Below are positions 1-64,000 of a stretch of 64,000 nucleotides of DNA, piece by piece (position 1 is the first letter of the stretch; each line of letters opens with the position of its first letter). Source of the DNA: Amycolatopsis mongoliensis (lineage in GTDB: Bacteria > Actinomycetota > Actinomycetes > Mycobacteriales > Pseudonocardiaceae); contig NZ_CP127295.1 in NCBI RefSeq assembly GCF_030285665.1, positions 1,364,001 to 1,428,000 of the forward strand. Direction: 5' to 3'. Under the pieces are notes generated by a model. It worked only from the letters and a program-made list of their open reading frames with translations. It ran no database searches and was not told the DNA's origin. Both the position numbers and the translations under genes were made by a program.

Positions 1-1
1 C

Positions 2-1330
2 TGCGAGGCCGCCGCCGTCGTGACGTTCGGCCCGGTCGCGGGCGCGCTGGCGAGCGTCGCCGACCGGATCCCGGCGCGGCTCACCGTCGTCGTCGACCCC
101 ACCGGCGACCTGCCCGAGGGCGGCTTCGAGTTCGAGGCGTTCCAGGCCGGCCGGCCGGAGACGCGCCCCGAGGCCGACACAGCGATCCACGAGGACCTCG
201 CGCACCTCGCCTACACCGGCGGCACCACCGGCCGCTCGAAGGGCGTGCGGCTGTCGCACCGCAACGTCGTGATCAACACCCTGCAGCACGCGTGCTGGGG
301 CAGCGGCTCGGTGCCGGCGCTCGACGAGCACGGCGACATCACCCTCGACCAGGTCGGCAGCGAGGACGAGTGGCCGACGCGCCTGGGCACCGGCGTCGCG
401 ATCAACCTGACACCGTGGTTCCACGCGATGGGCATCATCGGCGGCCTGAACGCAGCGGTGATCGCCGGCACGACGATCGTCCTGCACTCGCGCTTCGACC
501 CGCCGGCCTACGTCGCCGACGCCGAGCGGCTGCGCATCACCGGCATCGGCGGCGCGCCCGCGCTGTTCGCCGCGCTGCTCGCGACACCGTCGTTCCACAC
601 CGCGGACCTCTCGTCGGTGCGCTCGATCGGCTCGGGGGCCGCGCCGATGAACCACGCGATGATCACCGCGCTGCGCGAGCGGTTCCCGGGCGTGGTGGTC
701 ACCGAGGGCTACGGCCTCACCGAGGCGACCATGGGCGCGGTCATCTCCCCGACGTACCGCTCGGGCACGCGCAAGGTCGGCTCGGTCGGCGTGCCGATCT
801 TCGACACCGAGGTCAAGGTCGTCCCGGCCGAGGGCGGCGAAGACCCGCTCCCGGCGGGCGAGAAGGGCGAGGTCTGCCTGCGCGGGCCGCAGATCATGCT
901 CGGCTACCGCAACCGCCCGGAGGAGACGGCGGCCGCCCTGGTCGACGGCTGGCTCCACACCGGCGACGTCGGCATCCTCGACGCGGACGGCTACCTGTCC
1001 ATCGTGGACCGCAAGAAGGACATGCTGCTGTACAAGGGGTACAACGTCTTTCCCCGCGAGCTCGAGGAGCTGCTGATCACGATGCCCGGCGTCGCGGCGG
1101 CGGCCGTGGTGGGCCGGCCCGACACCGACGTCGGCGAGCTCCCGGTCGCGTTCGTGGTGCCGCGCGGGGACCTCGACCCGGCCGAGCTGATGGCCGCGGT
1201 CAACGAGAAGGTGCTGCCCTACAAGCGGTTGCGGGAGGTGCGCGTGGTCGAGCAGATCCCTGTGTCGGCCGCCGGGAAGGTGCTCAAGCGGGAGCTACGG
1301 CAGCAGCTGATCGGCGAACTGCCCGGCTAG
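2..1330 (+). CDS. Acyl-CoA/AMP-dependent synthetase, 5' end cut by window edge
   Basis: This is the C-terminal three quarters of a class I adenylate-forming ligase, which activates a carboxylic acid as acyl-AMP and transfers it to CoA. The frame is open from the first bases, so the true start lies upstream. Visible motifs are the P-loop-like TGGTTGRSKG near 214-243, the GYGLTEA motif near 709, the LHTGD motif near 955, the DRKKD hinge near 1009, and the catalytic C-terminal lysine in AAGKVLKRE near 1268. The core is intact and should be active. No carrier or condensation domain is attached, so it is a stand-alone ligase. Substrate cannot be told from sequence. Its 3' end overlaps the convergent AsnC regulator by about 36 bases. 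Confidence 0.9.
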   Translation, partial: CEAAAVVTFGPVAGALASVADRIPARLTVVVDPTGDLPEGGFEFEAFQAGRPETRPEADTAIHEDLAHLAYTGGTTGRSKGVRLSHRNVVINTLQHACWGSGSVPALDEHGDITLDQVGSEDEWPTRLGTGVAINLTPWFHAMGIIGGLNAAVIAGTTIVLHSRFDPPAYVADAERLRITGIGGAPALFAALLATPSFHTADLSSVRSIGSGAAPMNHAMITALRERFPGVVVTEGYGLTEATMGAVISPTYRSGTRKVGSVGVPIFDTEVKVVPAEGGEDPLPAGEKGEVCLRGPQIMLGYRNRPEETAAALVDGWLHTGDVGILDADGYLSIVDRKKDMLLYKGYNVFPRELEELLITMPGVAAAAVVGRPDTDVGELPVAFVVPRGDLDPAELMAAVNEKVLPYKRLREVRVVEQIPVSAAGKVLKRELRQQLIGELPG

Positions 1331-2332
1331 CCGGTCGCCGGACAGGAGCGTGCCGGCCTGCTTGACGTGCTTGAGCAGCGGGGAGACCTCCAGGCTCTGC
1401 AGCCCGGGCAGCGAGCCGATCCGGTCCGAAGTGAACTCGAACAGTTCGTCGAGGTCCCGGCAGTGCGCGACGGCGTGGACGTTGTGCGGCCCGGAAACCG
1501 CCGCGGCGAAGGCGATTTCGGGTTCCCGCGCGAGCGTGCGCCCGACGTCCTTGACCGCCGCCGGGTGCACGCGCAGCCAGAGGTTCGCCCGGGCGTGGTA
1601 GCCCAGCGCCGCGGCAGCGATCTCGACGTCGATGTGGACGACGCGCCGCCGCAGCAGCGCCTCCAGCCGGCGCGAGGCGCGGCCGGGCGTCAGGCCGGCC
1701 GCCGCGGCGAGGTCGACCAGGGCGGCGCGGCCGTCCGTGGCCAGGACGTCGAGCAGCTTCTCGTCTTCGGCGGTGAGCCGCACGGGCTCGCGGGCCACGA
1801 CCGGGGCTTCCGTGAACGGCGCCCCTTCGCTCCCGAGCATCGTCTCCTGCTCGGGAGTCAGCGTGCCCCGCAGCGCGGCCCAGTAGTGCCCGCGGCCGCC
1901 GACGAACTGGCGCAGCATCGCGGACGCGTGGATGTCGAGGACGGCCGCGGTCCGCGGCAGCTGCTGACCGAGCAGGTCGTCCCGCTCCTGCCGGGTCCGG
2001 GACCGGATCGCGAACCCGATCTCGGAGCCCCCGGCGCAGAGCCCCACCCAGCTGACGTCGTCGCGCTTGGCGAGGGCGTCGGCGATCGCCGCGACGCTCC
2101 CGGGACGGCACCGCAGCCGCACCAGCCACTTGCTCTGGCCCAGCGCCCCCGGGTCGACGATGCCGGCGACGCGCAGGACGCCCTCGGCCCGAAGCCGCCG
2201 ATAGCGACGGCCGACCGCGTTCTCGGTGACGCCGAGCACGGCCGCGATCGCCGCGAACGAGGCCCGCGGAGCGACCTGGAGCGCGCGGATGAGACGCACG
2301 TCGTCGGGCTGCACAGTGACGGATTCGGCCAT
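1295..2332 (-). CDS. AsnC/Lrp-family transcriptional regulator with duplicated module
   Basis: A 345-residue regulator, about twice the usual 150-residue Lrp/AsnC length. Two winged-helix DNA-binding segments are visible: one starting near residue 10 (LIRALQVAPRASF, then an AVLGVTENAVGRR recognition helix) and one near residue 170 (LLDVLATDGRAALVDLA, then GLTPGRASRRLEAL). Each is followed by an AsnC-type ligand/oligomerisation region. The double architecture is common in actinobacteria. The start is supported by an AGAGGAG ribosome site six bases upstream. It is divergent from the SDR gene and may control it and/or the adjacent acyl ligase. The effector is unknown. Confidence 0.85.
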   Translation of the reverse strand: MAESVTVQPDDVRLIRALQVAPRASFAAIAAVLGVTENAVGRRYRRLRAEGVLRVAGIVDPGALGQSKWLVRLRCRPGSVAAIADALAKRDDVSWVGLCAGGSEIGFAIRSRTRQERDDLLGQQLPRTAAVLDIHASAMLRQFVGGRGHYWAALRGTLTPEQETMLGSEGAPFTEAPVVAREPVRLTAEDEKLLDVLATDGRAALVDLAAAAGLTPGRASRRLEALLRRRVVHIDVEIAAAALGYHARANLWLRVHPAAVKDVGRTLAREPEIAFAAAVSGPHNVHAVAHCRDLDELFEFTSDRIGSLPGLQSLEVSPLLKHVKQAGTLLSGDRLAGQFADQLLP

Positions 2333-2355
2333 CGACGCTCCTCTGATCGAGGCAA

Positions 2356-2377
2356 TCCTACAAATCAGCCCTTAGGA
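2356..2377. promoter_or_regulatory. Inverted repeat in the AsnC/SDR divergent promoter
   Basis: TCCTA at 2356-2360 and TAGGA at 2373-2377 form an inverted repeat around an AT-richer centre in the roughly 100-base gap between the divergent regulator and SDR genes. Lrp-type regulators bind degenerate palindromes of this size next to their own gene. This is a plausible operator, inferred only from position and symmetry. Confidence 0.35.
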
Positions 2378-2436
2378 CGGGCGCGATCGACGGCCGCGCG
2401 GACAGACTCGGAGCGCACCCGACCGAAGGAACAGAC

Positions 2437-3126
2437 ATGAACACCGCCCTCATCATCGGGGCCTCGCGCGGACTCGGTCACGCGATCGCCACCGAACTCT
2501 CCGACCGCGGCTGGCACGTGATCGGCACGGTCCGCGACCCGGACGCCCGGACGCCCCTGCACGACCTGGCCGACGTCTCGGACGGCCGGGTCGAGGTCGA
2601 GCACCTCGACATCACCGAGCCCGACCAGCTGCCGCCCCTGCGCGCACGGCTCGCCGGCCGCCGGCTCGACCTGCTCTTCGTCAACGCGGGCACCACGAAC
2701 AACCCCGGGACACCGATCGGCGAGGTGTCCAGCGCCGATTTCGTCGACGTCATGGTCACCAACGCGCTCAGCCCGATGCGCGTCATCGAGGCGCTCCAGG
2801 ACCTCGTGCCCACCGACGGGCTCATCGGCGCGATGTCGTCCGGGCAGGGCAGCATCACGAACAACACGGCCGGCTCGCGCGAGGTCTACCGCGGCAGCAA
2901 AGCGGCGCTGAACATGTTCATGCGCAGCTTCGCGGCGCGGCAGGCCGAGACCGGGCGCGCGCTGGTCCTCGTGGCACCCGGCTGGATCCGCACCGCCCTG
3001 GGCGGGCCGGACGCGCCGTTCACCATGGCGGAAACCGTGCCGAAGGTGGTCGACGTCCTGCTCGCGAAGCGGGGCCGCCCCGGCCTCGAGTTCCTGGACC
3101 GCGAGGGCAAGACCGTGCCGTGGTGA
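2437..3126 (+). CDS. SDR family NAD(P)-dependent oxidoreductase
   Basis: A 229-residue short-chain dehydrogenase. The Rossmann glycine motif GASRGLG is at residues 8-14, the structural NAG motif is in FVNAGTTN (about residue 87), the catalytic serine region is MSSGQGS (about 131), and the catalytic YRGSK supplies the Tyr-x-x-x-Lys pair (about 150). Length and motifs fit a classical SDR acting on an alcohol or carbonyl with NAD(P)(H). The C-terminus is short. It is divergent from the AsnC regulator and converges on purE with a 3-base gap. Substrate unknown. Confidence 0.85.
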   Translation: MNTALIIGASRGLGHAIATELSDRGWHVIGTVRDPDARTPLHDLADVSDGRVEVEHLDITEPDQLPPLRARLAGRRLDLLFVNAGTTNNPGTPIGEVSSADFVDVMVTNALSPMRVIEALQDLVPTDGLIGAMSSGQGSITNNTAGSREVYRGSKAALNMFMRSFAARQAETGRALVLVAPGWIRTALGGPDAPFTMAETVPKVVDVLLAKRGRPGLEFLDREGKTVPW

Positions 3127-3129
3127 CCG

Positions 3130-3627
3130 CTAGTGGCCGGTCTTCGCCCGCAGGGCCGCGTCCTTGTCCAGGACCAGCTTCTCCAGGTCCTGCTGGAAGG
3201 TCGCCATCTTCGAGCGCAGGCCCTCGTCGGACGCCGCCAGGATCCGGACCGCCAGCAGGCCCGCGTTGCGCGCGCCGCCCACCGAGACCGTCGCCACCGG
3301 GACACCCGCCGGCATCTGGACGATCGACAGCAGCGAGTCCAGGCCGTCCAGGTACTTCAGCGGGACCGGGACGCCGATCACCGGCAGCACCGTCGCCGAG
3401 GCGACCATGCCCGGCAGGTGGGCCGCGCCACCCGCGCCCGCGATGATCACGCGGATGCCGCGCGCCACCGCCGACGTCGCGTAGTCCAGCATGCGCTGCG
3501 GGGTGCGGTGCGCCGAGTAGACGCCGACCTCGTACTCGACGCCGAACTCGTCCAGCGCCGCACCGGCCGCCTCGAGGGTCGGCCAGTCCGAGTCGCTGCC
3601 CATGATCACGCCCACCTGCGGCGCCAT
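3130..3627 (-). CDS. purE: N5-carboxyaminoimidazole ribonucleotide mutase PurE
   Basis: Class I PurE converts N5-CAIR to CAIR in de novo purine synthesis in the cytosol. The 165-residue length is typical. Signature elements are [12 protein letters not shown] near the N-terminus, the SAHRTP catalytic histidine motif (about residue 40), the [14 protein letters not shown] loop (about 60-73) and the [15 protein letters not shown] segment. It sits 10 bases downstream of purK in the same orientation, so the two consecutive pathway steps are almost certainly co-transcribed. Confidence 0.97.
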
Positions 3628-3637
3628 ACCTGATCTC

Positions 3638-4822
3638 CTAGTGGATTTCGTAGCCGTCGAGCCAGACGGCGTGGGACAGCCAGTGCGCCGAGAGCAGCGC
3701 GCGGTTGCGCAGGTCGTCCATGCGGTCGCCGGTGAAGTTGACGTGCCCGAGCTTGCGCCCCGGCCGCTCCTGCTTGCCGTAGAGGTGCACCCGCACCTCC
3801 GGGTACCGGGCGAACAGGTGGTGCAGCCGCTCGTCCGGCCCCATCTCGGGCAGCTCCGGCGCGCCCAGCACGTTCGCCATCACGCACGCCGGCGCGATCA
3901 GGTCCGTCCGGCCCAGCGGGTAGTCGAGCACCGCCCGCAGGTGCTGCTCGAACTGCGACGTGCGCGCACCGTCCATGGTCCAGTGCCCGGAGTTGTGCGG
4001 GCGCATCGCGAGCTCGTTGACCAGCAGGCCGGTGTCCGTCTCGAACAGCTCCACCGCCAGCAGGCCGGTGACGTCCAGCGTCGACGCGATCCGCAGTGCG
4101 AGGTCCTGCGCCTCGTGCACCCGCTCGGGCGACAGCCCCGGCGCCGGGGCCAGCACCTCGGTGTTGATGCCGCCGGTCTGCACCGTCTCGACCACCGGAT
4201 AGGCCGCGCCCTGGCCGAAGGGCGAGCGGGCGACGAGCGCGGCCAGCTCCCGCCGCATCGCCACCTTCTCCTCGACGAGCAGCGCCGTGCCTGCCTCCAG
4301 CAGCTCCGGCACGGTTTCGCGCGCGTGCCGCGCGGTGTCCAGCATCCAGACACCGCGGCCGTCGTACCCGCCGGTCGACGCCTTGAGCACCACCGGCCAG
4401 CCGTGCTCGCCGCCGAACTTCACCACGTCGTCCACAGTGGACACCTCGGTGAAGGCCGGGCCCGGCACGCCGAGGCCCGCCATCATCTCGCGCATCACCA
4501 GCTTGTTCTGCGCGAAGCCCAGCGCTGACGGAGCCGGCCGGATGACGTAGCCCTCCATCGCCAGCGTCAGCAGGTGCTCACCCGGCACGTGCTCGTGGTC
4601 GAACGTGACCACGTCGACCGACGCCGCGAACTTCCGCAGCGCGTCGAGGTCGGTGTGGTGCCCCAGCACGACGTCGCCCGCGACGAGCCCCGCGGCTTCG
4701 TTCTCCCCCGCCGCGAGCACGCGCAGGGACTGGCCGAGGGAGATCGCCGCCTGGTGGGTCATCCGGGCCAGCTGGCCGCCGCCCACCATGCCCACGACGG
4801 GCAGACCGGTGTTTTTGTCCAT
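3638..4822 (-). CDS. purK: 5-(carboxyamino)imidazole ribonucleotide synthase PurK
   Basis: An ATP-grasp enzyme of 394 residues that carboxylates aminoimidazole ribonucleotide with ATP and bicarbonate to give N5-CAIR, the substrate of the PurE gene that follows. The N-terminal [12 protein letters not shown] is the PurK signature. The ATP-grasp core includes [16 protein letters not shown] (about residue 141) and [20 protein letters not shown] (about 260), which carries metal ligands. It starts 12 bases after the upstream glycosyltransferase gene, so purine genes may be transcribed from the glycosyltransferase promoter. Confidence 0.97.
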
Positions 4823-4834
4823 AGCCCGCTCAGA

Positions 4835-6082
4835 CTAAACGGTGACGACCTGCGGTGACCGCCGGACCAGGCGTAGCTCACGCGCCGCCAGGCCGAGGAT
4901 CCCGCCCGCCGCCGCGAGGACGTAGACGTTGCCGAGGACCGACCAGCCCAGCCCCCAGCCGAACTCCGTGTCGCCGCCGTTGGGCACCAGCATCACGATC
5001 TGCGAGACGAACAGCAGCGCGACCGCCGCCGCGGCCCACCACCGCGCCTTCACCACCAGCAGCGTGAGCAAGGGCACGCACCAGACCCAGTGGTGCGACC
5101 ACGACACCGGTGACAGGAGGAGCCCATAGAACGCCGTCACGAGCAACGCGGCCGCGTCTTCTCCACGCCGGCGCAGCCGCACGACCAGCCACACCGCCGG
5201 GACCGCGAGCACCGCCGCCACCCCGACCGCCACCGCCAGCGACCAGGGCGCGAGGTGGGTGGCCCGGTTGACCAGCCCGTTGAGCGACTGGTTGAAGATC
5301 CAGTGCACCGACCCGACCCGGCTCGGGTCGGTCGCCGAATCCCGCCAGAACCGCGCCGCGTCGACCGGGATGACCGCGAACATCACCGCTTCGAGCACCA
5401 CGAAGGTGCCCAGGGCCCGCAGCCCGTCCTTCCACCTCCCCGTGAAGAACAGGTGCGGCACGAAGATCAGCGGGGTCAGCTTGATCGCCGCCGCCACGCC
5501 GATCAGCACACCCGCCCACCGGCGGCCCGAGGCACGCTTTCCCGCCGAGGGCCCATCAGCACTGTCGCGCGCGGACAGCACCAGGACGTCCAGCACCACG
5601 AACGCCATCAGTATCAAGTTGATCTGACCCAGGAACAGCGTCTTCCACACCGGTTCCAGCGCCAGCGCGATGGCCGTTCCCGCCGGCAGCGCCCACCAGC
5701 TTCTTCCCAGAAGCGACGAGCCCCCCGGCGACGACGAAACCACCGTGATCACGACCATAAGGGCGACCACCGACAAAAACGCGATCACGCCCCAGACCAG
5801 GCCGGACGGCACCAGCGCGAGCGGCAGGAACAGCGGCGCGGCGGCCGGCGTGTAGGTGAACGGCAGCCGCACCCAGTCGGGCAGCGCGACCAGCACGTCC
5901 CGCGTGTAGAGCGGGTCGCCGTGCAGCAGCGTCAGCGCGCCGGCGCGGTACACGGCGCTGTCCGCGCCCAGGTGCCACCCGGCCAGCCAGACGACCACGC
6001 CGAGCGCAAGCACGGCCAGCGCGAGAACCCCGGCGAGCACCCGGCCGGTGCGCGCCTCAGACGCCGGTCGCGACGTCGACAT
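4835..6082 (-). CDS. GT87-family polyprenyl-phosphate mannosyltransferase-like membrane protein
   Basis: A 415-residue polytopic membrane protein with about ten hydrophobic segments. It shows the GT87 pattern: an N-terminal helix, then an ADSAVYRAGALTLLHGDPLY periplasmic loop, a VWKTLFLGQINLILM segment and GVLIGVAAAIKLTPLIF. GT-C/GT87 enzymes use polyprenyl-phosphate-mannose to extend lipoglycans such as phosphatidylinositol mannosides and lipoarabinomannan outside the membrane. It overlaps the end of the next upstream GT87 gene by 26 bases. The two proteins are clear paralogues. Acceptor substrate unknown. Confidence 0.85.
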   Translation of the reverse strand: MSTSRPASEARTGRVLAGVLALAVLALGVVVWLAGWHLGADSAVYRAGALTLLHGDPLYTRDVLVALPDWVRLPFTYTPAAAPLFLPLALVPSGLVWGVIAFLSVVALMVVITVVSSSPGGSSLLGRSWWALPAGTAIALALEPVWKTLFLGQINLILMAFVVLDVLVLSARDSADGPSAGKRASGRRWAGVLIGVAAAIKLTPLIFVPHLFFTGRWKDGLRALGTFVVLEAVMFAVIPVDAARFWRDSATDPSRVGSVHWIFNQSLNGLVNRATHLAPWSLAVAVGVAAVLAVPAVWLVVRLRRRGEDAAALLVTAFYGLLLSPVSWSHHWVWCVPLLTLLVVKARWWAAAAVALLFVSQIVMLVPNGGDTEFGWGLGWSVLGNVYVLAAAGGILGLAARELRLVRRSPQVVTV

Positions 6083-7406
6083 GCTCGTCCGGAGCGGCCC
6101 TCTTCCGCGCCCGCCGCTGCAGACCCCAGCGCAGGACCAGCGCCGCGGCCAGCACGACCGGCATCAGGATGTAGGCGTCCCCCAGGATGTTCTGCCACAC
6201 CTTCCAGTGCAGCTCGACGTTGCGGCCGTTGGGCAGGATCAGCAGTACGCAGCTGAGGAACACGAACGCCACCGCGAACGTCCCGACCCAGCGCTTCCAC
6301 GCCGTCGCCGGGGTGGTCTTCGGCAGCCGTGACACCAGCAGCACGATCAGCGGGACCACCCAGACCCAGTGGTGCGTCCACGAAATCGGCGAGATCAGCA
6401 GCGTCCAGAACGCCGTGACCAGCACCGCGGCCAGCGCCTGGCCCTTGCGGTGGAACCGCATGAGCAGCCACAGCGCCGGGATCGCGAGCAGGAACCCGAT
6501 GCCCATGGCCGCCTTCGACGCCCAGGGCGCGAGGTCGGTGGCCCGGTTCATCAGCGCGTTCAGCGACTGGTTGCCCGCCCAGTGCACCGGCCCGATCCGG
6601 CCGGTGTCCGGCAGCGTGATCGTCCAGTACTTCGCCGCGTCGTGGGCGTTGACGAGGAACATCAGGCCCTGCAGGACGACGAACGTCGCGAAGCCGCGCA
6701 GCGCGTCCTTGCGGCGGCCGGTGATGAACAGGTGCCCGATGAACACCAGCGGCGTCAGCTTGATCGCCGCCGCGACACCGACCAGCACGCCGCCCCAGCG
6801 GCTCCCCCGCGCGCCGATGACCAGCATGTCCAGCAGGATCATGGCCATCAGGATCAGGTTGATCTGGCCGAGGAAGATCGTCCGCCACACCGGCTCGAGG
6901 CCGAGGAAGACCAGGAAGAACACGATGGTCGAGCGGGCGGGCGAGGCCCACCACCGCGGCCCGTCGTCGGCCGGGCGGGGCAGCGCGCCGATCGCGATCC
7001 GGATCGAGAGCGCCATCGCTGCCAGCGAGACGGCGGTGATCAGGCCCCAGGAGATCTGCGTCGGGAACGCGGCGAGCGGCACGAAGATCAGCGCCGCCGT
7101 CGGCGGGTAGGTGAACGGCAGCAGCGCCCACCACGGCTCGGGGGCCAGCGTGTTGGCGTCGTAGAGGGAATCGCCGTGCAGCAGCGTGAGCGCACCGGCC
7201 CGATAGACCGCGCTGTCGACGCCCAGCACCCAGTCGTGCTGCCAGCCGTAGATGCCGTACCCGACCGCGACCAGCGGGATCACCGCGAGAATCAGGATCG
7301 ACCGCGGGCGGACGGACAGCCGGGCGAGTGACTTCCGCAGGGCCAGGCGGTGGTGCGATCTGGCCGCGACTGCGCCGTCGACGTCGGTGGATACGGTCCG
7401 GGTCAC
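6057..7406 (-). CDS. GT87-family mannosyltransferase-like membrane protein (paralogue)
   Basis: A 449-residue polytopic membrane protein closely related to the GT87 protein downstream. The two share the DSAVYRAGALTLLHGDSLY loop, the GLEPVWRTIFLGQINLI segment, GVAAAIKLTPLVFIGHLF and a WTHHWVWVVPL segment near the C-terminus. It probably acts in the same cell-envelope mannan or lipoglycan pathway. It starts at GTG with a GGTGAG ribosome site. With its neighbour, purK and purE it forms a continuous leftward transcription unit. Confidence 0.85.
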   Translation of the reverse strand: MTRTVSTDVDGAVAARSHHRLALRKSLARLSVRPRSILILAVIPLVAVGYGIYGWQHDWVLGVDSAVYRAGALTLLHGDSLYDANTLAPEPWWALLPFTYPPTAALIFVPLAAFPTQISWGLITAVSLAAMALSIRIAIGALPRPADDGPRWWASPARSTIVFFLVFLGLEPVWRTIFLGQINLILMAMILLDMLVIGARGSRWGGVLVGVAAAIKLTPLVFIGHLFITGRRKDALRGFATFVVLQGLMFLVNAHDAAKYWTITLPDTGRIGPVHWAGNQSLNALMNRATDLAPWASKAAMGIGFLLAIPALWLLMRFHRKGQALAAVLVTAFWTLLISPISWTHHWVWVVPLIVLLVSRLPKTTPATAWKRWVGTFAVAFVFLSCVLLILPNGRNVELHWKVWQNILGDAYILMPVVLAAALVLRWGLQRRARKRAAPDEHVDVATGV

Positions 7407-7477
7407 CTCACCAGGAAATCATGGCCCGTCCGATCCGGGTCAGAAGGGTCCGGGCGGAAGCGGACTTTTCACGCGTT

Positions 7478-8311
7478 CTACGCCCGGGCGAGGTGGGCCA
7501 GCAGGTCGCAGGCCATTTCGTGGGTGGCCGGCAGACGCACCGCGGACACGCGGGGCCGGCCGGCGTCCGCGAGCTGCGAATCGACGGAAAGCCGTTCGTG
7601 CAACGCCCTTCGCAGCGCGACGCCGTGCGAAGCGACCCGCTCGTCCTTCGGGACCAGCGCGGCCACGACGGACGTCCCCAGCGAAGCGACGCTCTGCCCG
7701 CTGTCGAAGACCGCCCGCAGCGCGTCCGCGACCAGGATCATCCCGGTCAGCCGGGGGAACCCGGTGACCGTGCTGAGGTCGAGCGAGACGACCAGCAGCA
7801 CGTGGTCCTCGGCGGCCGGCCGCTCGCGCGCGGCGGCGGCCCGGTAGATCTCGTAGAGCCGGGTGCGCAGGTAGGCGGCCGAGGGCAGGCCGGTCAGCGG
7901 GTCGGTGACCTCGGTGTGCACGAGCTGGTCGGTGGCGACGTCGGCCCAGGCCAGCGCGGTGGTCCGGAGCAGCCGGGCCGGCGTGGCGTCGACGTCCGGC
8001 GAGACGAACCCGTCGCCGCCGTGGTCGAGCACCGCGTGCAGCGCGGCCAGGTCGGCGAGGGTTTCCGCGAGCCCCGCGCCCGCCGCCGCCCGGGCCCGGG
8101 CCAGCCCGGCCAGCGCGGTCTCGGCGGCTTCGGCACCACCCTTGGCCATCACGGCCGCGCAGACGGCGTCGACCTCGGGCAGCGCCCAGTCGCTCGGGAA
8201 CCGCCAGCCGGCGGCCAGGCTGGCGGTGCGCCAGCGGGCACGCAGCGTGCGCAGCGCGCGGTCGGAGAGCGGGGCGTCACCGGGACCGGAGCGCGTAGCC
8301 GGAACGTCCAC
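7478..8311 (-). CDS. GGDEF-domain-like protein with degenerate active site
   Basis: A 277-residue protein. The N-terminal half is an alpha-helical alanine/leucine-rich region. The C-terminal half opens with DPLTGLPSAAYLRTRL, the characteristic entry to a GGDEF diguanylate cyclase domain (about residue 140). The catalytic signature that should read GG(D/E)EF is instead SLGTSVVAALVP (about 230), so cyclic-di-GMP synthesis is unlikely. It could be a GTP or c-di-GMP sensor or a structural relic. No signal peptide or membrane segment is evident. It is the first gene of the leftward run toward purE and divergent from the ECF sigma gene. Confidence 0.7.
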   Translation of the reverse strand: MDVPATRSGPGDAPLSDRALRTLRARWRTASLAAGWRFPSDWALPEVDAVCAAVMAKGGAEAAETALAGLARARAAAGAGLAETLADLAALHAVLDHGGDGFVSPDVDATPARLLRTTALAWADVATDQLVHTEVTDPLTGLPSAAYLRTRLYEIYRAAAARERPAAEDHVLLVVSLDLSTVTGFPRLTGMILVADALRAVFDSGQSVASLGTSVVAALVPKDERVASHGVALRRALHERLSVDSQLADAGRPRVSAVRLPATHEMACDLLAHLARA

Positions 8312-8517
8312 TGGCGGCCTGCCCCTTTCGTCCGGTCGGTGTCGATCTTGCTCGGTGCTTCACGGTGAGGACGTGCCTCGCCGGACCCCGTGACGCGTAC
8401 TCGCGAGTTTTGTTAAGAAGCTTTTCCACGCCGCGACCCGGGGGCGGGTGATTTTGCTCCGCCGACGGAGTCAACACCCCGACCACGACGTGACGGCCCG
8501 GGGTGGGTCAGTCACAC

Positions 8518-8546
8518 TTGTCTCGCGTCGCGGACCCGCCTGTAAT
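8518..8546 (+). promoter_or_regulatory. Candidate promoter of the fused ECF sigma gene
   Basis: TTGTCT at 8518-8523 and TGTAAT at 8541-8546 are separated by 17 bases, a housekeeping-type -35/-10 arrangement. They lie 35 bases before the GTG at 8581. This supports that GTG over the longer open frame beginning at 8503. Confidence 0.45.
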
Positions 8547-8580
8547 GGCAGGTCCTGGCCTTAACCGACCGAGGAGTGCC

Positions 8581-10758
8581 GTGTCCACCGTTCCCGCCGA
8601 TCTCAGCGGAAAGAGTGACGCCGAGCTGATCGCCGAGGTCCGCGCCGGGAAGATCGAGTCGTACGGGCCGCTTTACGAGCGCCACACCGGCGCGGCGCAC
8701 AACCTCGCTCGTCAGCTGGCCCGTTCGAGCTCGGAAGCCGACGACCTGGTGTCCGAGGCGTTCGCCAAAGTGCTCGACACGCTGCGTGGCGGCAAGGGGC
8801 CGGACACAGCCTTCCGGGCCTACCTGCTGACTGCGCTGCGTCACACCGCCTACGACCGCACGCGCAAGGAACGCCGGGTCGACCTCAACGAGGACATGAC
8901 CGACGTCTCGGCCGAGGCGCTGACCGTGCCGTTCTCCGACACCGCCGTCGCCGGGCTCGAGCGGACGATGGCCGCCAAGGCGTTCGCGCGGCTGCCCGAA
9001 CGCTGGCAGGCGGTGCTCTGGCACACCGAGATCGAGCAGCAGAGCCCGGCCGAGGTCGCGCCGCTGCTGGGGCTGACCGCGAACGGCGTCTCCGCGCTGG
9101 CCTACCGCGCCCGCGAGGGGCTGCGCCAGGCGTACCTGCAGGTCCACCTGCAGGAGAACGCCGAGGAACGCTGCCGCGCCTGTGCCGAGCGGCTCGGCGC
9201 GTGGACCCGCGACGGGTTGTCCAAGCGGGAACGCGCCCAGGTCGAGAACCACCTCGACGAGTGCGAGAACTGCCGGGCGCTGGCCGCGGAGCTCGCCGAC
9301 GTCAACGGCGGGCTGCGCGCGATCATCGCCCCGATCGTCCTGGGCGGCGCGGCGCTCGGCTACCTCGCCACCATCGGCGCGGCCAAGGCGAGCGCGGCCA
9401 CCGCGGCGGCTGCTGGTGCGGCCGCCGCCGGTGCTGCCGCGGCCGGGGGCAAGGCAGGCGCGGCCGCGGGCGCCGCGGCCGCCGGACCCCGCCAGTTCGC
9501 CGGGGTCGCCGCCTCGGGCACGGCGGTCGTCGCGGCCGTCGTCATCGCGCTCACCGCCGGCGGCGGGGCGCAGGAGATCCCCGTCGCGGCCCAGGTACCG
9601 CCACCGGTGGTCCAGCCCGTCAACCCACCGGCACCGAAACCCGCGCCACCGGCACCGCCCGCGCCTCCACAGCCGCCGGCACCACCCGCCGCGCCGCCCG
9701 TCGAGCCCGCCCCGCCGCCGGTCGCGCCGCCCGCCCCCGCGCCGCCCCCGGCACCCCCCGCCCCGGCACCGCCGTCGATGTCCGCGACGACCCCGCCGGA
9801 CGGCGTCGAGCTCAGCCCCGGCGCCGCGACGAACCTGCCCATCACCGTGCGCAACGACGGCGGGAGCGTGTCCGACCCCGTGGCGGTCGCGCTGAAGCTC
9901 CCGCCGGGCGTGCACGCGGTCAACGCCGCCGGTGGCGGCGCGCCGATGGCGTTCGCGCAGGACGGCGGCCCGGTCTCGGTGAACTGCCCGGGCGGCGACG
10001 GCGTGGTGACGTGCAAGACCGGCGCCGGCCTGCAGCCCGGCCAGAGCGCGACGCTGAACTTCCGCCTCCAGGCCGACGACGACGCCGAGGGCGGCACGGT
10101 GACCGGGTCGGTGACCGCCGGCGTGCAGATCAACGTCACGGTGAGCGTCAAGGTCACCGTGAAGCAGCCGCCGGACGCGGTGGTCCTGGAGGCGCAGGGC
10201 GACGGGCTCTCGGCGTTCCCGTGGACCCGCAACCCGCTGGTCTACGTGCGGGTCCGCAACACCGGCGAGACGACCAAGCCGGTCACGGTCACCTTCGACC
10301 ACCCGCTGTGGCAGTGGTGGAGCCTGCGGGGCTTCCCGTGCACGCCGTCCGGCGAGGGCGCCACCTGCACGACGAAGAGCTCGCTCGCGCCCGGCCAGCA
10401 CGTCAACCTGTGGGTGCGGCTGAAGGGCCGTCCCGACGACGGGCGCGTGACGATCACCGCGAAGCTCGGCAAGGCGTCGGCGGAGCCGGTGACCGTGGAC
10501 TTCGGCTGCTACCACCACTGGTGCGGCAAGGACCCGCTGCCGACGACGACCACGCCGACGTCGCCGTCCAAGCCGGCGCCGACCAAGCCGTCCCCGCCGT
10601 CGTCCACCCCGCCGGCGACGACCACGAAGACCAAGCCGACGACGTCACCCCCGACGTCGGCGACCACCACGAGCGCGCCGCCGACCCCGGGCACGAAGAC
10701 CGGTGACCAGCGGCCGACCGTCACCCCCGGGAAGGGATTCGGCTGGCTGACCGGGTAG
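8581..10758 (+). CDS. ECF sigma factor fused to zinc-finger, membrane and extracellular domains
   Basis: The start is the GTG preceded by GAGGAG. The protein has 725 residues, against about 180-200 for a plain ECF factor. Residues 10-95 are sigma region 2 (YGPLYERHTGAAHNLARQL), and residues 130-190 are region 4 with a LGLTANGVSALAYRAREGLR helix. Residues 198-235 carry a zf-HC2-like zinc motif (CRAC and HLDECENC), normally found in anti-sigma factors. Two hydrophobic segments follow (about 249-270 and 310-327), then a proline-rich linker (about 338-400), two DUF11-like beta repeats and a Thr/Pro/Ser-rich tail. It therefore looks like a membrane-tethered sigma factor carrying its own anti-sigma and an exported sensor region. 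How it would be released is unknown. Confidence 0.85.
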   Translation: MSTVPADLSGKSDAELIAEVRAGKIESYGPLYERHTGAAHNLARQLARSSSEADDLVSEAFAKVLDTLRGGKGPDTAFRAYLLTALRHTAYDRTRKERRVDLNEDMTDVSAEALTVPFSDTAVAGLERTMAAKAFARLPERWQAVLWHTEIEQQSPAEVAPLLGLTANGVSALAYRAREGLRQAYLQVHLQENAEERCRACAERLGAWTRDGLSKRERAQVENHLDECENCRALAAELADVNGGLRAIIAPIVLGGAALGYLATIGAAKASAATAAAAGAAAAGAAAAGGKAGAAAGAAAAGPRQFAGVAASGTAVVAAVVIALTAGGGAQEIPVAAQVPPPVVQPVNPPAPKPAPPAPPAPPQPPAPPAAPPVEPAPPPVAPPAPAPPPAPPAPAPPSMSATTPPDGVELSPGAATNLPITVRNDGGSVSDPVAVALKLPPGVHAVNAAGGGAPMAFAQDGGPVSVNCPGGDGVVTCKTGAGLQPGQSATLNFRLQADDDAEGGTVTGSVTAGVQINVTVSVKVTVKQPPDAVVLEAQGDGLSAFPWTRNPLVYVRVRNTGETTKPVTVTFDHPLWQWWSLRGFPCTPSGEGATCTTKSSLAPGQHVNLWVRLKGRPDDGRVTITAKLGKASAEPVTVDFGCYHHWCGKDPLPTTTTPTSPSKPAPTKPSPPSSTPPATTTKTKPTTSPPTSATTTSAPPTPGTKTGDQRPTVTPGKGFGWLTG

Positions 10759-10768
10759 CGTCCGCGCG

Positions 10769-11266
10769 GTGCGCGAGCTGCTGAAGAAGCATCGCGAGCT
10801 CCTCCGCTTCGCCGTCGTCGGCGGGATCAGCTTCGTGATCACGATGTCCGTCAACTACGGCCTGAAGTTCACCGTGCTGCGGACCCACCCGGTGACGGCG
10901 CTGATCGTCGGCGTCCTCGTCGCGACGATCTTCTCCTACGTCGCCAACCGCGAGTGGTCGTTCCGCACCCGCGGCGGCCGGGAGCGGGCGCACGAAGCCG
11001 CGTTGTTCTTCCTGATCAGCGGTGTCGCGCTGGGCCTGAACGCGCTGCCGCAGTGGTTCTCGCGGTACGTGCTGGACCTGCAGGCGCCGCGGCTGTCGCC
11101 GTTCGGCGTCGAGGTGGCCGACTTCGTCAGCGGGATCGTCATCGGCACGCTGCTGGGGACGGTGTTCCGGTGGTGGGCGTTCAAGAGGTGGGTTTTCCCG
11201 GAAGAGGACGCCCGGGTGGTCGAGGTCGCGGATGATCCGGACATTCAGGACCGCAAGGCTGCCTGA
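10769..11266 (+). CDS. GtrA-family membrane protein (copy 1)
   Basis: A 165-residue protein with four predicted transmembrane segments in the GtrA pattern: LLRFAVVGGISFVITMSVNYGL, then a helix ending in FSYVANREWSFRTRG, and two more helices before RWWAFKRWVFPE. GtrA proteins are thought to help flip or supply polyprenyl-linked sugars to envelope glycosyltransferases. That fits the GT87 genes on the other side of the sigma gene. It starts at GTG 10 bases after the sigma gene stop, so it is probably co-transcribed. In M. tuberculosis the equivalent position (Rv3277, next to purK) also encodes a GtrA protein. Confidence 0.85.
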   Translation: MRELLKKHRELLRFAVVGGISFVITMSVNYGLKFTVLRTHPVTALIVGVLVATIFSYVANREWSFRTRGGRERAHEAALFFLISGVALGLNALPQWFSRYVLDLQAPRLSPFGVEVADFVSGIVIGTLLGTVFRWWAFKRWVFPEEDARVVEVADDPDIQDRKAA

Positions 11267-11304
11267 ACCACAGGTCAACGCGGTGTGCTCCTAGACTGCA
11301 TGGT

Positions 11305-11832
11305 GTGACCGTTGTGGAAACCGTGCTCAAGCGCACGCCGGAGCCACTGCGTTCGGTGCTGATCAAGCACCGGGAGCTGCTGAAGTTCGCGATCGTGGGC
11401 GGCACGACGTTCCTGGTCGACAACGGCGTCTGGTACGTCCTGAAGCTGTCGGTGCTGGAGTCGAAACCGACGACGGCGAAGGCGATCGCGATCATCGTCG
11501 CGACGATCGTGTCGTACATCCTGAACCGCGAGTGGTCGTTCCGCACCCGCGGCGGCCGCGAGCGCCACCACGAGGCCGCGCTGTTCTTCGTGATCAGCGG
11601 CGTCGCCGTCGTGGTGAACCTGATCCCGCTGTACGTCTCGCGGTACGTGCTGGACCTGGAGGTCCCGCACGTGACGCGGCTGGTGCAGGAGGTCGCGGAC
11701 TTCGCGAGCGGGTCGATCATCGGCATGCTGCTGGCGATGTTCTTCCGCTTCTGGGGCTTCAAGAAGTGGGTCTTCCCGGACGAGCTCGGCGAGCGCCGCC
11801 GGGACAACGGCGACGTGACCCGCCTGCACTGA
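11305..11832 (+). CDS. GtrA-family membrane protein (copy 2)
   Basis: A 175-residue paralogue of the preceding gene. It shares HRELLKFAIVGG, LNREWSFRTRGGRER, HEAALFF and a FRFWGFKKWVFPDE end, so the pair is a tandem duplication that has diverged. Four transmembrane segments are visible. It likely serves the same kind of role, sugar-lipid transport or anchoring for envelope glycans. It starts at GTG 38 bases after copy 1. The C-terminal tail is basic and short. Confidence 0.85.
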   Translation: MTVVETVLKRTPEPLRSVLIKHRELLKFAIVGGTTFLVDNGVWYVLKLSVLESKPTTAKAIAIIVATIVSYILNREWSFRTRGGRERHHEAALFFVISGVAVVVNLIPLYVSRYVLDLEVPHVTRLVQEVADFASGSIIGMLLAMFFRFWGFKKWVFPDELGERRRDNGDVTRLH

Positions 11833-11873
11833 ACACCCCGAGCTGCCCACCGACTCGAGTGGGCGTCGATCGA

Positions 11874-11907
11874 AAAGTACTTGTCTTCTGACATGTAGTT
11901 GTCTACA
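11874..11907. promoter_or_regulatory. Short palindromes upstream of the MFS/NmrA operon
   Basis: This 270-base gap between the second GtrA gene and the MFS gene contains AAGTACTT (11875-11882) and TGTAG-TTGT-CTACA (11894-11907), in an otherwise AT-richer patch. Such small palindromes suit a TetR or MarR-type operator, but no regulator gene is adjacent. The remainder of the gap up to 12102 shows nothing I can name. Confidence 0.3.
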
Positions 11908-12102
11908 GTCATCCTCGTCAGTGTTCCTTCGTGAGGACGCCGTCCGGGTTCGGCCGGGCGAGCGGGACGATTCGAGGTGGTTACCGAGCGCGAAGAGGTC
12001 GCACCCGTCCGCGGGTGACGATGGAGCCTTTTCCCGACTCGACGGGACGCGTACTCAGCGCGTCCGCACCTCTCGTCCCTTCTGACGAAACAAGGACCTT
12101 CC

Positions 12103-13401
12103 TTGAGCACAATCGCGCCTCAGCGCGCCCAAAACCCTGCCCTCGCGGGCCTGTTCCTGTCCGTCTTCCTCGCGATGCTCGACGCCCAGGTCGTCGCCAC
12201 CGCACTCCCCCGGATCGCCGCCGAGTTCGGCGGGACCGGCGCCTACGCCTGGGTCACCACCGCCTACCTGCTCGCCGGAAGCGTCACCGCTCCCCTGTAC
12301 GGCAAGCTCGGCGACGTCTTCGGCCGCAAACGCGTGCTCCTGGGCGCGCTCGCCCTGTTCCTGCTCGGTTCGCTCGCCTGCGGCCTGGCGCCGTCGGCCG
12401 CCACGCTCGTCGCCGGGCGCGTGCTGCAGGGCGCCGGCTCCGGAGGTCTCTTCGTCTCCGTCGGCGCTTCGCTCGGCGAGATGTTCACGCCTCGCGAAGG
12501 CGCGAAGTACTTCGGGTGGTTCTCGATCTGCTTCGCCGTCGCGTCGCTCGCCGGCCCGGTCGTCGGCGGTGTGCTCACCGGGCTGGCCGGGTGGCGGTCG
12601 ATCTTCCTCGTCAACCTGCCCCTCGGCCTGGTCGCCGTCGCGCTCCTCCGGACCCTCGACCTGCCGCGACGACGACGTGAAGCGCCGTTCGACTTCGCCG
12701 GCGTCGTCCTGCTCGGCGGGGCGATCACCGGGTTCACCCTGCTCACGCCGTGGTCGATCGGCCTCGGCGCGGCGACGGCCGTCGCGTTCGTCTTCGTCGA
12801 ACGACGAGCCCCGGCGCCCGTCCTGCCCCTGCGCCTGTTCCGCGACCGGACGTTCACCGTGTCCGTGCTGCTCAGCGTGCTCGCCGGGTTCGCGTTCCTC
12901 GGCTCGATCAACTACATCGCCGTCTTCCTGCAGGCCGAGGCCGGCCCGGCGGAAGGCGGGCTGCGGCTGGTCCCGATGACGCTCGCCGTGTCGCTTTCCT
13001 CGGTCGTCGCGAGCAAGGTCATCGCCCGCACCGGCGCCTACCGCTGGGCACCACGGCTCAGCATGGCGCTCGGCCTGCTCGCCGTGCTCGGCCTGACCAC
13101 TCTGGACGAGCACAGCCCGCTCGGGCTGATCCTGCCCTGCCTGGTCGTCTTCGGCCTCGCGGCCGGGCTGAACCTGCAAGTCCTCGCCCTGGCCACGCAG
13201 AACACCGCACCGCACGCGGACCGCGGCGCGGTCGCCGCCGGCGTCAACCTCGCCCGCGCGCTCGGCTCGTCTCTCGGCCCGGTCGCGCTCGGCTTCGCCT
13301 ACAACACCGGCACCCACGGCGTTTTCCTCGCCCTGCTGCCCGTGCTCGCGCTCGCCCTCGTGACGGCGTTCGCGCTCCCCCACGTCCCCCTCCACCGCTA
13401 G
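12103..13401 (+). CDS. MFS transporter, DHA2-like drug exporter
   Basis: A 432-residue polytopic membrane protein with 12 or more hydrophobic segments. Early motifs are FLAMLDAQVVATALPRIAAEF (helix 1), LYGKLGDVFGRKRVL (the MFS loop motif between helices 2 and 3) and GRVLQGAGSGG (antiporter-type helix). It most resembles proton-driven multidrug exporters of the EmrB/QacA group, though short for a 14-helix member. The TTG start has an AAGGACC site upstream. The NmrA-like gene follows after 10 bases, suggesting an operon. Confidence 0.85.
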   Translation: MSTIAPQRAQNPALAGLFLSVFLAMLDAQVVATALPRIAAEFGGTGAYAWVTTAYLLAGSVTAPLYGKLGDVFGRKRVLLGALALFLLGSLACGLAPSAATLVAGRVLQGAGSGGLFVSVGASLGEMFTPREGAKYFGWFSICFAVASLAGPVVGGVLTGLAGWRSIFLVNLPLGLVAVALLRTLDLPRRRREAPFDFAGVVLLGGAITGFTLLTPWSIGLGAATAVAFVFVERRAPAPVLPLRLFRDRTFTVSVLLSVLAGFAFLGSINYIAVFLQAEAGPAEGGLRLVPMTLAVSLSSVVASKVIARTGAYRWAPRLSMALGLLAVLGLTTLDEHSPLGLILPCLVVFGLAAGLNLQVLALATQNTAPHADRGAVAAGVNLARALGSSLGPVALGFAYNTGTHGVFLALLPVLALALVTAFALPHVPLHR

Positions 13402-13411
13402 GAGAACCACG

Positions 13412-14266
13412 ATGATCTTCGTCCTCGGCGCCACCGGCAAGATCGGCCGCGCCCTCGTCCCCGCCCTGCTCGACACCGGCGCTGCCGTCCGCGCCCTGAC
13501 CCGCGACCCGGCCAAGGCCCGCATCGACTCGCGCGCCGAAGTCGTCCAAGCCGATCTCGACACCGCGGACCTGCCCGCGCTCCTCGACGGCGCGGACCGC
13601 GTGTTCGTGCTGACGCAGGGCCACAGCGCCGACCGCGAAGCGGCGATCGCACGGGCCGCTGCCCGAGCGGGCGCCACCCACCTCGTCAAGCTGTCCACCA
13701 CCGGCGTCCACTTCGGACAGACGGATCCGATCACCCGCGCCCACGCCGAAGCCGAGCAGGCGATCCGCGAAGCCGGGCCGGTGTGGACGATCCTGCGGCC
13801 CGGCGCGTTCATGGACAACCGGTTCGCCTGGGTGGGCTCGATCCGCGACGGCAACGCCGTGTACGTGCCCGAAGGCGATCCGGCGTCCGCGCTCGTCCAC
13901 GTCCGGGACATCGCCGCGGTCGCGACGCTCGCCCTCACGACGTCCGATCACGAAGGCGCGACCTACGAACTCACCGGCGGGGAAGCGCTCACGACCGAAC
14001 AGCAGGTCGCGACCCTCGCCGGCGCCCTCGGCCGTCCGGTGAAGTACGTCGAAGAGCCCGAAAGCGCCGCGCGCGAACGCATGACGCGGATGTACGGCTG
14101 GCCCGTCGAAGCCGTCGACGGCTTCTTCGCGCTGAAGCGGGAGTCCGCCGAACACGAACACGTCGTCTTCGACACCGTCGAACGTCTCCTCGGCCGGCCG
14201 CCGCTGACGTTCGCCGATTGGGCGGGTGAGAATGCGGCCGCATTCCCCTACCATTACCGGGGGTGA
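13412..14266 (+). CDS. NmrA-like NAD(P)-binding (atypical SDR) protein
   Basis: A 284-residue atypical SDR. It has the N-terminal Rossmann motif VLGATGKIGRALVPALL, the strand VRALTRDPAKARI that usually selects the nicotinamide phosphate, and LVKLSTTGVHFG in place of a classical Tyr-Lys catalytic pair. The family includes NAD(P)H-quinone reductases (QorB-like) and redox-sensing NmrA proteins. It lies 10 bases behind the MFS exporter gene with a GGAGAACC ribosome site. The pair could export or neutralise a redox-active compound. Catalytic activity is uncertain. Confidence 0.8.
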   Translation: MIFVLGATGKIGRALVPALLDTGAAVRALTRDPAKARIDSRAEVVQADLDTADLPALLDGADRVFVLTQGHSADREAAIARAAARAGATHLVKLSTTGVHFGQTDPITRAHAEAEQAIREAGPVWTILRPGAFMDNRFAWVGSIRDGNAVYVPEGDPASALVHVRDIAAVATLALTTSDHEGATYELTGGEALTTEQQVATLAGALGRPVKYVEEPESAARERMTRMYGWPVEAVDGFFALKRESAEHEHVVFDTVERLLGRPPLTFADWAGENAAAFPYHYRG

Positions 14267-14282
14267 CGGGGGAGGTGACCGG

Positions 14283-14933
14283 ATGGCCAAGAGCCTGCGC
14301 GTCCTCGTCGTGGACGACCACCCGCTGTTCCGGTTCGGCGTGTGCACGCTGCTGGACGCCGAGCCGGGCATCGAGATCGTCGGCGAGGCCGCCAGCGGTG
14401 CCGCCGCCGTCGACGCCGCGGGCGCGCTGCTCCCGGACGTCGTGGTCATGGACCTGCACCTGCCCGACCTGTCCGGGATCGAGGCGACCCGGCACATCGC
14501 GGCCGTGAGCCCGGACACCGGCGTGCTGATGCTGACGATGGCCGACGAGAGCGAGTCGGTCTTCGCGGCGATGCGCGCCGGTGCCCGTGGCTACCTGCTC
14601 AAGGACGCCGAGCCGGACGAGATCATCCGCGCCGTCCAGGCGGTCGCGCGGCGGGAGGCCATCTTCGGCCCCGACATCGCGAACCGCGTGCTCGGCTTCT
14701 TCAACCAGCCGCCGCCCGCGAGCGAGCCGGTGTTCCCGGAACTGACCGTGCGCGAGCGCGAGGTCCTGTCGCTGATCGCGGCCGGGCACAGCAACGGCGT
14801 CATCGCGAACACCCTGTGCCTCAGCCCGAAGACCGTGCGCAACCACATCTCGAACGTCTTCGCCAAGCTCCACGTCGCCGACCGAGCGGAAGCGATCGTG
14901 CGGGCCCGGGACGCGGGCCTCGGCCGGTCCTGA
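14283..14933 (+). CDS. NarL/LuxR-type response regulator
   Basis: A 216-residue response regulator. The receiver domain (residues 5-120) has the acidic pair VVDDH, phosphoacceptor aspartate in VVVMDLHLPD (about residue 57) and the conserved lysine in YLLKDAE (about 108). A LuxR-type helix-turn-helix follows at about 150-210 (LTVREREVLSLIAAGHSNGVI). The ATG is chosen because of the GGGGGAGGTG ribosome site immediately upstream. An in-frame extension to 14226 would overlap the NmrA gene. No histidine kinase is adjacent, so it is an orphan here. Confidence 0.88.
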   Translation: MAKSLRVLVVDDHPLFRFGVCTLLDAEPGIEIVGEAASGAAAVDAAGALLPDVVVMDLHLPDLSGIEATRHIAAVSPDTGVLMLTMADESESVFAAMRAGARGYLLKDAEPDEIIRAVQAVARREAIFGPDIANRVLGFFNQPPPASEPVFPELTVREREVLSLIAAGHSNGVIANTLCLSPKTVRNHISNVFAKLHVADRAEAIVRARDAGLGRS

Positions 14934-15046
14934 CGGGCTGCCCGTCCGGGCAACTTCGGGACGCCGGTCCCATGCGCCCGGGACACCCCGGCGGGCATGG
15001 TGAAGAGAGTGAGGGGTGGAGCTCTCGCACCGTTCGAGGGGAATGG

Positions 15047-15685
15047 GTGACGATGTTCGAATCCGACAGGACACCGGTGGTGGTTCGCGCCACCGATCCG
15101 ATCCTGCACAACGGCGTCTGCATGGCGCTGCGTTCGCGTGACGAGGTCCGGGTCGTGGACGGGGAGACGGGTGACTCGGCCACGGTCGCGCTGCTGGTCG
15201 CCGACCGGCTCGACGAGACGATGACCCAGCTGCTGTCCGCGCTGCACCACCAGGGCTTCACCCGCATCGTGCTGATCGCGGGCGAAGTCGACGACAACGA
15301 GATCCTCAACGCCGTCGAGCACGGGGTCTGCGCGGTCGCCCGCCGCGCCGACGCCGGGCCGGAGGTTCTCGTCCGGCTGATCAAGGCGGCCGCGGCCGGG
15401 GAGGGCGCGCTGCCGCCCGATCTGCTCGGCCGGCTGCTGAACCGGGTTTCCCGCCTGCAGCGCCAGGTGCTCCAGCCGCGTGGCGTGCGCCCGGGCGGGA
15501 TGAGCAACCGGGAGACGGAGGTGCTCCGGCTCGTCGCAGCGGGGTATTCGACGCAGGAGATCGCCGACGAGCTGTGTTATTCGCAGCGCACGGTGAAGAG
15601 CATCCTGCACGACGTGACCAACCGGTTCCAGCTGCGCAACCGTTCGCACGCGGTGGCGTACGCGCTGCGCGAAGGGTTGATCTGA
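15047..15685 (+). CDS. LuxR-family regulator with atypical receiver domain
   Basis: A regulator of about 212 residues. The C-terminal LuxR helix-turn-helix is clear (MSNRETEVLRLVAAGYSTQEI, then YSQRTVKSILHDVTNRF). The N-terminal half has the length of a receiver domain, but its acidic pocket is altered: the usual DD is TD in RATDPILHNGV and the conserved lysine is replaced by arginine near GVCAVARRAD. Phosphorylation control is therefore doubtful. The GTG at 15047 is well spaced from GAGGGG; an ATG six bases later is possible. It is followed after 3 bases by the Pvc16-like gene, implying joint expression. Confidence 0.8.
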   Translation: MTMFESDRTPVVVRATDPILHNGVCMALRSRDEVRVVDGETGDSATVALLVADRLDETMTQLLSALHHQGFTRIVLIAGEVDDNEILNAVEHGVCAVARRADAGPEVLVRLIKAAAAGEGALPPDLLGRLLNRVSRLQRQVLQPRGVRPGGMSNRETEVLRLVAAGYSTQEIADELCYSQRTVKSILHDVTNRFQLRNRSHAVAYALREGLI

Positions 15686-15688
15686 CCC

Positions 15689-16081
15689 GTGATCGCCCAG
15701 GTCGACGAAGCACTGTGCCGGCTGCTGCGGCCCCGCCTGCCGGCGGGGACGCAGATCCGGCTCGATCCGCCGAAGCCGGCCTGGCAGACGGAGTCGCAGG
15801 TGCGAAGCGTGGAGCTGTTCCTCTTCGCGCTCCGGGGAGAGCGTGCCGCGTCCAGCTGCACGCTCTCCTACCTCGTCACGGCGCGGGCCGGGCAGGTGCG
15901 GGAGGAGCACGACCTGCTCGACGCCGCACTGCGGGCCGTTCTCTCCGGTGAAGAGCTGCTGGCGGAAAACGCTTCCCCGATGCGGATGGCTTTGGCCGCA
16001 ACGGATCCGTCGACGTTGTGGACGAGCCTGGGGATGCCCGCGCGAGCCGGGTTCGTCCTGCAGGTCACGGCCGGCGTCTAA
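15689..16081 (+). CDS. DUF4255/Pvc16-N-like protein
   Basis: A 130-residue protein with GTG start. Its opening IAQVDEALCRLLRPRLP, a central SVELFLFALRGER and the following LSYLVTARAG strand resemble the N-terminal DUF4255 domain of Pvc16-type proteins. These cap or terminate the tube/sheath of extracellular contractile injection systems. No sheath, tube, baseplate or AAA ATPase gene is in the window, so it is solitary and tied only to the LuxR gene 3 bases upstream. The last bases overlap the convergent kinase gene. The family assignment is by recalled pattern; function here is unknown. Confidence 0.55.
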   Translation: MIAQVDEALCRLLRPRLPAGTQIRLDPPKPAWQTESQVRSVELFLFALRGERAASSCTLSYLVTARAGQVREEHDLLDAALRAVLSGEELLAENASPMRMALAATDPSTLWTSLGMPARAGFVLQVTAGV

Positions 16082-17361
16082 CGCGGGACGCGCTCGGCCG
16101 GCCAGCGCACTTCGGGAACATCGCTCGGCCGCGGCACCTTCAGGAAGAGACTGAACACCGCCGGCCGCCGGTTCGACAGCTCCAGGCGTCCGCCGTCGGC
16201 CTCCACCAGTGCCCGCGCCAGTGCCAGCCCGACGCCGGTGGAGCCGCCGCCGGAGAAGCCCCGCTCGAAGATGTGCGGGGCCAGCTCGTCCGGCACGCCC
16301 GGCCCCGTGTCGCTTACCTCGATCACCACCGTGCCCTCGGCGTCGCCGCGGCGGGCGGCCACCGTGACCGTGCCCGAGCCGTGCCGCAGGGCGTTGTCCA
16401 GCAGCACCCCGACCACCTCGCGCAGCCGACCCGGGGTCGCGCGCGCCATCAGGCCGTCGGCCACCCGCATCCGCAGATTGCGTCCCTCCGAGCGGAGCAG
16501 TTCGCGCCACTCCTGGGCCATTTCCGGCAGCTGCGTCGGCAGGTCGACCGGTTCCGCGCCGACCTCACGGGCCGCCCGGGCCGCCGCCAGCAGCTCGTCG
16601 AGGGCCTCGGCGAGCCGGTCGGCCTGTTCCTGGGCCGCCTTCGACTCGTCGGCCACCTCTTCGTCCGGGTGCACGGTGAGCGGCTCCAGCCGCAGCTGCA
16701 ACGCCGTCAGCCGGCTGCGCAGCTGGTGCGAGACGTCGCCGACGAGCTGGCGCTCCCGCTGCACGAGCTGGGCGAGCGCGGTGCCGGACGCGTCCAGCGC
16801 CTCGGCGACCATGTCGAGCTCGCCGACGCCGTAGCGGCTCGGGTCGGGCCGGAAGTCGCCGCCGCCCAGGCGGGACGCGCGCTCGGCGACGTGCCGCAGT
16901 GGCTTCGCCAGCCGCCGCGCCGTGGCGATCGCCACCACCGCGCCGGTGCCGATCGACAGCAGCACGAGCAGCACGACGACCAGCGTCACCGTCGTCTGCC
17001 GCTCGTGCATCGGGCCCGCCGGGACGGCGATCGCGACCTTGCCGTCGCGAGCCAGGTCGGCCGTCTCGGCGACCGTGTCGGGCCCGGGGTCGTTGCCGTA
17101 GCGCTTTTCCTGCTGGTTGGGGACCTGCACGGTGAGGATCCCGTTCGCCGGGACCGCCGCGCGCACCTGGTCGAGGTCGATCTCCTGGCCGTTGGCGATC
17201 TCGGTGTCGAGGATCGCCGCGGCCGCGCGGGCGTTCTCGGCGAGCGTCTCGCGGTAGCTCGACTCGATCTGCCAGCTCGCCACGATGCCCAGCGGGATGC
17301 CGAGGACCGCCGCGGTGACCGCGACGGCCAGCAGGATGGCCAGCAGGATGCGACGGCGCAC
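16078..17361 (-). CDS. Membrane sensor histidine kinase
   Basis: A 427-residue classical kinase. A transmembrane helix (about residues 5-28), a roughly 95-residue extracellular sensor and a second helix (about 125-150) are followed by a HAMP segment (TARRLAKPLRHVAERASRL). The phosphorylated histidine is in LVGDVSHQLRSRLTAL (about 221), and an ATPase domain has N box LLDNALRHG (about 335), G1 box DTGPGVPDE and G2 box GGSTGVGLALARAL. All catalytic boxes look intact. It lies 3 bases behind its response regulator gene. The stimulus is unknown. Confidence 0.92.
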   Translation of the reverse strand: MRRRILLAILLAVAVTAAVLGIPLGIVASWQIESSYRETLAENARAAAAILDTEIANGQEIDLDQVRAAVPANGILTVQVPNQQEKRYGNDPGPDTVAETADLARDGKVAIAVPAGPMHERQTTVTLVVVLLVLLSIGTGAVVAIATARRLAKPLRHVAERASRLGGGDFRPDPSRYGVGELDMVAEALDASGTALAQLVQRERQLVGDVSHQLRSRLTALQLRLEPLTVHPDEEVADESKAAQEQADRLAEALDELLAAARAAREVGAEPVDLPTQLPEMAQEWRELLRSEGRNLRMRVADGLMARATPGRLREVVGVLLDNALRHGSGTVTVAARRGDAEGTVVIEVSDTGPGVPDELAPHIFERGFSGGGSTGVGLALARALVEADGGRLELSNRRPAVFSLFLKVPRPSDVPEVRWPAERVPR

Positions 17362-17364
17362 GGC

Positions 17365-18060
17365 TTATTCGGCGTTGAACCGGAAGCCGACGCCGCGGAC
17401 GGTCGCGATCCGCCGCTCGCCGTCGTGGGTCTTGCTGGTGCGGCCGGCGGCCTCGTCGGCGGCGATGGCGAGCTTCCGCCGCAGCCACGACATGTGCATG
17501 TCGAGCGTCTTGGACGTCTTCGACTCGAGGTCGTTCCAGACCTCGGCGAGGATCTCGTCACGGCTGACGACCTGCCCGGCGCGGCTCATCAGCACGCGCA
17601 GCAGCTCGAACTCCTTGTTCGCCAGCTGCACCTCGTGCAGGTCGACGGTGACCAGCCGCGCGCCGAGGTCCATCCGCACGCCGCCGGCTTCGAGCACCTC
17701 CGGCACCCGGCGGCGCAGCAGCGCGCGGATCCGGGCGAGCAGCTCGGCGAGCCGGAACGGCTTGGCGACGTAGTCGTCGGCGCCCGCGTCCAGGCCCACG
17801 ACGAAGTCGACCTCGTCGGTGCGGGCGGTGAGCATCAGGACGGGCAGCTCGGTGCCGTTCGCCCGGAGGCGCCGGCAGACCTCGAGACCGTCCATGCCGG
17901 GCAGCCCGAGGTCGAGCACGAGCAGGTCGACTTTCTGGGCGGCGGTGGCGTCGAGCACCGAAGGGCCGTCGGTGACGACGTGGATCTCGTATCCCTCACG
18001 TTCGAGGGCGCGGGAGAGCGGTTCGGCGATGGCCGGATCGTCTTCGGCAAGTAGGACCAT
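17365..18060 (-). CDS. OmpR/PhoB-family response regulator
   Basis: A 231-residue regulator. The receiver has LLAEDDPAI (acidic pair), LLVLDLGLPGMDGLEV (phosphoacceptor aspartate, about residue 50), the T in MLTART and K in VAKPFRLAEL (about 101). The C-terminal winged helix runs from about 130 to 225 and ends in TVRGVGFRF, which is diagnostic for the OmpR family. Start is the ATG; a GTG six bases upstream is possible. It forms a two-gene operon with the downstream kinase and is divergent from hisN across about 40 bases. Confidence 0.92.
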   Translation of the reverse strand: MVLLAEDDPAIAEPLSRALEREGYEIHVVTDGPSVLDATAAQKVDLLVLDLGLPGMDGLEVCRRLRANGTELPVLMLTARTDEVDFVVGLDAGADDYVAKPFRLAELLARIRALLRRRVPEVLEAGGVRMDLGARLVTVDLHEVQLANKEFELLRVLMSRAGQVVSRDEILAEVWNDLESKTSKTLDMHMSWLRRKLAIAADEAAGRTSKTHDGERRIATVRGVGFRFNAE

Positions 18061-18102
18061 GCTCACCTGGCCAACTCTACGGCGAGGAGGCGTGAAACCA
18101 TC

Positions 18103-18888
18103 GTGACCGTGCCTGGCTACGGAGATGATCTGGCCCTCGCCACCCGGCTGGCTGACGCCGCCGACGCGATCACGACGGCGCGGTTCCGCGCCCTGGACCT
18201 GGCGGTGGAGCGCAAGCCCGACCGCACCCCGGTGACCGACGCGGACACCGCGGTGGAGGACGCGATCCGCGCCCTGCTGGCTTCCGAGCGACCCGGCGAC
18301 GCGGTGCTCGGCGAGGAGCGCGGCGGGTCCGCGGCGACCGGCCGGGCGTGGGTGCTCGACCCGATCGACGGCACCAAGAACTTCCTCCGGGGTGTACCCG
18401 TCTGGGCGACCCTGATCGCGCTCGTCGAAGACGGCGACCCGGTCGTCGGCATGATCAGCGCGCCGCTGCTGGGCCGCCGCTGGTGGGCGGCCACGGGTTC
18501 GGGCGCCTTCTCCAGCGACTCGGCCGGCACGCGGCAGCTGTCGGTTTCCGGCGTCTCGTCCCTTTCGGACGCTTATCTGTCCACGACGGACTTGAACTCG
18601 TGGATCGAGTACCACTCGCGCGAGAAGTACCTGGACCTCGTGGACGCGTGCTGGGAGACCCGGGCGTTCGGCGACTTCTGGCACCACGTGCTGGTGGCGG
18701 AGGGCGCGCTGGACGTGGCGGCGGAGTGCATCGTCAACCCGTGGGACGTCGCGGCGGCGCAGGTGATCGTCACCGAGGCCGGCGGGCGGTTCAGCGACCT
18801 CGACGGTGTGGCGAGGTACGACAACGGGAGCGCGCTGTCGACGAACGGCCGCCTGCACGACGAGGCGCTGCGGATCCTCAAGCGGTAA
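18103..18888 (+). CDS. hisN: Histidinol-phosphatase, inositol-monophosphatase type
   Basis: A 261-residue member of the Mg-dependent IMPase fold. Metal-binding motifs are present: GEERGG (about residue 69), DPIDGTKNF (about 86) and the C-terminal WDVAAAQVIVTEAGG (about 214). In actinobacteria this subgroup supplies the histidinol-phosphate phosphatase step of histidine synthesis (HisN). A broader inositol or nucleotide phosphatase role cannot be excluded. The gene is single, divergent from the two-component operon, with a GTG start; a second in-frame GTG lies six bases on. Confidence 0.8.
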   Translation: MTVPGYGDDLALATRLADAADAITTARFRALDLAVERKPDRTPVTDADTAVEDAIRALLASERPGDAVLGEERGGSAATGRAWVLDPIDGTKNFLRGVPVWATLIALVEDGDPVVGMISAPLLGRRWWAATGSGAFSSDSAGTRQLSVSGVSSLSDAYLSTTDLNSWIEYHSREKYLDLVDACWETRAFGDFWHHVLVAEGALDVAAECIVNPWDVAAAQVIVTEAGGRFSDLDGVARYDNGSALSTNGRLHDEALRILKR

Positions 18889-18925
18889 CCGGATGGGCCG
18901 CCTGGCGGGCACTTCTTGACCGGTC

Positions 18926-18943
18926 TGAACCACCGGTGGTTCA
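18926..18943. promoter_or_regulatory. Perfect 18-base palindrome upstream of the GH92 gene
   Basis: TGAACCACCGGTGGTTCA is perfectly self-complementary. It lies just downstream of a TTGACC element (18917-18922), so a bound protein could block the promoter. It differs from the second palindrome 32 bases on and so may belong to a different regulator. Confidence 0.5.
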
Positions 18944-18974
18944 CTCCCAGTGCTCGCCGGGTCACCCCTGTTCT

Positions 18975-18990
18975 CTGACAACGTTGTCAG
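18975..18990. promoter_or_regulatory. LacI-type operator upstream of the GH92 mannosidase
   Basis: CTGACAACGTTGTCAG is a perfect 16-base palindrome with the central CG and GACAA/TTGTC half-sites typical of LacI-family sugar repressors. It sits 35 bases before the mannosidase start. No lacI gene is present in the window, so the regulator would act from elsewhere. Confidence 0.65.
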
Positions 18991-19025
18991 CCCTCGGATG
19001 CCCCACTCACCCCGGGAGGAAGAGC

Positions 19026-22000
19026 ATGCGCAGAGTCGTCACCGCGGCTTTGGTCATTCCCCTGGTCACAGCCGTGGCCAGCCCCGCACTCGCGGAAACC
19101 CAGAGCCACGACCTCGCCGCCTACGTCAACCCGTTCGTCGGCGCCAAGGCCGGCGACACCCCCGAGACCAACACCTACGCCGGCGACACCTTCCCCGGCG
19201 CCGACGTCCCCTTCGGCATGGTGCAGTGGAGCCCCGACACTCCCCTGCAGCCCAAGCCGCCCGCCGGACAGGGCCGCTACTACGCCCACGACCGCGACGG
19301 CGGCTACGCCTGGGAAGAGAACAAGCTCCGCGGCTTCAGCCTGACCCACTTCAACGGCGCCGGCTGCGGCGGCGCGGCGGGGGACGTCCCGTTCCTCCCC
19401 TTCGCCGGGAACCTGACCACGTCCCCCGCGGTGGACGCGACGAAGTACTTCCCTGCCTTCAGCCACGCCGACGAGTCCGCGTCCCCCGGCTACTACAAGG
19501 TGACGACCGGCTCCGGCATCACGACCGAGCTGACCGCGACCCAGCGCTCCGGCATGGGCCGCTTCACCTTCCCGAAGAACTCCCCCGCGACGCTCCTGAT
19601 CGACGTCGCGCAGTCCGCGATGGGCAGTGACGACGCGTCCGTGACTGTCGACCCGGCCAAGCGGACCGTCGAAGGCTGGGTGTCGAGCGGGCACTTCTGC
19701 CGCGGCCCCAACACCTACAAGGTGTACTTCAGCGCGTCGTTCGACCAGCCGTTCACGACGTCCGGGACCTGGCAGAACGCCGCCGTCACGCCCGGCGGCA
19801 CCAGTGCCCGCGGCGGCGACCTGAGCAAGGAGACGTGGGACAAGCAGGTCGTCACCGCCGACGGCGGCTCCGGCGCCTACCTGACCTTCGACCCGGCCAA
19901 GCCGGTCCAGGTGCGCGTCGGATTGTCCTATGTGGACGCAGCCGGGGCGCGACTGAACGTCGCGGCCGAGCAGCGGCACGACTCCTTCGAGACGATCAAG
20001 AACAACGCCCGCCGGACCTGGAACGACCGGCTGCGCCAGATCACCGTCGAAGGCGGCACGGACGCGGCGAGCAGGACGTTCTACACCGCGCTCTACCACA
20101 CGCTCCTGCAGCCGAACGTCTTCTCCGATGTGGACGGCCGCTACGCGGGCTTCGACAAGGCGATCCACCGGGCGAAACCCGGCCACGCGCAGTACGCCAA
20201 CTTCTCCGGCTGGGACACCTACCGCGACGAGGTCCAGCTGCTCTCGATGCTCGCGCCGCACGAGGCCGCCGACATGGCGCAGTCGATGTACAACCAGGCG
20301 AACCAGGCCGGCGGGATCTGGGACCGCTGGTCGCAGAACAACGACTTCATGGGCGTGATGGGCGGCGACCCGTACCACTCGATCATCGCCAGCACGTACG
20401 CCTTCGGCGCCACGGACTTCGACGCCGCGGGCGCGTTGAAGTCGATGGTCAACGGCGCCACCCGCGTCCAGCAGGCCGGTGAGCGCGCCCTCGAGCGGCC
20501 CGGCCTGTCCGACTACCTGACGCTCGGCTACCACCCCAACAACGTCTCCGACATGCTCGAGGAGACGACGGCGGACTTCGGGATCGCGCAACTCGCCCAG
20601 CGTCTCGGGAACAAGGACGTCCACCAGCAGTTCATGGCCCGCGCGCAGTACTGGGAGAACGTCTACAACCCGGCGACGGGCTACCTGCAGACCCGGATGC
20701 GCGACGGCCAGTTCCTCTCGCCGTTCGATCCCGCGCAGTACCAGGAAATGCGCTACCAGGAAGGGAACGCGGCGCAGTACACGTGGATGGTGCCGTACGA
20801 CGTCCGCGGCCTCTTCGACGCGATGGGCGGCGACGACGCCGTGAAGAAGCGGCTCGACTTCTTCTTCACGAAGCTGAACAGCGACGCCGACTCGCCGTAC
20901 GCGTTCATGTCGAACGAGCCGTCGTTCGAGGTGCCGTGGGAGTACGCCTACGACGGCGCGCCGTCGAAGACGCAGGACATCGTGCGCCGCTCGGCGGAAC
21001 TGCTGTTCAAGCCCACCGAGGACGGCCTGCCCGGCAACGACGACCTCGGCGCGACGTCCGCGTGGTACGTCTTCGCGGCACTCGGCATGTACCCGGAGGC
21101 GCCCGGGCGCGCCGAGATGGTGCTGGCCAGCCCGATGTTCCCGAAGATCACGCTGACGCGGGCGACCGGCCAGCGGATCACGATCACCGCGCCCGGCGCG
21201 TCCAGCTCGGTGAAGTACGTGAAGAGCCTGAAGGTGAACGGCCAGGCGAGCACGAAGCCGTGGCTGCCGGAGTCCTTCGCGGTGAACGGCGGGCGGCTCG
21301 ACTTCACGCTCGGCGCGTCGCCGACGTCGTGGGGTTCCGGTGCGTCGGACGCGCCGCCGTCCTTCCGCGACGGCGAGGTGCCGGTGCGCGGGCGCGTCGG
21401 CCCGGGTCGCGTCGTCGCCGCACCCGGTGGGGCCGCGGCGACGGCCACGGTGACCGCCGAGGGCATCACCGGCCAGGGCACGGTGACGTGGCAGGCGAAG
21501 CCGCCGGCCGGGATCACCGTGACGCCGTCGAGCGGGACGCTCACGGTGGGCGCGCACGGGACGTCCTCCCAGCAGGTTCGCGTGACCGCCGCGGCCGGAA
21601 CGCCGGACGCGTACACCAGCGTGCCGGTGAGCTTCGGCGGGCAGCAGGTGCCCGCGTACCTGCCGGTGACCGTCGGGACGCCGGGAACGCTGCACGCGGC
21701 GAACACGAACGTCGGCGTCACGGACGACAAGCTCGTCCAGTACGGCGACTTCGGCGAGACCGACCTCTACCCCGGCGGGTTCGCGTTCTCCTACTCCGCA
21801 CAGGGCTTCGCCGCCAACGGCATCACGCCCGGCGGGAAGGTGACCGCCAACGGCCAGGAGTTCACTTGGCCGTCGAGTCCGACGGGGTCGCCGGACAACG
21901 TGATCGCTGCGGGGCAAACGCTTGCGGTGGCCGCTCCGGCGGGTGCGACGAAGCTGTCGTTCCTCGGCGCGGCGACCGGCGCGGACGCGCAGGGCCCGGT

Positions 22001-22292
22001 GACGGTCACCTACACCGACGGCTCGACGCAGCAGGCGTCCCTGGGCCTGTCGGAGTGGCTGTTGAAGGGCGGCGAGGAGACGCCGCAGTTCGGCAACACG
22101 GTCGTCGCGAAGGTGCCGTACGTGAACTCGGCGTTCCCGAGGTACATGTTCCGGCTGCAGCGGCCGTACACGTCGTACCTGTTCGCCACGGCCCCGATCG
22201 CCCTGGACCCGGTGAAGCAGGTTCGCAGCATCACCCTGCCGACGTCGACCGGCGCCGGCGCGGCCCACGTGTTCACCTACGCGGTGAGCTGA
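19026..22292 (+). CDS. Secreted GH92 alpha-1,2-mannosidase
   Basis: A 1088-residue exported glycosidase of family GH92, calcium-dependent exo-acting alpha-mannosidases. A Sec signal peptide spans residues 1-27 (ends SPALAET). The GH92 N-terminal beta-domain begins YVNPFVGAK, and the catalytic part follows, including GWDTYRDEVQLLSML, GGDPYHSIIASTYAFGA and GNDDLGATSAWYVFAALGMYP. After about residue 770 come an Ig-like NEW3-type repeat and a C-terminal beta-sandwich that may bind carbohydrate. The ATG follows a GGGAGGAAG site; an open frame extending upstream to 18348 is a hisN shadow. Likely targets are fungal or plant mannans. Confidence 0.92.
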   Translation: MRRVVTAALVIPLVTAVASPALAETQSHDLAAYVNPFVGAKAGDTPETNTYAGDTFPGADVPFGMVQWSPDTPLQPKPPAGQGRYYAHDRDGGYAWEENKLRGFSLTHFNGAGCGGAAGDVPFLPFAGNLTTSPAVDATKYFPAFSHADESASPGYYKVTTGSGITTELTATQRSGMGRFTFPKNSPATLLIDVAQSAMGSDDASVTVDPAKRTVEGWVSSGHFCRGPNTYKVYFSASFDQPFTTSGTWQNAAVTPGGTSARGGDLSKETWDKQVVTADGGSGAYLTFDPAKPVQVRVGLSYVDAAGARLNVAAEQRHDSFETIKNNARRTWNDRLRQITVEGGTDAASRTFYTALYHTLLQPNVFSDVDGRYAGFDKAIHRAKPGHAQYANFSGWDTYRDEVQLLSMLAPHEAADMAQSMYNQANQAGGIWDRWSQNNDFMGVMGGDPYHSIIASTYAFGATDFDAAGALKSMVNGATRVQQAGERALERPGLSDYLTLGYHPNNVSDMLEETTADFGIAQLAQRLGNKDVHQQFMARAQYWENVYNPATGYLQTRMRDGQFLSPFDPAQYQEMRYQEGNAAQYTWMVPYDVRGLFDAMGGDDAVKKRLDFFFTKLNSDADSPYAFMSNEPSFEVPWEYAYDGAPSKTQDIVRRSAELLFKPTEDGLPGNDDLGATSAWYVFAALGMYPEAPGRAEMVLASPMFPKITLTRATGQRITITAPGASSSVKYVKSLKVNGQASTKPWLPESFAVNGGRLDFTLGASPTSWGSGASDAPPSFRDGEVPVRGRVGPGRVVAAPGGAAATATVTAEGITGQGTVTWQAKPPAGITVTPSSGTLTVGAHGTSSQQVRVTAAAGTPDAYTSVPVSFGGQQVPAYLPVTVGTPGTLHAANTNVGVTDDKLVQYGDFGETDLYPGGFAFSYSAQGFAANGITPGGKVTANGQEFTWPSSPTGSPDNVIAAGQTLAVAAPAGATKLSFLGAATGADAQGPVTVTYTDGSTQQASLGLSEWLLKGGEETPQFGNTVVAKVPYVNSAFPRYMFRLQRPYTSYLFATAPIALDPVKQVRSITLPTSTGAGAAHVFTYAVS

Positions 22293-22295
22293 CCC

Positions 22296-22354
22296 AAAGC
22301 CGTGAATGGCACATTGAGGGACTTAGAGTCCCTCAATGTGCCATTCACGGCTTT
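22296..22354. terminator. Perfect 27-bp hairpin between convergent genes
   Basis: Arms at 22296-22322 and 22328-22354 are exactly complementary with loop TTAGA, flanked by AAA and TTTT. It fits exactly between the GH92 stop and the stop of the convergent small gene and would end transcription in both directions. Part of its stem recurs in other hairpins of the window. Confidence 0.88.
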
Positions 22355-22615
22355 TCAGGAACCGGGCAGCAGGCCGACGGCGCCGCGGGCGACCTGCGCC
22401 CAGGCCAGCCGGCCGAAGAGGTAGTGGCACGCCACCTGCTCGCTGGTGAACCGCGCCCAGTCGTAGCGGTTGCCCTGCTCCCGCCAGAACACCTCCCACG
22501 CCTCGTCCTCGCCCTGCATCAGGCACCAGGCGTTGTCGACCTCGGCGCCGAGCGAGACGACCTCCGGCGGCACGCCCAGCACACCGAGCCAGCGCTGGAT
22601 CGACTGGGTGTTCAT
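22355..22615 (-). CDS. Small acidic protein coupled to the TNT-domain gene (candidate immunity protein)
   Basis: An 86-residue protein rich in Trp, Glu and Leu (WCLMQGEDEAWEVFW, then ACHYLFGRLAWAQVARG). No signal peptide or membrane segment is seen. Its ATG overlaps the stop codon of the TNT-domain gene (ATGA), so the two are translationally coupled with the toxin-like gene first. That arrangement, with a small acidic cytosolic product, suits an immunity protein that blocks the NAD-hydrolysing domain. I do not recognise the family, and the role is inferred only from context. Confidence 0.6.
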   Translation of the reverse strand: MNTQSIQRWLGVLGVPPEVVSLGAEVDNAWCLMQGEDEAWEVFWREQGNRYDWARFTSEQVACHYLFGRLAWAQVARGAVGLLPGS

Positions 22616-23580
22616 CAGTCCTCTTCCTGCTTCGCCTCGGCGAGGTAGCCGAGGGTCACGAGTTCGTCGGCGGCCAGCAGCGCCCGGAACCGGGTACCCC
22701 CGCCGACCTGGCCGAACCAGTTCGCGGTCTCCGTCCGCCACATCGGCACCGACCGCACCACGACGTACCGGCGGTACTCGGCGTCCAGCATCCCGGGCGG
22801 CAGCGAGCGTTCCGTGAACGGCGTGCCGTCGGCGAAGAACACCCGCCCGTACGCCGGGCCGAAGCGGTCGAGCACGGTGTTGACCGGGACCATCACCGGC
22901 TCGCCGGTGTCGACGCCGCCCTCCGGGTAGTGGTCGCCCGGCGGCCACGCGTACTCGGGCCCGAGCTCGCTGTGCCCGACGACGAACCGGCGGATCCACA
23001 CGGCCTGCGTCGCCCGCGCGTACGGGACGTAGCCCTCGGTCAGGTGCCGCGGCACCGGCCGCGGCGGCGCGGTCGGCGACCGGCGGAACCCGGCGGTGAC
23101 GTTGGTGAGCGCCTGGTCGTCGAAGATCAGCCGGGCGTCCGGGTGGTCGTTCGGGGGAAAGCCGTCCGGGTCCTCGGGCAGCGGCAGCTGCAGCGCCGGC
23201 TTGTCCATGGCCACCGGCAGGTGCCCGATCGGGAACATGTGCACCAGGAACAGCGCGACAACGCTTTCGCGCTCGGTGCGCGGCGAGCCGAGTACCGGCA
23301 GCGGCACGGGCGAGCCCGGGTTCGGCGGCGGTCCGGCCACGGGCGGGGGTGGCCCGGCCGGCACAGGCGGGGCGGGCGGGACCGGCGGTGCCGGGGGCAG
23401 CGGGAACGGCGGGAGCAGCGGCGACACCGCGTGCGGCCACGCCGCGGGGTTGCCCGAGGGCGGGGTCGGCGCCTCTTCGAAGGCGCCCGAATCCGTCAGG
23501 CCGTACCCGGGCACCCGGATCGGCCCGGTGTCGAGGTCGGCCTCGACCGGTTCGGAGCCCGCCTCGGAAGGCTCGGTCAC
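22615..23580 (-). CDS. TNT-domain (NAD+ glycohydrolase toxin-like) protein
   Basis: A 321-residue protein. Residues 1-50 are acidic, about 50-110 form a proline-rich linker, and the C-terminal 130 residues match the TNT domain first known from the M. tuberculosis necrotizing toxin CpnT: LDRFGPAYGRVFFADGTPF, RSLPP, then WFGQVGGGTRF and LVTLGYL. TNT domains cleave NAD+. There is no signal peptide, so export would need another route. The GTG at 23580 is chosen because GGAGG lies six bases upstream; an ATG at 23586 abuts that site. Catalytic residues were not individually verified. Confidence 0.7.
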   Translation of the reverse strand: MTEPSEAGSEPVEADLDTGPIRVPGYGLTDSGAFEEAPTPPSGNPAAWPHAVSPLLPPFPLPPAPPVPPAPPVPAGPPPPVAGPPPNPGSPVPLPVLGSPRTERESVVALFLVHMFPIGHLPVAMDKPALQLPLPEDPDGFPPNDHPDARLIFDDQALTNVTAGFRRSPTAPPRPVPRHLTEGYVPYARATQAVWIRRFVVGHSELGPEYAWPPGDHYPEGGVDTGEPVMVPVNTVLDRFGPAYGRVFFADGTPFTERSLPPGMLDAEYRRYVVVRSVPMWRTETANWFGQVGGGTRFRALLAADELVTLGYLAEAKQEED

Positions 23581-23601
23581 ACCCATCCTCCGGCTCGGTC
23601 G

Positions 23602-23615
23602 GTGCCCGTGGGCAC
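23602..23615. promoter_or_regulatory. GTGCCC/GGGCAC palindrome upstream of the TNT gene
   Basis: GTGCCCGTGGGCAC sits 22 bases before the chosen TNT start in a 107-base gap behind the HMG-CoA lyase stop. It could be an operator for the toxin-like operon or a small hairpin. Nothing else is evident in that gap. Confidence 0.3.
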
Positions 23616-23687
23616 TCTGTTCGACGCGGCCGCGGCGCTGCCGGTCCCCCTTGATACCGCACCCGGCACGTCCGGGCGCACCCGAGG

Positions 23688-24617
23688 TCAGCTCAACGCG
23701 GCGACCACGCGGGACGGGCTCGGGCGGCCGAGCTGTCCCGCCATCCAGGTACTGGCCGCCACCAGCACGTCCAGGTCGACGCCGGTGGCCACCCCGAGGC
23801 CGTCCAGCATCCACACCAGGTCCTCGGTGGCCAGGTTCCCCGTGGCCGACTCGGCGTACGGGCAGCCGCCCAGCCCGCCCGCCGAAGAGTCCACTGTCGA
23901 CACTCCACATCGGAGCGCCGCCAGGGTGTTGGCCAGAGCCTGACCGTAGGTGTCGTGGAAGTGCACGGCCAAAGTACCGACATCGCCGAACAGCCCGACG
24001 AGGTTCTCGACCTGGCCCGCCGTCGCGACGCCGATGGTGTCGCCCAGCGAAAGCTGCGAGCACCCCATGTCCAGCAGGCGGCGCCCGGCGTCGGCGACCT
24101 GCTTGGCCGGCACGGCGCCCTCCCACGGGTCGCCGAAGCACATGGAGAGGTAGCCGCGCACGTCGAGGCCGGCTTCGCGGGCCCGCGTCACGACCGGCTC
24201 GAACATCGCGAACTGCTCGTCCAGCGACGAGTTGAGGTTCTTCTGCGCGAACGTCTCGGTCGCGCTGGCGAAGATCGCGATGTGCTCGACACCCGCGTCG
24301 AGGGCCCGGTTCAGGCCCTTCTCGTTCGGCACCAGCACCGGGTAGCGGACGCCTTCGCGGCGGTCGAGCCCCGCCAGCAGCTGCTCGGCGTCGGCCAGCT
24401 GCGGCACCCACTTGGGGTGCACGAAGCTGGTCGCCTCCAGCGTCGTCAGGCCGGCGCCCGCGAGGCGGTCGAGGAACTCCAGCTTGACCTCGACCGGGAC
24501 GATCGTCTTCTCGTTCTGGAGCCCGTCCCGCGGGCCGACCTCCCAGATCGTGACCCGCTCCGGCAGCTCACCCGCCGAGGGGACCCGCTCCGGCAGGCCC
24601 AGTGCGCGCGTGCCCAT
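23688..24617 (-). CDS. mvaB: Hydroxymethylglutaryl-CoA lyase
   Basis: A 309-residue HMGL-like TIM-barrel enzyme that splits HMG-CoA into acetyl-CoA and acetoacetate in leucine catabolism. Key features are VGPRDGLQNE (metal-binding Asp, about residue 28), ATSFVHPKWVPQLADAE, the metal-ligand HFHDTYGQALAN (about 225) and the catalytic cysteine loop GGLGGCPYAESATGN (about 255), which matches the family signature. Its ATG overlaps the stop of the PH-domain gene (ATGA), so the two are coupled. No other leucine-degradation genes are in the window. Confidence 0.95.
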   Translation of the reverse strand: MGTRALGLPERVPSAGELPERVTIWEVGPRDGLQNEKTIVPVEVKLEFLDRLAGAGLTTLEATSFVHPKWVPQLADAEQLLAGLDRREGVRYPVLVPNEKGLNRALDAGVEHIAIFASATETFAQKNLNSSLDEQFAMFEPVVTRAREAGLDVRGYLSMCFGDPWEGAVPAKQVADAGRRLLDMGCSQLSLGDTIGVATAGQVENLVGLFGDVGTLAVHFHDTYGQALANTLAALRCGVSTVDSSAGGLGGCPYAESATGNLATEDLVWMLDGLGVATGVDLDVLVAASTWMAGQLGRPSPSRVVAALS

Positions 24618-25201
24618 CAGCGGCGTCGGTCGCCGCGGGGCGGGTGCCCGCCCTGGGGCGGCAGCGGCTCGGTCTGCTGGGGGCCCGGCGTACCCGGCCG
24701 GTAGTCGTCGTACGGGTTGTCGTTGACCTCGCGGTAGATGACCGTGTGCACCTTCTCGACGTGCGGGATGTCGTCGAAGCGCAGCGGCTCGGCCGACGCC
24801 GACTCGATGATCAGCGTGCCGCAGCCGAACACCCGGTCCAGCAGGTCGTGCTCGAACTGGACGCTGTTGATCCGGCCCATCGGGATGTCGATGCCGGTGC
24901 GCTTCAGCACGCCCTCGCGCGCGATGAGGCGGTCGGTGGTCACGATGAAGTGGGTGGTGCGCCAGCGCACGAACGGCACCAGGAACAGCGTCACCACCAG
25001 CACCAGGGCCACCACGCCGATGGCGATCAGCCCGACCGTGTTCCACGGCGAGCCCGCATCTTTCGCGAGGATCGCGAGCCAGATGCCGGCGCCGAGGGTG
25101 ACCAGCAGCGCGAGCGTCGGGAAGATCAGCATCTTGAAGTGGGGGTGACTGTGCACCACGACGTGCTCTTGCTCGCTGAGCAAATCGTCCGGATAAGCCA
25201 C
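24617..25201 (-). CDS. PH-domain (bPH2/DUF304) membrane protein
   Basis: A 194-residue protein with two transmembrane helices at about residues 25-70 and a bacterial PH domain after them (VRWRTTHFIVTTDRLI, GVLKRTGIDIPMGRINSVQFEHDLLDR). The tail is Pro/Gln/Arg-rich. The GTG at 25201 is preferred because GGGAG lies at proper spacing; a TTG at 25216 also opens the frame. Its position next to birA matches M. tuberculosis Rv3278c, a conserved protein of unknown role. It may organise membrane complexes. Confidence 0.85.
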   Translation of the reverse strand: MAYPDDLLSEQEHVVVHSHPHFKMLIFPTLALLVTLGAGIWLAILAKDAGSPWNTVGLIAIGVVALVLVVTLFLVPFVRWRTTHFIVTTDRLIAREGVLKRTGIDIPMGRINSVQFEHDLLDRVFGCGTLIIESASAEPLRFDDIPHVEKVHTVIYREVNDNPYDDYRPGTPGPQQTEPLPPQGGHPPRGDRRR

Positions 25202-25286
25202 GGCGGACGCTCCCAAGGTCGGTGCGGCGATGTCGCTTCACCGTACCGGCGAGACGCCCGGCCGGTGAGGGCAACGCCCCGAAGAA

Positions 25287-26084
25287 TCAGGCCGGGCGGA
25301 CGTGGACCACGTCACCCGCGAAGACGGTGTGCCGCCGGCCGCCCGCCGTGTCGACCTGGAGCTGCCCGGCGGCGTCGATGTCGGCCGCGCGGCCGGTGAG
25401 CGACGTGCCGTCCGGCAGTTGCACCTCGACGTCCTGGCCGAGGGTCGCGCAGTGGGCGCGGTACTCGCCCAGCAGGCCGGCCTCGGTCAGGTCGCCGCCC
25501 GCGAGCCGCCAGCGTTTCTCCAGCTCGTCGAACTCGGTGAGCAGCGCGATCGCGACGTCGGTGCGGTCGGTGTTCGTGGCGCCCAGCTCGGCGAGCGACG
25601 TCGCGGGCAACCCGCCCGGGCCCGGCTGGACGTCGCCGAGGGGCAGGACGTTGAGGCCGATGCCGAGCACGATCGACGGCGGGTCCCCGGCGACGGCCTC
25701 GGCGAGGATCCCGGCGCACTTGGCGCCGCCGGAGAGGACGTCGTTGGGCCACTTCAGCGCGGCGTCGACCCCGTCGCCGGCCGCGACCGCCCGGACGGCG
25801 AGCGCGGCGACGACGGAGAGTGAACCGAGCGCCGTGAACGGGACGCCCGGCCGCAGCGCCACGCTCAGGTACAGCCCGGCGCCCTTCGGGGAACTCCACG
25901 TCCGGCCCCGGCGGCCGACCCCCGCGGTCTGCTCCTCGGCCAGCAGAACGGTCCGGTCCGCGGCGCCGTTTTCGACGGCTTTCCGCAGGTCAGCGTTGGT
26001 GGAGCCGGTGCGCTCGACGACGTCGATCTTCGCGTACCGGTCCTTGAGCGCCGCGGTCAGCCGGGCGGCGTCGATCTCTGCCAT
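25287..26084 (-). CDS. birA: Biotin-[acetyl-CoA carboxylase] ligase BirA
   Basis: A 265-residue biotin protein ligase that forms biotinyl-AMP and attaches biotin to the carrier lysine of acyl-CoA carboxylase (the AccA3 encoded near 60.6 kb). Motifs are ERTGSTNADLRKAVENG, the biotin-binding VGRRGRTWSSPKGAGLYLSV (about residue 75) and LKWPNDVLSGGAKCAGIL (about 128). There is no N-terminal DNA-binding domain, so it is the group I, non-repressor type usual in actinobacteria. ATG 26084 is preferred over a 17-codon upstream extension. Confidence 0.95.
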   Translation of the reverse strand: MAEIDAARLTAALKDRYAKIDVVERTGSTNADLRKAVENGAADRTVLLAEEQTAGVGRRGRTWSSPKGAGLYLSVALRPGVPFTALGSLSVVAALAVRAVAAGDGVDAALKWPNDVLSGGAKCAGILAEAVAGDPPSIVLGIGLNVLPLGDVQPGPGGLPATSLAELGATNTDRTDVAIALLTEFDELEKRWRLAGGDLTEAGLLGEYRAHCATLGQDVEVQLPDGTSLTGRAADIDAAGQLQVDTAGGRRHTVFAGDVVHVRPA

Positions 26085-26165
26085 GTGTCCACCATATGGG
26101 ACTCCCCCTAACGTGCAAGGCGTTCGCTCGTTCACTCAGAGGTGCGCTCTTCTAAGTTGGACCCC

Positions 26166-27194
26166 GTGACGACGAAGCCGACCTCCTGGGCTCGTGGCGC
26201 GGCCCTGCGCGGCCTCGTCGCGCTGCCGCTCGTCGCGGGCCTGGTCGCCGCGGGCTGGCTGCTGGCCGACCGGTCGCCCGAACCCGCGCCCGCCCCGCTG
26301 CCGCTGCCGGTGGCCGAGGGCGCGGCGTCCGGCCCGTCGGTCCTCGAGGTCAGCGCGCCCGTGAAGGCGCAGGAGCCGGGCCAGGGCGCGTCCGGCCAGG
26401 GCGGCAAGAGCCCGCTGCAGCAGTGGGCCGACCAGCTGGCCGGGCCGCTCGACATCCCGGCCGACGCCCTGATCGGCTACGCGAACGGCGAGCTGACACT
26501 GCGGAGTGAAGACCCGTCGTGCCACCTCTCGTGGGTCACGCTGGCGGGCGTCGGCTCGGCGGCGTCGAACCACGGCCGCGGCGACGGGAACCTCCTGGGG
26601 CTGACCGCGGCGCAGGCCAAGAAGTACGGCACCGACGCGCCGGTCGCGGCCGGGCGCGCCCTGTGCGCGGGCGGCACGGACCTCGGTGCCGGCCCGGGCT
26701 GGTGGAAGGCGATCGCGGCGTACCACCCGGGCAGCGACACGGAGCTGTTCCGCCAGCGCGTCCTCGGCATGGCCCAGCTGTACGCGACGCTCTCCCTGGA
26801 CCCGGCCGCGGCCGATTCGGCCCGGGTCCGCGCGACCCGCTTCGCCCTGGGCCAGCTCGGCCTCCCGTACGTCTGGGGCGGCAACGGCCCCGACGCGGGT
26901 GCGGCGGGCTTCGACTGCTCGGGCCTGACGAAGGCGTCGTACGACAGTGCGGGCGTGCCCCTGCCGCGGACGGCGGACAGCCAGTTCCGGGCGCTCCCGC
27001 CGGTCCCGGCTTCGCAGGAGCCCCGCCTGGGCGACCTGGTGTTCTACGGCAGCCCGGCGACGCGCATCCACCACGTGGGGCTGTACCTGGGCAACGGCCT
27101 GATGATCAACGCCCCGACCGAAGGCCAGGCGATCCAGATCCACACGTACCACTCGAAGGGCGACGACTACGCGGGCGCGGGCCGCCCGGCCTGA
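26166..27194 (+). CDS. NlpC/P60 cell-wall endopeptidase
   Basis: A 342-residue exported or membrane-anchored peptidoglycan hydrolase. A hydrophobic segment at residues 15-36 acts as signal or anchor, followed by a Pro/Ala linker. A central lysozyme/SLT-like stretch (about 95-210, with SWVTLAGVGSAASNHGRGDG) is followed by the C-terminal NlpC/P60 domain: catalytic cysteine in GFDCSGLTKASYD (about 257) and histidine in HHVGLYLGNG (about 306). It would cut D-glutamyl-diaminopimelate bonds. Its 3' end overlaps the convergent TPR gene by 28 bases. Confidence 0.88.
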   Translation: MTTKPTSWARGAALRGLVALPLVAGLVAAGWLLADRSPEPAPAPLPLPVAEGAASGPSVLEVSAPVKAQEPGQGASGQGGKSPLQQWADQLAGPLDIPADALIGYANGELTLRSEDPSCHLSWVTLAGVGSAASNHGRGDGNLLGLTAAQAKKYGTDAPVAAGRALCAGGTDLGAGPGWWKAIAAYHPGSDTELFRQRVLGMAQLYATLSLDPAAADSARVRATRFALGQLGLPYVWGGNGPDAGAAGFDCSGLTKASYDSAGVPLPRTADSQFRALPPVPASQEPRLGDLVFYGSPATRIHHVGLYLGNGLMINAPTEGQAIQIHTYHSKGDDYAGAGRPA

Positions 27195-27820
27195 GTCAGC
27201 TCACCCATCGCCCGGGTCAGCAGCACGGCGTCCTCCTCCGGCAGCGACTGGCCCAGCCGCACCATCTGCACCGCCGTCAGCAACGCCGTCCGGTCGTCCG
27301 CGGTGCCGAGATCACCGAGATAGGGCGGAAGCAACACCCCGAGCGCCCGGAAGTCCTTGCGCTCGCACAGCTTGCCGAGCAGCTCGGTCAGCGCGGTGCT
27401 CCCGCCGCCGTTCGTCCGCAGCGCGGCCGCGATCGTGAACCGCATCCCGTCCCGGTACGGCCCGGCCGGAGCGTCTTCGAGACGCCCGGCCGCCTGCCGG
27501 TAGTGCTCCTGCGCGCGGTCGCCGTCCCCGAGCTCTTCGTGCGCGCGGGCCAGGTTCAGGTGCAGTGACGGGTAGAACCCGCGGACCCGCTCGTCGCCCA
27601 CGCGGTCGGCGCGCTCCAGGCACTCCTGGTTCCAGCGCAGGACGTCCTCGGGGGCCGTCTGGTGCCGGGCGAGGTAGTGCGCCGCCACGCAGGCGCCGTA
27701 GTCATCGGTCGCCGCGTCCCACGCCTGCCGGAACAGCGCGTGCGCGTCCTCGCTCCGGCCCGCCGCCTCGGCCTGCATGCCTTCCGCGCACAGGCGCACG
27801 ACCACGTCGTCGAGATCCAT
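27167..27820 (-). CDS. TPR-like helical protein
   Basis: A 217-residue all-alpha protein with TPR-like repeats (AEAAGRSEDAHALFRQAWDAA; SLHLNLARAHEELGDGDRAQEHYRQAAGRL). No signal peptide, membrane helix or enzyme motif is seen. Such proteins usually mediate protein-protein contacts. It is divergent from the VOC gene across about 50 bases, and its C-terminus overlaps the NlpC/P60 gene. The specific role is unknown. Confidence 0.75.
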   Translation of the reverse strand: MDLDDVVVRLCAEGMQAEAAGRSEDAHALFRQAWDAATDDYGACVAAHYLARHQTAPEDVLRWNQECLERADRVGDERVRGFYPSLHLNLARAHEELGDGDRAQEHYRQAAGRLEDAPAGPYRDGMRFTIAAALRTNGGGSTALTELLGKLCERKDFRALGVLLPPYLGDLGTADDRTALLTAVQMVRLGQSLPEEDAVLLTRAMGELTQAGRPAPA

Positions 27821-27869
27821 GGCGCCCAGGCTAGCGTTTTTGTCGGTGGTCGCCGCTAGCTTCGGGGAC

Positions 27870-28205
27870 ATGTACGAAGTCGACTTCGCCGAGTTCCCGT
27901 CCACGTCGGCCACCGCGTCCGGCGAGTTCTTCGCGCGCGCCTTCGGCTGGGACGTGACGCCGTACGGGCCGTCGTACACCGACGTCCGCGCACCCGGCCT
28001 CACCTTCGGCTTCCAGGCCGACGCGGCCGAGCAGCCCCGCGCGCCGCTGGTCACGATCCGCACGGACGACCTGGCGGCGGCCCGCGCCGCGGTCGAAGCG
28101 GCCGGCGGGGAGGTGACGAAGGAACCGTTCGCCTTCCCCGGCGGCCGGCGCTTCCACTTCCGCGAACCCGGCGGCAGCGAGCTGGCGGTGTGGAGCCCGG
28201 AATAG
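27870..28205 (+). CDS. VOC (glyoxalase/bleomycin-resistance) family protein
   Basis: A 111-residue single-domain VOC protein. The pattern FFARAFGWDVTPYGPSYTDV, then VTIRTDDLAAARAAVEAAGGEV, and a final FHFREPGGSELAVW contains the usual metal-ligand glutamate in SELAVW. Members are metal-dependent lyases, dioxygenases or drug-binding proteins. It is a stand-alone gene converging on the OYE-like gene with a 3-base gap. Substrate unknown. Confidence 0.8.
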   Translation: MYEVDFAEFPSTSATASGEFFARAFGWDVTPYGPSYTDVRAPGLTFGFQADAAEQPRAPLVTIRTDDLAAARAAVEAAGGEVTKEPFAFPGGRRFHFREPGGSELAVWSPE

Positions 28206-28208
28206 CCG

Positions 28209-29210
28209 TCAGGACACCGTGACTCCGTAGTACGTCGACGGATCGGCGGTGTCCAGAGGCAGGCCGAGCGCGAACCGCGTCACGAGGTCCGGGTTGGCGA
28301 CGAAGTGGCGGGAGTACGACACCGCGTCGGCGATCCCGGCCTCGATCACGGCGTCCCCGGAGTCGCGGTCGAAGCCGTTGTTCACGATGAGCGAGCCGCC
28401 GAACAGATTGCGATACCGCGCGAAACCGGCGAAGTCCGGTCCCGCGTCCGGACCACGGAGGTGCAGGTAGGTCACGTCGAGTCCGGCGACCAGCTCGTCG
28501 TACTCGGCGCGCAGCGATTCGTCCACTGTGAACAGTCCGCCGGTCCACCACGGCGAAAGCCTTACCCCGACAGCGATCCCGGAGGCACTCACGGCATCGA
28601 CGACCTCCAGCAGCAGCTTCCGCCGGCAACGCCCGTACGCGTCGGTGCGGTGGTTCGTCCGCGGGTGCAGGAACTGCGCGAGCAGGTACACGCCGTTGGC
28701 CGCCACCTCGACCCCGTCGAAGCCCGCGCGCCGCGCGTTCTCGGCGGCAGCGCCGTAGTCCGCGACGACGGCCCGGATCTCGGCCACGCTCATCTCGCGC
28801 GGCGTCACGGTCGGACGCCGTCCCGAGGCGGTGTGCACGGTCTCTCCGGGGTTCACCGCCGACGGTCCGGCCGGCCGGGCGCCGAGGAAGTCCGGGTGCG
28901 ACACCGCGCCGGTGTGCCACAGCTGCACCACGATCCGCCCGCCGAGGGCGTGCACGAGGTCGGTGACCGGCCGCCACCCGGCGACGTGTTCCTCGGCGTA
29001 CACCCCCGGGACGTCCGGGAATCCCACAGCCCGCTCACTCACCCAGGCGCCTTCGGTGACGATCAGCCCGGCGCCGGCACGCTCCGCGTAGTAGGCGGAC
29101 TGTGGTTGCCCGGGCACGCCGCCGGGAACACGCGCGCGAGTCGTCGGCGCCAGCACCACGCGGTTCGGCAGGCGCCATCCGCCCAGGTCGGCAGGGGTCA
29201 GCAAGCTCAT
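28209..29210 (-). CDS. Old-yellow-enzyme-like flavoprotein with altered active site
   Basis: A 333-residue TIM-barrel protein of the NADH:flavin oxidoreductase/OYE family (VVLAPTTRARVPGGVP, VQLWHTGAVSHPDF, QFLHPRTNHRTDAYG). Active members reduce activated alkenes with NADPH using a His-x-x-Asn/His pair. Here that segment reads VEVAANGVYLLAQFL (about residue 180), so the usual histidine is missing and the loop is shifted by one. The GGSxxNR motif normally following TDAYG is replaced by RCRRK. It may have lost ene-reductase activity. It is divergent from the SigJ-like factor, a common arrangement for oxidoreductases. Confidence 0.8.
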   Translation of the reverse strand: MSLLTPADLGGWRLPNRVVLAPTTRARVPGGVPGQPQSAYYAERAGAGLIVTEGAWVSERAVGFPDVPGVYAEEHVAGWRPVTDLVHALGGRIVVQLWHTGAVSHPDFLGARPAGPSAVNPGETVHTASGRRPTVTPREMSVAEIRAVVADYGAAAENARRAGFDGVEVAANGVYLLAQFLHPRTNHRTDAYGRCRRKLLLEVVDAVSASGIAVGVRLSPWWTGGLFTVDESLRAEYDELVAGLDVTYLHLRGPDAGPDFAGFARYRNLFGGSLIVNNGFDRDSGDAVIEAGIADAVSYSRHFVANPDLVTRFALGLPLDTADPSTYYGVTVS

Positions 29211-29277
29211 CGGTCACCTCTGGTCGCACGGATTCGTCGTGAGTGCGACGGTGGGTGCGGGCGAAAGGTGACCGATG
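29208..29277. promoter_or_regulatory. Mirror-image leaders of the OYE-like and sigma genes
   Basis: CATCGGTCACCT (29208-29219) and AGGTGACCGATG (29266-29277) are a perfect 12-base inverted repeat containing both start codons and both AGGTGACC ribosome sites. Both divergent promoters must fit in the 47 bases between. No clear -10/-35 pair or ECF motif was recognised there. Confidence 0.45.
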
Positions 29278-30129
29278 GACGAGCTGGCCGGGGAGTTCGA
29301 GGCGGAGCGCGCCAGGCTGCGCGGGCTGGCCTTCCGGATGCTCGGCTCGGCGGCCGAGGCCGACGACGCCGTCCAGGAGGCCTGGCTGCGGCTGAACCGC
29401 GTGGACTCCGTGGACAACCTCGCGGCCTGGCTGACGACGGTCGTCTCCCGCGTCTGCCTCGACGTCCTGCGCTCGCGGAAGGCCCGTCGCGAAGACCCCT
29501 TCGACGTGGTGCCGGAGCCCGCGGCCGACGCCGATCCGGCCGGCGAGGCCGAGCTGGCCGACTCGGTGGGCCGCGCGCTGCTCGTGGTGCTGGACGCGCT
29601 CGGGCCGGCCGAGCGGATCGCGTTCGTGCTGCACGACCTGTTCGCCGTGCCGTTCGAGCGGATCGCCCCGGTGCTGGACCGCACCCCGGTGGCGGCGAAG
29701 AAGCTCGCGAGCCGTGCGCGGCGGCGGGTTCGCGGCACGTCCCCGCTGCCCCCGGCCGACCTGACGCGGCACCGCCGGGTGGTCGACGCGTTCCTGGCCG
29801 CGGCCCGCGGCGGTGACCTCGAGGAGCTCCTGGACGTGCTGGCCCCCGACGTCGTCCGCCGCGCCGACGCGGCCGCGTTGCCGGCCGGGGCGGCCCTCGA
29901 GACGCGCGGGGCCCGCGCCGTGGCCGAGGAGACGCAGGTGTTCGGGAAACGGGCTCACTTCGCCGAAGCGGCCCTCGTGGACGGCGCGGTCGGTGTCGTC
30001 GTGGCCCCGCGCGGCCGGCTGCTGCTCGTCCTCGCGGTGACGGTCGAGGGCGAGCGGGTGGCGGCGTACGAGGTGATCGCCGACCCCGCCCGGCTCGCCG
30101 CGCTGCACGTCGCACTGCTCAGCGCTTGA
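29275..30129 (+). CDS. SigJ-like (ECF41-type) RNA polymerase sigma factor
   Basis: A 284-residue ECF sigma factor with a C-terminal SnoaL/NTF2-like extension. Region 2 is at about residues 8-75 (LRGLAFRMLGSAAEADDAVQEAWLRL), region 4 at about 105-155 (LVVLDALGPAERIAFVLHDLF) and the SnoaL-like domain from about 170. In this family the extension itself tunes sigma activity in place of an anti-sigma factor, and targets are often adjacent oxidoreductase genes such as the divergent OYE-like gene. Its end overlaps the convergent reductase gene by 11 bases. Confidence 0.88.
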   Translation: MDELAGEFEAERARLRGLAFRMLGSAAEADDAVQEAWLRLNRVDSVDNLAAWLTTVVSRVCLDVLRSRKARREDPFDVVPEPAADADPAGEAELADSVGRALLVVLDALGPAERIAFVLHDLFAVPFERIAPVLDRTPVAAKKLASRARRRVRGTSPLPPADLTRHRRVVDAFLAAARGGDLEELLDVLAPDVVRRADAAALPAGAALETRGARAVAEETQVFGKRAHFAEAALVDGAVGVVVAPRGRLLLVLAVTVEGERVAAYEVIADPARLAALHVALLSA

Positions 30130-30706
30130 TCCGGTAGGAGAGGTGTGTGACGCCGGTCCCCTCGACGACCTCGGGGCCGGTCAGCGTGGTGGTGCCCTCG
30201 AGCTGCTCGAAGAACCGGACGCCCGAGCCGAGCAGCACCGGGACGAGGTCGACCTGGATGCCGTCGAGCAGGCCGAGGTTGAGGCACTGCTGCGCGATCT
30301 TGGTGCTGGCGACGGCGACGTTCTTGTCGCCGGCGACCTTCTTGGCCTGTTCGACGGCGCCTTCGACGCCGTCGGTGACGAAGGTGAACGGCGCGTCCGG
30401 GTGCGGCCAGTCCGCCGGTGCCTCGTGGGTGACGACGAAGACCGGCACGCCCATCGGGTGCGTGCCGCCCCAGCCCTGGGTGATGTCGAACAGGTGGCGG
30501 CCGGCGATCAGCGCGCCGACGTTGTCCATGGCGTCGCGCAGCATCTTCGCGCTGGCCTCGGAGGTCTTGAAGGTCGCCCATTCGACGGCGGTGGGCACCT
30601 CGACGTCGCCGTTGCCGAACCACCCGAACAGGTGATCGATGCGGTCCTGCGGGTCGGCGACGAAGCCGTCGAGGGACATGGACATGTTGGCGATGACGTC
30701 GGCCAT
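30119..30706 (-). CDS. Dihydrofolate reductase-like (RibD C-terminal domain) protein
   Basis: A 195-residue protein of the RibD_C/DHFR fold. The N-terminal ANMSMSLDGFVADPQD, the central ALIAGRHLFDITQGWGG and the later DLVPVLLGSGVRFFEQL match the stand-alone 'dihydrofolate reductase family' group, presumably NADPH-dependent but of unknown substrate. A strong AAAGGAG ribosome site supports the ATG. It converges on the SigJ-like gene. The upstream gap to 30852 shows no second gene. Confidence 0.85.
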   Translation of the reverse strand: MADVIANMSMSLDGFVADPQDRIDHLFGWFGNGDVEVPTAVEWATFKTSEASAKMLRDAMDNVGALIAGRHLFDITQGWGGTHPMGVPVFVVTHEAPADWPHPDAPFTFVTDGVEGAVEQAKKVAGDKNVAVASTKIAQQCLNLGLLDGIQVDLVPVLLGSGVRFFEQLEGTTTLTGPEVVEGTGVTHLSYRIKR

Positions 30707-30852
30707 TTCTAGCTCCTTTGTGCTGGTCGGAGGCGGTTTTCCTCGCTGAGGGGAAGTCTGGCGCGATCGCCCGGGCGGAAGATCTGCCACCTGGCCGACA
30801 TCCGGCGGCGGGGTGGCCGATGCCTTGACAGGCGCGGCGGTCTCCGCGACTA

Positions 30853-30880
30853 TGAACGTGTGTTCATGAACGAGTGTTCA
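30853..30880. promoter_or_regulatory. Two abutting 14-base palindromes, candidate TetR operator
   Basis: TGAACGTGTGTTCA (30853-30866) is followed directly by TGAACGAGTGTTCA (30867-30880). Each has TGAAC/GTTCA arms around four bases. They lie just before the methyltransferase start, and a TetR gene is next in the operon, so autoregulation by paired TetR dimers is the simplest reading. Confidence 0.75.
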
Positions 30881-30897
30881 CAACGAGGGAGATGGGG

Positions 30898-31716
30898 ATG
30901 ACGGGGATCGTCAACACCGCGCAGGCCGAGGCGTGGAACGGGTACGAAGGGGAGCACTGGGCTTCGCACGCCGAGCGCTACGACGCCGTGAACAACGGGT
31001 TCAACGATTACGTGCTCGACCGGGTGGGCCCGGACGACCGGGTGCTCGACATCGGCTGCGGCAACGGCCGGCTGACCCGGCTCGCGGCGGCGCGGGCCCG
31101 GTCCGCGACCGGAGTCGACCTGTCCGGGCCGATGCTCGCGACCGCGCGGGCGCGGGCGGCGGGGGTCCCGAACGTGACCTTCGAGCAGGGCGACGTCCAG
31201 GTGTACCCGTTCGCCGAAGGCGGGTTCGACCTGGCGGTCAGCCGGTTCGGGGTGATGTTCTTCGCCGACCCGGTGGCGGCGTTCGCCAACGTCCGGCGCG
31301 CCCTGAGCCGCGGCGGCCGGCTCGCGTTCCTGTGCATGACGGCGCTCTCCGGCACCGACCTCGGCCGGGTGTTCGGGGCGCTGGCGGAGTACCTGCCCCA
31401 GCCCACGGGTCCGGACGGCAGCGGCCCGACGTCGTTCGCGAACCCGGAGCGGACGACGGCGGTCCTGACCGAAGCCGGCTTCGAGGACGTGGCGTGCACC
31501 CGCGTCGAAGCCGACCAGGTCTGGGGCCGCGACGTCCCGGACGCGGCGCGGTTCATCGGTGACTGGGGTCCGGTCCGCCACCACCTGGGCATGGTCGACG
31601 ACGCGACCGCCACCAAGGCGAAGGAAGCCCTGACGGCGGCACTGGAGCCGTTCGCCGGTCCGGACGCGGTCCGCCTGCGCGGGACGGCGTGGCTGGTCAC
31701 GGGAAGGAGGTCGTAG
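30898..31716 (+). CDS. Class I SAM-dependent methyltransferase
   Basis: A 272-residue methyltransferase of the UbiE/type 11 group. The SAM motif is VLDIGCGNGRLTRLAA (about residue 45), the acidic strand end is ATGVDLSGPML (about 68) and FEQGDVQVYPF (about 95) precedes a GGFDLAVSRFGVMFF motif IV. The second of two ATGs is chosen because AGGGAG lies six bases before it. It is followed by the TetR gene and preceded by a doubled operator, so it is probably repressed by that TetR until a small molecule appears. Acceptor substrate unknown. Confidence 0.87.
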   Translation: MTGIVNTAQAEAWNGYEGEHWASHAERYDAVNNGFNDYVLDRVGPDDRVLDIGCGNGRLTRLAAARARSATGVDLSGPMLATARARAAGVPNVTFEQGDVQVYPFAEGGFDLAVSRFGVMFFADPVAAFANVRRALSRGGRLAFLCMTALSGTDLGRVFGALAEYLPQPTGPDGSGPTSFANPERTTAVLTEAGFEDVACTRVEADQVWGRDVPDAARFIGDWGPVRHHLGMVDDATATKAKEALTAALEPFAGPDAVRLRGTAWLVTGRRS

Positions 31717-31730
31717 GCGCTGGATCTACG

Positions 31731-32342
31731 ATGGCGGTGATGTCACCGAGGAAAGCCGCGGCTCAGCGGGACGGCCAGTCCCTGCACGACCTGCTGGTCG
31801 AAACCGCCCAGAAGATGATCGCCACGCACGGGACGACCGGGATGACCGTGCGCGAGATCGCGCGCATGGCCGGCGTCGCCGACGGCGTGCTCTACAACCA
31901 CTTCTCCGACAAGGAGGAGCTGGTGGCCCGGGCCTTGCTGGAGCACGTGCGCACGACGGAAGCGGAGCTGGGCGACCTGCCGGTGGCCGGGGAAGGCACC
32001 CTGGAGGGGAACCTCCACCGCCACCTGGAGTTCGGCCTCGCCCTGCACAAGGTGATCGTGCCGGCGTTCAGCGGCTTGGTCGGGCAGCCGAGGGTGCTGG
32101 AGCGGTTCGCGGAGATCAGTGAGCGATCCGGCTACTGGCGCGACCGCCTGCTGGCCTACCTCAAGGAGGAGCGCGCGCTGGGCAGGCTGCACCCGGAGTC
32201 CGAAGTGGATGCGGCCGCGGCCATGCTGGTCGGCTACTGCCACGCCTCGGTGCTGGCGGTGGTCTTCCCGCACACGGGCCCCCTCGACCCGCCCACGGTG
32301 GACTCGGTGGTGCGGGCGACGCTCCACGGCATCGCGCCGTAG
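31731..32342 (+). CDS. TetR/AcrR-family regulator
   Basis: A 203-residue TetR protein. The N-terminal helix-turn-helix at about residues 15-65 (ATHGTTGMTVREIARMAGVADGVLYNHFSDKEELV, in parts) is typical, and the C-terminal half is an all-helical ligand domain. It lies 14 bases behind the methyltransferase gene, which carries the doubled palindrome upstream. A second ATG nine bases downstream is an alternative start. The downstream bases to 32399 hold no clear feature. Confidence 0.87.
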   Translation: MAVMSPRKAAAQRDGQSLHDLLVETAQKMIATHGTTGMTVREIARMAGVADGVLYNHFSDKEELVARALLEHVRTTEAELGDLPVAGEGTLEGNLHRHLEFGLALHKVIVPAFSGLVGQPRVLERFAEISERSGYWRDRLLAYLKEERALGRLHPESEVDAAAAMLVGYCHASVLAVVFPHTGPLDPPTVDSVVRATLHGIAP

Positions 32343-32399
32343 CGCCCGATCCGCGGCGGCACCGCCGTGCGCCCCGGCACCACCTCGGTGCAGCGCGGC

Positions 32400-32783
32400 C
32401 TAAACCATCGGATTCCCGCCGGCCGTCGACTCCGGGACCTCCTGCACCACGTCCCAGTGCTCGACGATCCGCCCGTCCCGCACCCGCATGACGTCCGCGA
32501 TCGCGCTCCCTCGCGACCCGGGTGTCAGCCGCATGAGGCTGTGCGTGCACACGAGGTCGTCCTCGGCCACGACCCGGCGCACCTCCAGGCTCAGCTCCGG
32601 GAACCGGACCACGAAGCCCGCCAGGTACTCGGCCGAGGCGTCGGCGCCGGCCGGGGCGTGCGGGTTGTGCTGGACGTAGTCGTCGCCGACGTACGCGGCG
32701 AAGGCGTCCGCCGGGCGCTTCTCGGTGAAGGCCGTCCGAAGGAAGGCGAGGACCACTTCCTTGTTCCGCTGGGTTTCCGTCAT
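32400..32783 (-). CDS. SnoaL-like polyketide cyclase/ester cyclase-family protein
   Basis: A 127-residue NTF2-fold protein (VVLAFLRTAFTEKRPADAF, DYVQHNPHAPAG, IADVMRVRDGRIVEHWDVVQ). The HNP and EHWD motifs are typical of SnoaL-like proteins found across actinobacteria as hydrolases, cyclases or binding proteins. It is divergent from the LysR gene across about 95 bases, so LysR probably controls it. No palindrome in that gap is strong enough to annotate. Substrate unknown. Confidence 0.82.
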   Translation of the reverse strand: MTETQRNKEVVLAFLRTAFTEKRPADAFAAYVGDDYVQHNPHAPAGADASAEYLAGFVVRFPELSLEVRRVVAEDDLVCTHSLMRLTPGSRGSAIADVMRVRDGRIVEHWDVVQEVPESTAGGNPMV

Positions 32784-32879
32784 CACTGTCCGTCCTTTGT
32801 GGAATTCTCGACACCAAGTCCACCACTCGCACGACAGAAAGGGAAAGACCGATGGACTCTGCCGCGATACCCTCACGGT

Positions 32880-33779
32880 ATGGACGACGTCGAGGTCCGT
32901 GAGCTGCGGTACTTCCGCGCGGTCGCCGAGGAGTTGAACTTCTCCCGCGCCGCCGAGCGGCTCGGGATGGCGCAGCCGCCGCTGTCACGCGCGATCCGGT
33001 TGCTGGAGCGGCGGTTGGGCGTCCAGCTCTTCGAGCGCACCAGCCGGCACGTCGCCCTGACACCGGCCGGGAAGGTCCTGCTCGCGGAGTCGGCGAAGGC
33101 ACTGGACGCGGTCACCACCGCGGTCCGGCTCACCCGCCGGGCCGCGCAGCAGCCGGCGGCGCTCGTCGTCACCGCGAAACCCGGGGTGGCCACCGAACTG
33201 CTGCGGCGGATCGCCGACCGGCATCCGGACCCGGTCGAGATCCGGATCAGCGGGTTCGGCGAGCAGACGGGCTTGCTGCGTGACGGCCAGGCCGACGTGG
33301 CCTTGCTCGGCTGCCCGGGCGACCACGGTGATCTGGACGTCGAGGTGCTCTTCACCGAGCCTCGGGTCGCCGCGCTCCCGGCGCGGCACGAGCTGGCCGG
33401 CCGGTCCTCCTTGACCTGCGCGGACTTCACCGGGCGGGCGACGCCGTTCTGGCCGGGCGCGTCGGTCGCGGACCGGGCCTACTGGTCGGGCCGGGACGTG
33501 ATCGGCGGCCCTGTCACGCCGGGGCCGGTGGTGCACGACAGCGCCCAGCTGCTGGAAACGGTCGCGCTCGGGCAGGCGATCGCGCTGCTGCCGGCGTCGT
33601 TCGCCGAAGGGCACCCGCGAACCGACATCGTCTACCGGCCGGTCGTCGACGCGACGCCGTACTCGCTCGCCCTCGCCTGGCCGGCGGGCGCGCGAGACCT
33701 GCGGATCGCGCGGTTCGTGCGGACCGCCGTCGAGGTCAGCGAAGCACTACCTCGACCGGATGCCGTCCCGGCGGGGTGA
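32880..33779 (+). CDS. LysR-family transcriptional regulator
   Basis: A 299-residue LysR protein. The N-terminal winged helix is intact (LRYFRAVAEELNFSRAAERL, PPLSRAIRLLERRLGVQLFER), followed by a periplasmic-binding-like effector domain (about residues 90-290). LysR factors usually activate the divergent gene, here the SnoaL-like one. The 3' end overlaps the transglutaminase-like gene by 44 bases on the other strand. Confidence 0.9.
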   Translation: MDDVEVRELRYFRAVAEELNFSRAAERLGMAQPPLSRAIRLLERRLGVQLFERTSRHVALTPAGKVLLAESAKALDAVTTAVRLTRRAAQQPAALVVTAKPGVATELLRRIADRHPDPVEIRISGFGEQTGLLRDGQADVALLGCPGDHGDLDVEVLFTEPRVAALPARHELAGRSSLTCADFTGRATPFWPGASVADRAYWSGRDVIGGPVTPGPVVHDSAQLLETVALGQAIALLPASFAEGHPRTDIVYRPVVDATPYSLALAWPAGARDLRIARFVRTAVEVSEALPRPDAVPAG

Positions 33780-34599
33780 CCGAGCGGATCACCGGCGGCA
33801 CCCGCACGTCCTCGGCCTCGAACAGCACGCGCAGGTGCCCGAGGTCCGCCTCGGCCATCACTTCGGCCAGCTCGTCCGCGCGGGCGACGGCGTCCGGGGC
33901 GAGCACGGCGTCGTCGCCGAGGTCGCCCCAGAGGTCCCACAGGACCATCTCGTGCTTGTTCAGCGCGGCGAGGTCGAGCACGAGGTTGTGCCGCGCGTAC
34001 GGCAGGCCGCGCAGGAACGGCGCGTCCAGGTCCGGCGAGACCACGAGCCGGGCCGGCTCGATGTCGCCCGAGCGGGCCGCGGCCCAGGCGTCCGCGCCGA
34101 CCAGGAACCGGTCGCGAGGGACGTCCAGGAGGTCGAACTCGCCGAAGTCGTCCGGCAGCTGGGGTTCGACCAGGCGCCAGCCGTCGGGGGACCACACCTC
34201 CGCGACGACGTGGTCGAGGTACCAGCCCGGCATCAGGTAGCTCGCGAAGCCGACCCTGGCGCGCGCCGGGATGCCGTGGTGGCGGGCCATCGAGACGAAC
34301 AGCAACGTGAAGTCGCGGCAGCAGCCGACGATCCGGTGCACCGGCGAACGCGGCGCACCGGGCGGAGCCGGGTCGAGTTCGCGCGGGCGCGCGAACATGT
34401 CCGACGCGTACCGCAGGTTGATCTCCTCGCCGCGCGAAGCCGGGAAGCCGTGCCGCGTGATGTCGCCCTGGGCCCAGTAGTGGAACACCAGCCCGGACGC
34501 CGCCCGGCGCAGAGCCGCGAGGTCGTGCGGAACACCGTCGAGCCACGACGACTGCGCGCCCGGGTCGGAGAAGCGGCTGTGGCCGACGTACCAGTTCAT
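33736..34599 (-). CDS. Transglutaminase-like superfamily protein
   Basis: A 287-residue protein with a transglutaminase-like core. The catalytic cysteine is in RIVGCCRDFTLLFVSMAR (about residue 94), the histidine in GWYLDHVVAEVW (about 130) and the aspartate probably in the following LVEPQL/DFGEFDLLDV stretch. Members are papain-like cysteine proteases or amidases of varied function. It has no signal peptide. The gene is leftward and precedes nothing in the same orientation until the SnoaL-like gene. Function unknown. Confidence 0.8.
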   Translation of the reverse strand: MNWYVGHSRFSDPGAQSSWLDGVPHDLAALRRAASGLVFHYWAQGDITRHGFPASRGEEINLRYASDMFARPRELDPAPPGAPRSPVHRIVGCCRDFTLLFVSMARHHGIPARARVGFASYLMPGWYLDHVVAEVWSPDGWRLVEPQLPDDFGEFDLLDVPRDRFLVGADAWAAARSGDIEPARLVVSPDLDAPFLRGLPYARHNLVLDLAALNKHEMVLWDLWGDLGDDAVLAPDAVARADELAEVMAEADLGHLRVLFEAEDVRVPPVIRSVTPPGRHPVEVVLR

Positions 34600-34618
34600 C
34601 GCCCCAGGCTACGAAAAT

Positions 34619-35617
34619 TCAGCTCGCCTGCGTCGCGAGTTCGCCGCGGAACGTCGTGCGGTACGCGCTCGGCGACACGCCGAGTGCGACCTGGAAGTGC
34701 TGGCGCAGCGAGGCCGCCGTGCCGAACCCGGCCTCGGTGGCGACGCGGTCGACCGGCATGTCCGACTCCTCCAGCAGCTGGCGGGCGCGCTCGATCCGTT
34801 GCTGCGTCAGCCATTGCAGGGCCGAGATGCCGACCTCGTCGCGGAAGCGGCGGGTGAACGTCCGGGTGCTCATCGCCTCGCGGGCGGCGAGCTCGCGCAG
34901 GGTGAGCGGGCGGTGCAGGTTCTCCAGCGCCCACGCCCTCGCCGCCTTCGTCGACGACGTGCGGGGCTCGGGCACCGGCCGCCGGACGAACTGGGCCTGG
35001 CCGCCTTCGCGGTGCGGGGAGACCACCGTGCCGCGGGCGACGTCGTTGGCGACGGCCGCGCCGTGGTCGCGGCGGATCATGTGCAGCACCAGGTCGATCC
35101 CCGACGCGACGCCCGCGGACGTCAGGACGTTGCCGTCCTCGGTGTAGAGCACGCACGGGTCGACCCGGACCTCCGGGAACCGGCTCTGGAGCTCGTCGGC
35201 GGAGCGCCAGTGGGTCGTCGCGCGGCGGCCGTCGAGGAGTCCGGCCGCGGCGAGCACGAACGCGCCCGTGCAGATCGACGCGATCCGCGCGTCCCCCGGG
35301 ATCCGCTCCAGCGCGGCCGCGAGGGGCGGGTTCAGCACGCGCGCCATCGGCTCGTACTCGGCCAGCGACGCCGGGACGATCACGGTGTCGGCCTCGGCCA
35401 GGACCTCGGGACCGCGGTCGACCGGGATGGTGAAGTCGGAGTCGGTGCGGACCGGGCCGGGTTCGAGGGTGCAGGTCACGACCTCGTACAGCGGTTCGCC
35501 CGACGCCGAGCGCGCCTGCCCGAAGAGGCGGTGGACGATGCCGAGCTCCATCACGAGCATGCCGTGCCTGACCAGCACGGCGACGTGGTGACGATCCGGG
35601 TGGGCAAAGGCGGCCAT
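34619..35617 (-). CDS. GlxA-family AraC-type transcriptional regulator
   Basis: A 332-residue regulator. An N-terminal DJ-1/PfpI-like domain (VAVLVRHGMLVMELGIVHRLF; SICTGAFVLAAAGLLDGRRATTHW, in parts) precedes a C-terminal AraC double helix-turn-helix (TLRELAAREAMSTRTFTRRF; PVDRVATEAGFGTAASLRQHF). The cysteine in ICTGAF matches the DJ-1 nucleophile position, probably used for sensing. The internal ATG at 35617 is chosen; ATG 35644 would add nine residues. It is divergent from the quinone reductase gene, its likely target. Confidence 0.87.
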   Translation of the reverse strand: MAAFAHPDRHHVAVLVRHGMLVMELGIVHRLFGQARSASGEPLYEVVTCTLEPGPVRTDSDFTIPVDRGPEVLAEADTVIVPASLAEYEPMARVLNPPLAAALERIPGDARIASICTGAFVLAAAGLLDGRRATTHWRSADELQSRFPEVRVDPCVLYTEDGNVLTSAGVASGIDLVLHMIRRDHGAAVANDVARGTVVSPHREGGQAQFVRRPVPEPRTSSTKAARAWALENLHRPLTLRELAAREAMSTRTFTRRFRDEVGISALQWLTQQRIERARQLLEESDMPVDRVATEAGFGTAASLRQHFQVALGVSPSAYRTTFRGELATQAS

Positions 35618-35688
35618 GGCTCGATTCTTGCACATGTTGTCCATCAGGCCACTCGATCAGGGCCGCGGTCCGCGTGACCATCGAGGTC

Positions 35689-36465
35689 ATGAACGTTTTG
35701 TGGGTCTTCGCGCATCCCGAGCCGCGCTCGCTGAGCGGGGCCCTCCGTGACGACGGGCTCCGGACGCTGCGCGAGCTCGGTCACGCCGTCCGGGAGTCGG
35801 ACCTGTACGCGATGAAGTGGAACCCGGTGGTCGACGCCGCCGACTTCGGTGCCGAGGCGGGCGACGAGCGGCTGGTCGTCGGGGCGACGTCGGCCCGCGC
35901 GCACGCCCGGGGCGAGCTGAGCCCGGACATCGTGGCCGAACAGGAAAAACTCGACTGGGCGGACGCGGTCGTCGTGCAGTTCCCGTTGTGGTGGTACGGC
36001 CTGCCCGCGATCCTCAAGGGCTGGTTCGACCGCGTGTTCGTGAAGGGCTTCGGCTACGGCGTCCGGGCGGAAGACGGCCGCACGCTGCGCTACGGCGAGG
36101 GCCGGCTCGCGGGCAAGCGCGCGATGGTGGTGCTCACCGCGGGCGCCCGCGAGCCCGCCATGGGCCCGCGCGGGGTGAACGGCGCGCTGGACGAGGTCCT
36201 CTTCCCGCTGCACCACGGGACGCTGTTCTACGCGGGGATGTCGGTCCTGGAGCCGGTCCCGGTCTTCGGCGCCGACCGCGTCTCGGCCGAGCACTTCGCC
36301 GACGCCCGGCAGCTCCTGCGCGAGCGCCTGCGCACGCTGGAGACGGCGGAGCCGATCCCGTTCCGCCCGCAGAACGGCGGCGACTACGACGACGACCTGG
36401 TCCTGCGCCCGGATCGCGCGCCCGGCGCGACGGGCCTGGCCATCCACCTCACCGGAAAGCCGTGA
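35689..36465 (+). CDS. NAD(P)H:quinone oxidoreductase (flavodoxin-like fold)
   Basis: A 258-residue flavoprotein of the NQO1/MdaB/KefF family. VLWVFAHPEPRSLSGAL opens the flavodoxin-like fold, and QFPLWWYGLPAILKGWFDRVF (about residue 100; quoted here in two overlapping parts, QFPLWWYGLPA and LKGWFDRVF) binds FMN/FAD. VLTAGAREPAMGP is the second cofactor loop. It would reduce quinones by two electrons and protect against redox cycling. ATG 35689 matches the family start; a GTG five codons upstream is possible. It is divergent from the GlxA/AraC regulator. Confidence 0.87.
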   Translation: MNVLWVFAHPEPRSLSGALRDDGLRTLRELGHAVRESDLYAMKWNPVVDAADFGAEAGDERLVVGATSARAHARGELSPDIVAEQEKLDWADAVVVQFPLWWYGLPAILKGWFDRVFVKGFGYGVRAEDGRTLRYGEGRLAGKRAMVVLTAGAREPAMGPRGVNGALDEVLFPLHHGTLFYAGMSVLEPVPVFGADRVSAEHFADARQLLRERLRTLETAEPIPFRPQNGGDYDDDLVLRPDRAPGATGLAIHLTGKP

Positions 36466-36514
36466 ATGGCCCATCGAGGGACCTGACTTCCGTCAATGGG
36501 CCATTCACGGACTT
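36457..36514. terminator. Shared hairpin terminator between convergent genes
   Basis: CCGTGAATGGCCCAT at 36460-36474 pairs exactly with 36496-36510, and further pairing inside is interrupted by two mismatches. The stem includes the quinone reductase stop and borders the SDR stop, so it serves both directions. It shares most of its stem sequence with the hairpin at 22296. Confidence 0.8.
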
Positions 36515-37250
36515 ACGCGGGCAGGGTGAGCCGCTGGCCCAGGCCGCCGTCGACCGGCAGGTCCGCTCCCGTCGTGAACGTCGCCTCGAACGCCAGGAAC
36601 AGCACCGCCGCCGCGACTTCTTCCGGCGTGGCGTGCCTCTTGAGCGGGGTGATCTCGTCGCCCGCCGCCTTGAACTCCGCCAGCACCGAGGCGGGCACTC
36701 CCGTCACCCCCATCGTCGGGGTGTCCGTGTACCCCGGGCTGACCACGTTCACCCGGATCCCGCGCGGGGCCAGCTCGGCCGCGTACGTCAGCGCGAACGA
36801 CCGCACCGCCGCCTTCGCCGCCGAATACGGGCCCATCCCGGCGATCCCCGCCCCGGCCGCCACCGACGTCGTGAACACGAAAGCCCCTCCCGGCCGCACC
36901 AAGCCCGCCAGCCGCTGGGCGGTGAAGTACGCGCCCTTCGCGTTGACGTCGAACGTGCGGTCGTAGATCTCCGGCGTCGCCTCCGAGTACGGCGTCAAAG
37001 TGGCGAAACCGACGTTGATGAACACCAGGTCCAGCGAACCGAGCTTGTCCGCGGCGACCGACGCCAGCTCGTCGATGTCGGCCATGCGGGAAGCGTCCGA
37101 CGACAGCAGGTGCGCCGGCAGGTCCAGCCCCGACACGTCCCGGCCGGTCGCCAGCACCTCCGCGCCGCCGGCCAGCAACGCCCGCACCACCGCCAGCCCC
37201 ATGCCGTGCGTGCCGCCCGTGACGACAGCCTTCTTCCCTTGATACTTCAC
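36513..37250 (-). CDS. SDR family oxidoreductase
   Basis: A 245-residue classical SDR. TGGTHGMGLAV is the cofactor glycine motif (about residue 11), NVGFATL replaces the usual NAG motif, TTSVAAGAG carries the catalytic serine and YSAAKAAVR the Tyr-x-x-x-Lys pair (about 148). It ends with the usual VDGG. The GTG start has a GAGGAGAT ribosome site and overlaps the stop of the imine-reductase-like gene (GTGA), so the pair is translationally coupled and expressed from the HxlR-controlled promoter. Confidence 0.88.
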   Translation of the reverse strand: MKYQGKKAVVTGGTHGMGLAVVRALLAGGAEVLATGRDVSGLDLPAHLLSSDASRMADIDELASVAADKLGSLDLVFINVGFATLTPYSEATPEIYDRTFDVNAKGAYFTAQRLAGLVRPGGAFVFTTSVAAGAGIAGMGPYSAAKAAVRSFALTYAAELAPRGIRVNVVSPGYTDTPTMGVTGVPASVLAEFKAAGDEITPLKRHATPEEVAAAVLFLAFEATFTTGADLPVDGGLGQRLTLPA

Positions 37251-38098
37251 CGGATCTCCTCGATGACGCTCGCGATCGCGTGCGCCCCGTGGCCCGCCGC
37301 CACCGCACGGTCGAACAGCTCCCGCACCGCTGCCGGGACCGAGAACCCGATCCCCTGCGCACGGCTGGTCTCCACCAGCAGACCCAGCCCGGCGGCGTTG
37401 ATGTCCAAAGCGGACACGTCCGTCTCGTAGTTCCCGCTCGCGACCTGGGCGCCGATTCCCGGCAGGAACCCGCCGACCGCCGAGTGCCACGACAACGCCA
37501 TCGGCGTGAACGTCGACGGCTCGACGCCCTCGGTGCCCACCAGCGCCAGCGCGTGCAGGTACCCGGCCATCGTCGACCACATGATCCCCAGCAGCGCCAG
37601 GTCGTACAGCGCCGCCAGCCCGGCGTCCTCGCCGAGGAACACCGGCTTCCCCAGCACCGACAACACCTCGCGCTGCGCCGAAAACACCGACGGCGAACCC
37701 GAGTAGAGGATCCGCGACTGCGCGGTCCCGATGCCCTGCGGCACCGCCATGATCACGCCGTCCACGTAGTCGATGCCCGCCGACGCAGCCCACGAAGCCA
37801 CCTCGCGAGCCTGCGCGGGCGTCCCCGAAGTGAGGTTGACCAGCACCTTCGGCGTAGCGGCGGCCAGCACCGGCTGCTGACTGTCGTATGTGGACAGACA
37901 GCTGAGCACGACGTCCGCCGAGGACACCTCCGCCGGCGTGGCCGCTAGCCGCGCCCCGCGGTCGAGCAGCGGCCCCGCCTTGAGCGGCGACCGGTTCCAC
38001 ACCACGACGTCGTGGCCCGCCCCCAGCAACGCGCCGGCGAGGGCGGCACCCATCCACCCCAGGCCGAGCACACCCACCTGTTTCTTGCTTTCTCCCAT
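37247..38098 (-). CDS. Imine-reductase-like NAD(P)-dependent oxidoreductase
   Basis: A 283-residue protein of the 6-phosphogluconate dehydrogenase/beta-hydroxyacid dehydrogenase superfamily. The N-terminal GVLGLGWMGAALAGALLGAGH binds NAD(P), WNRSPLKAG suggests NADPH, and the C-terminal helical domain contains ALYDLALLGIMWSTMAGYLHA, quoted as ALYDLALLG and MWSTMAGYLHA. The aspartate in YDLALLG lies where imine reductases of one stereo-class have their proton donor. It is probably an imine or carbonyl reductase. Upstream in-frame ATGs at 38107 and 38128 are alternatives. Confidence 0.82.
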   Translation of the reverse strand: MGESKKQVGVLGLGWMGAALAGALLGAGHDVVVWNRSPLKAGPLLDRGARLAATPAEVSSADVVLSCLSTYDSQQPVLAAATPKVLVNLTSGTPAQAREVASWAASAGIDYVDGVIMAVPQGIGTAQSRILYSGSPSVFSAQREVLSVLGKPVFLGEDAGLAALYDLALLGIMWSTMAGYLHALALVGTEGVEPSTFTPMALSWHSAVGGFLPGIGAQVASGNYETDVSALDINAAGLGLLVETSRAQGIGFSVPAAVRELFDRAVAAGHGAHAIASVIEEIR

Positions 38099-38133
38099 GC
38101 CGATCATGCTGCGGGCGCGCTTTACCATGGACA

Positions 38134-38158
38134 AGTACCGACTATTAAGTCAGGTACT
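38134..38158. promoter_or_regulatory. HxlR-type palindromic operator
   Basis: AGTACCGACT (38134-38143) and AGTCAGGTACT (38148-38158) form an inverted repeat, one base bulged, around ATTA. HxlR proteins typically recognise GTAC-containing half-sites. It lies between the divergent imine-reductase/SDR operon and the hxlR gene, ideally placed to control both. Confidence 0.62.
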
Positions 38159-38180
38159 CACCAAAACGTAAGGATCCTGC

Positions 38181-38540
38181 ATGCTGGCGAGAAGCTACCG
38201 CTGCGGACTGGACGCGGCGATCGACGTGGTGGGCGGCCGCTGGAAGGCCCTGATCCTGTGGGCGCTGCACGCCGAGCCGCTGCGGTTCGGCGAGCTGAAG
38301 CGGAAGGTGTCCGGGATCAGCGAGAAGATGCTGATCCAGGCGCTGCGGGAGCTGGAGGCGGACGAGGTCGTGCACCGCGAGGTGTTCCACGAGATCCCGC
38401 CGAAGGTCGAATACTCGCTGACCGATCTGGGTCAGCGGCTGAACACCGCGTTGCTGCCGCTGGGCGACTGGGGCGAGGAGAACATGGCCGACATCGCGAA
38501 GCGCCGGGGCGTCACGCCCGCGCCGTCGCATACTCCTTGA
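38181..38540 (+). CDS. HxlR-family transcriptional regulator
   Basis: A 119-residue winged-helix regulator. The cysteine at residue 8 (YRCGLDAAIDVVGGRWKALIL) and the LRFGELKRKVSGISEKML recognition region are the HxlR hallmarks. The N-terminal cysteine often senses electrophiles or oxidants such as aldehydes or quinones. It is divergent from the imine-reductase/SDR operon with a GTAC palindrome between. Its last 29 bases overlap the convergent monooxygenase gene. Confidence 0.9.
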   Translation: MLARSYRCGLDAAIDVVGGRWKALILWALHAEPLRFGELKRKVSGISEKMLIQALRELEADEVVHREVFHEIPPKVEYSLTDLGQRLNTALLPLGDWGEENMADIAKRRGVTPAPSHTP

Positions 38541-39702
38541 GCGTGATCGCGTTGCCCGCCTTGAGCGGCAGCTCCTCGATCACCTTGCGCCACGGCAGGT
38601 ACGGCAGCAGCTTGTAGTTCAGGTTGCGCATCCGGATCCAGCCCCGGGTCGGCGGGACGAACCACTTCCCGTTGCCCTGGGCCAGTTTCTGGCAGACCTC
38701 GGCGAAGCCGCGCATCTCGGTTTCGTACGCGCCGAACGCGCGCCGGTGGTCGCCGCCCGCGGCCGCGAGCTCGCCCGCCAGCACGTACGCGCCGACGATC
38801 GCGAGGCTCGTCCCCATGCCCGAGAGCGGCGCCGCGCAGTACGCGGCGTCGCCGACCAGCGCGACGCGGCCGCGGGAGTACGAGTCGAGCACGATCTGGC
38901 TGGCCGAGTCGAAGTAGAAGTCCGGCGCTTCGCGCATCGCCTCGAGCAGCGTCGAAGTCTCCCAGCCGACACCCTCGAACGTCTCCTCGACGATCCGCCG
39001 CTGCTGCTCGACGTCGCGGGGGTCGTAGTCGATCGGCGGCGAGCCGAACCAGAACAGCGCCTTCGCCTCCGCGTTGTCCCGCGCGCTGTAGACGCCGACG
39101 GTGCGGTTCGGCTCGTTGTAGAACCGGCCGGCGTGGTCGAGGCCGAGGTGGTTCGGCACGGTGAAGATCGAGACGTGGTAGCCGAGGTCGCGGCGGTACC
39201 AGGACTCGTCGCCGAAGACCAGTGAGCGCACGGTGGAGTGCAGCCCGTCGGCCCCGATGACCAGGTCGAACTCGCGCGGAGCGCCGTGTTCGAAGGTGAC
39301 CGTGACGCCGTCGTCGCGGTCGAGGACGCCGGTGATCGCGTCGCCGAAGACGTACTCGACGTCGTCCATCGTGGCTTCGTGGAGGATCCGCGACAGGTCG
39401 CCGCGCATGATCTCCAGCTCGCCGCTCTGGAACGTCGGGGGCGTGACGACCAGCGGCCGGTCTTCACTGTCCACATAGGTCACTTCGCCCATCCGGGTCG
39501 CGGCCGCTTCGACCTGCTCCAGCAGGCCCATCCGGTCGAGGACCCGCAGGGACGCGCCGCGGAAGTCGACCGCGTAGCCGCCGTCGCGCAGTTCGGGGGC
39601 GCGTTCGACGACCGTCGGCGTGCAGCCGTGGCGGTGGAGCCAGAAGGCGAGGGCGGGACCGGCGACGCCGGCGCCGGAGATGAGGACTCGTCGATTCGTC
39701 AT
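38512..39702 (-). CDS. FAD-dependent aromatic-type monooxygenase
   Basis: A 396-residue group A flavoprotein monooxygenase. VLISGAGVAGPALAFWLHRHG is the dinucleotide-binding motif, quoted here as SGAGVAGPALAFWL. DLVIGADGLHSTVR is the DG motif (about residue 155), and GRVALVGDAAYCAAPLSGMG is the GD motif (about 280). These enzymes hydroxylate aromatic or related substrates with NAD(P)H and oxygen; TetX-like antibiotic-inactivating members share this layout. It is divergent from a TetR gene with a strong operator between. Substrate unknown. Confidence 0.88.
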   Translation of the reverse strand: MTNRRVLISGAGVAGPALAFWLHRHGCTPTVVERAPELRDGGYAVDFRGASLRVLDRMGLLEQVEAAATRMGEVTYVDSEDRPLVVTPPTFQSGELEIMRGDLSRILHEATMDDVEYVFGDAITGVLDRDDGVTVTFEHGAPREFDLVIGADGLHSTVRSLVFGDESWYRRDLGYHVSIFTVPNHLGLDHAGRFYNEPNRTVGVYSARDNAEAKALFWFGSPPIDYDPRDVEQQRRIVEETFEGVGWETSTLLEAMREAPDFYFDSASQIVLDSYSRGRVALVGDAAYCAAPLSGMGTSLAIVGAYVLAGELAAAGGDHRRAFGAYETEMRGFAEVCQKLAQGNGKWFVPPTRGWIRMRNLNYKLLPYLPWRKVIEELPLKAGNAITLKEYATARA

Positions 39703-39728
39703 GCCGAGAACCATAACCGCGATTTGGG

Positions 39729-39760
39729 CGATCGCGCAAGACGATCGTCTAAGGCGATCG
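39729..39760. promoter_or_regulatory. Three CGATCG boxes at 13-base spacing, candidate TetR operator
   Basis: CGATCG occurs at 39729-39734, 39742-39747 and 39755-39760, exactly 13 bases apart. The central one lies inside the perfect palindrome AGACGATCGTCT (39739-39750). The array sits between the divergent monooxygenase and TetR genes and directly before the TetR start. Confidence 0.68.
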
Positions 39761-39775
39761 TGCTAGGCTCTGGAC

Positions 39776-40348
39776 ATGGGCAACAAGGAAGCACTGCTGG
39801 CCGGCGCGAAGCGCTGCCTGAACGAGAAGGGCTACGCCCGCACGACCGTGCGGGACCTGGCCTCGGCGGCGAACGTGAGCATGGCCGCCATCGGCTACCA
39901 CTTCGGTTCACGGGAAGCACTGCTCAACACCGCGCTGATCGAGGCGAACGAGGAGTGGGGCGAGACGCTGGCCAAGGTGCTGCAGGTCGAGACACCGGCG
40001 GGCACGGCACCGGCCGAACGGTTCGAGCTGATCTGGCGGCGGGTCATCGAGTCGTTCGACGAGCACCGCCGGATGTGGGCGGTGAGCATGGAGGCGTACT
40101 CGCAGCCGGACCTCGACCCCGAAGTGCGCGCGCAGCTGGCCGACGCCCTGGAGCTGGCCCGCTTCGGGCTGGCCAACCTCTTCCAGGGCCTCGACGACGA
40201 CGGCGACGAGGCCCGGGCCGTCGGCACCGTGCACCAGGCCCTGCTCTCGGGCGTGATGCTGCAGTGGCTGATCGACCCGGACCGCGCGCCGTCGGGCGCC
40301 GACCTCGTCCGCGGCCTGCACCTGATCGCGACGGACGTCCTGACCTAG
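39776..40348 (+). CDS. TetR-family regulator
   Basis: A 190-residue TetR repressor. The helix-turn-helix is at about residues 5-50 (AKRCLNEKGYARTTVRDLA, then ANVSMAAIGYHFGSREALL). The C-terminal domain resembles the TetR_C group that binds aromatic or lipophilic ligands. It is divergent from the FAD monooxygenase gene, the classical layout for a repressor of a detoxifying monooxygenase. Its stop overlaps the convergent flavin-reductase gene by 4 bases. Confidence 0.88.
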   Translation: MGNKEALLAGAKRCLNEKGYARTTVRDLASAANVSMAAIGYHFGSREALLNTALIEANEEWGETLAKVLQVETPAGTAPAERFELIWRRVIESFDEHRRMWAVSMEAYSQPDLDPEVRAQLADALELARFGLANLFQGLDDDGDEARAVGTVHQALLSGVMLQWLIDPDRAPSGADLVRGLHLIATDVLT

Positions 40349-40905
40349 GCGGTCACCAGGTCCGCGCCGGTGAAGAAGGTCGCCGCCGCGGACATCGCGT
40401 CGGCGTCCAGGAGCACGTCGCCGGGGCGGCTGCCGTTCCCCAGGAGCACGCCGCCCCAGTTCATGCCCAGGTACTCCGCGCACAGCTCGAGCGTGCCGAT
40501 CAGCGGCTGGGCCTCGCGCGCCGTCTCGCTCAGGACGCTCACGCCCCACAGCGACTTGCCGCGCATCTTCGGCTTGAAGTCGACCGGCAGCCGCATCCAG
40601 CCCGACCAGTAGTCCAGGTAGAGCTTCACGCTCGCCGCGACCGAGTACCAGTACACCGGCGACACGACGACGATGTCGGTCGCGGCGAACGTCGCGTCCA
40701 TCAGCAGCTGCTCGTTCTCCCCCGGCGCCGGGTGCTCGCCGGCGCCGTGGCGGCGGTCTTCGAACGGCGGCAGCGGCAGCTCGGGCAGCCGGAGCCACCG
40801 CTGTTCGGCGTCGCGAGGCAGCTCCCTCGCCGCCCGCCGGGCCAGCATCTCCGTGTTCCCGCCGGCCCGCGCCGCGCCGACCAGGAAGAGAAAGCTCCGC
40901 GTCAT
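40345..40905 (-). CDS. NADPH-dependent FMN reductase / flavodoxin-fold protein
   Basis: A 186-residue protein with the FMN-binding entry FLFLVGAARAGGNTEMLARR (about residues 5-24) and VVVSPVYWYSVAASVKLYLD (about 78-97), the second FMN loop. It fits the NAD(P)H-dependent FMN or quinone reductases of the iron-sulfur-flavoprotein-like group. It is divergent from a MarR gene. It could supply reduced flavin to the neighbouring monooxygenase, though the two are under different regulators. Confidence 0.82.
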   Translation of the reverse strand: MTRSFLFLVGAARAGGNTEMLARRAARELPRDAEQRWLRLPELPLPPFEDRRHGAGEHPAPGENEQLLMDATFAATDIVVVSPVYWYSVAASVKLYLDYWSGWMRLPVDFKPKMRGKSLWGVSVLSETAREAQPLIGTLELCAEYLGMNWGGVLLGNGSRPGDVLLDADAMSAAATFFTGADLVTA

Positions 40906-40925
40906 CTCAGGATCCCCTCAGTTAT

Positions 40926-40941
40926 TTGCATGTACATATAA
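40926..40941. promoter_or_regulatory. AT-rich near-palindrome in the FMN reductase/MarR gap
   Basis: An AT-rich patch centred on the perfect palindrome ATGTACAT (40930-40937) lies between the divergent flavin reductase and MarR genes. MarR proteins bind AT-rich palindromes of about this size. Confidence 0.42.
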
Positions 40942-40985
40942 AGACTGTCCCTGGACTATGCTGGCTGTCAAGAGGAGGGCGGGAG

Positions 40986-41402
40986 ATGACCGTCGACGAA
41001 CAGTCCTGGGGACGCATGCTCGTGCTGCACGCCCGCATCGAGCAGGACCTGGGGAAAGCCCTGCAACGAAGGCACGGGCTCGGCCTGTCCGAGTACCGCG
41101 CGCTCGGCAAGCTGGTCGCGGGCCCGCGCGGCGGCCTGCGGATGCAGGAGCTCGCCGAGGCGATCGGGCTCAACCAGAGCTCGGTCAGCCGGATGTGCGC
41201 CCGCCTCGAGGACGCCGGCCTGACCATCCGCGATCTGTGCGAAGACGACCGCCGCGGCGTCTACTCGGTGATCACCGACGCCGGCCGCAAGCGCTACGCC
41301 GAGACCGAGCCGACGTACTGCTCGGTGCTGCGGACCTCGCTCGACAAGGCCGCGAGCGACCCGGAGCTCGCCGCCGCGGTCAGCGCCGTCCGCGGCGCTT
41401 GA
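40986..41402 (+). CDS. MarR-family regulator
   Basis: A 138-residue MarR protein with the winged helix at about residues 45-105 (LRMQELAEAIGLNQSSVSRMCARLEDAG, in parts; DDRRGVYSVITDAG wing). The ATG follows a purine-rich GGAGGGCGGGAG ribosome site. It is divergent from the flavin reductase gene and just upstream of the SRPBCC gene, whose promoter overlaps its own stop codon. It may control both neighbours. Confidence 0.88.
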   Translation: MTVDEQSWGRMLVLHARIEQDLGKALQRRHGLGLSEYRALGKLVAGPRGGLRMQELAEAIGLNQSSVSRMCARLEDAGLTIRDLCEDDRRGVYSVITDAGRKRYAETEPTYCSVLRTSLDKAASDPELAAAVSAVRGA

Positions 41403-41428
41403 CCCTTATATGCCTCAGTGGTTATATA
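41399..41428 (+). promoter_or_regulatory. Promoter for a leaderless SRPBCC transcript
   Basis: TTGACC (41399-41404) overlaps the MarR stop codon, and TATATA (41423-41428) follows after 18 bases. The next ATG is at 41434, about where transcription should begin, and no ribosome site precedes it. This implies a leaderless mRNA. Confidence 0.55.
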
Positions 41429-41433
41429 CAGGC

Positions 41434-42225
41434 ATGCCCGCGAAGCTGCTGACCGTCGATGACCGCCCTGTCCTGCGGCTGGAACGCCGTCTGAAGCACG
41501 CGCCCGAGAAGGTCTGGCACGCCATCACGGACCCGGACGAGCTCGCGCACTGGTTCCCGGCGAAGGTGGACGTCGAGCTGCGCGACGGCGGCGCCATCCG
41601 GTTCACCTTCCCCGGCCAGGACACGTCGACGACCGGGCACGTCGTCACCGCCGACCCGCCGCGCGAGTTCACGTTCGTCTGGAACGACGACACCCTGCGC
41701 TGGCTGATCTCCCCCGACGGCGACGGCAGTCTCCTGGAGTTCACCCACACGTTCGGCCGCGGCGAACCGGCGATCGCGAAGCTCGCCGCGGGCCGCACCG
41801 CGAGCGGCTGGGACGTCTGCCTCGACGCCCTCGACGCGCGCCTGTCCGGCCGCGACTTCGAGCAGCCGAAGGAGTGGCACGGCCGGATGGCGTCCTATGT
41901 GGAGGAATTCGGGCTCGGCTTCGGCGAAGTCCTGCCGGACGGCACGATCCGCTTCCGCCGCGACCTCGTGTGGAAGCCGGTGGACGAGGTCCGGGCGCTG
42001 CTCCCCGACGAACCCGGCTGGCACGTGCTGCAGGATCCCCTCGAAGGCACCCGCGTCGAGTTCACCGAGCCCGCGCCCGGCGACGTCGTCGCGGAGCTGG
42101 CCAGGCGGCACGAGCAGCTCGACAAGCTGTTCGCCGCCACGCACGACGTCGACCTGCCGGACTGGACGCCCGAGCACGCCGAGGCCGTGAAGAAGCACTA
42201 CGCGGAGCGTCCGACCCAGGGTTGA
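41434..42225 (+). CDS. SRPBCC (AHSA1-like) domain protein
   Basis: A 263-residue protein. Residues 10-140 form an AHSA1/START-like domain (LERRLKHAPEKVWHAITDPDELAHWFPAKV, in parts; GHVVTADPPREFTFVW), a helix-grip fold that binds hydrophobic ligands or acts as a co-chaperone. The rest (about 150-263) has no recognised domain (RRDLVWKPVDEVRALLPDEP). ATG 41434 fits the family start; a GTG-type extension to 41410 lacks support. No signal peptide. Function unknown. Confidence 0.8.
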   Translation: MPAKLLTVDDRPVLRLERRLKHAPEKVWHAITDPDELAHWFPAKVDVELRDGGAIRFTFPGQDTSTTGHVVTADPPREFTFVWNDDTLRWLISPDGDGSLLEFTHTFGRGEPAIAKLAAGRTASGWDVCLDALDARLSGRDFEQPKEWHGRMASYVEEFGLGFGEVLPDGTIRFRRDLVWKPVDEVRALLPDEPGWHVLQDPLEGTRVEFTEPAPGDVVAELARRHEQLDKLFAATHDVDLPDWTPEHAEAVKKHYAERPTQG

Positions 42226-42259
42226 CGCGCGGCGCCGGAGTCCGCATTACGTTCGGTGC

Positions 42260-43363
42260 ATGCGAATCCGCGTGGTGCTGGACGTGCTGGCGGTCCTGGT
42301 GCTGGCGATCGGGGCCGGCGGCAACCTCGCCGCCGGCGCGTGGGCGCTGCCGCCGTGGCTGCCCGCGTGGCTCGGCTGGACCATCATGCTGGCGAGCGTC
42401 ACCCCCATCCTGCTGCGGCGCTGGTGGCCGCGGCCCGCCTACGTCCTGGCGCTGGCGCTGACCGCGGCGGCCGTGCCGATCGGCGGGCCCGTGCTCGCGA
42501 TCGCCGTCGTGTCGGCCGGGTGCGCGCTCTACACCTTCGTCGTGTGCCGGGGCAGCCGCGCTTCGCGGGTCGGGTTCGCGGCCGGGCTGCTCGCGATCGG
42601 CCTGTTCGGGGTCGCGGTGCCGAACCCGAGCACCGTCACCACCGTGAACTTCGGGGCGTCGGCGCTGATCGTCGGGTTCGCGCTCGGCATCGCCGTCCAC
42701 GGCCGCCGCGAGTACGCCGCCGCCGAACGGGAAAACCACGCGCGGGAAGCGGTTTCCGCGGAACGGCTGCGGATCGCCCGCGAGATGCACGACGTCGTCG
42801 CGCACAGCATGAGCCTGATCGCGGTGAAGGCGGCGGTCGGCAACCACGTCGCGCTCGAACAGCCCGCCGAAGCGCGGGAAGCGTTGCGCGTCATCGAAGA
42901 CACCAGCCGCGAGACGCTGGCCGAGCTGCGGCGGATGCTGGGCGTGCTGCGCGACGGCACCGGCGTCCCGGCCCTGGCGCCCGCCCCGACCCTCCAGGAC
43001 CTGCGCGCGCTCGCCGAACGCGCGGAGCAGGCGGGCCCGTCCGTCGACCTCGCCGTCGACGGTCTCGACGAGCTGCCGGGCGGCGTCGGCCAGTCGGTGT
43101 ACCGGATCGTGCAGGAGGCACTGACCAATGTGGTCAAGCACGCGGGCGCGACGACGTGCCGGATCCGCGTCACGGGCGGCGACGGCGAGGTGAGCATCGA
43201 GGTCCGCGACGACGGCCGCGGCGGCACCGCGACCCCGGGCCACGGCCTGATCGGGATGCGCGAGCGCGTGGCCGTCTACGGCGGCGAGTTCTCCGCTGGC
43301 CCCTCCGGCGACGGTTTCCGCGTGTTCGCGCGGCTCCCCTACGAGACGGCGGTGGCCCGGTGA
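42260..43363 (+). CDS. NarL-type sensor histidine kinase
   Basis: A 367-residue kinase of the HisKA_3 type. About five transmembrane helices occupy residues 1-145. The phosphorylated histidine is in RIAREMHDVVAHSMSLI (about residue 176), and the ATPase part has IVQEALTNVVKHAGAT (N box, about 283) and DDGRGG. It has no large extracellular sensor, so it probably senses a membrane or envelope signal. The GTG of the response regulator overlaps its stop (GTGA), so the pair is translationally coupled. Confidence 0.92.
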   Translation: MRIRVVLDVLAVLVLAIGAGGNLAAGAWALPPWLPAWLGWTIMLASVTPILLRRWWPRPAYVLALALTAAAVPIGGPVLAIAVVSAGCALYTFVVCRGSRASRVGFAAGLLAIGLFGVAVPNPSTVTTVNFGASALIVGFALGIAVHGRREYAAAERENHAREAVSAERLRIAREMHDVVAHSMSLIAVKAAVGNHVALEQPAEAREALRVIEDTSRETLAELRRMLGVLRDGTGVPALAPAPTLQDLRALAERAEQAGPSVDLAVDGLDELPGGVGQSVYRIVQEALTNVVKHAGATTCRIRVTGGDGEVSIEVRDDGRGGTATPGHGLIGMRERVAVYGGEFSAGPSGDGFRVFARLPYETAVAR

Positions 43364-44007
43364 CCCGCGTCCTGATCGCCGACGACCAGGCGTTGCTGCG
43401 CGGCAGCTTCCGGGTGCTGGTCGACAGCGCACCGGGCCTGGAGGTGGTCGGCGAGGCATCGGACGGCGTCGAGGCGGTCGCGCTGACGCGGCGCGAGAAG
43501 CCGGACGTCGTGCTGATGGACGTTCGGATGCCGTCGATGGACGGCATCGAGGCGACGCGCCGGATCTGCGCGGAGTCGGCGGTCCGGGTGCTGATGCTGA
43601 CGACGTTCGACCTCGACGAGTACGTGTACGCGGCTTTGCGCGCCGGTGCGAGCGGGTTCCTCCTGAAGGACACGCGGCCGGCGGATCTGCTTTCGGCGAT
43701 CGAGATCGTGGCTTCGGGGGACGCGCTGCTGGCGCCGTCGGTGACCCGGCGGCTGGTGTCGGAGTTCGCGCGGCTGCCGACGGGCCCGGTGAAACGGCTG
43801 GAGGGCGTGACGGCGCGCGAGCAGGAGGTGCTGGCGCTGATCGCGCGGGGGTTGTCGAACGACGAGATCGCGGCGCGGCTGCACCTGGGGATCGCGACGG
43901 TGAAGACCCACATCGGGAGGCTGCTGCACAAACTGGCGGCGCGCGACCGGGCGCAGCTGGTGATCGTGGCGTACGAGTCCGGCCTGGTCCGCGCCACCCC
44001 GTCGTGA
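43360..44007 (+). CDS. NarL/FixJ-family response regulator
   Basis: A 215-residue regulator partnered with the preceding kinase. The receiver has IADDQALLRG, phosphoacceptor aspartate in VVLMDVRMPSMDG (about residue 53) and lysine in GFLLKDTRP (about 104). The LuxR helix-turn-helix is at about 148-205 (VTAREQEVLALIARGLSNDEI). All active-site residues are present. Its stop lies inside a 22-bp hairpin. No target gene is obvious in the adjacent sequence. Confidence 0.93.
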   Translation: MTRVLIADDQALLRGSFRVLVDSAPGLEVVGEASDGVEAVALTRREKPDVVLMDVRMPSMDGIEATRRICAESAVRVLMLTTFDLDEYVYAALRAGASGFLLKDTRPADLLSAIEIVASGDALLAPSVTRRLVSEFARLPTGPVKRLEGVTAREQEVLALIARGLSNDEIAARLHLGIATVKTHIGRLLHKLAARDRAQLVIVAYESGLVRATPS

Positions 44008-44046
44008 GTGTTTAGGGCGGTTCTAACCGCCCTAAACACTCACGAC
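44001..44046. terminator. Perfect 22-bp hairpin terminator
   Basis: Arms 44001-44022 and 44025-44046 are exactly complementary with a two-base centre. It contains the response regulator stop codon and ends five bases before the acetyltransferase stop on the other strand, so it separates the convergent genes in both directions. Confidence 0.88.
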
Positions 44047-44050
44047 CGCC

Positions 44051-44833
44051 TTAGCCGAGCGCGCGGGTTAACGGAGCGAAGCGGAGTGAGGCATCGCCGG
44101 GGAGCGGGCGGCCGTCCAGGACCAGGCGAGGTGCCGGCGGTCCCGGGCGCAGCCCGCGTTCCCGAAGCCACGTCGTGAACGACGGAAACCGGTCGTCCGG
44201 GTCCACGCGGACCTCGCCCGGCACCGACCTCGCCACCCCGCGGATCACCGCCTTGGCCGCGTCCTCCGACTCCGCGACCACCGGGCCGATCACCGTCACG
44301 TGCCCGATGTCCACCCCGAACGCGAAGCCGCCGTCCACCACGTACGGCGTCCCCAGCCGCTCCAGCAGCGGCCGCCGGTCGACGCCCTGGGCGCGCAGGT
44401 CCAACGGCAACACCGAAGCCAACGACCCCGGCAAAGCAGCCGGCCCGCCGTCGTCGGCGAAGGTCCCGACGTGCCCCTGGCACCCACCGTCGAGCGTGAA
44501 CCCCATCGACTCGTACAGCGGCCGGCCGTACGTCGACGCGTGGAGCCAGACCACCCGGTCGCCCGCCGCCGCAAGCGCTTGCGCGGTGATCGCGCGGCCC
44601 AGTCCCCGCCGCTCGTACCGGGGCGCGACCAGCACCATCGAGATCGACGCCACCGTCCCGAACGACACCACCGCCGCGCCCGCCGCGAGCCCGCCACCAG
44701 GGGCATCCACCCCGAACAGCTGCCCCACCTCGTGCAGCAGCCGCCACTTCGCGGGCTCGCGCGGCCACGACCGCGACTCGGCCAAGTCGGAACACGCCGG
44801 CAGGTCGGCGGCACCCAGCGTCCGGATCTCCAT
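44051..44833 (-). CDS. GNAT family N-acetyltransferase
   Basis: A 260-residue GNAT protein. The acetyl-CoA-binding motif A is [21 protein letters not shown] (about residue 66; core [10 protein letters not shown]), followed by [19 protein letters not shown] (motif B). The C-terminal third is an extra domain seen in the larger GNAT subgroup. Acceptor unknown. It is divergent from accD5, with about 54 bases in between. Confidence 0.85.
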
Positions 44834-44887
44834 GGACGTTGCCTACGCCACACGCGAAGTGACCGACAAGTAGTTAAGCTCCCGGGA

Positions 44888-46525
44888 ATGAGCAGTGCGA
44901 CGGAGCCGCTCGGGACGCCGCCCGAGGACGAACCGGACATCCACACCACGGCCGGCAAGCTGGCCGACCTGTATCGCCGCTACGACGAGGCGGTGCACGC
45001 GGGCTCGGCCCGCGCGGTGGAGAAGCAGCACGCCAAGGGCAAGAAGACCGCGCGCGAGCGGATCGAGCTGCTGCTCGACGAGAACTCGTTCGTCGAGCTC
45101 GACGAGCTCGCCCGGCACCGCTCGACCAACTTCGGCCAGGAGAAGAACCGCCCCTACGGCGACGGCGTCGTCACCGGCTACGGCACCGTCGACGGCCGCC
45201 CGGTGTGCGTGTTCAGCCAGGACGTGACGATCTTCGGCGGCAGCCTCGGCGAGGTGTACGGCGAGAAGATCGTCAAGGTCATGGACCTGGCGATCAAGAC
45301 CGGCCGCCCGATCGTCGGCATCAACGAGGGCGGTGGCGCGCGCATCCAGGAAGGCGTCGTCTCGCTCGGGCTCTACGGCGAGATCTTCCGCCGCAACGTG
45401 CAGGCGTCCGGCGTCATCCCGCAGATCTCGCTGATCATGGGCGCGAACGCGGGCGGCCACGTCTACTCCCCCGCGCTGACCGACTTCGTCGTGATGGTCG
45501 ACGAGACCTCGCAGATGTTCATCACCGGCCCGGACGTCGTCAAGACGGTCACCGGCGAGGACGTCACCTTCGAGGAGCTCGGCGGCGGCCGCACCCACAA
45601 CACGAAGTCCGGCGTCGCGCACTACCTCGGCAACGACGACGAAGACGCCATCGCCTACGTCAAGGAACTGCTCTCCTACCTGCCGCAGAACAACCTGTCG
45701 GACGCGCCGGTGTTCGAGCCGTCGGACGCGCCCGCCGGCTTCTTCGACGACGTCACCGATTCCGACCGTGAGCTCGACACACTCATCCCGGACTCGCCGA
45801 ACACGCCCTACGACATGCACGAGGTCATCAACCGCGTCGTCGACGACGGCGAGTTCCTCGAGGTCCACGAGCTGTTCGCGCCGAACATCATCGTCGGCTT
45901 CGGCCGCGTCGACGGCCAGAGCGTCGGCGTCGTCGCCAACCAGCCGACGCAGTTCGCGGGCTGCCTCGACATCGACGCGTCCGAGAAGGCCGCGCGGTTC
46001 GTCCGCACCTGCGACGCCTTCAACATCCCGGTGCTCACCTTCGTCGACGTCCCGGGCTTCCTCCCGGGCACCGACCAGGAGTGGAACGGCATCATCCGCC
46101 GCGGCGCGAAGCTGATCTTCGCCTACGCGGAGGCCACGGTTCCCCTGGTCACGATCATCACGCGCAAGGCGTACGGCGGCGCGTACGACGTCATGGGCTC
46201 CAAGCACCTCGGCGCCGACATCAACCTCGCCTGGCCGACCGCGCAGGTCGCGGTGATGGGCGCCCAGGGCGCGGCGAACATCGTCCACCGCAAGACGCTG
46301 GCGAACGCGGCCAACGAGGGCAAGGACGTCGACGCCCTGCGCGCCGAGCTGATCCAGGAGTACGAGGACACGCTGCTGAACCCGTACGCGGCGGCCGAGC
46401 GCGGCTACGTCGACTCGGTGATCGTGCCGGCGCACACCCGCGGGCACGTCGCGCGGGCGCTGTCGCTGCTGCGCAACAAGCGCGAGTCGCTGCCGCCCAA
46501 GAAGCACGGGAACATCCCGCTGTGA
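44888..46525 (+). CDS. accD5: Acyl-CoA (propionyl/acetyl-CoA) carboxylase beta subunit AccD5
   Basis: A 545-residue carboxyltransferase that moves carboxyl from biotin on AccA3 to propionyl-CoA (or acetyl-CoA), giving methylmalonyl-CoA for branched lipids and polyketides. The N-terminal half has [19 protein letters not shown] and [13 protein letters not shown], the C-terminal half [21 protein letters not shown] (core [10 protein letters not shown]) and [21 protein letters not shown] (core [12 protein letters not shown]). These form the two crotonase-like domains of the acyl-CoA and biotin sites. An aspartate after VEVLTG-like position was not examined for substrate choice. It is followed by accE. 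Confidence 0.95.
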
Positions 46526-46737
46526 GCGAAGAAAAGCCCCTGCTGAGGGTGGTCCGCGGAAACCCGAGCGACGCCGAACTGGCGGCGCTGACGGCGGTCG
46601 TCGCCGCGGCGTCGGCCGCGAAGGCGCCGAAGAAGCCGAAACCGCGTACGTCGTGGTGGGGCGATCACGCCGCTTCGCTGCGTAAGCCGCTCCACCCCGG
46701 CGAAGGTGCTTGGCGCGCTTCGGGTTTCCCCAGCTAG
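46522..46737 (+). CDS. accE: Acyl-CoA carboxylase epsilon subunit
   Basis: A 71-residue small protein translated from the GTG that overlaps the accD5 stop (GTGA). [23 protein letters not shown] is the family signature (quoted core [14 protein letters not shown]), and a basic Pro/Lys stretch then leads to [14 protein letters not shown]. Epsilon subunits bind and stabilise the AccA3-AccD5 complex in actinobacteria; the M. tuberculosis homologue is Rv3281. Too short to carry an enzyme activity itself. Its stop overlaps the convergent secreted-protein gene by 4 bases. Confidence 0.92.
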
Positions 46738-48119
46738 CTCACGGTGACGGCGGTGTCGTCGACGACGAAAGACGTCTGCAACTGTGAGCCCTCTACGCCG
46801 CTGAAGCTGAGCGTCACGGACTGGCCCGCGTACGCGGACAACGAGAAGCTTCGCTGCTGATACCCGCCGGCCGCGTTCAGGTTGCTGTACGTCGCCAACG
46901 TCGTGCTGCCCGCCTTGACCGTCAGCTTGTCGTACGCGGTCGTGCCCGTCTCCGCCGTGTCGATGTGCAGCCAGAACGTGAACGTGTAGGCCGAACACCC
47001 GCTCGGCAGCGTCACGGTCTGGCTGACGGTGTCGGTGTGGGCCGAGCCGTAGCCGTCGAGCCAGGCGCTCCACGTCCCGGTGCGGGCCGGCTCGTCGGTG
47101 CCGTGCTGGCCGATCACGCTCGCCGACGCCGTCCACGCCGTGGCCCCCGACTCGAAGCCCGGGTTGGCGAGCAACTGCCCGGCGGTGCACCCGCTCGGCG
47201 GCGGGGTGGTGGTGCCGCTGCCCGCGAGCCACGCCGTCGCGTTCAGGCCGAGCGCCGCGTTGTCGGCCGTCGAGTCCGTCCAGCCGTTGTAGAGCGTGTT
47301 GCCGGACTGGCCGGTGCCGTCGTCGATCGTCGAGCTGTCGCCCCAGATCGCGACGCGGCCGGAACCGAACGTGCTGGTCACGAAGAAAGCGTTGGAGTTC
47401 CCCGGTGACGACGTGCTCAGGTACGCGAGGCCCTTGACCGAGGCGTTGTCGGCCGGCTTGAGGGTGAACGTCGTGCCGTTGGCGATCAGGCTGTGCTTCA
47501 CCGTGCCGAAAGCGCCGTTGAGCACGGGGTTCGTCGAGTCGCTGATGGCCACCGGGTGGTCGCTGGAGATGTTCTTCAGGTCGACCGAGAAGCCGAACGG
47601 GTCGGTGTTGTCGACGCCGTTGTTCGTCATCAGGTCGTTGATGATCTCCGGGGAGTCCCAGCCGTCGTTGTTGCGGTCGCTGCCGGTGTGGTCGGAAATG
47701 AGGAACAGCCCGCCGCCGTTCTGGACGAACCGCATGACGGCGGCCTTTTCGGACGCGCTGAGCACGACGTTCGGTTCGGGCAGCACGAACTCGTCGAAGT
47801 TCTGCAGGTCCAGGGCACTGCCGGTGCCGTAGGTGATGGTGTTGCCCGCCGGCAGCGTCTTCAGGCTGTACTGCCCGGTCTTCTGCAGCGCGACACCCCA
47901 CGCCGAAAGTGCGCCGGTCCAGTCGGTTTCCTTCTGCGGCGCGGAGTTCTGCGCCGTCGGGTCGGGCTGGGAGGTGCCGACGATCCAGTCGGCGTTGCCG
48001 GCGGTCTCGGCCTTGGTGTTGTCGAAGAGAACGCGGTGGACGGCGGCGGCGTGCGCGGGGGCGGCGGCGAGCAGGCCCGCGGCGAGCGCGGCGACGGCGA
48101 CGGGGATGAGGCGCTTCAT
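46734..48119 (-). CDS. Secreted protein with GATase1-like fold and C-terminal beta-sandwich
   Basis: A 461-residue exported protein. A Sec signal peptide spans residues 1-25 (ends APAHAAAV). Residues 30-300 look like a class I glutamine-amidotransferase-like/ThuA-type alpha/beta domain ([41 protein letters not shown]). After a TTTPPPSGC linker comes a galactose-binding-like beta-sandwich ([14 protein letters not shown], then [10 protein letters not shown]). No catalytic cysteine triad is evident. It may be a carbohydrate- or polymer-associated hydrolase; function is not established. Confidence 0.78.
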
Positions 48120-48223
48120 GGTGCTCCTCGGCGAAGGGGACCTGGGCGACATCACTGTGACGAGTGGAAACGACGGGGTACGGGACCGGCCGGTGAACTT
48201 CCGGCAACGTACCTCCGCCACGG

Positions 48224-48239
48224 CCCGACGAAAGTCGGG
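48224..48239. terminator. Small hairpin after the MarR gene
   Basis: CCCGAC (48224-48229) and GTCGGG (48234-48239) enclose GAAA, directly after the leftward MarR stop. It may end that operon. Between here and the secreted gene at 48119 nothing else is evident. Confidence 0.5.
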
Positions 48240-48240
48240 T

Positions 48241-48693
48241 TCAGACCACGTCCAGGAACACCGTCGGAACCTCGTTGTCCCGAACCACCCGGCCCAGCAG
48301 CGCCGCGAGCCGGTCGCGGTCCGGGGCGGGCAGGCCGGCCGCCAGCTCGTCCACGCGCCGGCACGTCGCCGCGTAGAACTCCTCCGCGAGGTCGCGGCCT
48401 TCCTCCGTCAGCACCACGCGCACCGCCCGCCGGTCGTCCGGGTCGGGCTCGCGGCGCACGAGCCCGCGCCGGACCGCGCGGTCGACGAGGCCCGTCAAGC
48501 TGGACTTCTCGAGGCCGAGCGTCGCGCCCAGCTCCCCCATCCCGTACGGCTGCGCCATCAGCACGCACAGCAGCTGCCCCTGTTGCACGGTCAGCCCGTA
48601 CTCGCGGGCGGACTCGGCGTAGACAGCGTTCACCAGGAACGACGCCCGCACGAGCCCCGCCACCACGCCGAGGTCCTCCCCGCGTTTCCCCAT
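48241..48693 (-). CDS. MarR-family regulator
   Basis: A 150-residue MarR protein. The winged helix at about residues 40-105 includes [20 protein letters not shown] and [14 protein letters not shown]. It is the second gene behind the F420-type oxidoreductase, separated by 9 bases, so both are expressed from the promoter near 49.6 kb. That promoter carries a doubled palindrome suited to a MarR dimer, implying autorepression. Confidence 0.9.
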
Positions 48694-48702
48694 CGCGCCA
48701 GC

Positions 48703-49596
48703 CTACTTCGCGACGGCTTCCCGCACGGCGGGCACGATCTCCTCGGCCCAGCGCGCGGCGGAACCCGGGTCGGGGGTGGTGCCACCCGGCCCGAACAGCA
48801 CGAACCCGGCGGCGTCGTGCTCCAGCACCGCGCCGGTCAGCTCCTCGATCCACTGGTCCGGGGAGCCGCCGATCCAGCGTCCGTCGTCGGTGCGGGTGTT
48901 CCGCAGCGGCTCGGCCGTGATGCGGCCGGGGAAGTTGTAGACGGTGGCGATGTCAGCGGGATCGCGACCGGCTTCGGCCGCGGCCTCGTCGATCAGCGGG
49001 CGGGAGGTGCGGTAGCGCTCGCTGAGCCAGTCGGCGGCGTGGCCGGGCATCCAGCCGTCGGCCACGCGCCCGGTGACGGCCAGGGACTTCGGCCCGACCG
49101 AGCCGGTCCACACCGGCGGCATCGCTTCTTCGGCCGGGTCCAGGTTCGTGACCTGGTAGAACTCGCCGTCGAAGGTGACGGGCCCGCCGCCCCCGCCGAG
49201 CAGTTTGACCAGCCGGATGCCCTCCTCGAAGGCGCGGACGGCCTGCCCCAGGGTGAGCTTGGTGAACCCGAGCCGCGCGATGTCGCCCCAGAGCCCGCCG
49301 ACGCCCATCCCGAGCACGATCCGGCCACCGGTCAGCGCGGACAGCGAGGTGACGGTCCGGGCGAGCATCGACGCCGGGCGCGTCGGCAGGTTGGTGACGC
49401 TGACCAGGCCGGAGATCCGTTCGGTGCGCCCTAGCAGGACACCGATTTCGGCGTACGCGTCGAGCCGGTCGGCGTGGTAGGGGTGATCGGACACGGTGAG
49501 CAGGTCGAGCCCGGCGCGGTCGGCCTGGACGGCGAGCTCCAGGGTGCCCGGAACGGCCGCGACCGCCGTGGACACGCCGATGCCGAAGTGGGTCAT
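48703..49596 (-). CDS. LLM-class F420-dependent oxidoreductase
   Basis: A 297-residue luciferase-like monooxygenase-fold protein (FGIGVSTAVAAVPGTLELAVQADRAGLDLLTVSDHPYH, in parts; RIVLGMGVGG; MPPVWTGSVGPKSLAVTGR). This subgroup in actinobacteria uses reduced F420 rather than FMN. Such enzymes reduce or oxidise diverse small molecules. It is the first gene of a two-gene operon with MarR and lies right behind the doubled operator. Substrate unknown. Confidence 0.87.
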   Translation of the reverse strand: MTHFGIGVSTAVAAVPGTLELAVQADRAGLDLLTVSDHPYHADRLDAYAEIGVLLGRTERISGLVSVTNLPTRPASMLARTVTSLSALTGGRIVLGMGVGGLWGDIARLGFTKLTLGQAVRAFEEGIRLVKLLGGGGGPVTFDGEFYQVTNLDPAEEAMPPVWTGSVGPKSLAVTGRVADGWMPGHAADWLSERYRTSRPLIDEAAAEAGRDPADIATVYNFPGRITAEPLRNTRTDDGRWIGGSPDQWIEELTGAVLEHDAAGFVLFGPGGTTPDPGSAARWAEEIVPAVREAVAK

Positions 49597-49604
49597 GATT
49601 CCTC

Positions 49605-49664
49605 CCAGTATTAGTTCGTGTTACGAACCGACTACACATAGTTCTTAGCACGAACTAATACTGG
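49605..49664. promoter_or_regulatory. Double operator within a 16-bp inverted repeat (MarR control region)
   Basis: CCAGTATTAGTTCGTG (49605-49620) and CACGAACTAATACTGG (49649-49664) are perfectly complementary. Inside are two similar 17-base sites, AGTTCGTGTTACGAACC (49613-49629) and AGTTCTTAGCACGAACT (49640-49656), 27 bases apart. The block lies directly before the oxidoreductase/MarR operon and fits two MarR dimers on the same DNA face. Confidence 0.75.
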
Positions 49665-49736
49665 TCCGCCACGCCGCCGAAGTGCCCGGCGGATATTCGG
49701 TTCCCTCCGGGCGGCGCCGCGGCTAACGTAGTTCTC

Positions 49737-49817
49737 GCCCGGTGCGGCGGTGAGGGTTACTCCTCCGGTATCCCTTGGGTTCGAATCCCGAAAACCTTCA
49801 CCACTTCGATCTCGGGC
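49737..49817 (+). ncRNA. Y-RNA-like noncoding RNA, copy A (minimal)
   Basis: A stem GCCCG/CGGGC (49737-49741 with 49813-49817), an internal loop, then GGTGAGGGTT pairing with AACCTTCACC (49749-49758 with 49793-49802, one G-U) encloses a hairpin GGG-TTCGAAT-CCC (49777-49789) identical to a tRNA T-arm. The outer stem and its loop (TTCGATCT on the 3' side) are repeated in copy B. The RNA precedes the Ro60-type gene, where bacterial Y RNAs occur. Ends are set by pairing only. Confidence 0.6.
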
Positions 49818-49850
49818 ACACCAACGCACTCCCGGTGCGGGAAAGATCTC

Positions 49851-50026
49851 GGGAGCCGCGGCCACACCGATGCCCGGTGCGCAGGCGAGGGTTACTTCCT
49901 TGTAATGGGCAGGTCGGGGGTTCGAATCCCTCCCGGACCACTTCCGGTCCGGTAGCTCAGCCCGGCAGAGCAGCAAACGTACCTTCACCGACTTCGATCT
50001 CGGGCATCGCCGTGGCCGCGGCTCCC
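49851..50026 (+). ncRNA. Y-RNA (YrlA-type) with circularly permuted tRNA mimic, copy B
   Basis: Outer stem: a perfect 15-bp pairing of 49851-49865 with 50012-50026, then 9 bp (49868-49876 with 50001-50009), an internal loop and a Ro-type stem (49884-49895 with 49979-49989). The enclosed part is a tRNA with halves swapped. First the T-arm GGGGG-TTCGAAT-CCCTC (49916-49932), next the 3' acceptor strand CCGGACC plus A, and a 5-base link. Then come the 5' acceptor strand GGTCCGG (49946-49952), T8-A9, and a D-arm GCTC...GAGC with GG in its loop. Bacterial Y RNAs are known to mimic tRNA this way and to associate with Rsr, the next gene. Confidence 0.78.
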
Positions 50027-50042
50027 CCATCACGAGGGGGAG
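50022..50042 (+). promoter_or_regulatory. Ribosome-site-sequestering hairpin before rsr
   Basis: CTCCCCC (50022-50028) can pair with GGGGGAG (50036-50042), which is the ribosome site of the following ATG. Bases 50022-50026 are also the 3' end of the Y-RNA outer stem, so the two pairings exclude each other. This could link Y-RNA folding to translation, or simply terminate the RNA. Confidence 0.5.
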
Positions 50043-50044
50043 AA

Positions 50045-51627
50045 ATGAGCAGGTTCACCACCGCCCGCGCGCCCGCCGCGACCTCACCGGTCCGCGGCGA
50101 GGCCACGCCGTCCGCCGTCACCCACGAGGGCGGCGCCGGTTACGCGCGCGACGCCCGGTCCGAGCTCTTCCTGCTCGCCGTCACGAACATGGTCGGCGAG
50201 CACACCTTCTACGAGCCGGCCGGCGCGCGCGACACCCGCTACGCCGAGCTCGTCCACGCCGCGACCCTCGAGGATCCACAGTGGACGGCTCGGTTCCTGC
50301 GCTGGCTGCGGACCGAGGCGAACCTGCGCACCGCGTCGCTCGTCGGCGCGGCCGAGTTCGCCAAGGCGCGGCGCGACGCCGGGCTCGACGGGCTCGGCCG
50401 CCAGGTCGTCGCCGACGTCCTGCAGCGGGCCGACGAGCCCGGCGAGCTGCTCGCGTACTGGACTTCCGTGCACGGCAAGAACATCCCGAAGCCGGTCAAG
50501 CGCGGCGTGGCCGACGCGGCGCGGAAGCTCTACGACGAGCGCTCCTACGTCAAGTGGGACTCGGCGGCGCGGGCGTTCCGCTTCGCCGACGTCCTCGAGC
50601 TGACGCACCCGGCGAACCGCGACTCCGCCCAGGCCGAGCTGTTCAAGCACGTCCTCGACGAGCGGCACGACCGCGGGAACCCGCTGCCGGACGCGCTCCG
50701 GGTGCTGCGCGCCCGCGCCGAGCTGGCGGCGTGGGACGGGCCGCGCCGGCGTGCGCTGTTCGGGCAGCCGGACGCGGCGGACGTCCTGCGCGCGGCGGGC
50801 ATGACGTGGGAGTCGGTCGCCGGCTGGCTGCAGGGCCCCTGGACGCGCGCGTCTGGGAGGCGCTGATCCCGTCCATGGGCTACATGGCGCTCTTGCGGAA
50901 CTTGCGGAACTTCGACGAGACCGGCGTCTCGGACGAGGTCGCGCAGCGCGTCGCCGCGCGGCTCGCCGACCCGGCGCAGGTCGCGAAGTCGCGGCAGCTG
51001 CCGATGCGGTTCCTCTCGGCCTACCGCGCGGCGCCGTCGCTGCGCTGGGCGTGGGCGCTGGAGCAGGCGATCGCGCACTCGCTGGCGAACGTGCCTCGGC
51101 TGCCCGGCCGGACGCTCGTGCTCGTCGACACCTCGACGTCGATGAACACGGGCTTCAGCCGCGACGGCACCCTGCTGCGCTGGGACGCCGCCGCGGTCTT
51201 CGGGCTCGCGCTGGGTCGCCGGTGCGCCGACGCCGACGTCGTGTCGTTCTCGGACCGCCTGGTGGGCGGCACGCGCACCAAGACGTTCGCGCTGCGTCCG
51301 GGCGGGTCGCTGCTGAGCGACGTCGAGCGCTGGAAGTCCGGCGGGTTCTTCCTCGGCGGCGGCACGAACACGGCCGGCGCGGTGCGGAGGCACTTCGCGA
51401 AGCACGACCGCGTCGTCATCCTCACCGACGAGCAGGCCGGCTACGACGACGTCGGGCAGGCGCTGCCCGCGCACGTGCCGCTGTACACGGGGAACCTGGC
51501 CGGTTACCGGTACGGCCACGCGCCGTCCGGCACCGCGCACCGGCACACGTTCGGCGGCCTGACCGACCAGGCGTTCCGGATGATTCCCCTGCTCGAGGCG
51601 GGCAGGAACGCCGACTGGCCGTTCTGA
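50045..51627 (+). pseudogene. rsr: Ro60-type TROVE/vWA protein Rsr, frame broken near 50836
   Basis: Two frames together encode a complete 527-residue Ro60 homologue, a ring-shaped RNA-binding protein that holds Y RNA and acts in RNA quality control. Frame one (50045-50866) gives the TROVE HEAT-repeat ring (SELFLLAVTNMVGEHTFYE; HGKNIPKPVKRGVADAARKLY). The other frame, from about 50840 to 51627, gives the ring's end and a vWA domain with an intact DTSTS metal site. The change is equivalent to one missing C in the run at 50836-50839. It may be a true mutation, an assembly error or -1 frameshifting. Y-RNA genes directly precede it. Confidence 0.82.
50833..50839 (+). other. GGGCCCC heptamer at the rsr frame change
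   Basis: In the upstream frame this reads G-GGC-CCC, matching the X-XXY-YYZ pattern of -1 slippery sites, and a -1 slip here restores the full TROVE protein. A short GACG/CGTC self-complementary stretch follows at 50842. It is equally a homopolymer run prone to sequencing indels. Confidence 0.35.
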
Positions 51628-51639
51628 GAGAAGCCGCGG

Positions 51640-51668
51640 AGGCCCCCATGACGGGATCATGGGGGCCT
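51640..51668. terminator. 12-bp hairpin terminator after rsr
   Basis: AGGCCCCCATGA (51640-51651) pairs exactly with TCATGGGGGCCT (51657-51668), loop CGGGA. It lies 13 bases after the rsr stop and before the PadR promoter. Confidence 0.82.
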
Positions 51669-51726
51669 TCACGCTGTGCACGGACCGTCACCGGATTGAC
51701 CGTGGACCGGCCGCTAGTCTGCGCCG

Positions 51727-51744
51727 TATAGTCCACGTGGAATA
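51727..51744. promoter_or_regulatory. Candidate PadR operator
   Basis: A perfect TCCACGTGGA core (51732-51741) lies inside an AT-flanked near-palindrome, 35 bases before the PadR start. PadR repressors bind palindromes of this kind in their own promoter. Confidence 0.48.
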
Positions 51745-51778
51745 AACGACCTGGAGTCATCCGAAGGGACTAACGATC

Positions 51779-52405
51779 ATGGCCTCGGCCAAGCTGACCC
51801 CACTCGGCCTCGCCGTGCTGGAGCTGCTCCACGAGAAGCCCATGCACCCGTACGAGATGGCCTCGCTGATGCGCGAGCGGTACGTCAGCACCCGCGTCAA
51901 CGTGAAGGCCGGGTCGCTCTACCACACCGTGGAACGCCTCCAGCGCAACGGTTTCATCGAGGTCGTCGACACGCAGCGCGACGGCAGGCGGCCCGAACGG
52001 ACCGTCTACGGCATGACCCAGGCCGGCCTCGACGAGTTCAACCAGCGTGGCCGCGAGCTGCTGGGCGACCTCGCCGACGAGTTCCCCGCGTACCTGTCCG
52101 GGCTCGCCGTGATCGACGAGCTCGGCAAGGAGACGTCGCTGCTCGAGCTCGAACACCGGATCACGCGGCTGCGCGCCGGCGTCGCGGCCGACCAGGCCGT
52201 GCTGGAGCGCCTCGCCGAGGACCGGACGCCGCCCATCTACTGGCTCGACTGGCAGTACAAGTGCGACCAGCGGAAGTTCGAGCTCGAGTGGACCGTGCGC
52301 CTGCACGAAGACCTGAAGTCCGGGCGGATCCCGTTCCAGGACAGCGACCAACCGAAGCTCACGCTCATCACCGAGGAAGACGACGATGAACGCAAGACAA
52401 GCTAA
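51779..52405 (+). CDS. PadR-family transcriptional regulator
   Basis: A 208-residue PadR protein. The winged helix (about residues 5-85) has LGLAVLELLHEKPMHPYEMASLM and VKAGSLYHTVERLQRNGFIE, quoted as LELLHEKPMHPYEM and GSLYHTVERLQ. A helical C-terminal dimerisation domain (about 100-195) follows. It overlaps the MFS exporter gene by 20 bases, so it most likely represses the exporter and itself until a toxic ligand binds. Confidence 0.9.
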   Translation: MASAKLTPLGLAVLELLHEKPMHPYEMASLMRERYVSTRVNVKAGSLYHTVERLQRNGFIEVVDTQRDGRRPERTVYGMTQAGLDEFNQRGRELLGDLADEFPAYLSGLAVIDELGKETSLLELEHRITRLRAGVAADQAVLERLAEDRTPPIYWLDWQYKCDQRKFELEWTVRLHEDLKSGRIPFQDSDQPKLTLITEEDDDERKTS

Positions 52406-53999
52406 CCCGTGGGCCGCGCTGGGCGCGCTGTGCCTCGGCTTCTTCATGATCCTGCTCGACACGACGATCGTGTCGATCGCGATCCCGACCATGCTGCGCG
52501 AGCTGAACGCCGGGCTGAACTCGGTCGTCTGGGTGATCAGCGTCTACCTGCTCACCTACGCCGTGCCGATGCTGTTCACCAGCCGCCTCGGTGACCGCTT
52601 CGGCCCGAAGCGCGTGTTCCTCGCCGGGCTGGTCGTGTTCACCGGCGCGTCGCTGTGGTGCGGCCTGTCCGGCAACGTCGAGATGCTGATCGCCGCGCGC
52701 GCCGTGCAGGGCCTCGGCGCCGCGCTGATGACGCCGCAGACGCTGGCGTTCATCACGCACCTGTTCCCGCCCGCCAAGCGCGGCCCGGCGATGGGCATGT
52801 GGGGCGGCGTCGCCGGCCTGGCGACGATCGCCGGCCCGCTGCTCGGCGGTGTGCTGGTCGACCACCTCGGCTGGGAGTGGATCTTCTACGTCAACGTGCC
52901 GATCGGCGTGATCGCCATCGTCATGACGCTGCTGCTGGTACCGGACTGGCAGCCGAAGCACTCGCACTCGTTCGACGTGCTCGGCATCGTGCTGTCGAGC
53001 TTGGCGCTGCTCTGCATCGTGTTCGGCGTCCAGAACGGCCAGCAGTACGACTGGGGCGCCGCCTGGGGCGGGATCACGGTGTTCGAGATCATCGGCGCCG
53101 GCGTGCTGCTGCTGATCGCGTTCGTGGTGTGGCAGCGGGTCAACAAGCGCGAGCCGCTGCTGCCGCTGAAGGTGTTCTCGAACCGCAACTTCTCGGCGGG
53201 CACGCTCACGGCGACGACCGTCGGCTTCGCGATGACCGGCATGTTCCTGCCGCTGGTGATCTACATCCAGTCGGTGCTCGGGCTCAGCCCGACGATGGCG
53301 GGCCTGCTGACCGCGCCGATGTCGCTGCTGTCGGGGATCGTGGCGCCGTTCGTCGGGCACCTGTCGGACAAGGTGAACGGCAAGTACCTGGTGATGTTCG
53401 GGCTGACGGCACTGGCGGCGGGGCTGGGCATCATCGCGCTGCAGGCGTCGCCGACCAGCAGTCCGTGGAGTTTCATCCCGGCGCTGCTGGTGTGCGGGCT
53501 CGGGATCGGCTGCATCTTCTCGCCGATGAGCAACATGACGATGGGGTCGGTGGAACCCCGGCTGGCCGGGACGGCTTCGGGGATCTTCAACACTTCCCGT
53601 CAGGTCGGGGGCGTCCTCGGGTCCGCGGCGATCGGCGTGCTGCTGCAGGCGCAGGTCAGCTCGTCCATCGCGGACGAGGCCACGAAGGCGGCCGCGCAGC
53701 TGCCGGAGCAGTACCGGGCGCCGTTCGCGGAAGGTATCGCGAAAGCCGCGGCGAGCACCGGTGAGTTCGGGTCGGCCGGCGGGTCGTCGCCGATGCCGGG
53801 CCTGCCCGCCGAGGTCGCCGCGCAGGCGGGGAAGCTGGCCACCGACGCCGTCCACAGTGGACTCACCGACGCCGCCCGCGTGACGATGCTGCTGCCGATG
53901 GCGGTGCTGCTGCTCGGCGTGCTCTCGGCCGCCGTGCTGCGGCGGGTGCAGCCGAGCTGGCAGGCGCCCGCACCGGCTCCCGAGGCCGCCGCGGCCTGA
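52386..53999 (+). CDS. MFS multidrug exporter, DHA2 (EmrB/QacA) type
   Basis: A 537-residue, probably 14-helix proton-driven exporter. Typical motifs are FFMILLDTTIVSIAIPTM (helix 1, with the conserved LDxT), SRLGDRFGPKRVF (loop 2-3) and ARAVQGLGAALMTPQTLA (antiporter helix). The C-terminal tail is Ala/Pro-rich. It is co-transcribed with and overlapped by padR, a common pair for inducible efflux. Substrate unknown. A strong hairpin follows. Confidence 0.92.
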   Translation: MNARQANPWAALGALCLGFFMILLDTTIVSIAIPTMLRELNAGLNSVVWVISVYLLTYAVPMLFTSRLGDRFGPKRVFLAGLVVFTGASLWCGLSGNVEMLIAARAVQGLGAALMTPQTLAFITHLFPPAKRGPAMGMWGGVAGLATIAGPLLGGVLVDHLGWEWIFYVNVPIGVIAIVMTLLLVPDWQPKHSHSFDVLGIVLSSLALLCIVFGVQNGQQYDWGAAWGGITVFEIIGAGVLLLIAFVVWQRVNKREPLLPLKVFSNRNFSAGTLTATTVGFAMTGMFLPLVIYIQSVLGLSPTMAGLLTAPMSLLSGIVAPFVGHLSDKVNGKYLVMFGLTALAAGLGIIALQASPTSSPWSFIPALLVCGLGIGCIFSPMSNMTMGSVEPRLAGTASGIFNTSRQVGGVLGSAAIGVLLQAQVSSSIADEATKAAAQLPEQYRAPFAEGIAKAAASTGEFGSAGGSSPMPGLPAEVAAQAGKLATDAVHSGLTDAARVTMLLPMAVLLLGVLSAAVLRRVQPSWQAPAPAPEAAAA

Positions 54000-54011
54000 G
54001 CACGGACGTGG

Positions 54012-54050
54012 AGGCCTCCGCTCCGGGTGTCGGGACCGGAGCGGAGGCCT
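54012..54050. terminator. 15-bp hairpin terminator after the MFS gene
   Basis: AGGCCTCCGCTCCGG (54012-54026) pairs exactly with 54036-54050 around nine bases, between the MFS stop and the convergent GH3 remnant. Confidence 0.83.
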
Positions 54051-54083
54051 GCACGCACCGCGGGAGCGGTGGTCTGCCGCGGG

Positions 54084-55442
54084 TCAGTGCCGCCGGTGGG
54101 ACAGGCCGTACCCGTACGGGAACAAGGCCTGCTGCCCGTCACCCACGTTGATCGGTTCCTGCGAAGAACTCTTCGGCCAGCTGAAGCTCAACCGCCCGGT
54201 CGGGCTGTAGTCGCCGTACAGCACGTCCGCGACCCCGGCCCCTTCGGATCCCGGCAGCCGGGCAGCAAACCCCGGGATGTCCAGTGGCCGCCCGGAAACC
54301 GTCACCACGACCAGGGGCCTTCAGCTTGCCGATGAGGGCGAGGTCCTCGGCGTCGAGGCCGAGTCCGTTCGGCCGGTCGCCCTGCCCTTCGGCGTACGGC
54401 GTTTCGCCCACCACGGCGACTGCGACCTTGAAACCGGCGTCGATTCCGTCACCCGCACGGTCATACGTCACCTCCGTGCCCTTCCCGGCACCGGAGCGGA
54501 TGCCGTCGAGGATCGTCGTGCCAGGGATGACCGCTCGCCACTCCGGCCCTGCCAGGTCAGCGTCCAGCCACCCGCCTGGTTGCCCATGTCGTTCGCGTTC
54601 TTCCCGGCCACGAAGATCTTGTTGTTCTTCTTGGCCGGCGGCAGGACCCCGGTGTTCTTCAGCAGCACCTGCGACTCGCGCACCGCCTGCCGTGCCACGG
54701 CGCGGTGTGCCGCGCCGCCGAAGTCCTTCTGCAGCGAGCGATCCGGGTACGGGTGCTCGAACAGGCCGAGCTGGAACTTCTCCGTGAGGATCCGCCGGTC
54801 GGCGTCGTCGATGCCCACCATCGGGACGTGTCCCTTCAGCAGGTCCGTGACGAGGAACTTGCCGCCGTGGGCGACCGCGGCGCGGAACGGCGGCAGGTGG
54901 ATGCGCCGCAGCTCGGTGAGGCTGATCTGCGTGGTGCCCTGGTCGACACCGCCGGTCGTGCCGCCGTCGCCGATGAAGTGCTGGGCGGTGGCCATGATCG
55001 ACGTGCGGTCGGCGAGGTCGCGGCCCGGCAGGCCCTCGATGACCACGGAGTTCTCGACGGCGTTGCGCGGGATCTCGCCGAAGGACTCGTACGTGCGACC
55101 CCAGCGGTCGTCGCGGGCGACGCACAGGCACGGCGCGAAGCCCCACTTCACGCCGGTGGCGGCGGCTTCGTTCGCAGTGACCGCGCCGATCTTCTCGACC
55201 GGCCGCGGGGCGTTCGCGGCGCCGAGCCGGCGTGTTCGGGGTCGGCGTCGAGCCGCCGCCGGAGAGGAGGGAGCCGAGCCGGGCGGTCGCGGACCGGGCG
55301 GGCGTGGCGGCCTCGGGGCGTGCGGGTTCTTGTAGCGCGGCGTCGTGGCCGCGGAAGCCACCGGCACCAGCGCGGTGCCGGCCAGGAGGAGAGGGGCGAA
55401 GACAGCGGCACGCAGTGATCTCTCGGCGCGGAGGAGCGGCAT
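54084..55442 (-). pseudogene. Degenerate GH3 beta-glucosidase (exported)
   Basis: Remnant of a secreted family GH3 glycosidase. An ATG with GGAGGGAAC upstream opens a signal peptide (LLLAGTALVPVASA), and then GH3 pieces appear in at least three successive frames: FAPCLCVARDDRWGRTYESFGE, ATAQHFIGDGGT, VRESQVLLKNTGVLP, VAVAVVGETPYAEGQGDRP and [13 protein letters not shown] with FPYGYGLSH at the end. Breaks lie near 54.5 and 54.3 kb. The region normally carrying the catalytic aspartate (SDW) is deleted between KFLVTD and the MVGIDDAD segment. It cannot encode an active enzyme. Intact relatives are about 600-800 residues. Confidence 0.85.
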
Positions 55443-55474
55443 TGTTCCCTCCGAAAACGATCAATCGACCCATA

Positions 55475-55491
55475 TGTTGCGAGCCACAACA
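55475..55491. promoter_or_regulatory. TGTTG/CAACA inverted repeat upstream of the GH3 remnant
   Basis: TGTTG (55475-55479) and CAACA (55487-55491) lie 33 bases before the GH3 start and resemble LacI-type half-sites. It is probably a fossil operator of the decayed gene. The rest of the gap up to maf shows nothing certain. Confidence 0.32.
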
Positions 55492-55560
55492 AACTAGCTC
55501 TCCCGCCGCATGACGCCGGTCACAATTCGGTTACGGCGAGCGTCCGGGTACGTTCGCCCT

Positions 55561-56190
55561 GTGCAGTTCGTCCTCGCCTCCCAGTCCCCCGCCCGGCTCG
55601 CCCTCCTGCGCTCCGCGGGCCTCGATCCGGCCGTGTTCGTCTCCGGTGTCGACGAGGACGCCGTCGCCGCGTCGCTGACCGACCCGTCGCCGCCCGAACT
55701 CGTCGCGGCCCTCGCCACAGCCAAGGCCGAAGCGGTCCTCGACCAGGTCGCCGCGGCCCACCCGGACGCCGTCGTCGTCGCCTGCGACTCGATGCTGAAC
55801 ATCGGCGGGCAGATGGTCGGCAAGCCGGCCAGCCCGGACATCGCGCGGCAGCGCTGGGCCGCGATGGCGGGCACATCCGGTGAACTCCTCACCGGCCACG
55901 CGGTCGTCCGGCTCGACGGCGGGACGCGCGCCAAGGAGACCAGCGGCTGGGAGTCCACGAGCGTCCGGTTCGGCACACCGAGCGCGGAGGAGATCGACGC
56001 CTACGTCGCGACCGGCGAGCCGCTGCACGTGGCCGGCGGCTTCACGATCGACGGCCTGGGCAGCTGGTTCGTCGACGGGCTCGACGGCGGCCACACGAGC
56101 GTCATCGGCATCAGCCTGCCGCTGACGCGCCGACTGCTCGCCGAGGTCGGCGTGAGTGTCGTAGATCTCTGGCGACGTCCCGGATCCTGA
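55561..56190 (+). CDS. maf: Maf-family nucleotide pyrophosphatase
   Basis: A 209-residue Maf/Ham1-like protein that hydrolyses non-canonical or modified nucleoside triphosphates (dTTP/UTP-type house-cleaning activity). Signature elements are FVLASQSPARLALLRSAGL near the N-terminus, VVACDSMLNIGGQMVGKPA (about residue 78), LLTGHAVVRL and the C-terminal SVIGISLPLTRRLL. The GTG start is chosen; an ORF extension to 55510 is not needed. Maf follows accE in the conserved actinobacterial block (M. tuberculosis Rv3282). Confidence 0.93.
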   Translation: MQFVLASQSPARLALLRSAGLDPAVFVSGVDEDAVAASLTDPSPPELVAALATAKAEAVLDQVAAAHPDAVVVACDSMLNIGGQMVGKPASPDIARQRWAAMAGTSGELLTGHAVVRLDGGTRAKETSGWESTSVRFGTPSAEEIDAYVATGEPLHVAGGFTIDGLGSWFVDGLDGGHTSVIGISLPLTRRLLAEVGVSVVDLWRRPGS

Positions 56191-56290
56191 GAAGAGCGCC
56201 ACACCAGCGGGTGATCCGGAAGAGTCCTTCCTTGCCTGACGTTCTCCTGACGAGGCAAAACAGGAAACTTTCGAGCACCGGAGTCGCCCC

Positions 56291-57643
56291 GTGTCTTTTT
56301 TACGGACCTACACCAGGCCGCGGGTGTTCGCGGCCGCGGTTCTCGGCTCGCTCGTCGTCGGCGCCCTGCTCGGCGTCGTCGCGCGGCAGACCGAGGCCGG
56401 CTGGCTGACCGATCTCCTCGACCAGATCGGCACCATCTTCACCACGCTGCTGCAGATCGCGGTGATCCCGCTGGTCTTCACGGCGATCGTGGTCGGCATC
56501 AACAGCCTCCGGAAGCTCGGCGGCGGCCGCACCGCCGCGCGCCTCGGCGGCAAGACCGTCATGTGGTTCGCCATCACGTCGTTCATCGCCTCGCTGATCG
56601 GCATCGCGGTCGGCCGGATCTTCGACCCCGGTTCGGGCGGGCTCGGCGGCGTCACGGCGACCGCCAAGAACGCGGGCAAGGCCGCCGCCAGCGTCGACCA
56701 CTGGGGCTCGTGGAGCGCGTTCGTGAACGGGCTTCTGCCGGAGAACTTCGTGAAAGCGTTTGCCGACGGCGAGACGCTGCAGGTGCTGTTCCTCGCGCTG
56801 GTCATCGGCGCGGCCGCGTACAGCCTGGGTGACAAGGCGAAGCCGTTCGTGGACTTCACGACGAGCGTCTTCGAAATCATCCAGCGCTACCTCGGCTGGA
56901 TCGTCCGGCTGGCCCCGATCGGCATCATCGGCCTGATCGGCGCGGCGGTCTCCAACTACGGCGACGCGCTGTTCCGCCCGCTGTTCTCCACCACGCTCGC
57001 GGTGTACGTCGGCTGCCTGCTCGTGCTGTTCGTCGTCTACCCGATCCTGCTGCGGTTCGTGGCGAAGGTCAGCCCGCTGAAGTTCTTCGCGAAGGCGGGC
57101 ACGGCGATCCAGTTCGCGTTCGCCTCGCAGTCCTCGGCCGCGACGCTGCCGCTGACCCGCCAGTCCGCGGTGAACCTCGGCGTCCAGCCGGCGTACGCGG
57201 CCTTCGCGACCCCGCTCGGCAGCGCGACGAAGATGGACGGCTGCGCGGCGGTCTTCCCGGCGATCGCGGCGATCTTCGTCGCCAACCTGGCCGGGGTGTC
57301 GCTGAACTTCTGGCAGTACGCGGGCATCGTGGTGGTCGCGGTGGTCGGCGCACTGGCGACGGCCGGCACCACGGGCTGGCTGACGGCGTTCACGCTGACG
57401 ACGTCGTTCATCGGCCTCGACGCCAAGCAGGTCGCGCTCGGCCTGGCGCTGATCTACTCGGTCAACCCGATCATGGACATGATGCGCACGGCGACGAACG
57501 TGGCCGGCCAGATCGTGGTCCCGGTGGTCGTGGCCCGCGGCGAAGGCCTCCTCGACGACGAGGTCCTCGACGCGCCGACGGACAACCCGCAGCACAGCGA
57601 CGAGGGCACCGAGGCCCGCCACACCGCCCCGGCCCCCGCCTGA
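56291..57643 (+). CDS. Dicarboxylate/amino acid:cation symporter (DAACS)
   Basis: A 450-residue membrane transporter of the GltP/DctA (glutamate transporter) fold with about eight transmembrane helices and two re-entrant loops. The first loop has FAFASQSSAATLPLT (serine-rich HP1, about residue 278), helix 7 has YSVNPIMDMMRTATNVAGQ (in the NMDGT-equivalent position, about 395) and helix 8 follows. It imports C4-dicarboxylates or acidic amino acids with Na+ or H+. GTG start; 100 bases after maf. A long hairpin follows. Confidence 0.9.
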   Translation: MSFLRTYTRPRVFAAAVLGSLVVGALLGVVARQTEAGWLTDLLDQIGTIFTTLLQIAVIPLVFTAIVVGINSLRKLGGGRTAARLGGKTVMWFAITSFIASLIGIAVGRIFDPGSGGLGGVTATAKNAGKAAASVDHWGSWSAFVNGLLPENFVKAFADGETLQVLFLALVIGAAAYSLGDKAKPFVDFTTSVFEIIQRYLGWIVRLAPIGIIGLIGAAVSNYGDALFRPLFSTTLAVYVGCLLVLFVVYPILLRFVAKVSPLKFFAKAGTAIQFAFASQSSAATLPLTRQSAVNLGVQPAYAAFATPLGSATKMDGCAAVFPAIAAIFVANLAGVSLNFWQYAGIVVVAVVGALATAGTTGWLTAFTLTTSFIGLDAKQVALGLALIYSVNPIMDMMRTATNVAGQIVVPVVVARGEGLLDDEVLDAPTDNPQHSDEGTEARHTAPAPA

Positions 57644-57650
57644 CCCGAAG

Positions 57651-57703
57651 GCCGTGAAGGCCTCCTTCCGGGCCTTTAGAGCCGGGAAGGAGGCCTTCAC
57701 GGC
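57651..57703. terminator. 19-bp hairpin terminator between convergent genes
   Basis: GCCGTGAAGGCCTCCTTCC (57651-57669) pairs exactly with 57685-57703, with partial pairing inside the loop and a flanking TTTT. It separates the symporter from the convergent membrane-protein gene. Its outer flank (CACGGCTTTTCAGGA) is identical to that of the 22296 hairpin. Confidence 0.85.
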
Positions 57704-57706
57704 TTT

Positions 57707-58432
57707 TCAGGAGCCAGGGCAGGTGCGGAGGTCGGCGCGGGTCAAGCGGATGTCCGGCCAGCCGCGCAGGTCCGAAGGTGCCGTGTACCGGCGCGTGCAG
57801 CCCACCGACTTGCCCGTCAGGTCGTACACCTGGCCCAGCACCGGCGCCGCGTCGCACTGGGACGTGCCCGGCTCCGCGCCGTGGCAGTCGTGGCGGACCA
57901 CGATCACGTCCGGGCGGCCGTCGGCCGTGACGTCGTAGAGCGACAGCGTCCCCGCGTCCGCGAAATACGGCTTGCCCGGCGCGCGCCACACTCCCCCGCT
58001 CGCGACCAGCAGCTCGCCGTAGGCCGCGGTCCCCCGGTCGCCGACGTCGCCGCGGACCAGGCACGTCGGCGCCGCGCCGTCGATGCAGCGCAGCGAGTTC
58101 TGGTCCAGCCGCACGCCGAGCTGGGCGATCGACAGCTCGAACACCGTGCCCGGCTCCGGCCCGACGCGCACCCGCGCCGAACCACCCGCCGCGTCGGCGA
58201 GCAGCACCACCGGCGTCCCGCCGACCGTCATCGCCGCGAGCTGGCGGCACGGGCCGCCGCCGCAGGTCACCACCGGGGACACCGGGGCGGCCGCGGGCTC
58301 CGCCACGTCGGCGGGCGCCTCCGGCCGCGGCCGGAGCAGGAACACCACGGCGATCGCGCCGACGGTCACCACCGCGGCCAGCACCGCGGTGAGCAGCGCC
58401 GACCGAGGCGTCCGCGCCGCCGAAGTCCGCAT
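57707..58432 (-). CDS. Membrane-anchored or exported protein of unknown function
   Basis: A 241-residue protein. A transmembrane or signal-anchor helix at residues 11-33 (ALLTAVLAAVVTVGAIAVVFLL; quoted in part) is followed by an Ala/Pro linker. An extracellular part of short beta segments follows, with six or more cysteines (CGGGPCRQL, LRCIDGAAPTCL, HDCHGAEPGTSQCD, CTRRY), probably disulfide-bonded. A VTADGRPDVIVVRHD strand resembles an FG-GAP/VCBS-type calcium loop. I do not recognise the family. ATG 58432 is preferred over an upstream extension lacking a ribosome site. Confidence 0.7.
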   Translation of the reverse strand: MRTSAARTPRSALLTAVLAAVVTVGAIAVVFLLRPRPEAPADVAEPAAAPVSPVVTCGGGPCRQLAAMTVGGTPVVLLADAAGGSARVRVGPEPGTVFELSIAQLGVRLDQNSLRCIDGAAPTCLVRGDVGDRGTAAYGELLVASGGVWRAPGKPYFADAGTLSLYDVTADGRPDVIVVRHDCHGAEPGTSQCDAAPVLGQVYDLTGKSVGCTRRYTAPSDLRGWPDIRLTRADLRTCPGS

Positions 58433-58562
58433 GAGACAGAGCGTAAGCCGCGTCGCGACTGTGTGTGGGCAGCGGCCCGGCGGGGTGTGGCTGAAATCCC
58501 CCGGCCGTGCACCCTTCCGAGGCAACCCGGCCTAGCGGAACGTGTCCGTCTATGTTGTCCGG

Positions 58563-58837
58563 GTGACCAACCCGAACCTTCCCCCGCCCTCTACCTGCCG
58601 ACCGGGCCGGCCAGCGCCGAGACCGAAGGCGCGTCGATCGAGCTGCGCCGCACGCCGGACGGTCGCACCGCCCTGGTCGCGTTCACCGCGCTCGACCGGC
58701 TGATCGACTGCTGCGGCGAGCACCAGCCGTGGGTGCTGGTGAACACCGAGCACCTGCCGAAGGTGCACGCGGCGAACCCGTACGACGTCATCGTGCTGGA
58801 CTCGCCGCTGCCCCAGGAGCTGCGCCACCACGTCTGA
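58563..58837 (+). CDS. SAV_915-like small protein, start region out of frame
   Basis: The readable part (about 80 residues) starts near [15 protein letters not shown] and continues [21 protein letters not shown] and [11 protein letters not shown], a pattern I associate with the SAV_915 family of small actinobacterial proteins of unknown role. In that frame no start codon lies close upstream. The plausible start, GTG at 58563, is out of register by one base. Adding one G near 58577 would give an intact 91-residue protein. It is either a frameshift, an assembly error or a different start. No domain with known function. Confidence 0.62.
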
Positions 58838-58943
58838 GCGTGGTTCAGCTCTCACTCAAGGGACTCCCGACGCCATATCCGTAGACTTCCCCGTACCGCG
58901 AAAGCGGTCAGCAATGCAGCTGTCGGGACGCAGGAGGTGCGGG

Positions 58944-60737
58944 GTGGCCGAGCAGGTCGGCGAATCCACCGGTGGTCCGGTGACCAAGATCCTGGTCGCC
59001 AACCGGGGCGAGATCGCGGTACGCGTGATCAGAGCCGCCAAGGACGCTGGACTGACCAGCGTCGCGGTGTACGCCGATCCGGACCGCGACGCACCGCACG
59101 TGCGCCTGGCCGACGAGGCCTTCGCACTCGGCGGCACCACGGCGGCCGAGAGCTACCTCAACTTCGACAAGCTGCTCGACGCCGCCAAGCGCGCGGGCGC
59201 CGACTCGGTCCACCCGGGCTACGGCTTCCTCTCCGAGAACGCGGACTTCGCCCAGGCCGTGCTCGACGCCGGGCTGACCTGGATCGGGCCGAGCCCGCAG
59301 GCCATCCGCGACCTCGGTGACAAGGTCACCGCCCGCCACATCGCCATGCGCGCGGGCGCACCGCTGGTGCCGGGCACGAAGGAGCCGGCCAAGGACGCCG
59401 ACGAGATCGTCGCGTTCGCCGACGAGCACGGCCTGCCGGTCGCCATCAAGGCCGCGTTCGGCGGCGGCGGCCGCGGCCTGAAGGTCGCGCGCACCCGCGA
59501 AGAGATCCCTGAGCTGTTCGAGTCGGCGACGCGCGAAGCGGTTGCCGCTTTCGGCCGCGGCGAGTGCTTCGTCGAGCGGTACCTGGACAAGCCGCGCCAC
59601 GTCGAGGCGCAGGTGCTGGCCGACATGCACGGCAACGCGATCGTCGTCGGCACCCGCGACTGCTCGCTGCAGCGCCGGCACCAGAAGCTCGTCGAGGAGG
59701 CGCCCGCGCCGTTCCTGAGCGACGAGCAGCGCAAGCGCATCCACGAGTCGGCGAAGGCGATCTGCAAGGAAGCCGGCTACTACGGCGCCGGCACGGTCGA
59801 GTACCTCGTCGCCACCGACGGCACCATCTCCTTCCTCGAGGTCAACACGCGGCTGCAGGTCGAGCACCCGGTCTCGGAGGAGACCACCGGCCTCGACCTC
59901 GTCCGCGAGATGTTCCGCATCGCGCGCGGCGAGAAGCTGCGGATCACCGAGGACCCCGAACCGCGCGGCCACTCGATCGAGTTCCGCATCAACGGCGAGG
60001 ACGCCGGCCGCGGCTTCCTGCCCGCGCCGGGCACGGTGACGAAGTTCGTCGCGCCGAGCGGCCCCGGTGTGCGCGTCGACTCCGGCGTCGAGTCCGGCAG
60101 CGTGATCGGCGGCCAGTTCGACTCGATGCTGGCGAAGCTGATCGTCACCGGGTCCGACCGGGAAAACGCGCTCGAACGCAGCCGCCGCGCGCTCGACGAG
60201 ATGGTCGTCGAGGGCATGGCGACGGTGCTGCCGTTCGACCGCGTGATCGTGAACGACCCCGCGTTCATCGGCGACGAGAACGGCTTCAGCGTGCACACTC
60301 GCTGGATCGAGACGGAGTTCGACAACAAGATCGAGCCGTTCGTGGCGCCGGACGTCGAGGCCGCCGAAGAAGAGCCGCGGCACAACGTCGTCGTCGAGGT
60401 CGGCGGACGGCGCCTGGAGGTGTCGCTGCCGGGCGGGTTCGCGCTCGAAGGCGGCGCCGGGGGCGGCACGGCCATCAAGGCGAAGCCGCGCAAGCGGGCC
60501 GGCGGCGGCAAGGCCGCGGTGAGCGGCGACGCCGTCACCGCGCCGATGCAGGGCACCATCGTCAAGGTCGCCGTCGAAGAGGGCCAGGCGGTCGAAGCCG
60601 GTGAGCTGATCGTCGTCCTCGAGGCGATGAAGATGGAGAACCCGGTCACCGCACACAAAGCGGGCACGATCACCGGTCTTTCGGTCGAGGTCGGCGCCGC
60701 CGTGACGCAGGGCACGCAGCTTCTCGAGATCAAGTAG
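58944..60737 (+). CDS. accA3: Acyl-CoA carboxylase alpha subunit AccA3 (biotin carboxylase + BCCP)
   Basis: A 597-residue biotin-dependent carboxylase subunit. Biotin carboxylase occupies about residues 10-455: [15 protein letters not shown]; the glycine-rich ATP loop [13 protein letters not shown] near 180; [18 protein letters not shown] near 300. A linker follows, and then the biotin carrier domain with the biotinylated lysine in [11 protein letters not shown] (about 565). It supplies carboxybiotin to AccD5 and other AccD subunits. BirA in this window would biotinylate it. The GTG has AGGAGG six bases upstream; a later GTG (58980) is the alternative. Confidence 0.96.
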
Positions 60738-60795
60738 GGCCGTTCGTTACAGATGTCGTGGTGGGCCGCCCCGGTGGCGGCCTACCATCGACTAC

Positions 60796-61341
60796 GTGAC
60801 CGAAGTCCCGTCTCCGCAGCTGCGGATCAGCGACCAGAACCGCGAGTCCGCGCTGTCCGCGCTCGGTGAGCACATGAGCGCGGGGCGGATCGACATCGAC
60901 GAGTACGGCGAGCGCTCGGCGCGGATTACCGCGGCGAAGACGCGCGGCGAGCTCGTCGAGATCTTCGCGGACCTGCCCGCGCCGCACCCCCGCTACGACG
61001 ACGGCCCGCAGGCCGTCGCGGCGCCCGAGCCGGCCCGGGAGGCCGCACCGGCACCGCGGCACCCGGGTTCGCCCGAAGGCTGGACCGGCCCGCAGCGGTT
61101 CGTCGCCGCGTTCCTCCCGCTGGTCTGGATCGCAGCGATCGCGTTGATCGCCACCGGCGTCGTGCACGGAACGCTGATCCTCGTCCCGATCGGGCTGAGC
61201 ATCTTCGGCCGGTCGATGTGGGGCCACGGCGGGCACCACGACCACCACCACGACCGCCGCGAGCGGCACCTGCGCGACCGGGAGCGGCGGCGCGAGCTAC
61301 GCGACTCGTTCCGCGACCACCGGCGCGGCCTGGACCGCTGA
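60796..61341 (+). CDS. DUF1707 protein with two membrane helices
   Basis: A 181-residue protein. Residues 8-60 are a DUF1707 domain (LRISDQNRESALSALGEHMSAGRID; then YGERSARITAAKTRGEL), normally found at the N-terminus of small actinobacterial membrane or regulatory proteins. Two transmembrane helices follow (about 98-135), and the end is a His/Arg/Asp-rich charged tail (GHHDHHHDRRERHLRDRERR). The tail could bind metal or lipid head groups. It starts at GTG. A second DUF1707 gene follows after 6 bases. Function unknown. Confidence 0.82.
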   Translation: MTEVPSPQLRISDQNRESALSALGEHMSAGRIDIDEYGERSARITAAKTRGELVEIFADLPAPHPRYDDGPQAVAAPEPAREAAPAPRHPGSPEGWTGPQRFVAAFLPLVWIAAIALIATGVVHGTLILVPIGLSIFGRSMWGHGGHHDHHHDRRERHLRDRERRRELRDSFRDHRRGLDR

Positions 61342-61347
61342 CCCACC

Positions 61348-61737
61348 GTGGGCGACATGCGGCTGAGCGACGCCGAACGCCAGGACGCCCTGGACGTCCT
61401 CGAAGAGCACGTCCGTTCCGGGCGCCTCGACATCGACGAGTACGGCACCCGCTCCGCGAAGGTCACCGCGGCCAAGCGGGTGAGCGACCTCGTGCCCCTG
61501 TTCGACGACCTGCCCTCGCCGCGCCCGAGCGCACTGCTCAACGGGGCCACCGCGCCCCAGGTCCCGGTCATGTCCGGCGAAGGCCCGCTGGCGCTCTTCC
61601 TGACCCGCAGCGCTGTCCCGATCGCGATCGTCCTCGCGATCGTGGTGCTCATCCTGTCCCGCGGCAGGCTGCTGATCATCTCGGTCGCGCTGCCGCTGGT
61701 CGTCGCGATGCTCGCGGGGGCCCGCCGTCGACGCTGA
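61348..61737 (+). CDS. DUF1707 protein (second copy)
   Basis: A 129-residue paralogue of the preceding gene in its first half (MRLSDAERQDALDVLEEHVRSGRLD; EYGTRSAKVTAAKRVSDLVPLFDDLP, in parts), with one or two C-terminal transmembrane helices (about 88-125) and a basic RRRR end. The start is GTG 61348 or ATG 61357. The pair followed by a kinase gene suggests a small membrane-associated operon; DUF1707 is often placed next to sensor kinases. Confidence 0.8.
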   Translation: MGDMRLSDAERQDALDVLEEHVRSGRLDIDEYGTRSAKVTAAKRVSDLVPLFDDLPSPRPSALLNGATAPQVPVMSGEGPLALFLTRSAVPIAIVLAIVVLILSRGRLLIISVALPLVVAMLAGARRRR

Positions 61738-61755
61738 GCCTGCGAGAATCACCCC

Positions 61756-62913
61756 GTGATGGGCGTGGTTCCGGGCGCGCTGGACGCCCGAGGCGAGCGG
61801 CTGGCCGGGCCGGTCTTCACCGGCGTCGGCCTGGCCGGGCTCGCCGCGTGCGTGGTGTGGGGGCCCGGCGTCCGGGGCATCACGCTGGTCGTCGTCGTGG
61901 CCGCCGCCGTGTGGGTGCCGCTCCTGATCCCGTTGTTCCCGCACCGGCGGGCGCACCCGTGGCTGGCCGCCGGCTACTACGCCGGCGTGCTCGCGGCCGC
62001 GACCGTGCTGGTGGCGCGCGAGGACACGTTCATGGGCTTCGCGTCCTTCGGCTACCCGCTCGCTTTCGTGCTCTTCCCGGCGCGGTGGGGGTTCTTCGCG
62101 GTGGCCGCGACGGCGACGCTGCCGCTGCTGGCCGCCGACTCGGACTCGCGCAGCCCGACCTGGGTGCTGGTCCTGTCGATGGCCGGCCCGCTGCTGTACG
62201 CCGCGTGGTTCGTCGGCGCCGAGAGCGAGCAGCGGCGGAAGGCGAACGTCCGGCTGGAGGCCGCGCTCGAGGAGAACGCGGAGCTGCACGCGCAGCTCGT
62301 CGCCCACGCACGCGAAGCCGGCGTGCTCGGCGAACGGCAGCGGATGGCCCGCGAAATCCACGACACGCTCGCCCAGGGCCTGACCGGGATCGTCACGCAG
62401 CTGCAGGCCGCCGACGGCCCCGACCGGGACCGGCGGGTGGAGCAGGCGAAGACGCTCGCCCGCGAAAGTCTCGGCGAAGCACGTCGCGCGGTGCAGGCGC
62501 TGCGGCCGGAGCCGCTGCTCGAAGCCCAGCTGCCGGAAGCGCTTTCCCGGCTGGCCCGGCGGGTCTCCGAGACGTCCGGGGTCGCGGTCCGGGTGGAGAC
62601 GACCGGAGACGCGCGCCCCCTGCTGCCCGATCTGGAGGAGACGCTGTACCGCGTCACCCAAGAGGCACTGGCGAACGCGGAAAAGCACGCCAAGGCGTCG
62701 CGCATCGGAGTGACACTGTCCTATGCGGACGACCTGGTGCTGCTCGACGTCGTCGACGACGGCGTCGGCTTCCGCCCCGGCGACCGGGGCGACGGCACGG
62801 GGTTCGGCCTGGAGGCGATGCGGCAGCGCGTCCGGCGGGTGGCGGGAACGCTGTCGATCGAGAGCGCACCGGGCGGCGGCACGGCCGTCAGCGCCCAGGT
62901 GCCGGCACTCTGA
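61756..62913 (+). CDS. NarL-type sensor histidine kinase without adjacent regulator
   Basis: A 385-residue HisKA_3 kinase. About five transmembrane helices span residues 15-155. The phosphorylated histidine is in RMAREIHDTLAQGLTGIV (about residue 201), the N box in VTQEALANAEKHAKAS (about 298), then DDGVGFRPGD and GFGLEAMRQRV. All motifs are complete. It starts at GTG 18 bases after the DUF1707 gene. Such kinases are normally followed at once by a NarL-type response regulator, but the next 150 bases contain none, so it is an orphan. Confidence 0.9.
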   Translation: MMGVVPGALDARGERLAGPVFTGVGLAGLAACVVWGPGVRGITLVVVVAAAVWVPLLIPLFPHRRAHPWLAAGYYAGVLAAATVLVAREDTFMGFASFGYPLAFVLFPARWGFFAVAATATLPLLAADSDSRSPTWVLVLSMAGPLLYAAWFVGAESEQRRKANVRLEAALEENAELHAQLVAHAREAGVLGERQRMAREIHDTLAQGLTGIVTQLQAADGPDRDRRVEQAKTLARESLGEARRAVQALRPEPLLEAQLPEALSRLARRVSETSGVAVRVETTGDARPLLPDLEETLYRVTQEALANAEKHAKASRIGVTLSYADDLVLLDVVDDGVGFRPGDRGDGTGFGLEAMRQRVRRVAGTLSIESAPGGGTAVSAQVPAL

Positions 62914-63059
62914 GATCGCTCCGTTCACCGGGCAACCGGCACCCCGCGGCTCTCGTGGAAACCGACGGTCCTGCCGTTGATCTGGCGCCCGACGCCGTGA
63001 AGCGGCCTTGATCGCCGGTCCGGGGGCGGCGTGCTCCCGGCCTGGCTAGGCTGGGCGGA

Positions 63060-63590
63060 GTGGAACCGGTGGAGATCAACGCGGGCACCTACTACCTGCG
63101 CCAGCTGCGCGCCGACCGGCACATCGACGACCGGCCGCTGCTCATGGAGGCGTTCGCCGATCCGACGCATCGCAAGTACGTGCTGAACTACCGCCTGCGC
63201 ACCCTCGACGAGGCAACGGAGTACGTGGCGCTGCGGGCGGCCCAGTGGGCGGGCGACGAGCGCTGCTCGTGGGCGATCGCGGAGCCGACGTCGGGCCGGC
63301 TGCTGGGCGAGGTGGGCCTGCGCGAGCTGAACCTCGACGCGGCGTACGCGGAGGCGACGGTCTGGGTCCACCAGGCCGAGCGGGGCAAGGGCATCGCGAC
63401 GACGGCGTTGAACGCGGCCTTGCGCTTCGGCTTCGGCGGCCTGGGGCTGACCGAGGTGAGCTACCGCTACGAGGAGAGCAACAAGGCATCGGCGATCGTG
63501 GCGGAGCGCTGCGGGTTCACGCTGGTCGGCCCGGAAGCCGACCCCGCCCCGACCGGCGAGCGCCTGATCCGCTGGCACCGCACGGCCTGA
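63060..63590 (+). CDS. GNAT family N-acetyltransferase (RimJ/RimL-like)
   Basis: A 176-residue GNAT protein. YYLRQLRADRHIDDRPLLMEAFAD opens the fold (quoted in part), and AEATVWVHQAERGKGIATTALNAAL carries motif A with the acetyl-CoA loop QAERGKGIAT (about residue 105). YRYEESNKASAIVAERCGF is the RimJ-like C-terminal signature. It would acetylate an amine, possibly a ribosomal protein N-terminus or a small molecule. GTG start. The 150-base gap before it contains nothing recognised. Confidence 0.87.
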   Translation: MEPVEINAGTYYLRQLRADRHIDDRPLLMEAFADPTHRKYVLNYRLRTLDEATEYVALRAAQWAGDERCSWAIAEPTSGRLLGEVGLRELNLDAAYAEATVWVHQAERGKGIATTALNAALRFGFGGLGLTEVSYRYEESNKASAIVAERCGFTLVGPEADPAPTGERLIRWHRTA

Positions 63591-63638
63591 CGAGGCCCGG
63601 CTGGGTGGTGGGTGGCTGCCTGGTCGTGCGGCCTTGGT

Positions 63639-63691
63639 GTCTTGAATGACCCATTCACCTCATCCGGCGACAGGTATGAGTCATTCAAGAC
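63639..63691. terminator. Hairpin terminator after the acetyltransferase
   Basis: GTCTTGAATGAC (63639-63650) pairs exactly with GTCATTCAAGAC (63680-63691); inner bases pair partly. The interval between the acetyltransferase and this hairpin carries no gene. Confidence 0.7.
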
Positions 63692-63833
63692 GTTCGGGCA
63701 ACCGTCGCCGCAGCGGGCCCGCCGGCCACGCACGGCCTTGACAAGCCCCCGCCCTCCCAGGGGGGCGGCCCCGAGGCCAGTCTATCGGCGCCCCCGGACG
63801 AATCCGGTCCGTAAGCGGGCGTCCGGCGTCGGC

Positions 63834-63861
63834 TGTCCACAACCTTGCCTGGCTGTGGACA
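63834..63861. repeat. TGTCCACA/TGTGGACA inverted repeat
   Basis: Eight-base perfect arms (63834-63841 and 63854-63861) with a 12-base loop, ending six bases from the stop of the last leftward gene. It is probably a terminator. Each arm also matches 8 of 9 bases of the actinobacterial DnaA box. The roughly 140 bases to its left hold no gene I can support. Confidence 0.5.
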
Positions 63862-63867
63862 CGCCTC

Positions 63868-64000
63868 TCAGCTCGCCGGCTCCGTGATGCCCGCCCGGGC
63901 TTCCGGGGCCGCCGACCGCAACGCGTCCGCTGCCTCGTCGCTCGGCTGACTTTGGGACTCCCTCTCCGCCTCCACCCGGGCGTTGTAGACCTCGATCTCC
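63868..64000 (-). CDS. C-terminal end of a leftward gene, truncated by window edge
   Basis: Reading leftward from the window end, an open frame of 43 residues ends in TGA at 63868. It is hydrophilic and acidic (EIEVYNARVEAERESQ, then DEAADALRSAAPEARAG), probably a helical or disordered C-terminus. The upstream hairpin-type repeat fits as its terminator. The family cannot be told from this part. Confidence 0.5.
   Translation of the reverse strand, partial: EIEVYNARVEAERESQSQPSDEAADALRSAAPEARAGITEPAS

What the first reader, a model, noticed from the sequence alone, without database searches (positions are those of the whole stretch)
49851..50026. Noncoding RNA containing a circularly permuted tRNA mimic, directly upstream of a Ro60 homologue
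Seen directly: the T-arm and 3' acceptor strand (CCGGACC-A) come before the 5' acceptor strand (GGTCCGG), T8-A9 and D-arm. All tertiary-contact bases of the tRNA elbow (T8, A14, G18-G19, TTC loop, A58) are kept, and the acceptor stem is closed by a short loop. The mimic is carried on a long stem with a 15-bp perfect outer helix. Known: bacterial Y RNAs bound by Ro60/Rsr contain tRNA-like modules. Inference: this is a YrlA-type RNA with an unusually complete mimic, possibly a substrate for tRNA-modifying enzymes.
Basis: partly seen in the sequence, partly recalled or inferred. Interest (0 to 1): 0.85.

Follow-up and report, generated by a model that had tools for sequence, protein, structure and literature searches.

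The report
Y RNA shaped like a whole tRNA
Next to the gene for the RNA-binding protein Ro60, this soil bacterium encodes a small RNA that imitates a transfer RNA with its parts in rotated order; bacterial Y RNAs are known to do this, but in many of its relatives and in phages the imitation also seems to keep an anticodon arm, which may be a new variant.

Summary
Window 49851-50026 is a Ro60-associated Y RNA, 18 bases before a Ro60 (TROVE) gene: T-arm, closed 7-bp acceptor and D-arm in circularly permuted order, under a 15-bp outer helix. The permutation itself is known: Rfam's YrlA model has the same order (44.2 bits, E 1.4e-8, below its cut-off of 69), and a solved bacterial Y RNA superposes on tRNA with circular permutation.

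In many relatives the mimic looks like a complete cloverleaf, opened inside the anticodon stem (between 28 and 29), with a closed anticodon arm. All five anticodon-stem pairs form in 47 of 79 units and 36 of 66 viral-contig units, against 2.5-3% of shuffles. U33 and A38 are nearly constant; in those 36, G36 and G37 always go together (9 of 9), as in tRNAs, less strictly elsewhere. The tertiary pair 15-48 switches G-C/A-U in concert. Some units match one isotype throughout (Glu). Against: many units could also form a continuous stem, and the window's own hairpin is weak and its Ro60 frame broken. Function is inferred. Verdict: new variant of a known kind.

The parts
49737..49817 (+). Upstream Y RNA unit A: same core (GCCCGGTGCG...GGTGAGGGTTACT / CCTTCACC...CTTCGATCTCGGGC), far end reduced to a T-arm (TTGGG-TTCGAAT-CCCGA), no acceptor or D-arm
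   Evidence: R1 model hit 40.5 bits, E 8.8e-8; direct repeats of the core with unit C; same 77-nt unit in L025-L028
49826..49857 (+). Remnant B of a third unit (CTCCCGGTGCG ... GATCTCGGGAG) that in L026 and L029 carries a hairpin without tRNA features
   Evidence: sequence compared by eye with L026, L029
49851..49865 (+). 5' strand of the 15-bp outer helix of Y RNA unit C
49872..50005 (+). Y RNA unit C, core to core (presumed Ro-binding stem plus permuted tRNA mimic)
   Evidence: R1 model 116.9 bits over all 132 positions (the window is one of R1's 31 seed rows); RF02553 hit 49902-49982
49872..49891 (+). 5' strand of the presumed Ro60-binding stem (GCCCG ... GGCGAGGG), paired with 49982-49989 and 50001-50005
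   Evidence: covarying helices 1 and 2 (99.4% and 88.3% of cells paired); one mismatch in the window
49896..49910 (+). Anticodon-arm-like hairpin, shortened here (TTC-CTTGTAA-TGG-GC); 49909-49910 pair with 49973-49974 (positions 27-28)
   Evidence: alignment of 31 units and parse of 79; weak in the window: 4 of 5 pairs, two of them G-U
49911..49932 (+). Variable loop AGGTC (44-48) and T-arm
49933..49952 (+). Closed acceptor stem: 3' strand, 6-nt cap, 5' strand
49953..49974 (+). T8-A9, D-arm, A26, and G27-C28 that close the anticodon stem
49982..50005 (+). 3' strand of the presumed Ro60-binding stem (CCTTCACC-GACTTCGATCT-CGGGC)
50012..50026 (+). 3' strand of the 15-bp outer helix
50022..50042 (+). 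Hairpin CTCCCCC-ATCACGA-GGGGGAG over the presumed ribosome-binding site; shares CTCCC (50022-50026) with the outer helix
   Evidence: sequence; a hairpin of this strength precedes Ro60 in 26 of 41 other loci against 19% of shuffles (where the window itself was not scored)
50045..50866 (+). Ro60 homologue, N-terminal reading frame, ends in a frame break
   Evidence: ORF list; no Pfam hit on this piece alone; comparison with relatives
50872..51627 (+). Ro60 homologue, C-terminal part in another frame (TROVE)
   Evidence: PF05731, 49 bits on the piece; the only TROVE match of the genome

Best explanation
It is a Ro60-associated bacterial Y RNA of the YrlA-like kind, the last unit of a small Y RNA array upstream of the Ro60 gene. 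A long stem with a conserved core presents the presumed Ro60-binding site. At its far end sits a tRNA module whose strand order is circularly permuted: anticodon arm, variable loop, T-arm, 3' acceptor, cap, 5' acceptor, D-arm. In many units of Actinobacteria and phages the permutation opens inside the anticodon stem (between 28 and 29), so that a closed anticodon arm is kept beside the Ro stem. Shown here: anatomy, covariation, genomic link with Ro60, tRNA-like rules in the loop. Inferred: Ro60 binds the stem; the tRNA module recruits proteins that recognise tRNAs (PNPase as in RYPER, tRNA-modifying enzymes) to Ro60, the anticodon arm widening the set of partners.
For: RF02553 at E 1.4e-8 with the same element order. 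31 aligned units: 96.1% of cells paired, covariation 0.441 against 0.146 shuffled, 0 of 500 shuffles as high; an unguided consensus fold finds T-arm, acceptor, D-arm and the anticodon hairpin. All five anticodon-stem pairs in 47 of 79 units (shuffles 2.5%); among the 62 with four or five, U33 57, A37 51, A38 59. Viral contigs, found by Ro60 protein and not used in any model: 36 of 66 with all five (shuffles 3.0%), U33 36/36, A38 35/36, G36 with G37 9/9 and no G37 without G36 in those 36. Levitt pair: at least 9 state changes on the Ro60 tree; 6 of 6 independent supported pairs change together, p 0.031. Of 296 class genomes, R1 matches at E<=1e-13 occur in 34, all among the 37 with TROVE. PNPase, Dus and TruB are encoded in this genome.
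Against: No transcript or binding data. RF02553 score below the curated cut-off. The window's own anticodon hairpin is weak and its Ro60 frame broken: this copy may be decaying, or the assembly may hold an error. 17 of 79 and 20 of 66 units lack the closed arm by the 4-of-5 criterion. 29 of the 47 and 13 of the 36 full-arm units could also form 4 or 5 pairs of a continuous 27-31/39-43 stem, non-adjacent and G-U pairs counted, against 21-23% of shuffles: the closed arm may be one of two conformations. T8, A14, GG and TTCRA helped to choose the units, so their constancy is partly built in; the variable-loop length was chosen for best pairing (also in the shuffles). Levitt and loop rules could be inherited from captured tRNAs. 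At E<=0.001 R1 matches 187 of 296 genomes, mostly without TROVE.
Confidence: 0.72

Rival explanations
1. Decoy or sensor for anticodon nucleases: the exposed, variable anticodon loops bait nucleases that cut tRNA anticodon loops during phage attack or toxin activity, beside Ro60 and RNA repair enzymes.
For: An anticodon-like arm is kept and varies at 34-35; Y RNAs and Ro60 lie in or beside tRNA arrays and in phages; RtcB is encoded in this genome; the authors of PMC7790460 suggest that the YrlA tRNA-like domain, not itself a substrate, could competitively inhibit the anticodon nuclease (passages).
Against: RtcB is not next to Ro60 here; the isotypes imitated are diverse and no nuclease is linked; no cleavage data.
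Confidence: 0.13
2. Regulatory 5' leader: the Y RNA is part of the Ro60 messenger; folding of the outer helix competes with a hairpin over the ribosome-binding site (or an attenuator) and so controls Ro60 synthesis.
For: CTCCC 50022-50026 can pair either way; a second hairpin precedes Ro60 in 26 of 41 loci against 19% of shuffles, with a T-run behind it in several Streptomyces.
Against: No promoter or terminator call in 49560-50100; conservation of the shared CTCCC was not tested; phage Atuin (L078) has mimic units downstream of Ro60. It does not exclude the tether role.
Confidence: 0.1
3. A permuted tRNA gene whose transcript is processed (Ro stem removed, 28 and 29 ligated, cap trimmed) into a working tRNA.
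For: A cloverleaf in the order of the permuted tRNA genes of some algae and archaea (recalled, no call); RtcB ligase encoded.
Against: Caps as short as 2 nt (L025, L037, L041) leave little room for processing; the base after the 3' acceptor strand is not constant (T 26, A 21, C 16, G 16 of 79); loops often disagree with the isotype of the other arms.
Confidence: 0.02
4. Chance or a tRNA pseudogene pair: the junction of two tandem tRNAs gives the same order without function.
For: Tandem tRNA-Asn genes match R1 at about 60-64 bits, several of them over positions 27-102 only.
Against: The eight tandem-tRNA matches read are ordinary intact pairs and show no Y core by eye; the Y units have core, covariation and Ro60 linkage across genera.
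Confidence: 0.01

Closest known systems
YrlA, bacterial Y RNA (Rfam RF02553; Salmonella YrlA, PDB 6CU1)
   Same: Permuted order T-arm, closed acceptor stem, D-arm; stem to Ro60/Rsr; gene beside Ro60 (passages of PMC11472068 and PMC8394870).
   Different: Score below the Rfam cut-off. In the alignments of L132 and L066 the upper YrlA stem, which runs on from the anticodon stem, is marked unpaired; in its place a closed anticodon hairpin.
Ro60-Y RNA-PNPase complex (RYPER) of Deinococcus radiodurans
   Same: Y RNA as tether between Ro60 and an effector (passages of PMC8394870 and PMC7790460); Ro60 and PNPase genes are present here.
   Different: No interaction tested here.
Permuted tRNA genes of algae and archaea (recalled, no call)
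   Same: 3' half before 5' half.
   Different: Here closed by a tiny cap and carried on a long stem; not expected to mature into a tRNA.
tmRNA and viral tRNA-like structures
   Same: tRNA mimicry by a non-tRNA (compared side by side in PMC11472068, passages).
   Different: Other strand orders; no tag reading frame looked for here.

Membership tests
YrlA (RF02553) | Covariance-model score at or above the curated gathering score (69 bits) | tested here: not met
   44.2 bits in the window; 0 of 60 relatives over the cut-off; 5 of 6 further loci match at 37.4-47.8 bits, L050 not at all at E 0.001
YrlA (RF02553) | Order T-arm, closed acceptor stem, U8, D-arm | tested here: met
YrlA (RF02553) | Anticodon-like stem running on into the upper YrlA stem (uggGgaa/uucCcca), no anticodon hairpin | tested here: inconclusive
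   Unpaired there in L132 and L066, closed hairpin by covariation and consensus fold; but a continuous 27-31/39-43 stem of 4-5 pairs is possible in 52 of 79 and 35 of 66 units
Bacterial Y RNA in general | Gene next to a Ro60/TROVE gene | tested here: met
   a strong R1 match in 34 of 37 TROVE genomes and 0 of 259 without
Bacterial Y RNA in general | Long stem joining 5' and 3' parts | tested here: met
Bacterial Y RNA in general | Bound by Ro60/Rsr | not testable with these tools
   needs pull-down
Bacterial Y RNA in general | Expressed as a separate small RNA | not testable with these tools
   needs RNA sequencing; no consensus promoter found
Ordinary tRNA | Continuous 5'-to-3' cloverleaf recognised as tRNA | tested here: not met
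   ARAGORN 0 genes in the window; RF00005 15.6 bits, E 2.8

The most novel reading that the evidence does not exclude
Actinobacterial chromosomes and phages keep sets of Y RNAs that imitate whole tRNAs of several isotypes (Glu, Gln, Pro, the GTAGCTCA group), including working-looking anticodon loops that obey the position 36-37 rule of t6A37, m1G37 and i6A37. They arose from junctions of tandem tRNA genes, and bring anticodon-reading enzymes or anticodon nucleases to Ro60, as baits or sensors of tRNA damage.
Probability: 0.2. Interest if true: 0.85.

Novelty: new variant of a known kind. Interest (0 to 1): 0.6.

Why it matters
What the tRNA mimicry of bacterial Y RNAs is for remains open; the authors of PMC7790460 list only possibilities (passages). 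A branch in which the mimic seems to carry an anticodon arm, with loop rules like those of modified tRNAs and isotype features, makes that question testable: which enzymes modify or cut positions 34-37 of a Y RNA, and does Ro60 gain partners through it? It also shows that such RNAs get annotated as tRNAs, as in two phage records seen here.

Tried and rejected
Single-sequence fold: misses T-arm and core stem; replaced by comparative folds. Rfam at gathering threshold: nothing; E-values used instead. A first parse with too narrow a filter for the TACTTC core set aside 31 of 80 units and was redone (79 kept, 1 dropped as weak). The three Levitt exceptions of the 79 are L046 at 2932, L065 at 2739 and L157 at 1548, which look like misparsed units; they stay in all counts.

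Isotype concordance beyond Glu is partial: 13 of 57 top matches against 6.9 expected, p 0.009; viral full-arm units 5 of 36 against 2.15, p 0.055; viral units with four or five pairs 7 of 42 against 2.6, p 0.008; mean-rank tests p below 0.01 in each. Reference tRNAs came from one genome and the units are related, so these p-values are optimistic. Tree tests for pairs 27-43 and 31-39 go the same way but are not significant (median p 0.25 and 0.0625); two of its 44 Levitt labels (L050, L060) were read by eye.

Weak R1 matches are mostly unexamined: 187 of 296 genomes match at E<=0.001. Ten such stretches were read (five from genomes without TROVE: L163, L164, L165, L177, L178): eight tandem ordinary tRNAs, L177 a tRNA pair with odd anticodons, L169 a Y-like unit in a TROVE genome. 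Promoter/terminator scan: nothing. Antisense Plastid-ycf2 and asR3 hits rejected (E above 1). Key papers (Chen 2014, Sim 2018, Wang 2018, Sim 2020; known from reference lists) are not held, so I cannot say that the anticodon arm is unpublished; the listings of searches and the passages opened showed nothing on it.

Full report
Observation. The stretch 49851-50026 reads as described. T-arm and 3' acceptor strand precede the 5' acceptor strand, T8-A9 and D-arm; the acceptor is 7 of 7 pairs with a 6-nt cap; the outer helix is 15 perfect pairs. G15 and C48 can also make the Levitt pair. The Ro60 start codon is at 50045, 18 bases after the helix. Folding beats 200 of 200 shuffles (z -4.2), but the minimum-energy fold lacks the T-arm and the core stem.

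Known family. Rfam's YrlA (RF02553) matches 49902-49982 at 44.2 bits, E 1.4e-8, below the gathering score of 69; its consensus has the same order of elements. PMC11472068 (passages) reports circularly permuted superpositions of a bacterial Y RNA (PDB 6CU1) with tRNAs. PMC8394870 (passages) tells that YrlA is modified by DusA and TruB and tethers Rsr to PNPase. So a permuted tRNA mimic beside Ro60 is known.

The array. The window has unit A (49737-49817; T-arm only; R1 40.5 bits), remnant B and unit C (49872-50005; R1 116.9 bits). Searching with the Ro60 C-terminal piece gave 49 named loci in Amycolatopsis, Saccharothrix, Streptomyces, Micromonospora and others; in most of them one to four tandem core units were found upstream of Ro60, with the same core but different far ends: full mimic, T-arm with or without an extra hairpin, or no tRNA feature (none found there in L047, L064 and L069, of which L047 and L064 have one elsewhere in the locus).

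Comparative structure. One search listed 45 full-mimic units and a selection of 38; I aligned 31, leaving out near-identical Amycolatopsis rows and irregular units (L038 second unit, L041, L045, L047, L054, L058 twice, L059, L062). For the structure I named, 96.1% of 1072 cells are paired, 23 of 35 pairs have changes on both sides, and the covariation score is 0.441 against 0.146 in shuffles; five rows with a 4-nt variable loop are misregistered by one base, which lowers the anticodon counts (92.9% and 93.5% paired). The unguided consensus fold found core stem, T-arm, acceptor, D-arm and a hairpin 26-29/37-40, but not the pairs 27-43 and 28-42. Leaving out irregular units favours the structure; the next two counts do not leave them out.

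Anticodon arm. Among the 62: C32 55, U33 57, U36 41, A37 51, A38 59; positions 34 and 35 vary. A second set from IMG/VR contigs, found by Ro60 protein only (77 loci, 12 left out as repeats of the same contig; 74 new units, 8 dropped as tandem ordinary tRNAs), gives 36 of 66 with five pairs (shuffles 3.0%), U33 36/36, A38 35/36. There the loop ends UAA 21, GGA 9, AAA 4, others 2; G36 and G37 go together 9 of 9 with no exception (p 1e-8, relatedness ignored); with units of four pairs added there is one G36 without G37. In the first set the rule is looser (4 of 6, and 2 G37 without G36; p 0.0005). The host's own tRNAs use UAA, AAA and GG- endings too, but also C36 often. These are contexts of t6A37, m1G37 and i6A37 (recalled enzymology).

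Two topologies. Of 20 viral units with under four closed pairs, 14 can form a stem continuous from 27-31 to 39-43, the canonical YrlA way; in the first set 13 of 17. But 29 of 47 and 13 of 36 full-arm units can form four or five such pairs as well, against 21-23% of shuffles, since both topologies share the 27-43 and 28-42 pairs. Constant U33 and A38 and the 36-37 rule favour the closed arm; an equilibrium between the two is not excluded. For L132 and L066 Rfam's upper YrlA stem is marked unpaired, while a phage VanLee unit at L076 2212-2288 fits it.

Levitt pair. 51 G-C, 25 A-U and 3 others in 79 units; 35 G-C, 22 A-U, 2 U-A and 7 others in 66. On a tree of 44 Ro60 C-terminal pieces the state changes at least 9 times, and 6 of 6 supported independent pairs change both sides, p 0.031. 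Either the tRNA fold is under selection, or whole modules are replaced by tRNA sequence; I cannot separate these.

Isotype. Nine units have a Glu-type D-arm; four of these have a Glu anticodon (CUC or UUC) against 1 of 53 others, p 0.001, relatedness ignored. L197 and L200 have a Pro-like D-arm with anticodon UGG and TTCAAAT T-loop; Gln-like D-arms occur as well. Overall concordance is above chance but partial, so the loops have drifted or serve no decoding.

Linkage and origin. Of 296 genomes of the class, 37 have TROVE; R1 at E<=1e-13 is found in 34, all of them TROVE genomes; the three other TROVE genomes have weaker best matches, two of them next to TROVE and one (G227) a tandem tRNA-Gly. 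R1 was built from this class, so detection there is favoured. Ro60 and Y RNAs lie beside tRNA arrays in seven loci (run on 19 of 49) and among tRNA genes in phages.

Mechanism. Most likely (inferred) the stem binds Ro60 and the tRNA module brings tRNA-binding proteins to it; PNPase, Dus, TruB and two RtcB genes are encoded here. The decoy reading rests on the exposed loop and the phage and tRNA-array setting. A leader role for Ro60 synthesis is possible: CTCCC can pair with the outer helix or over the ribosome-binding site, and such a hairpin precedes Ro60 in 26 of 41 loci.

Limits. The window copy has a shortened anticodon hairpin and a Ro60 gene split by a frame break that six translated relatives lack; it is the genome's only TROVE match. 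No expression data. The central papers on YrlA were not held, so novelty of the anticodon arm is unverified.

Noticed in passing
window 50800-50870: The only TROVE/Ro60 gene of this genome is split by a frame break near 50838; six translated Amycolatopsis relatives are open through it. Assembly error or real loss is unknown.
   Followed up: partly
L076 2337-2408 and L077 2419-2492: Annotated 'tRNA-Arg(tct)' of Gordonia phage VanLee and 'tRNA-Ser(gct)' of Streptomyces phage Alone3 overlap Y RNA mimics; the anticodons given are those of the mimic's hairpin. ARAGORN makes like calls on Y units in L028, L038, L050 and L067.
   Followed up: partly
L041, L044, L046, L047, L055, L070, L072: Ro60 and its Y RNAs lie next to tRNA arrays: 9 to 27 tRNA genes in the stretches held. 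PMC6333295 (one passage) reports TROVE in 20 of 29 archaeal tRNA clusters.
   Followed up: no
L161-L166: Tandem tRNA-Asn genes with short spacers match the permuted model, a possible picture of how such mimics arise.
   Followed up: partly
window 50022-50042: Hairpin over the ribosome-binding site of Ro60 that competes with the Y RNA outer helix; in some Streptomyces (L042, L049, L051) it is followed by a T-run, like a terminator.
   Followed up: partly
window 49826-49857: Remnant of a third Y unit; its 3' strand GGGAG is also the start of unit C's outer helix, so the two pairings exclude each other.
   Followed up: no
L047 about 2830-3200: The Asanoa ishikariensis Ro60 frame runs, after GMGYMA, into a stretch that looks by eye like an intein start (CLAEGTEIWMPDG...).
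   Followed up: no
L080 1898-2650: Streptomyces phage JustBecause has an RNA ligase gene directly before Ro60, with a permuted mimic just upstream of it.
   Followed up: no
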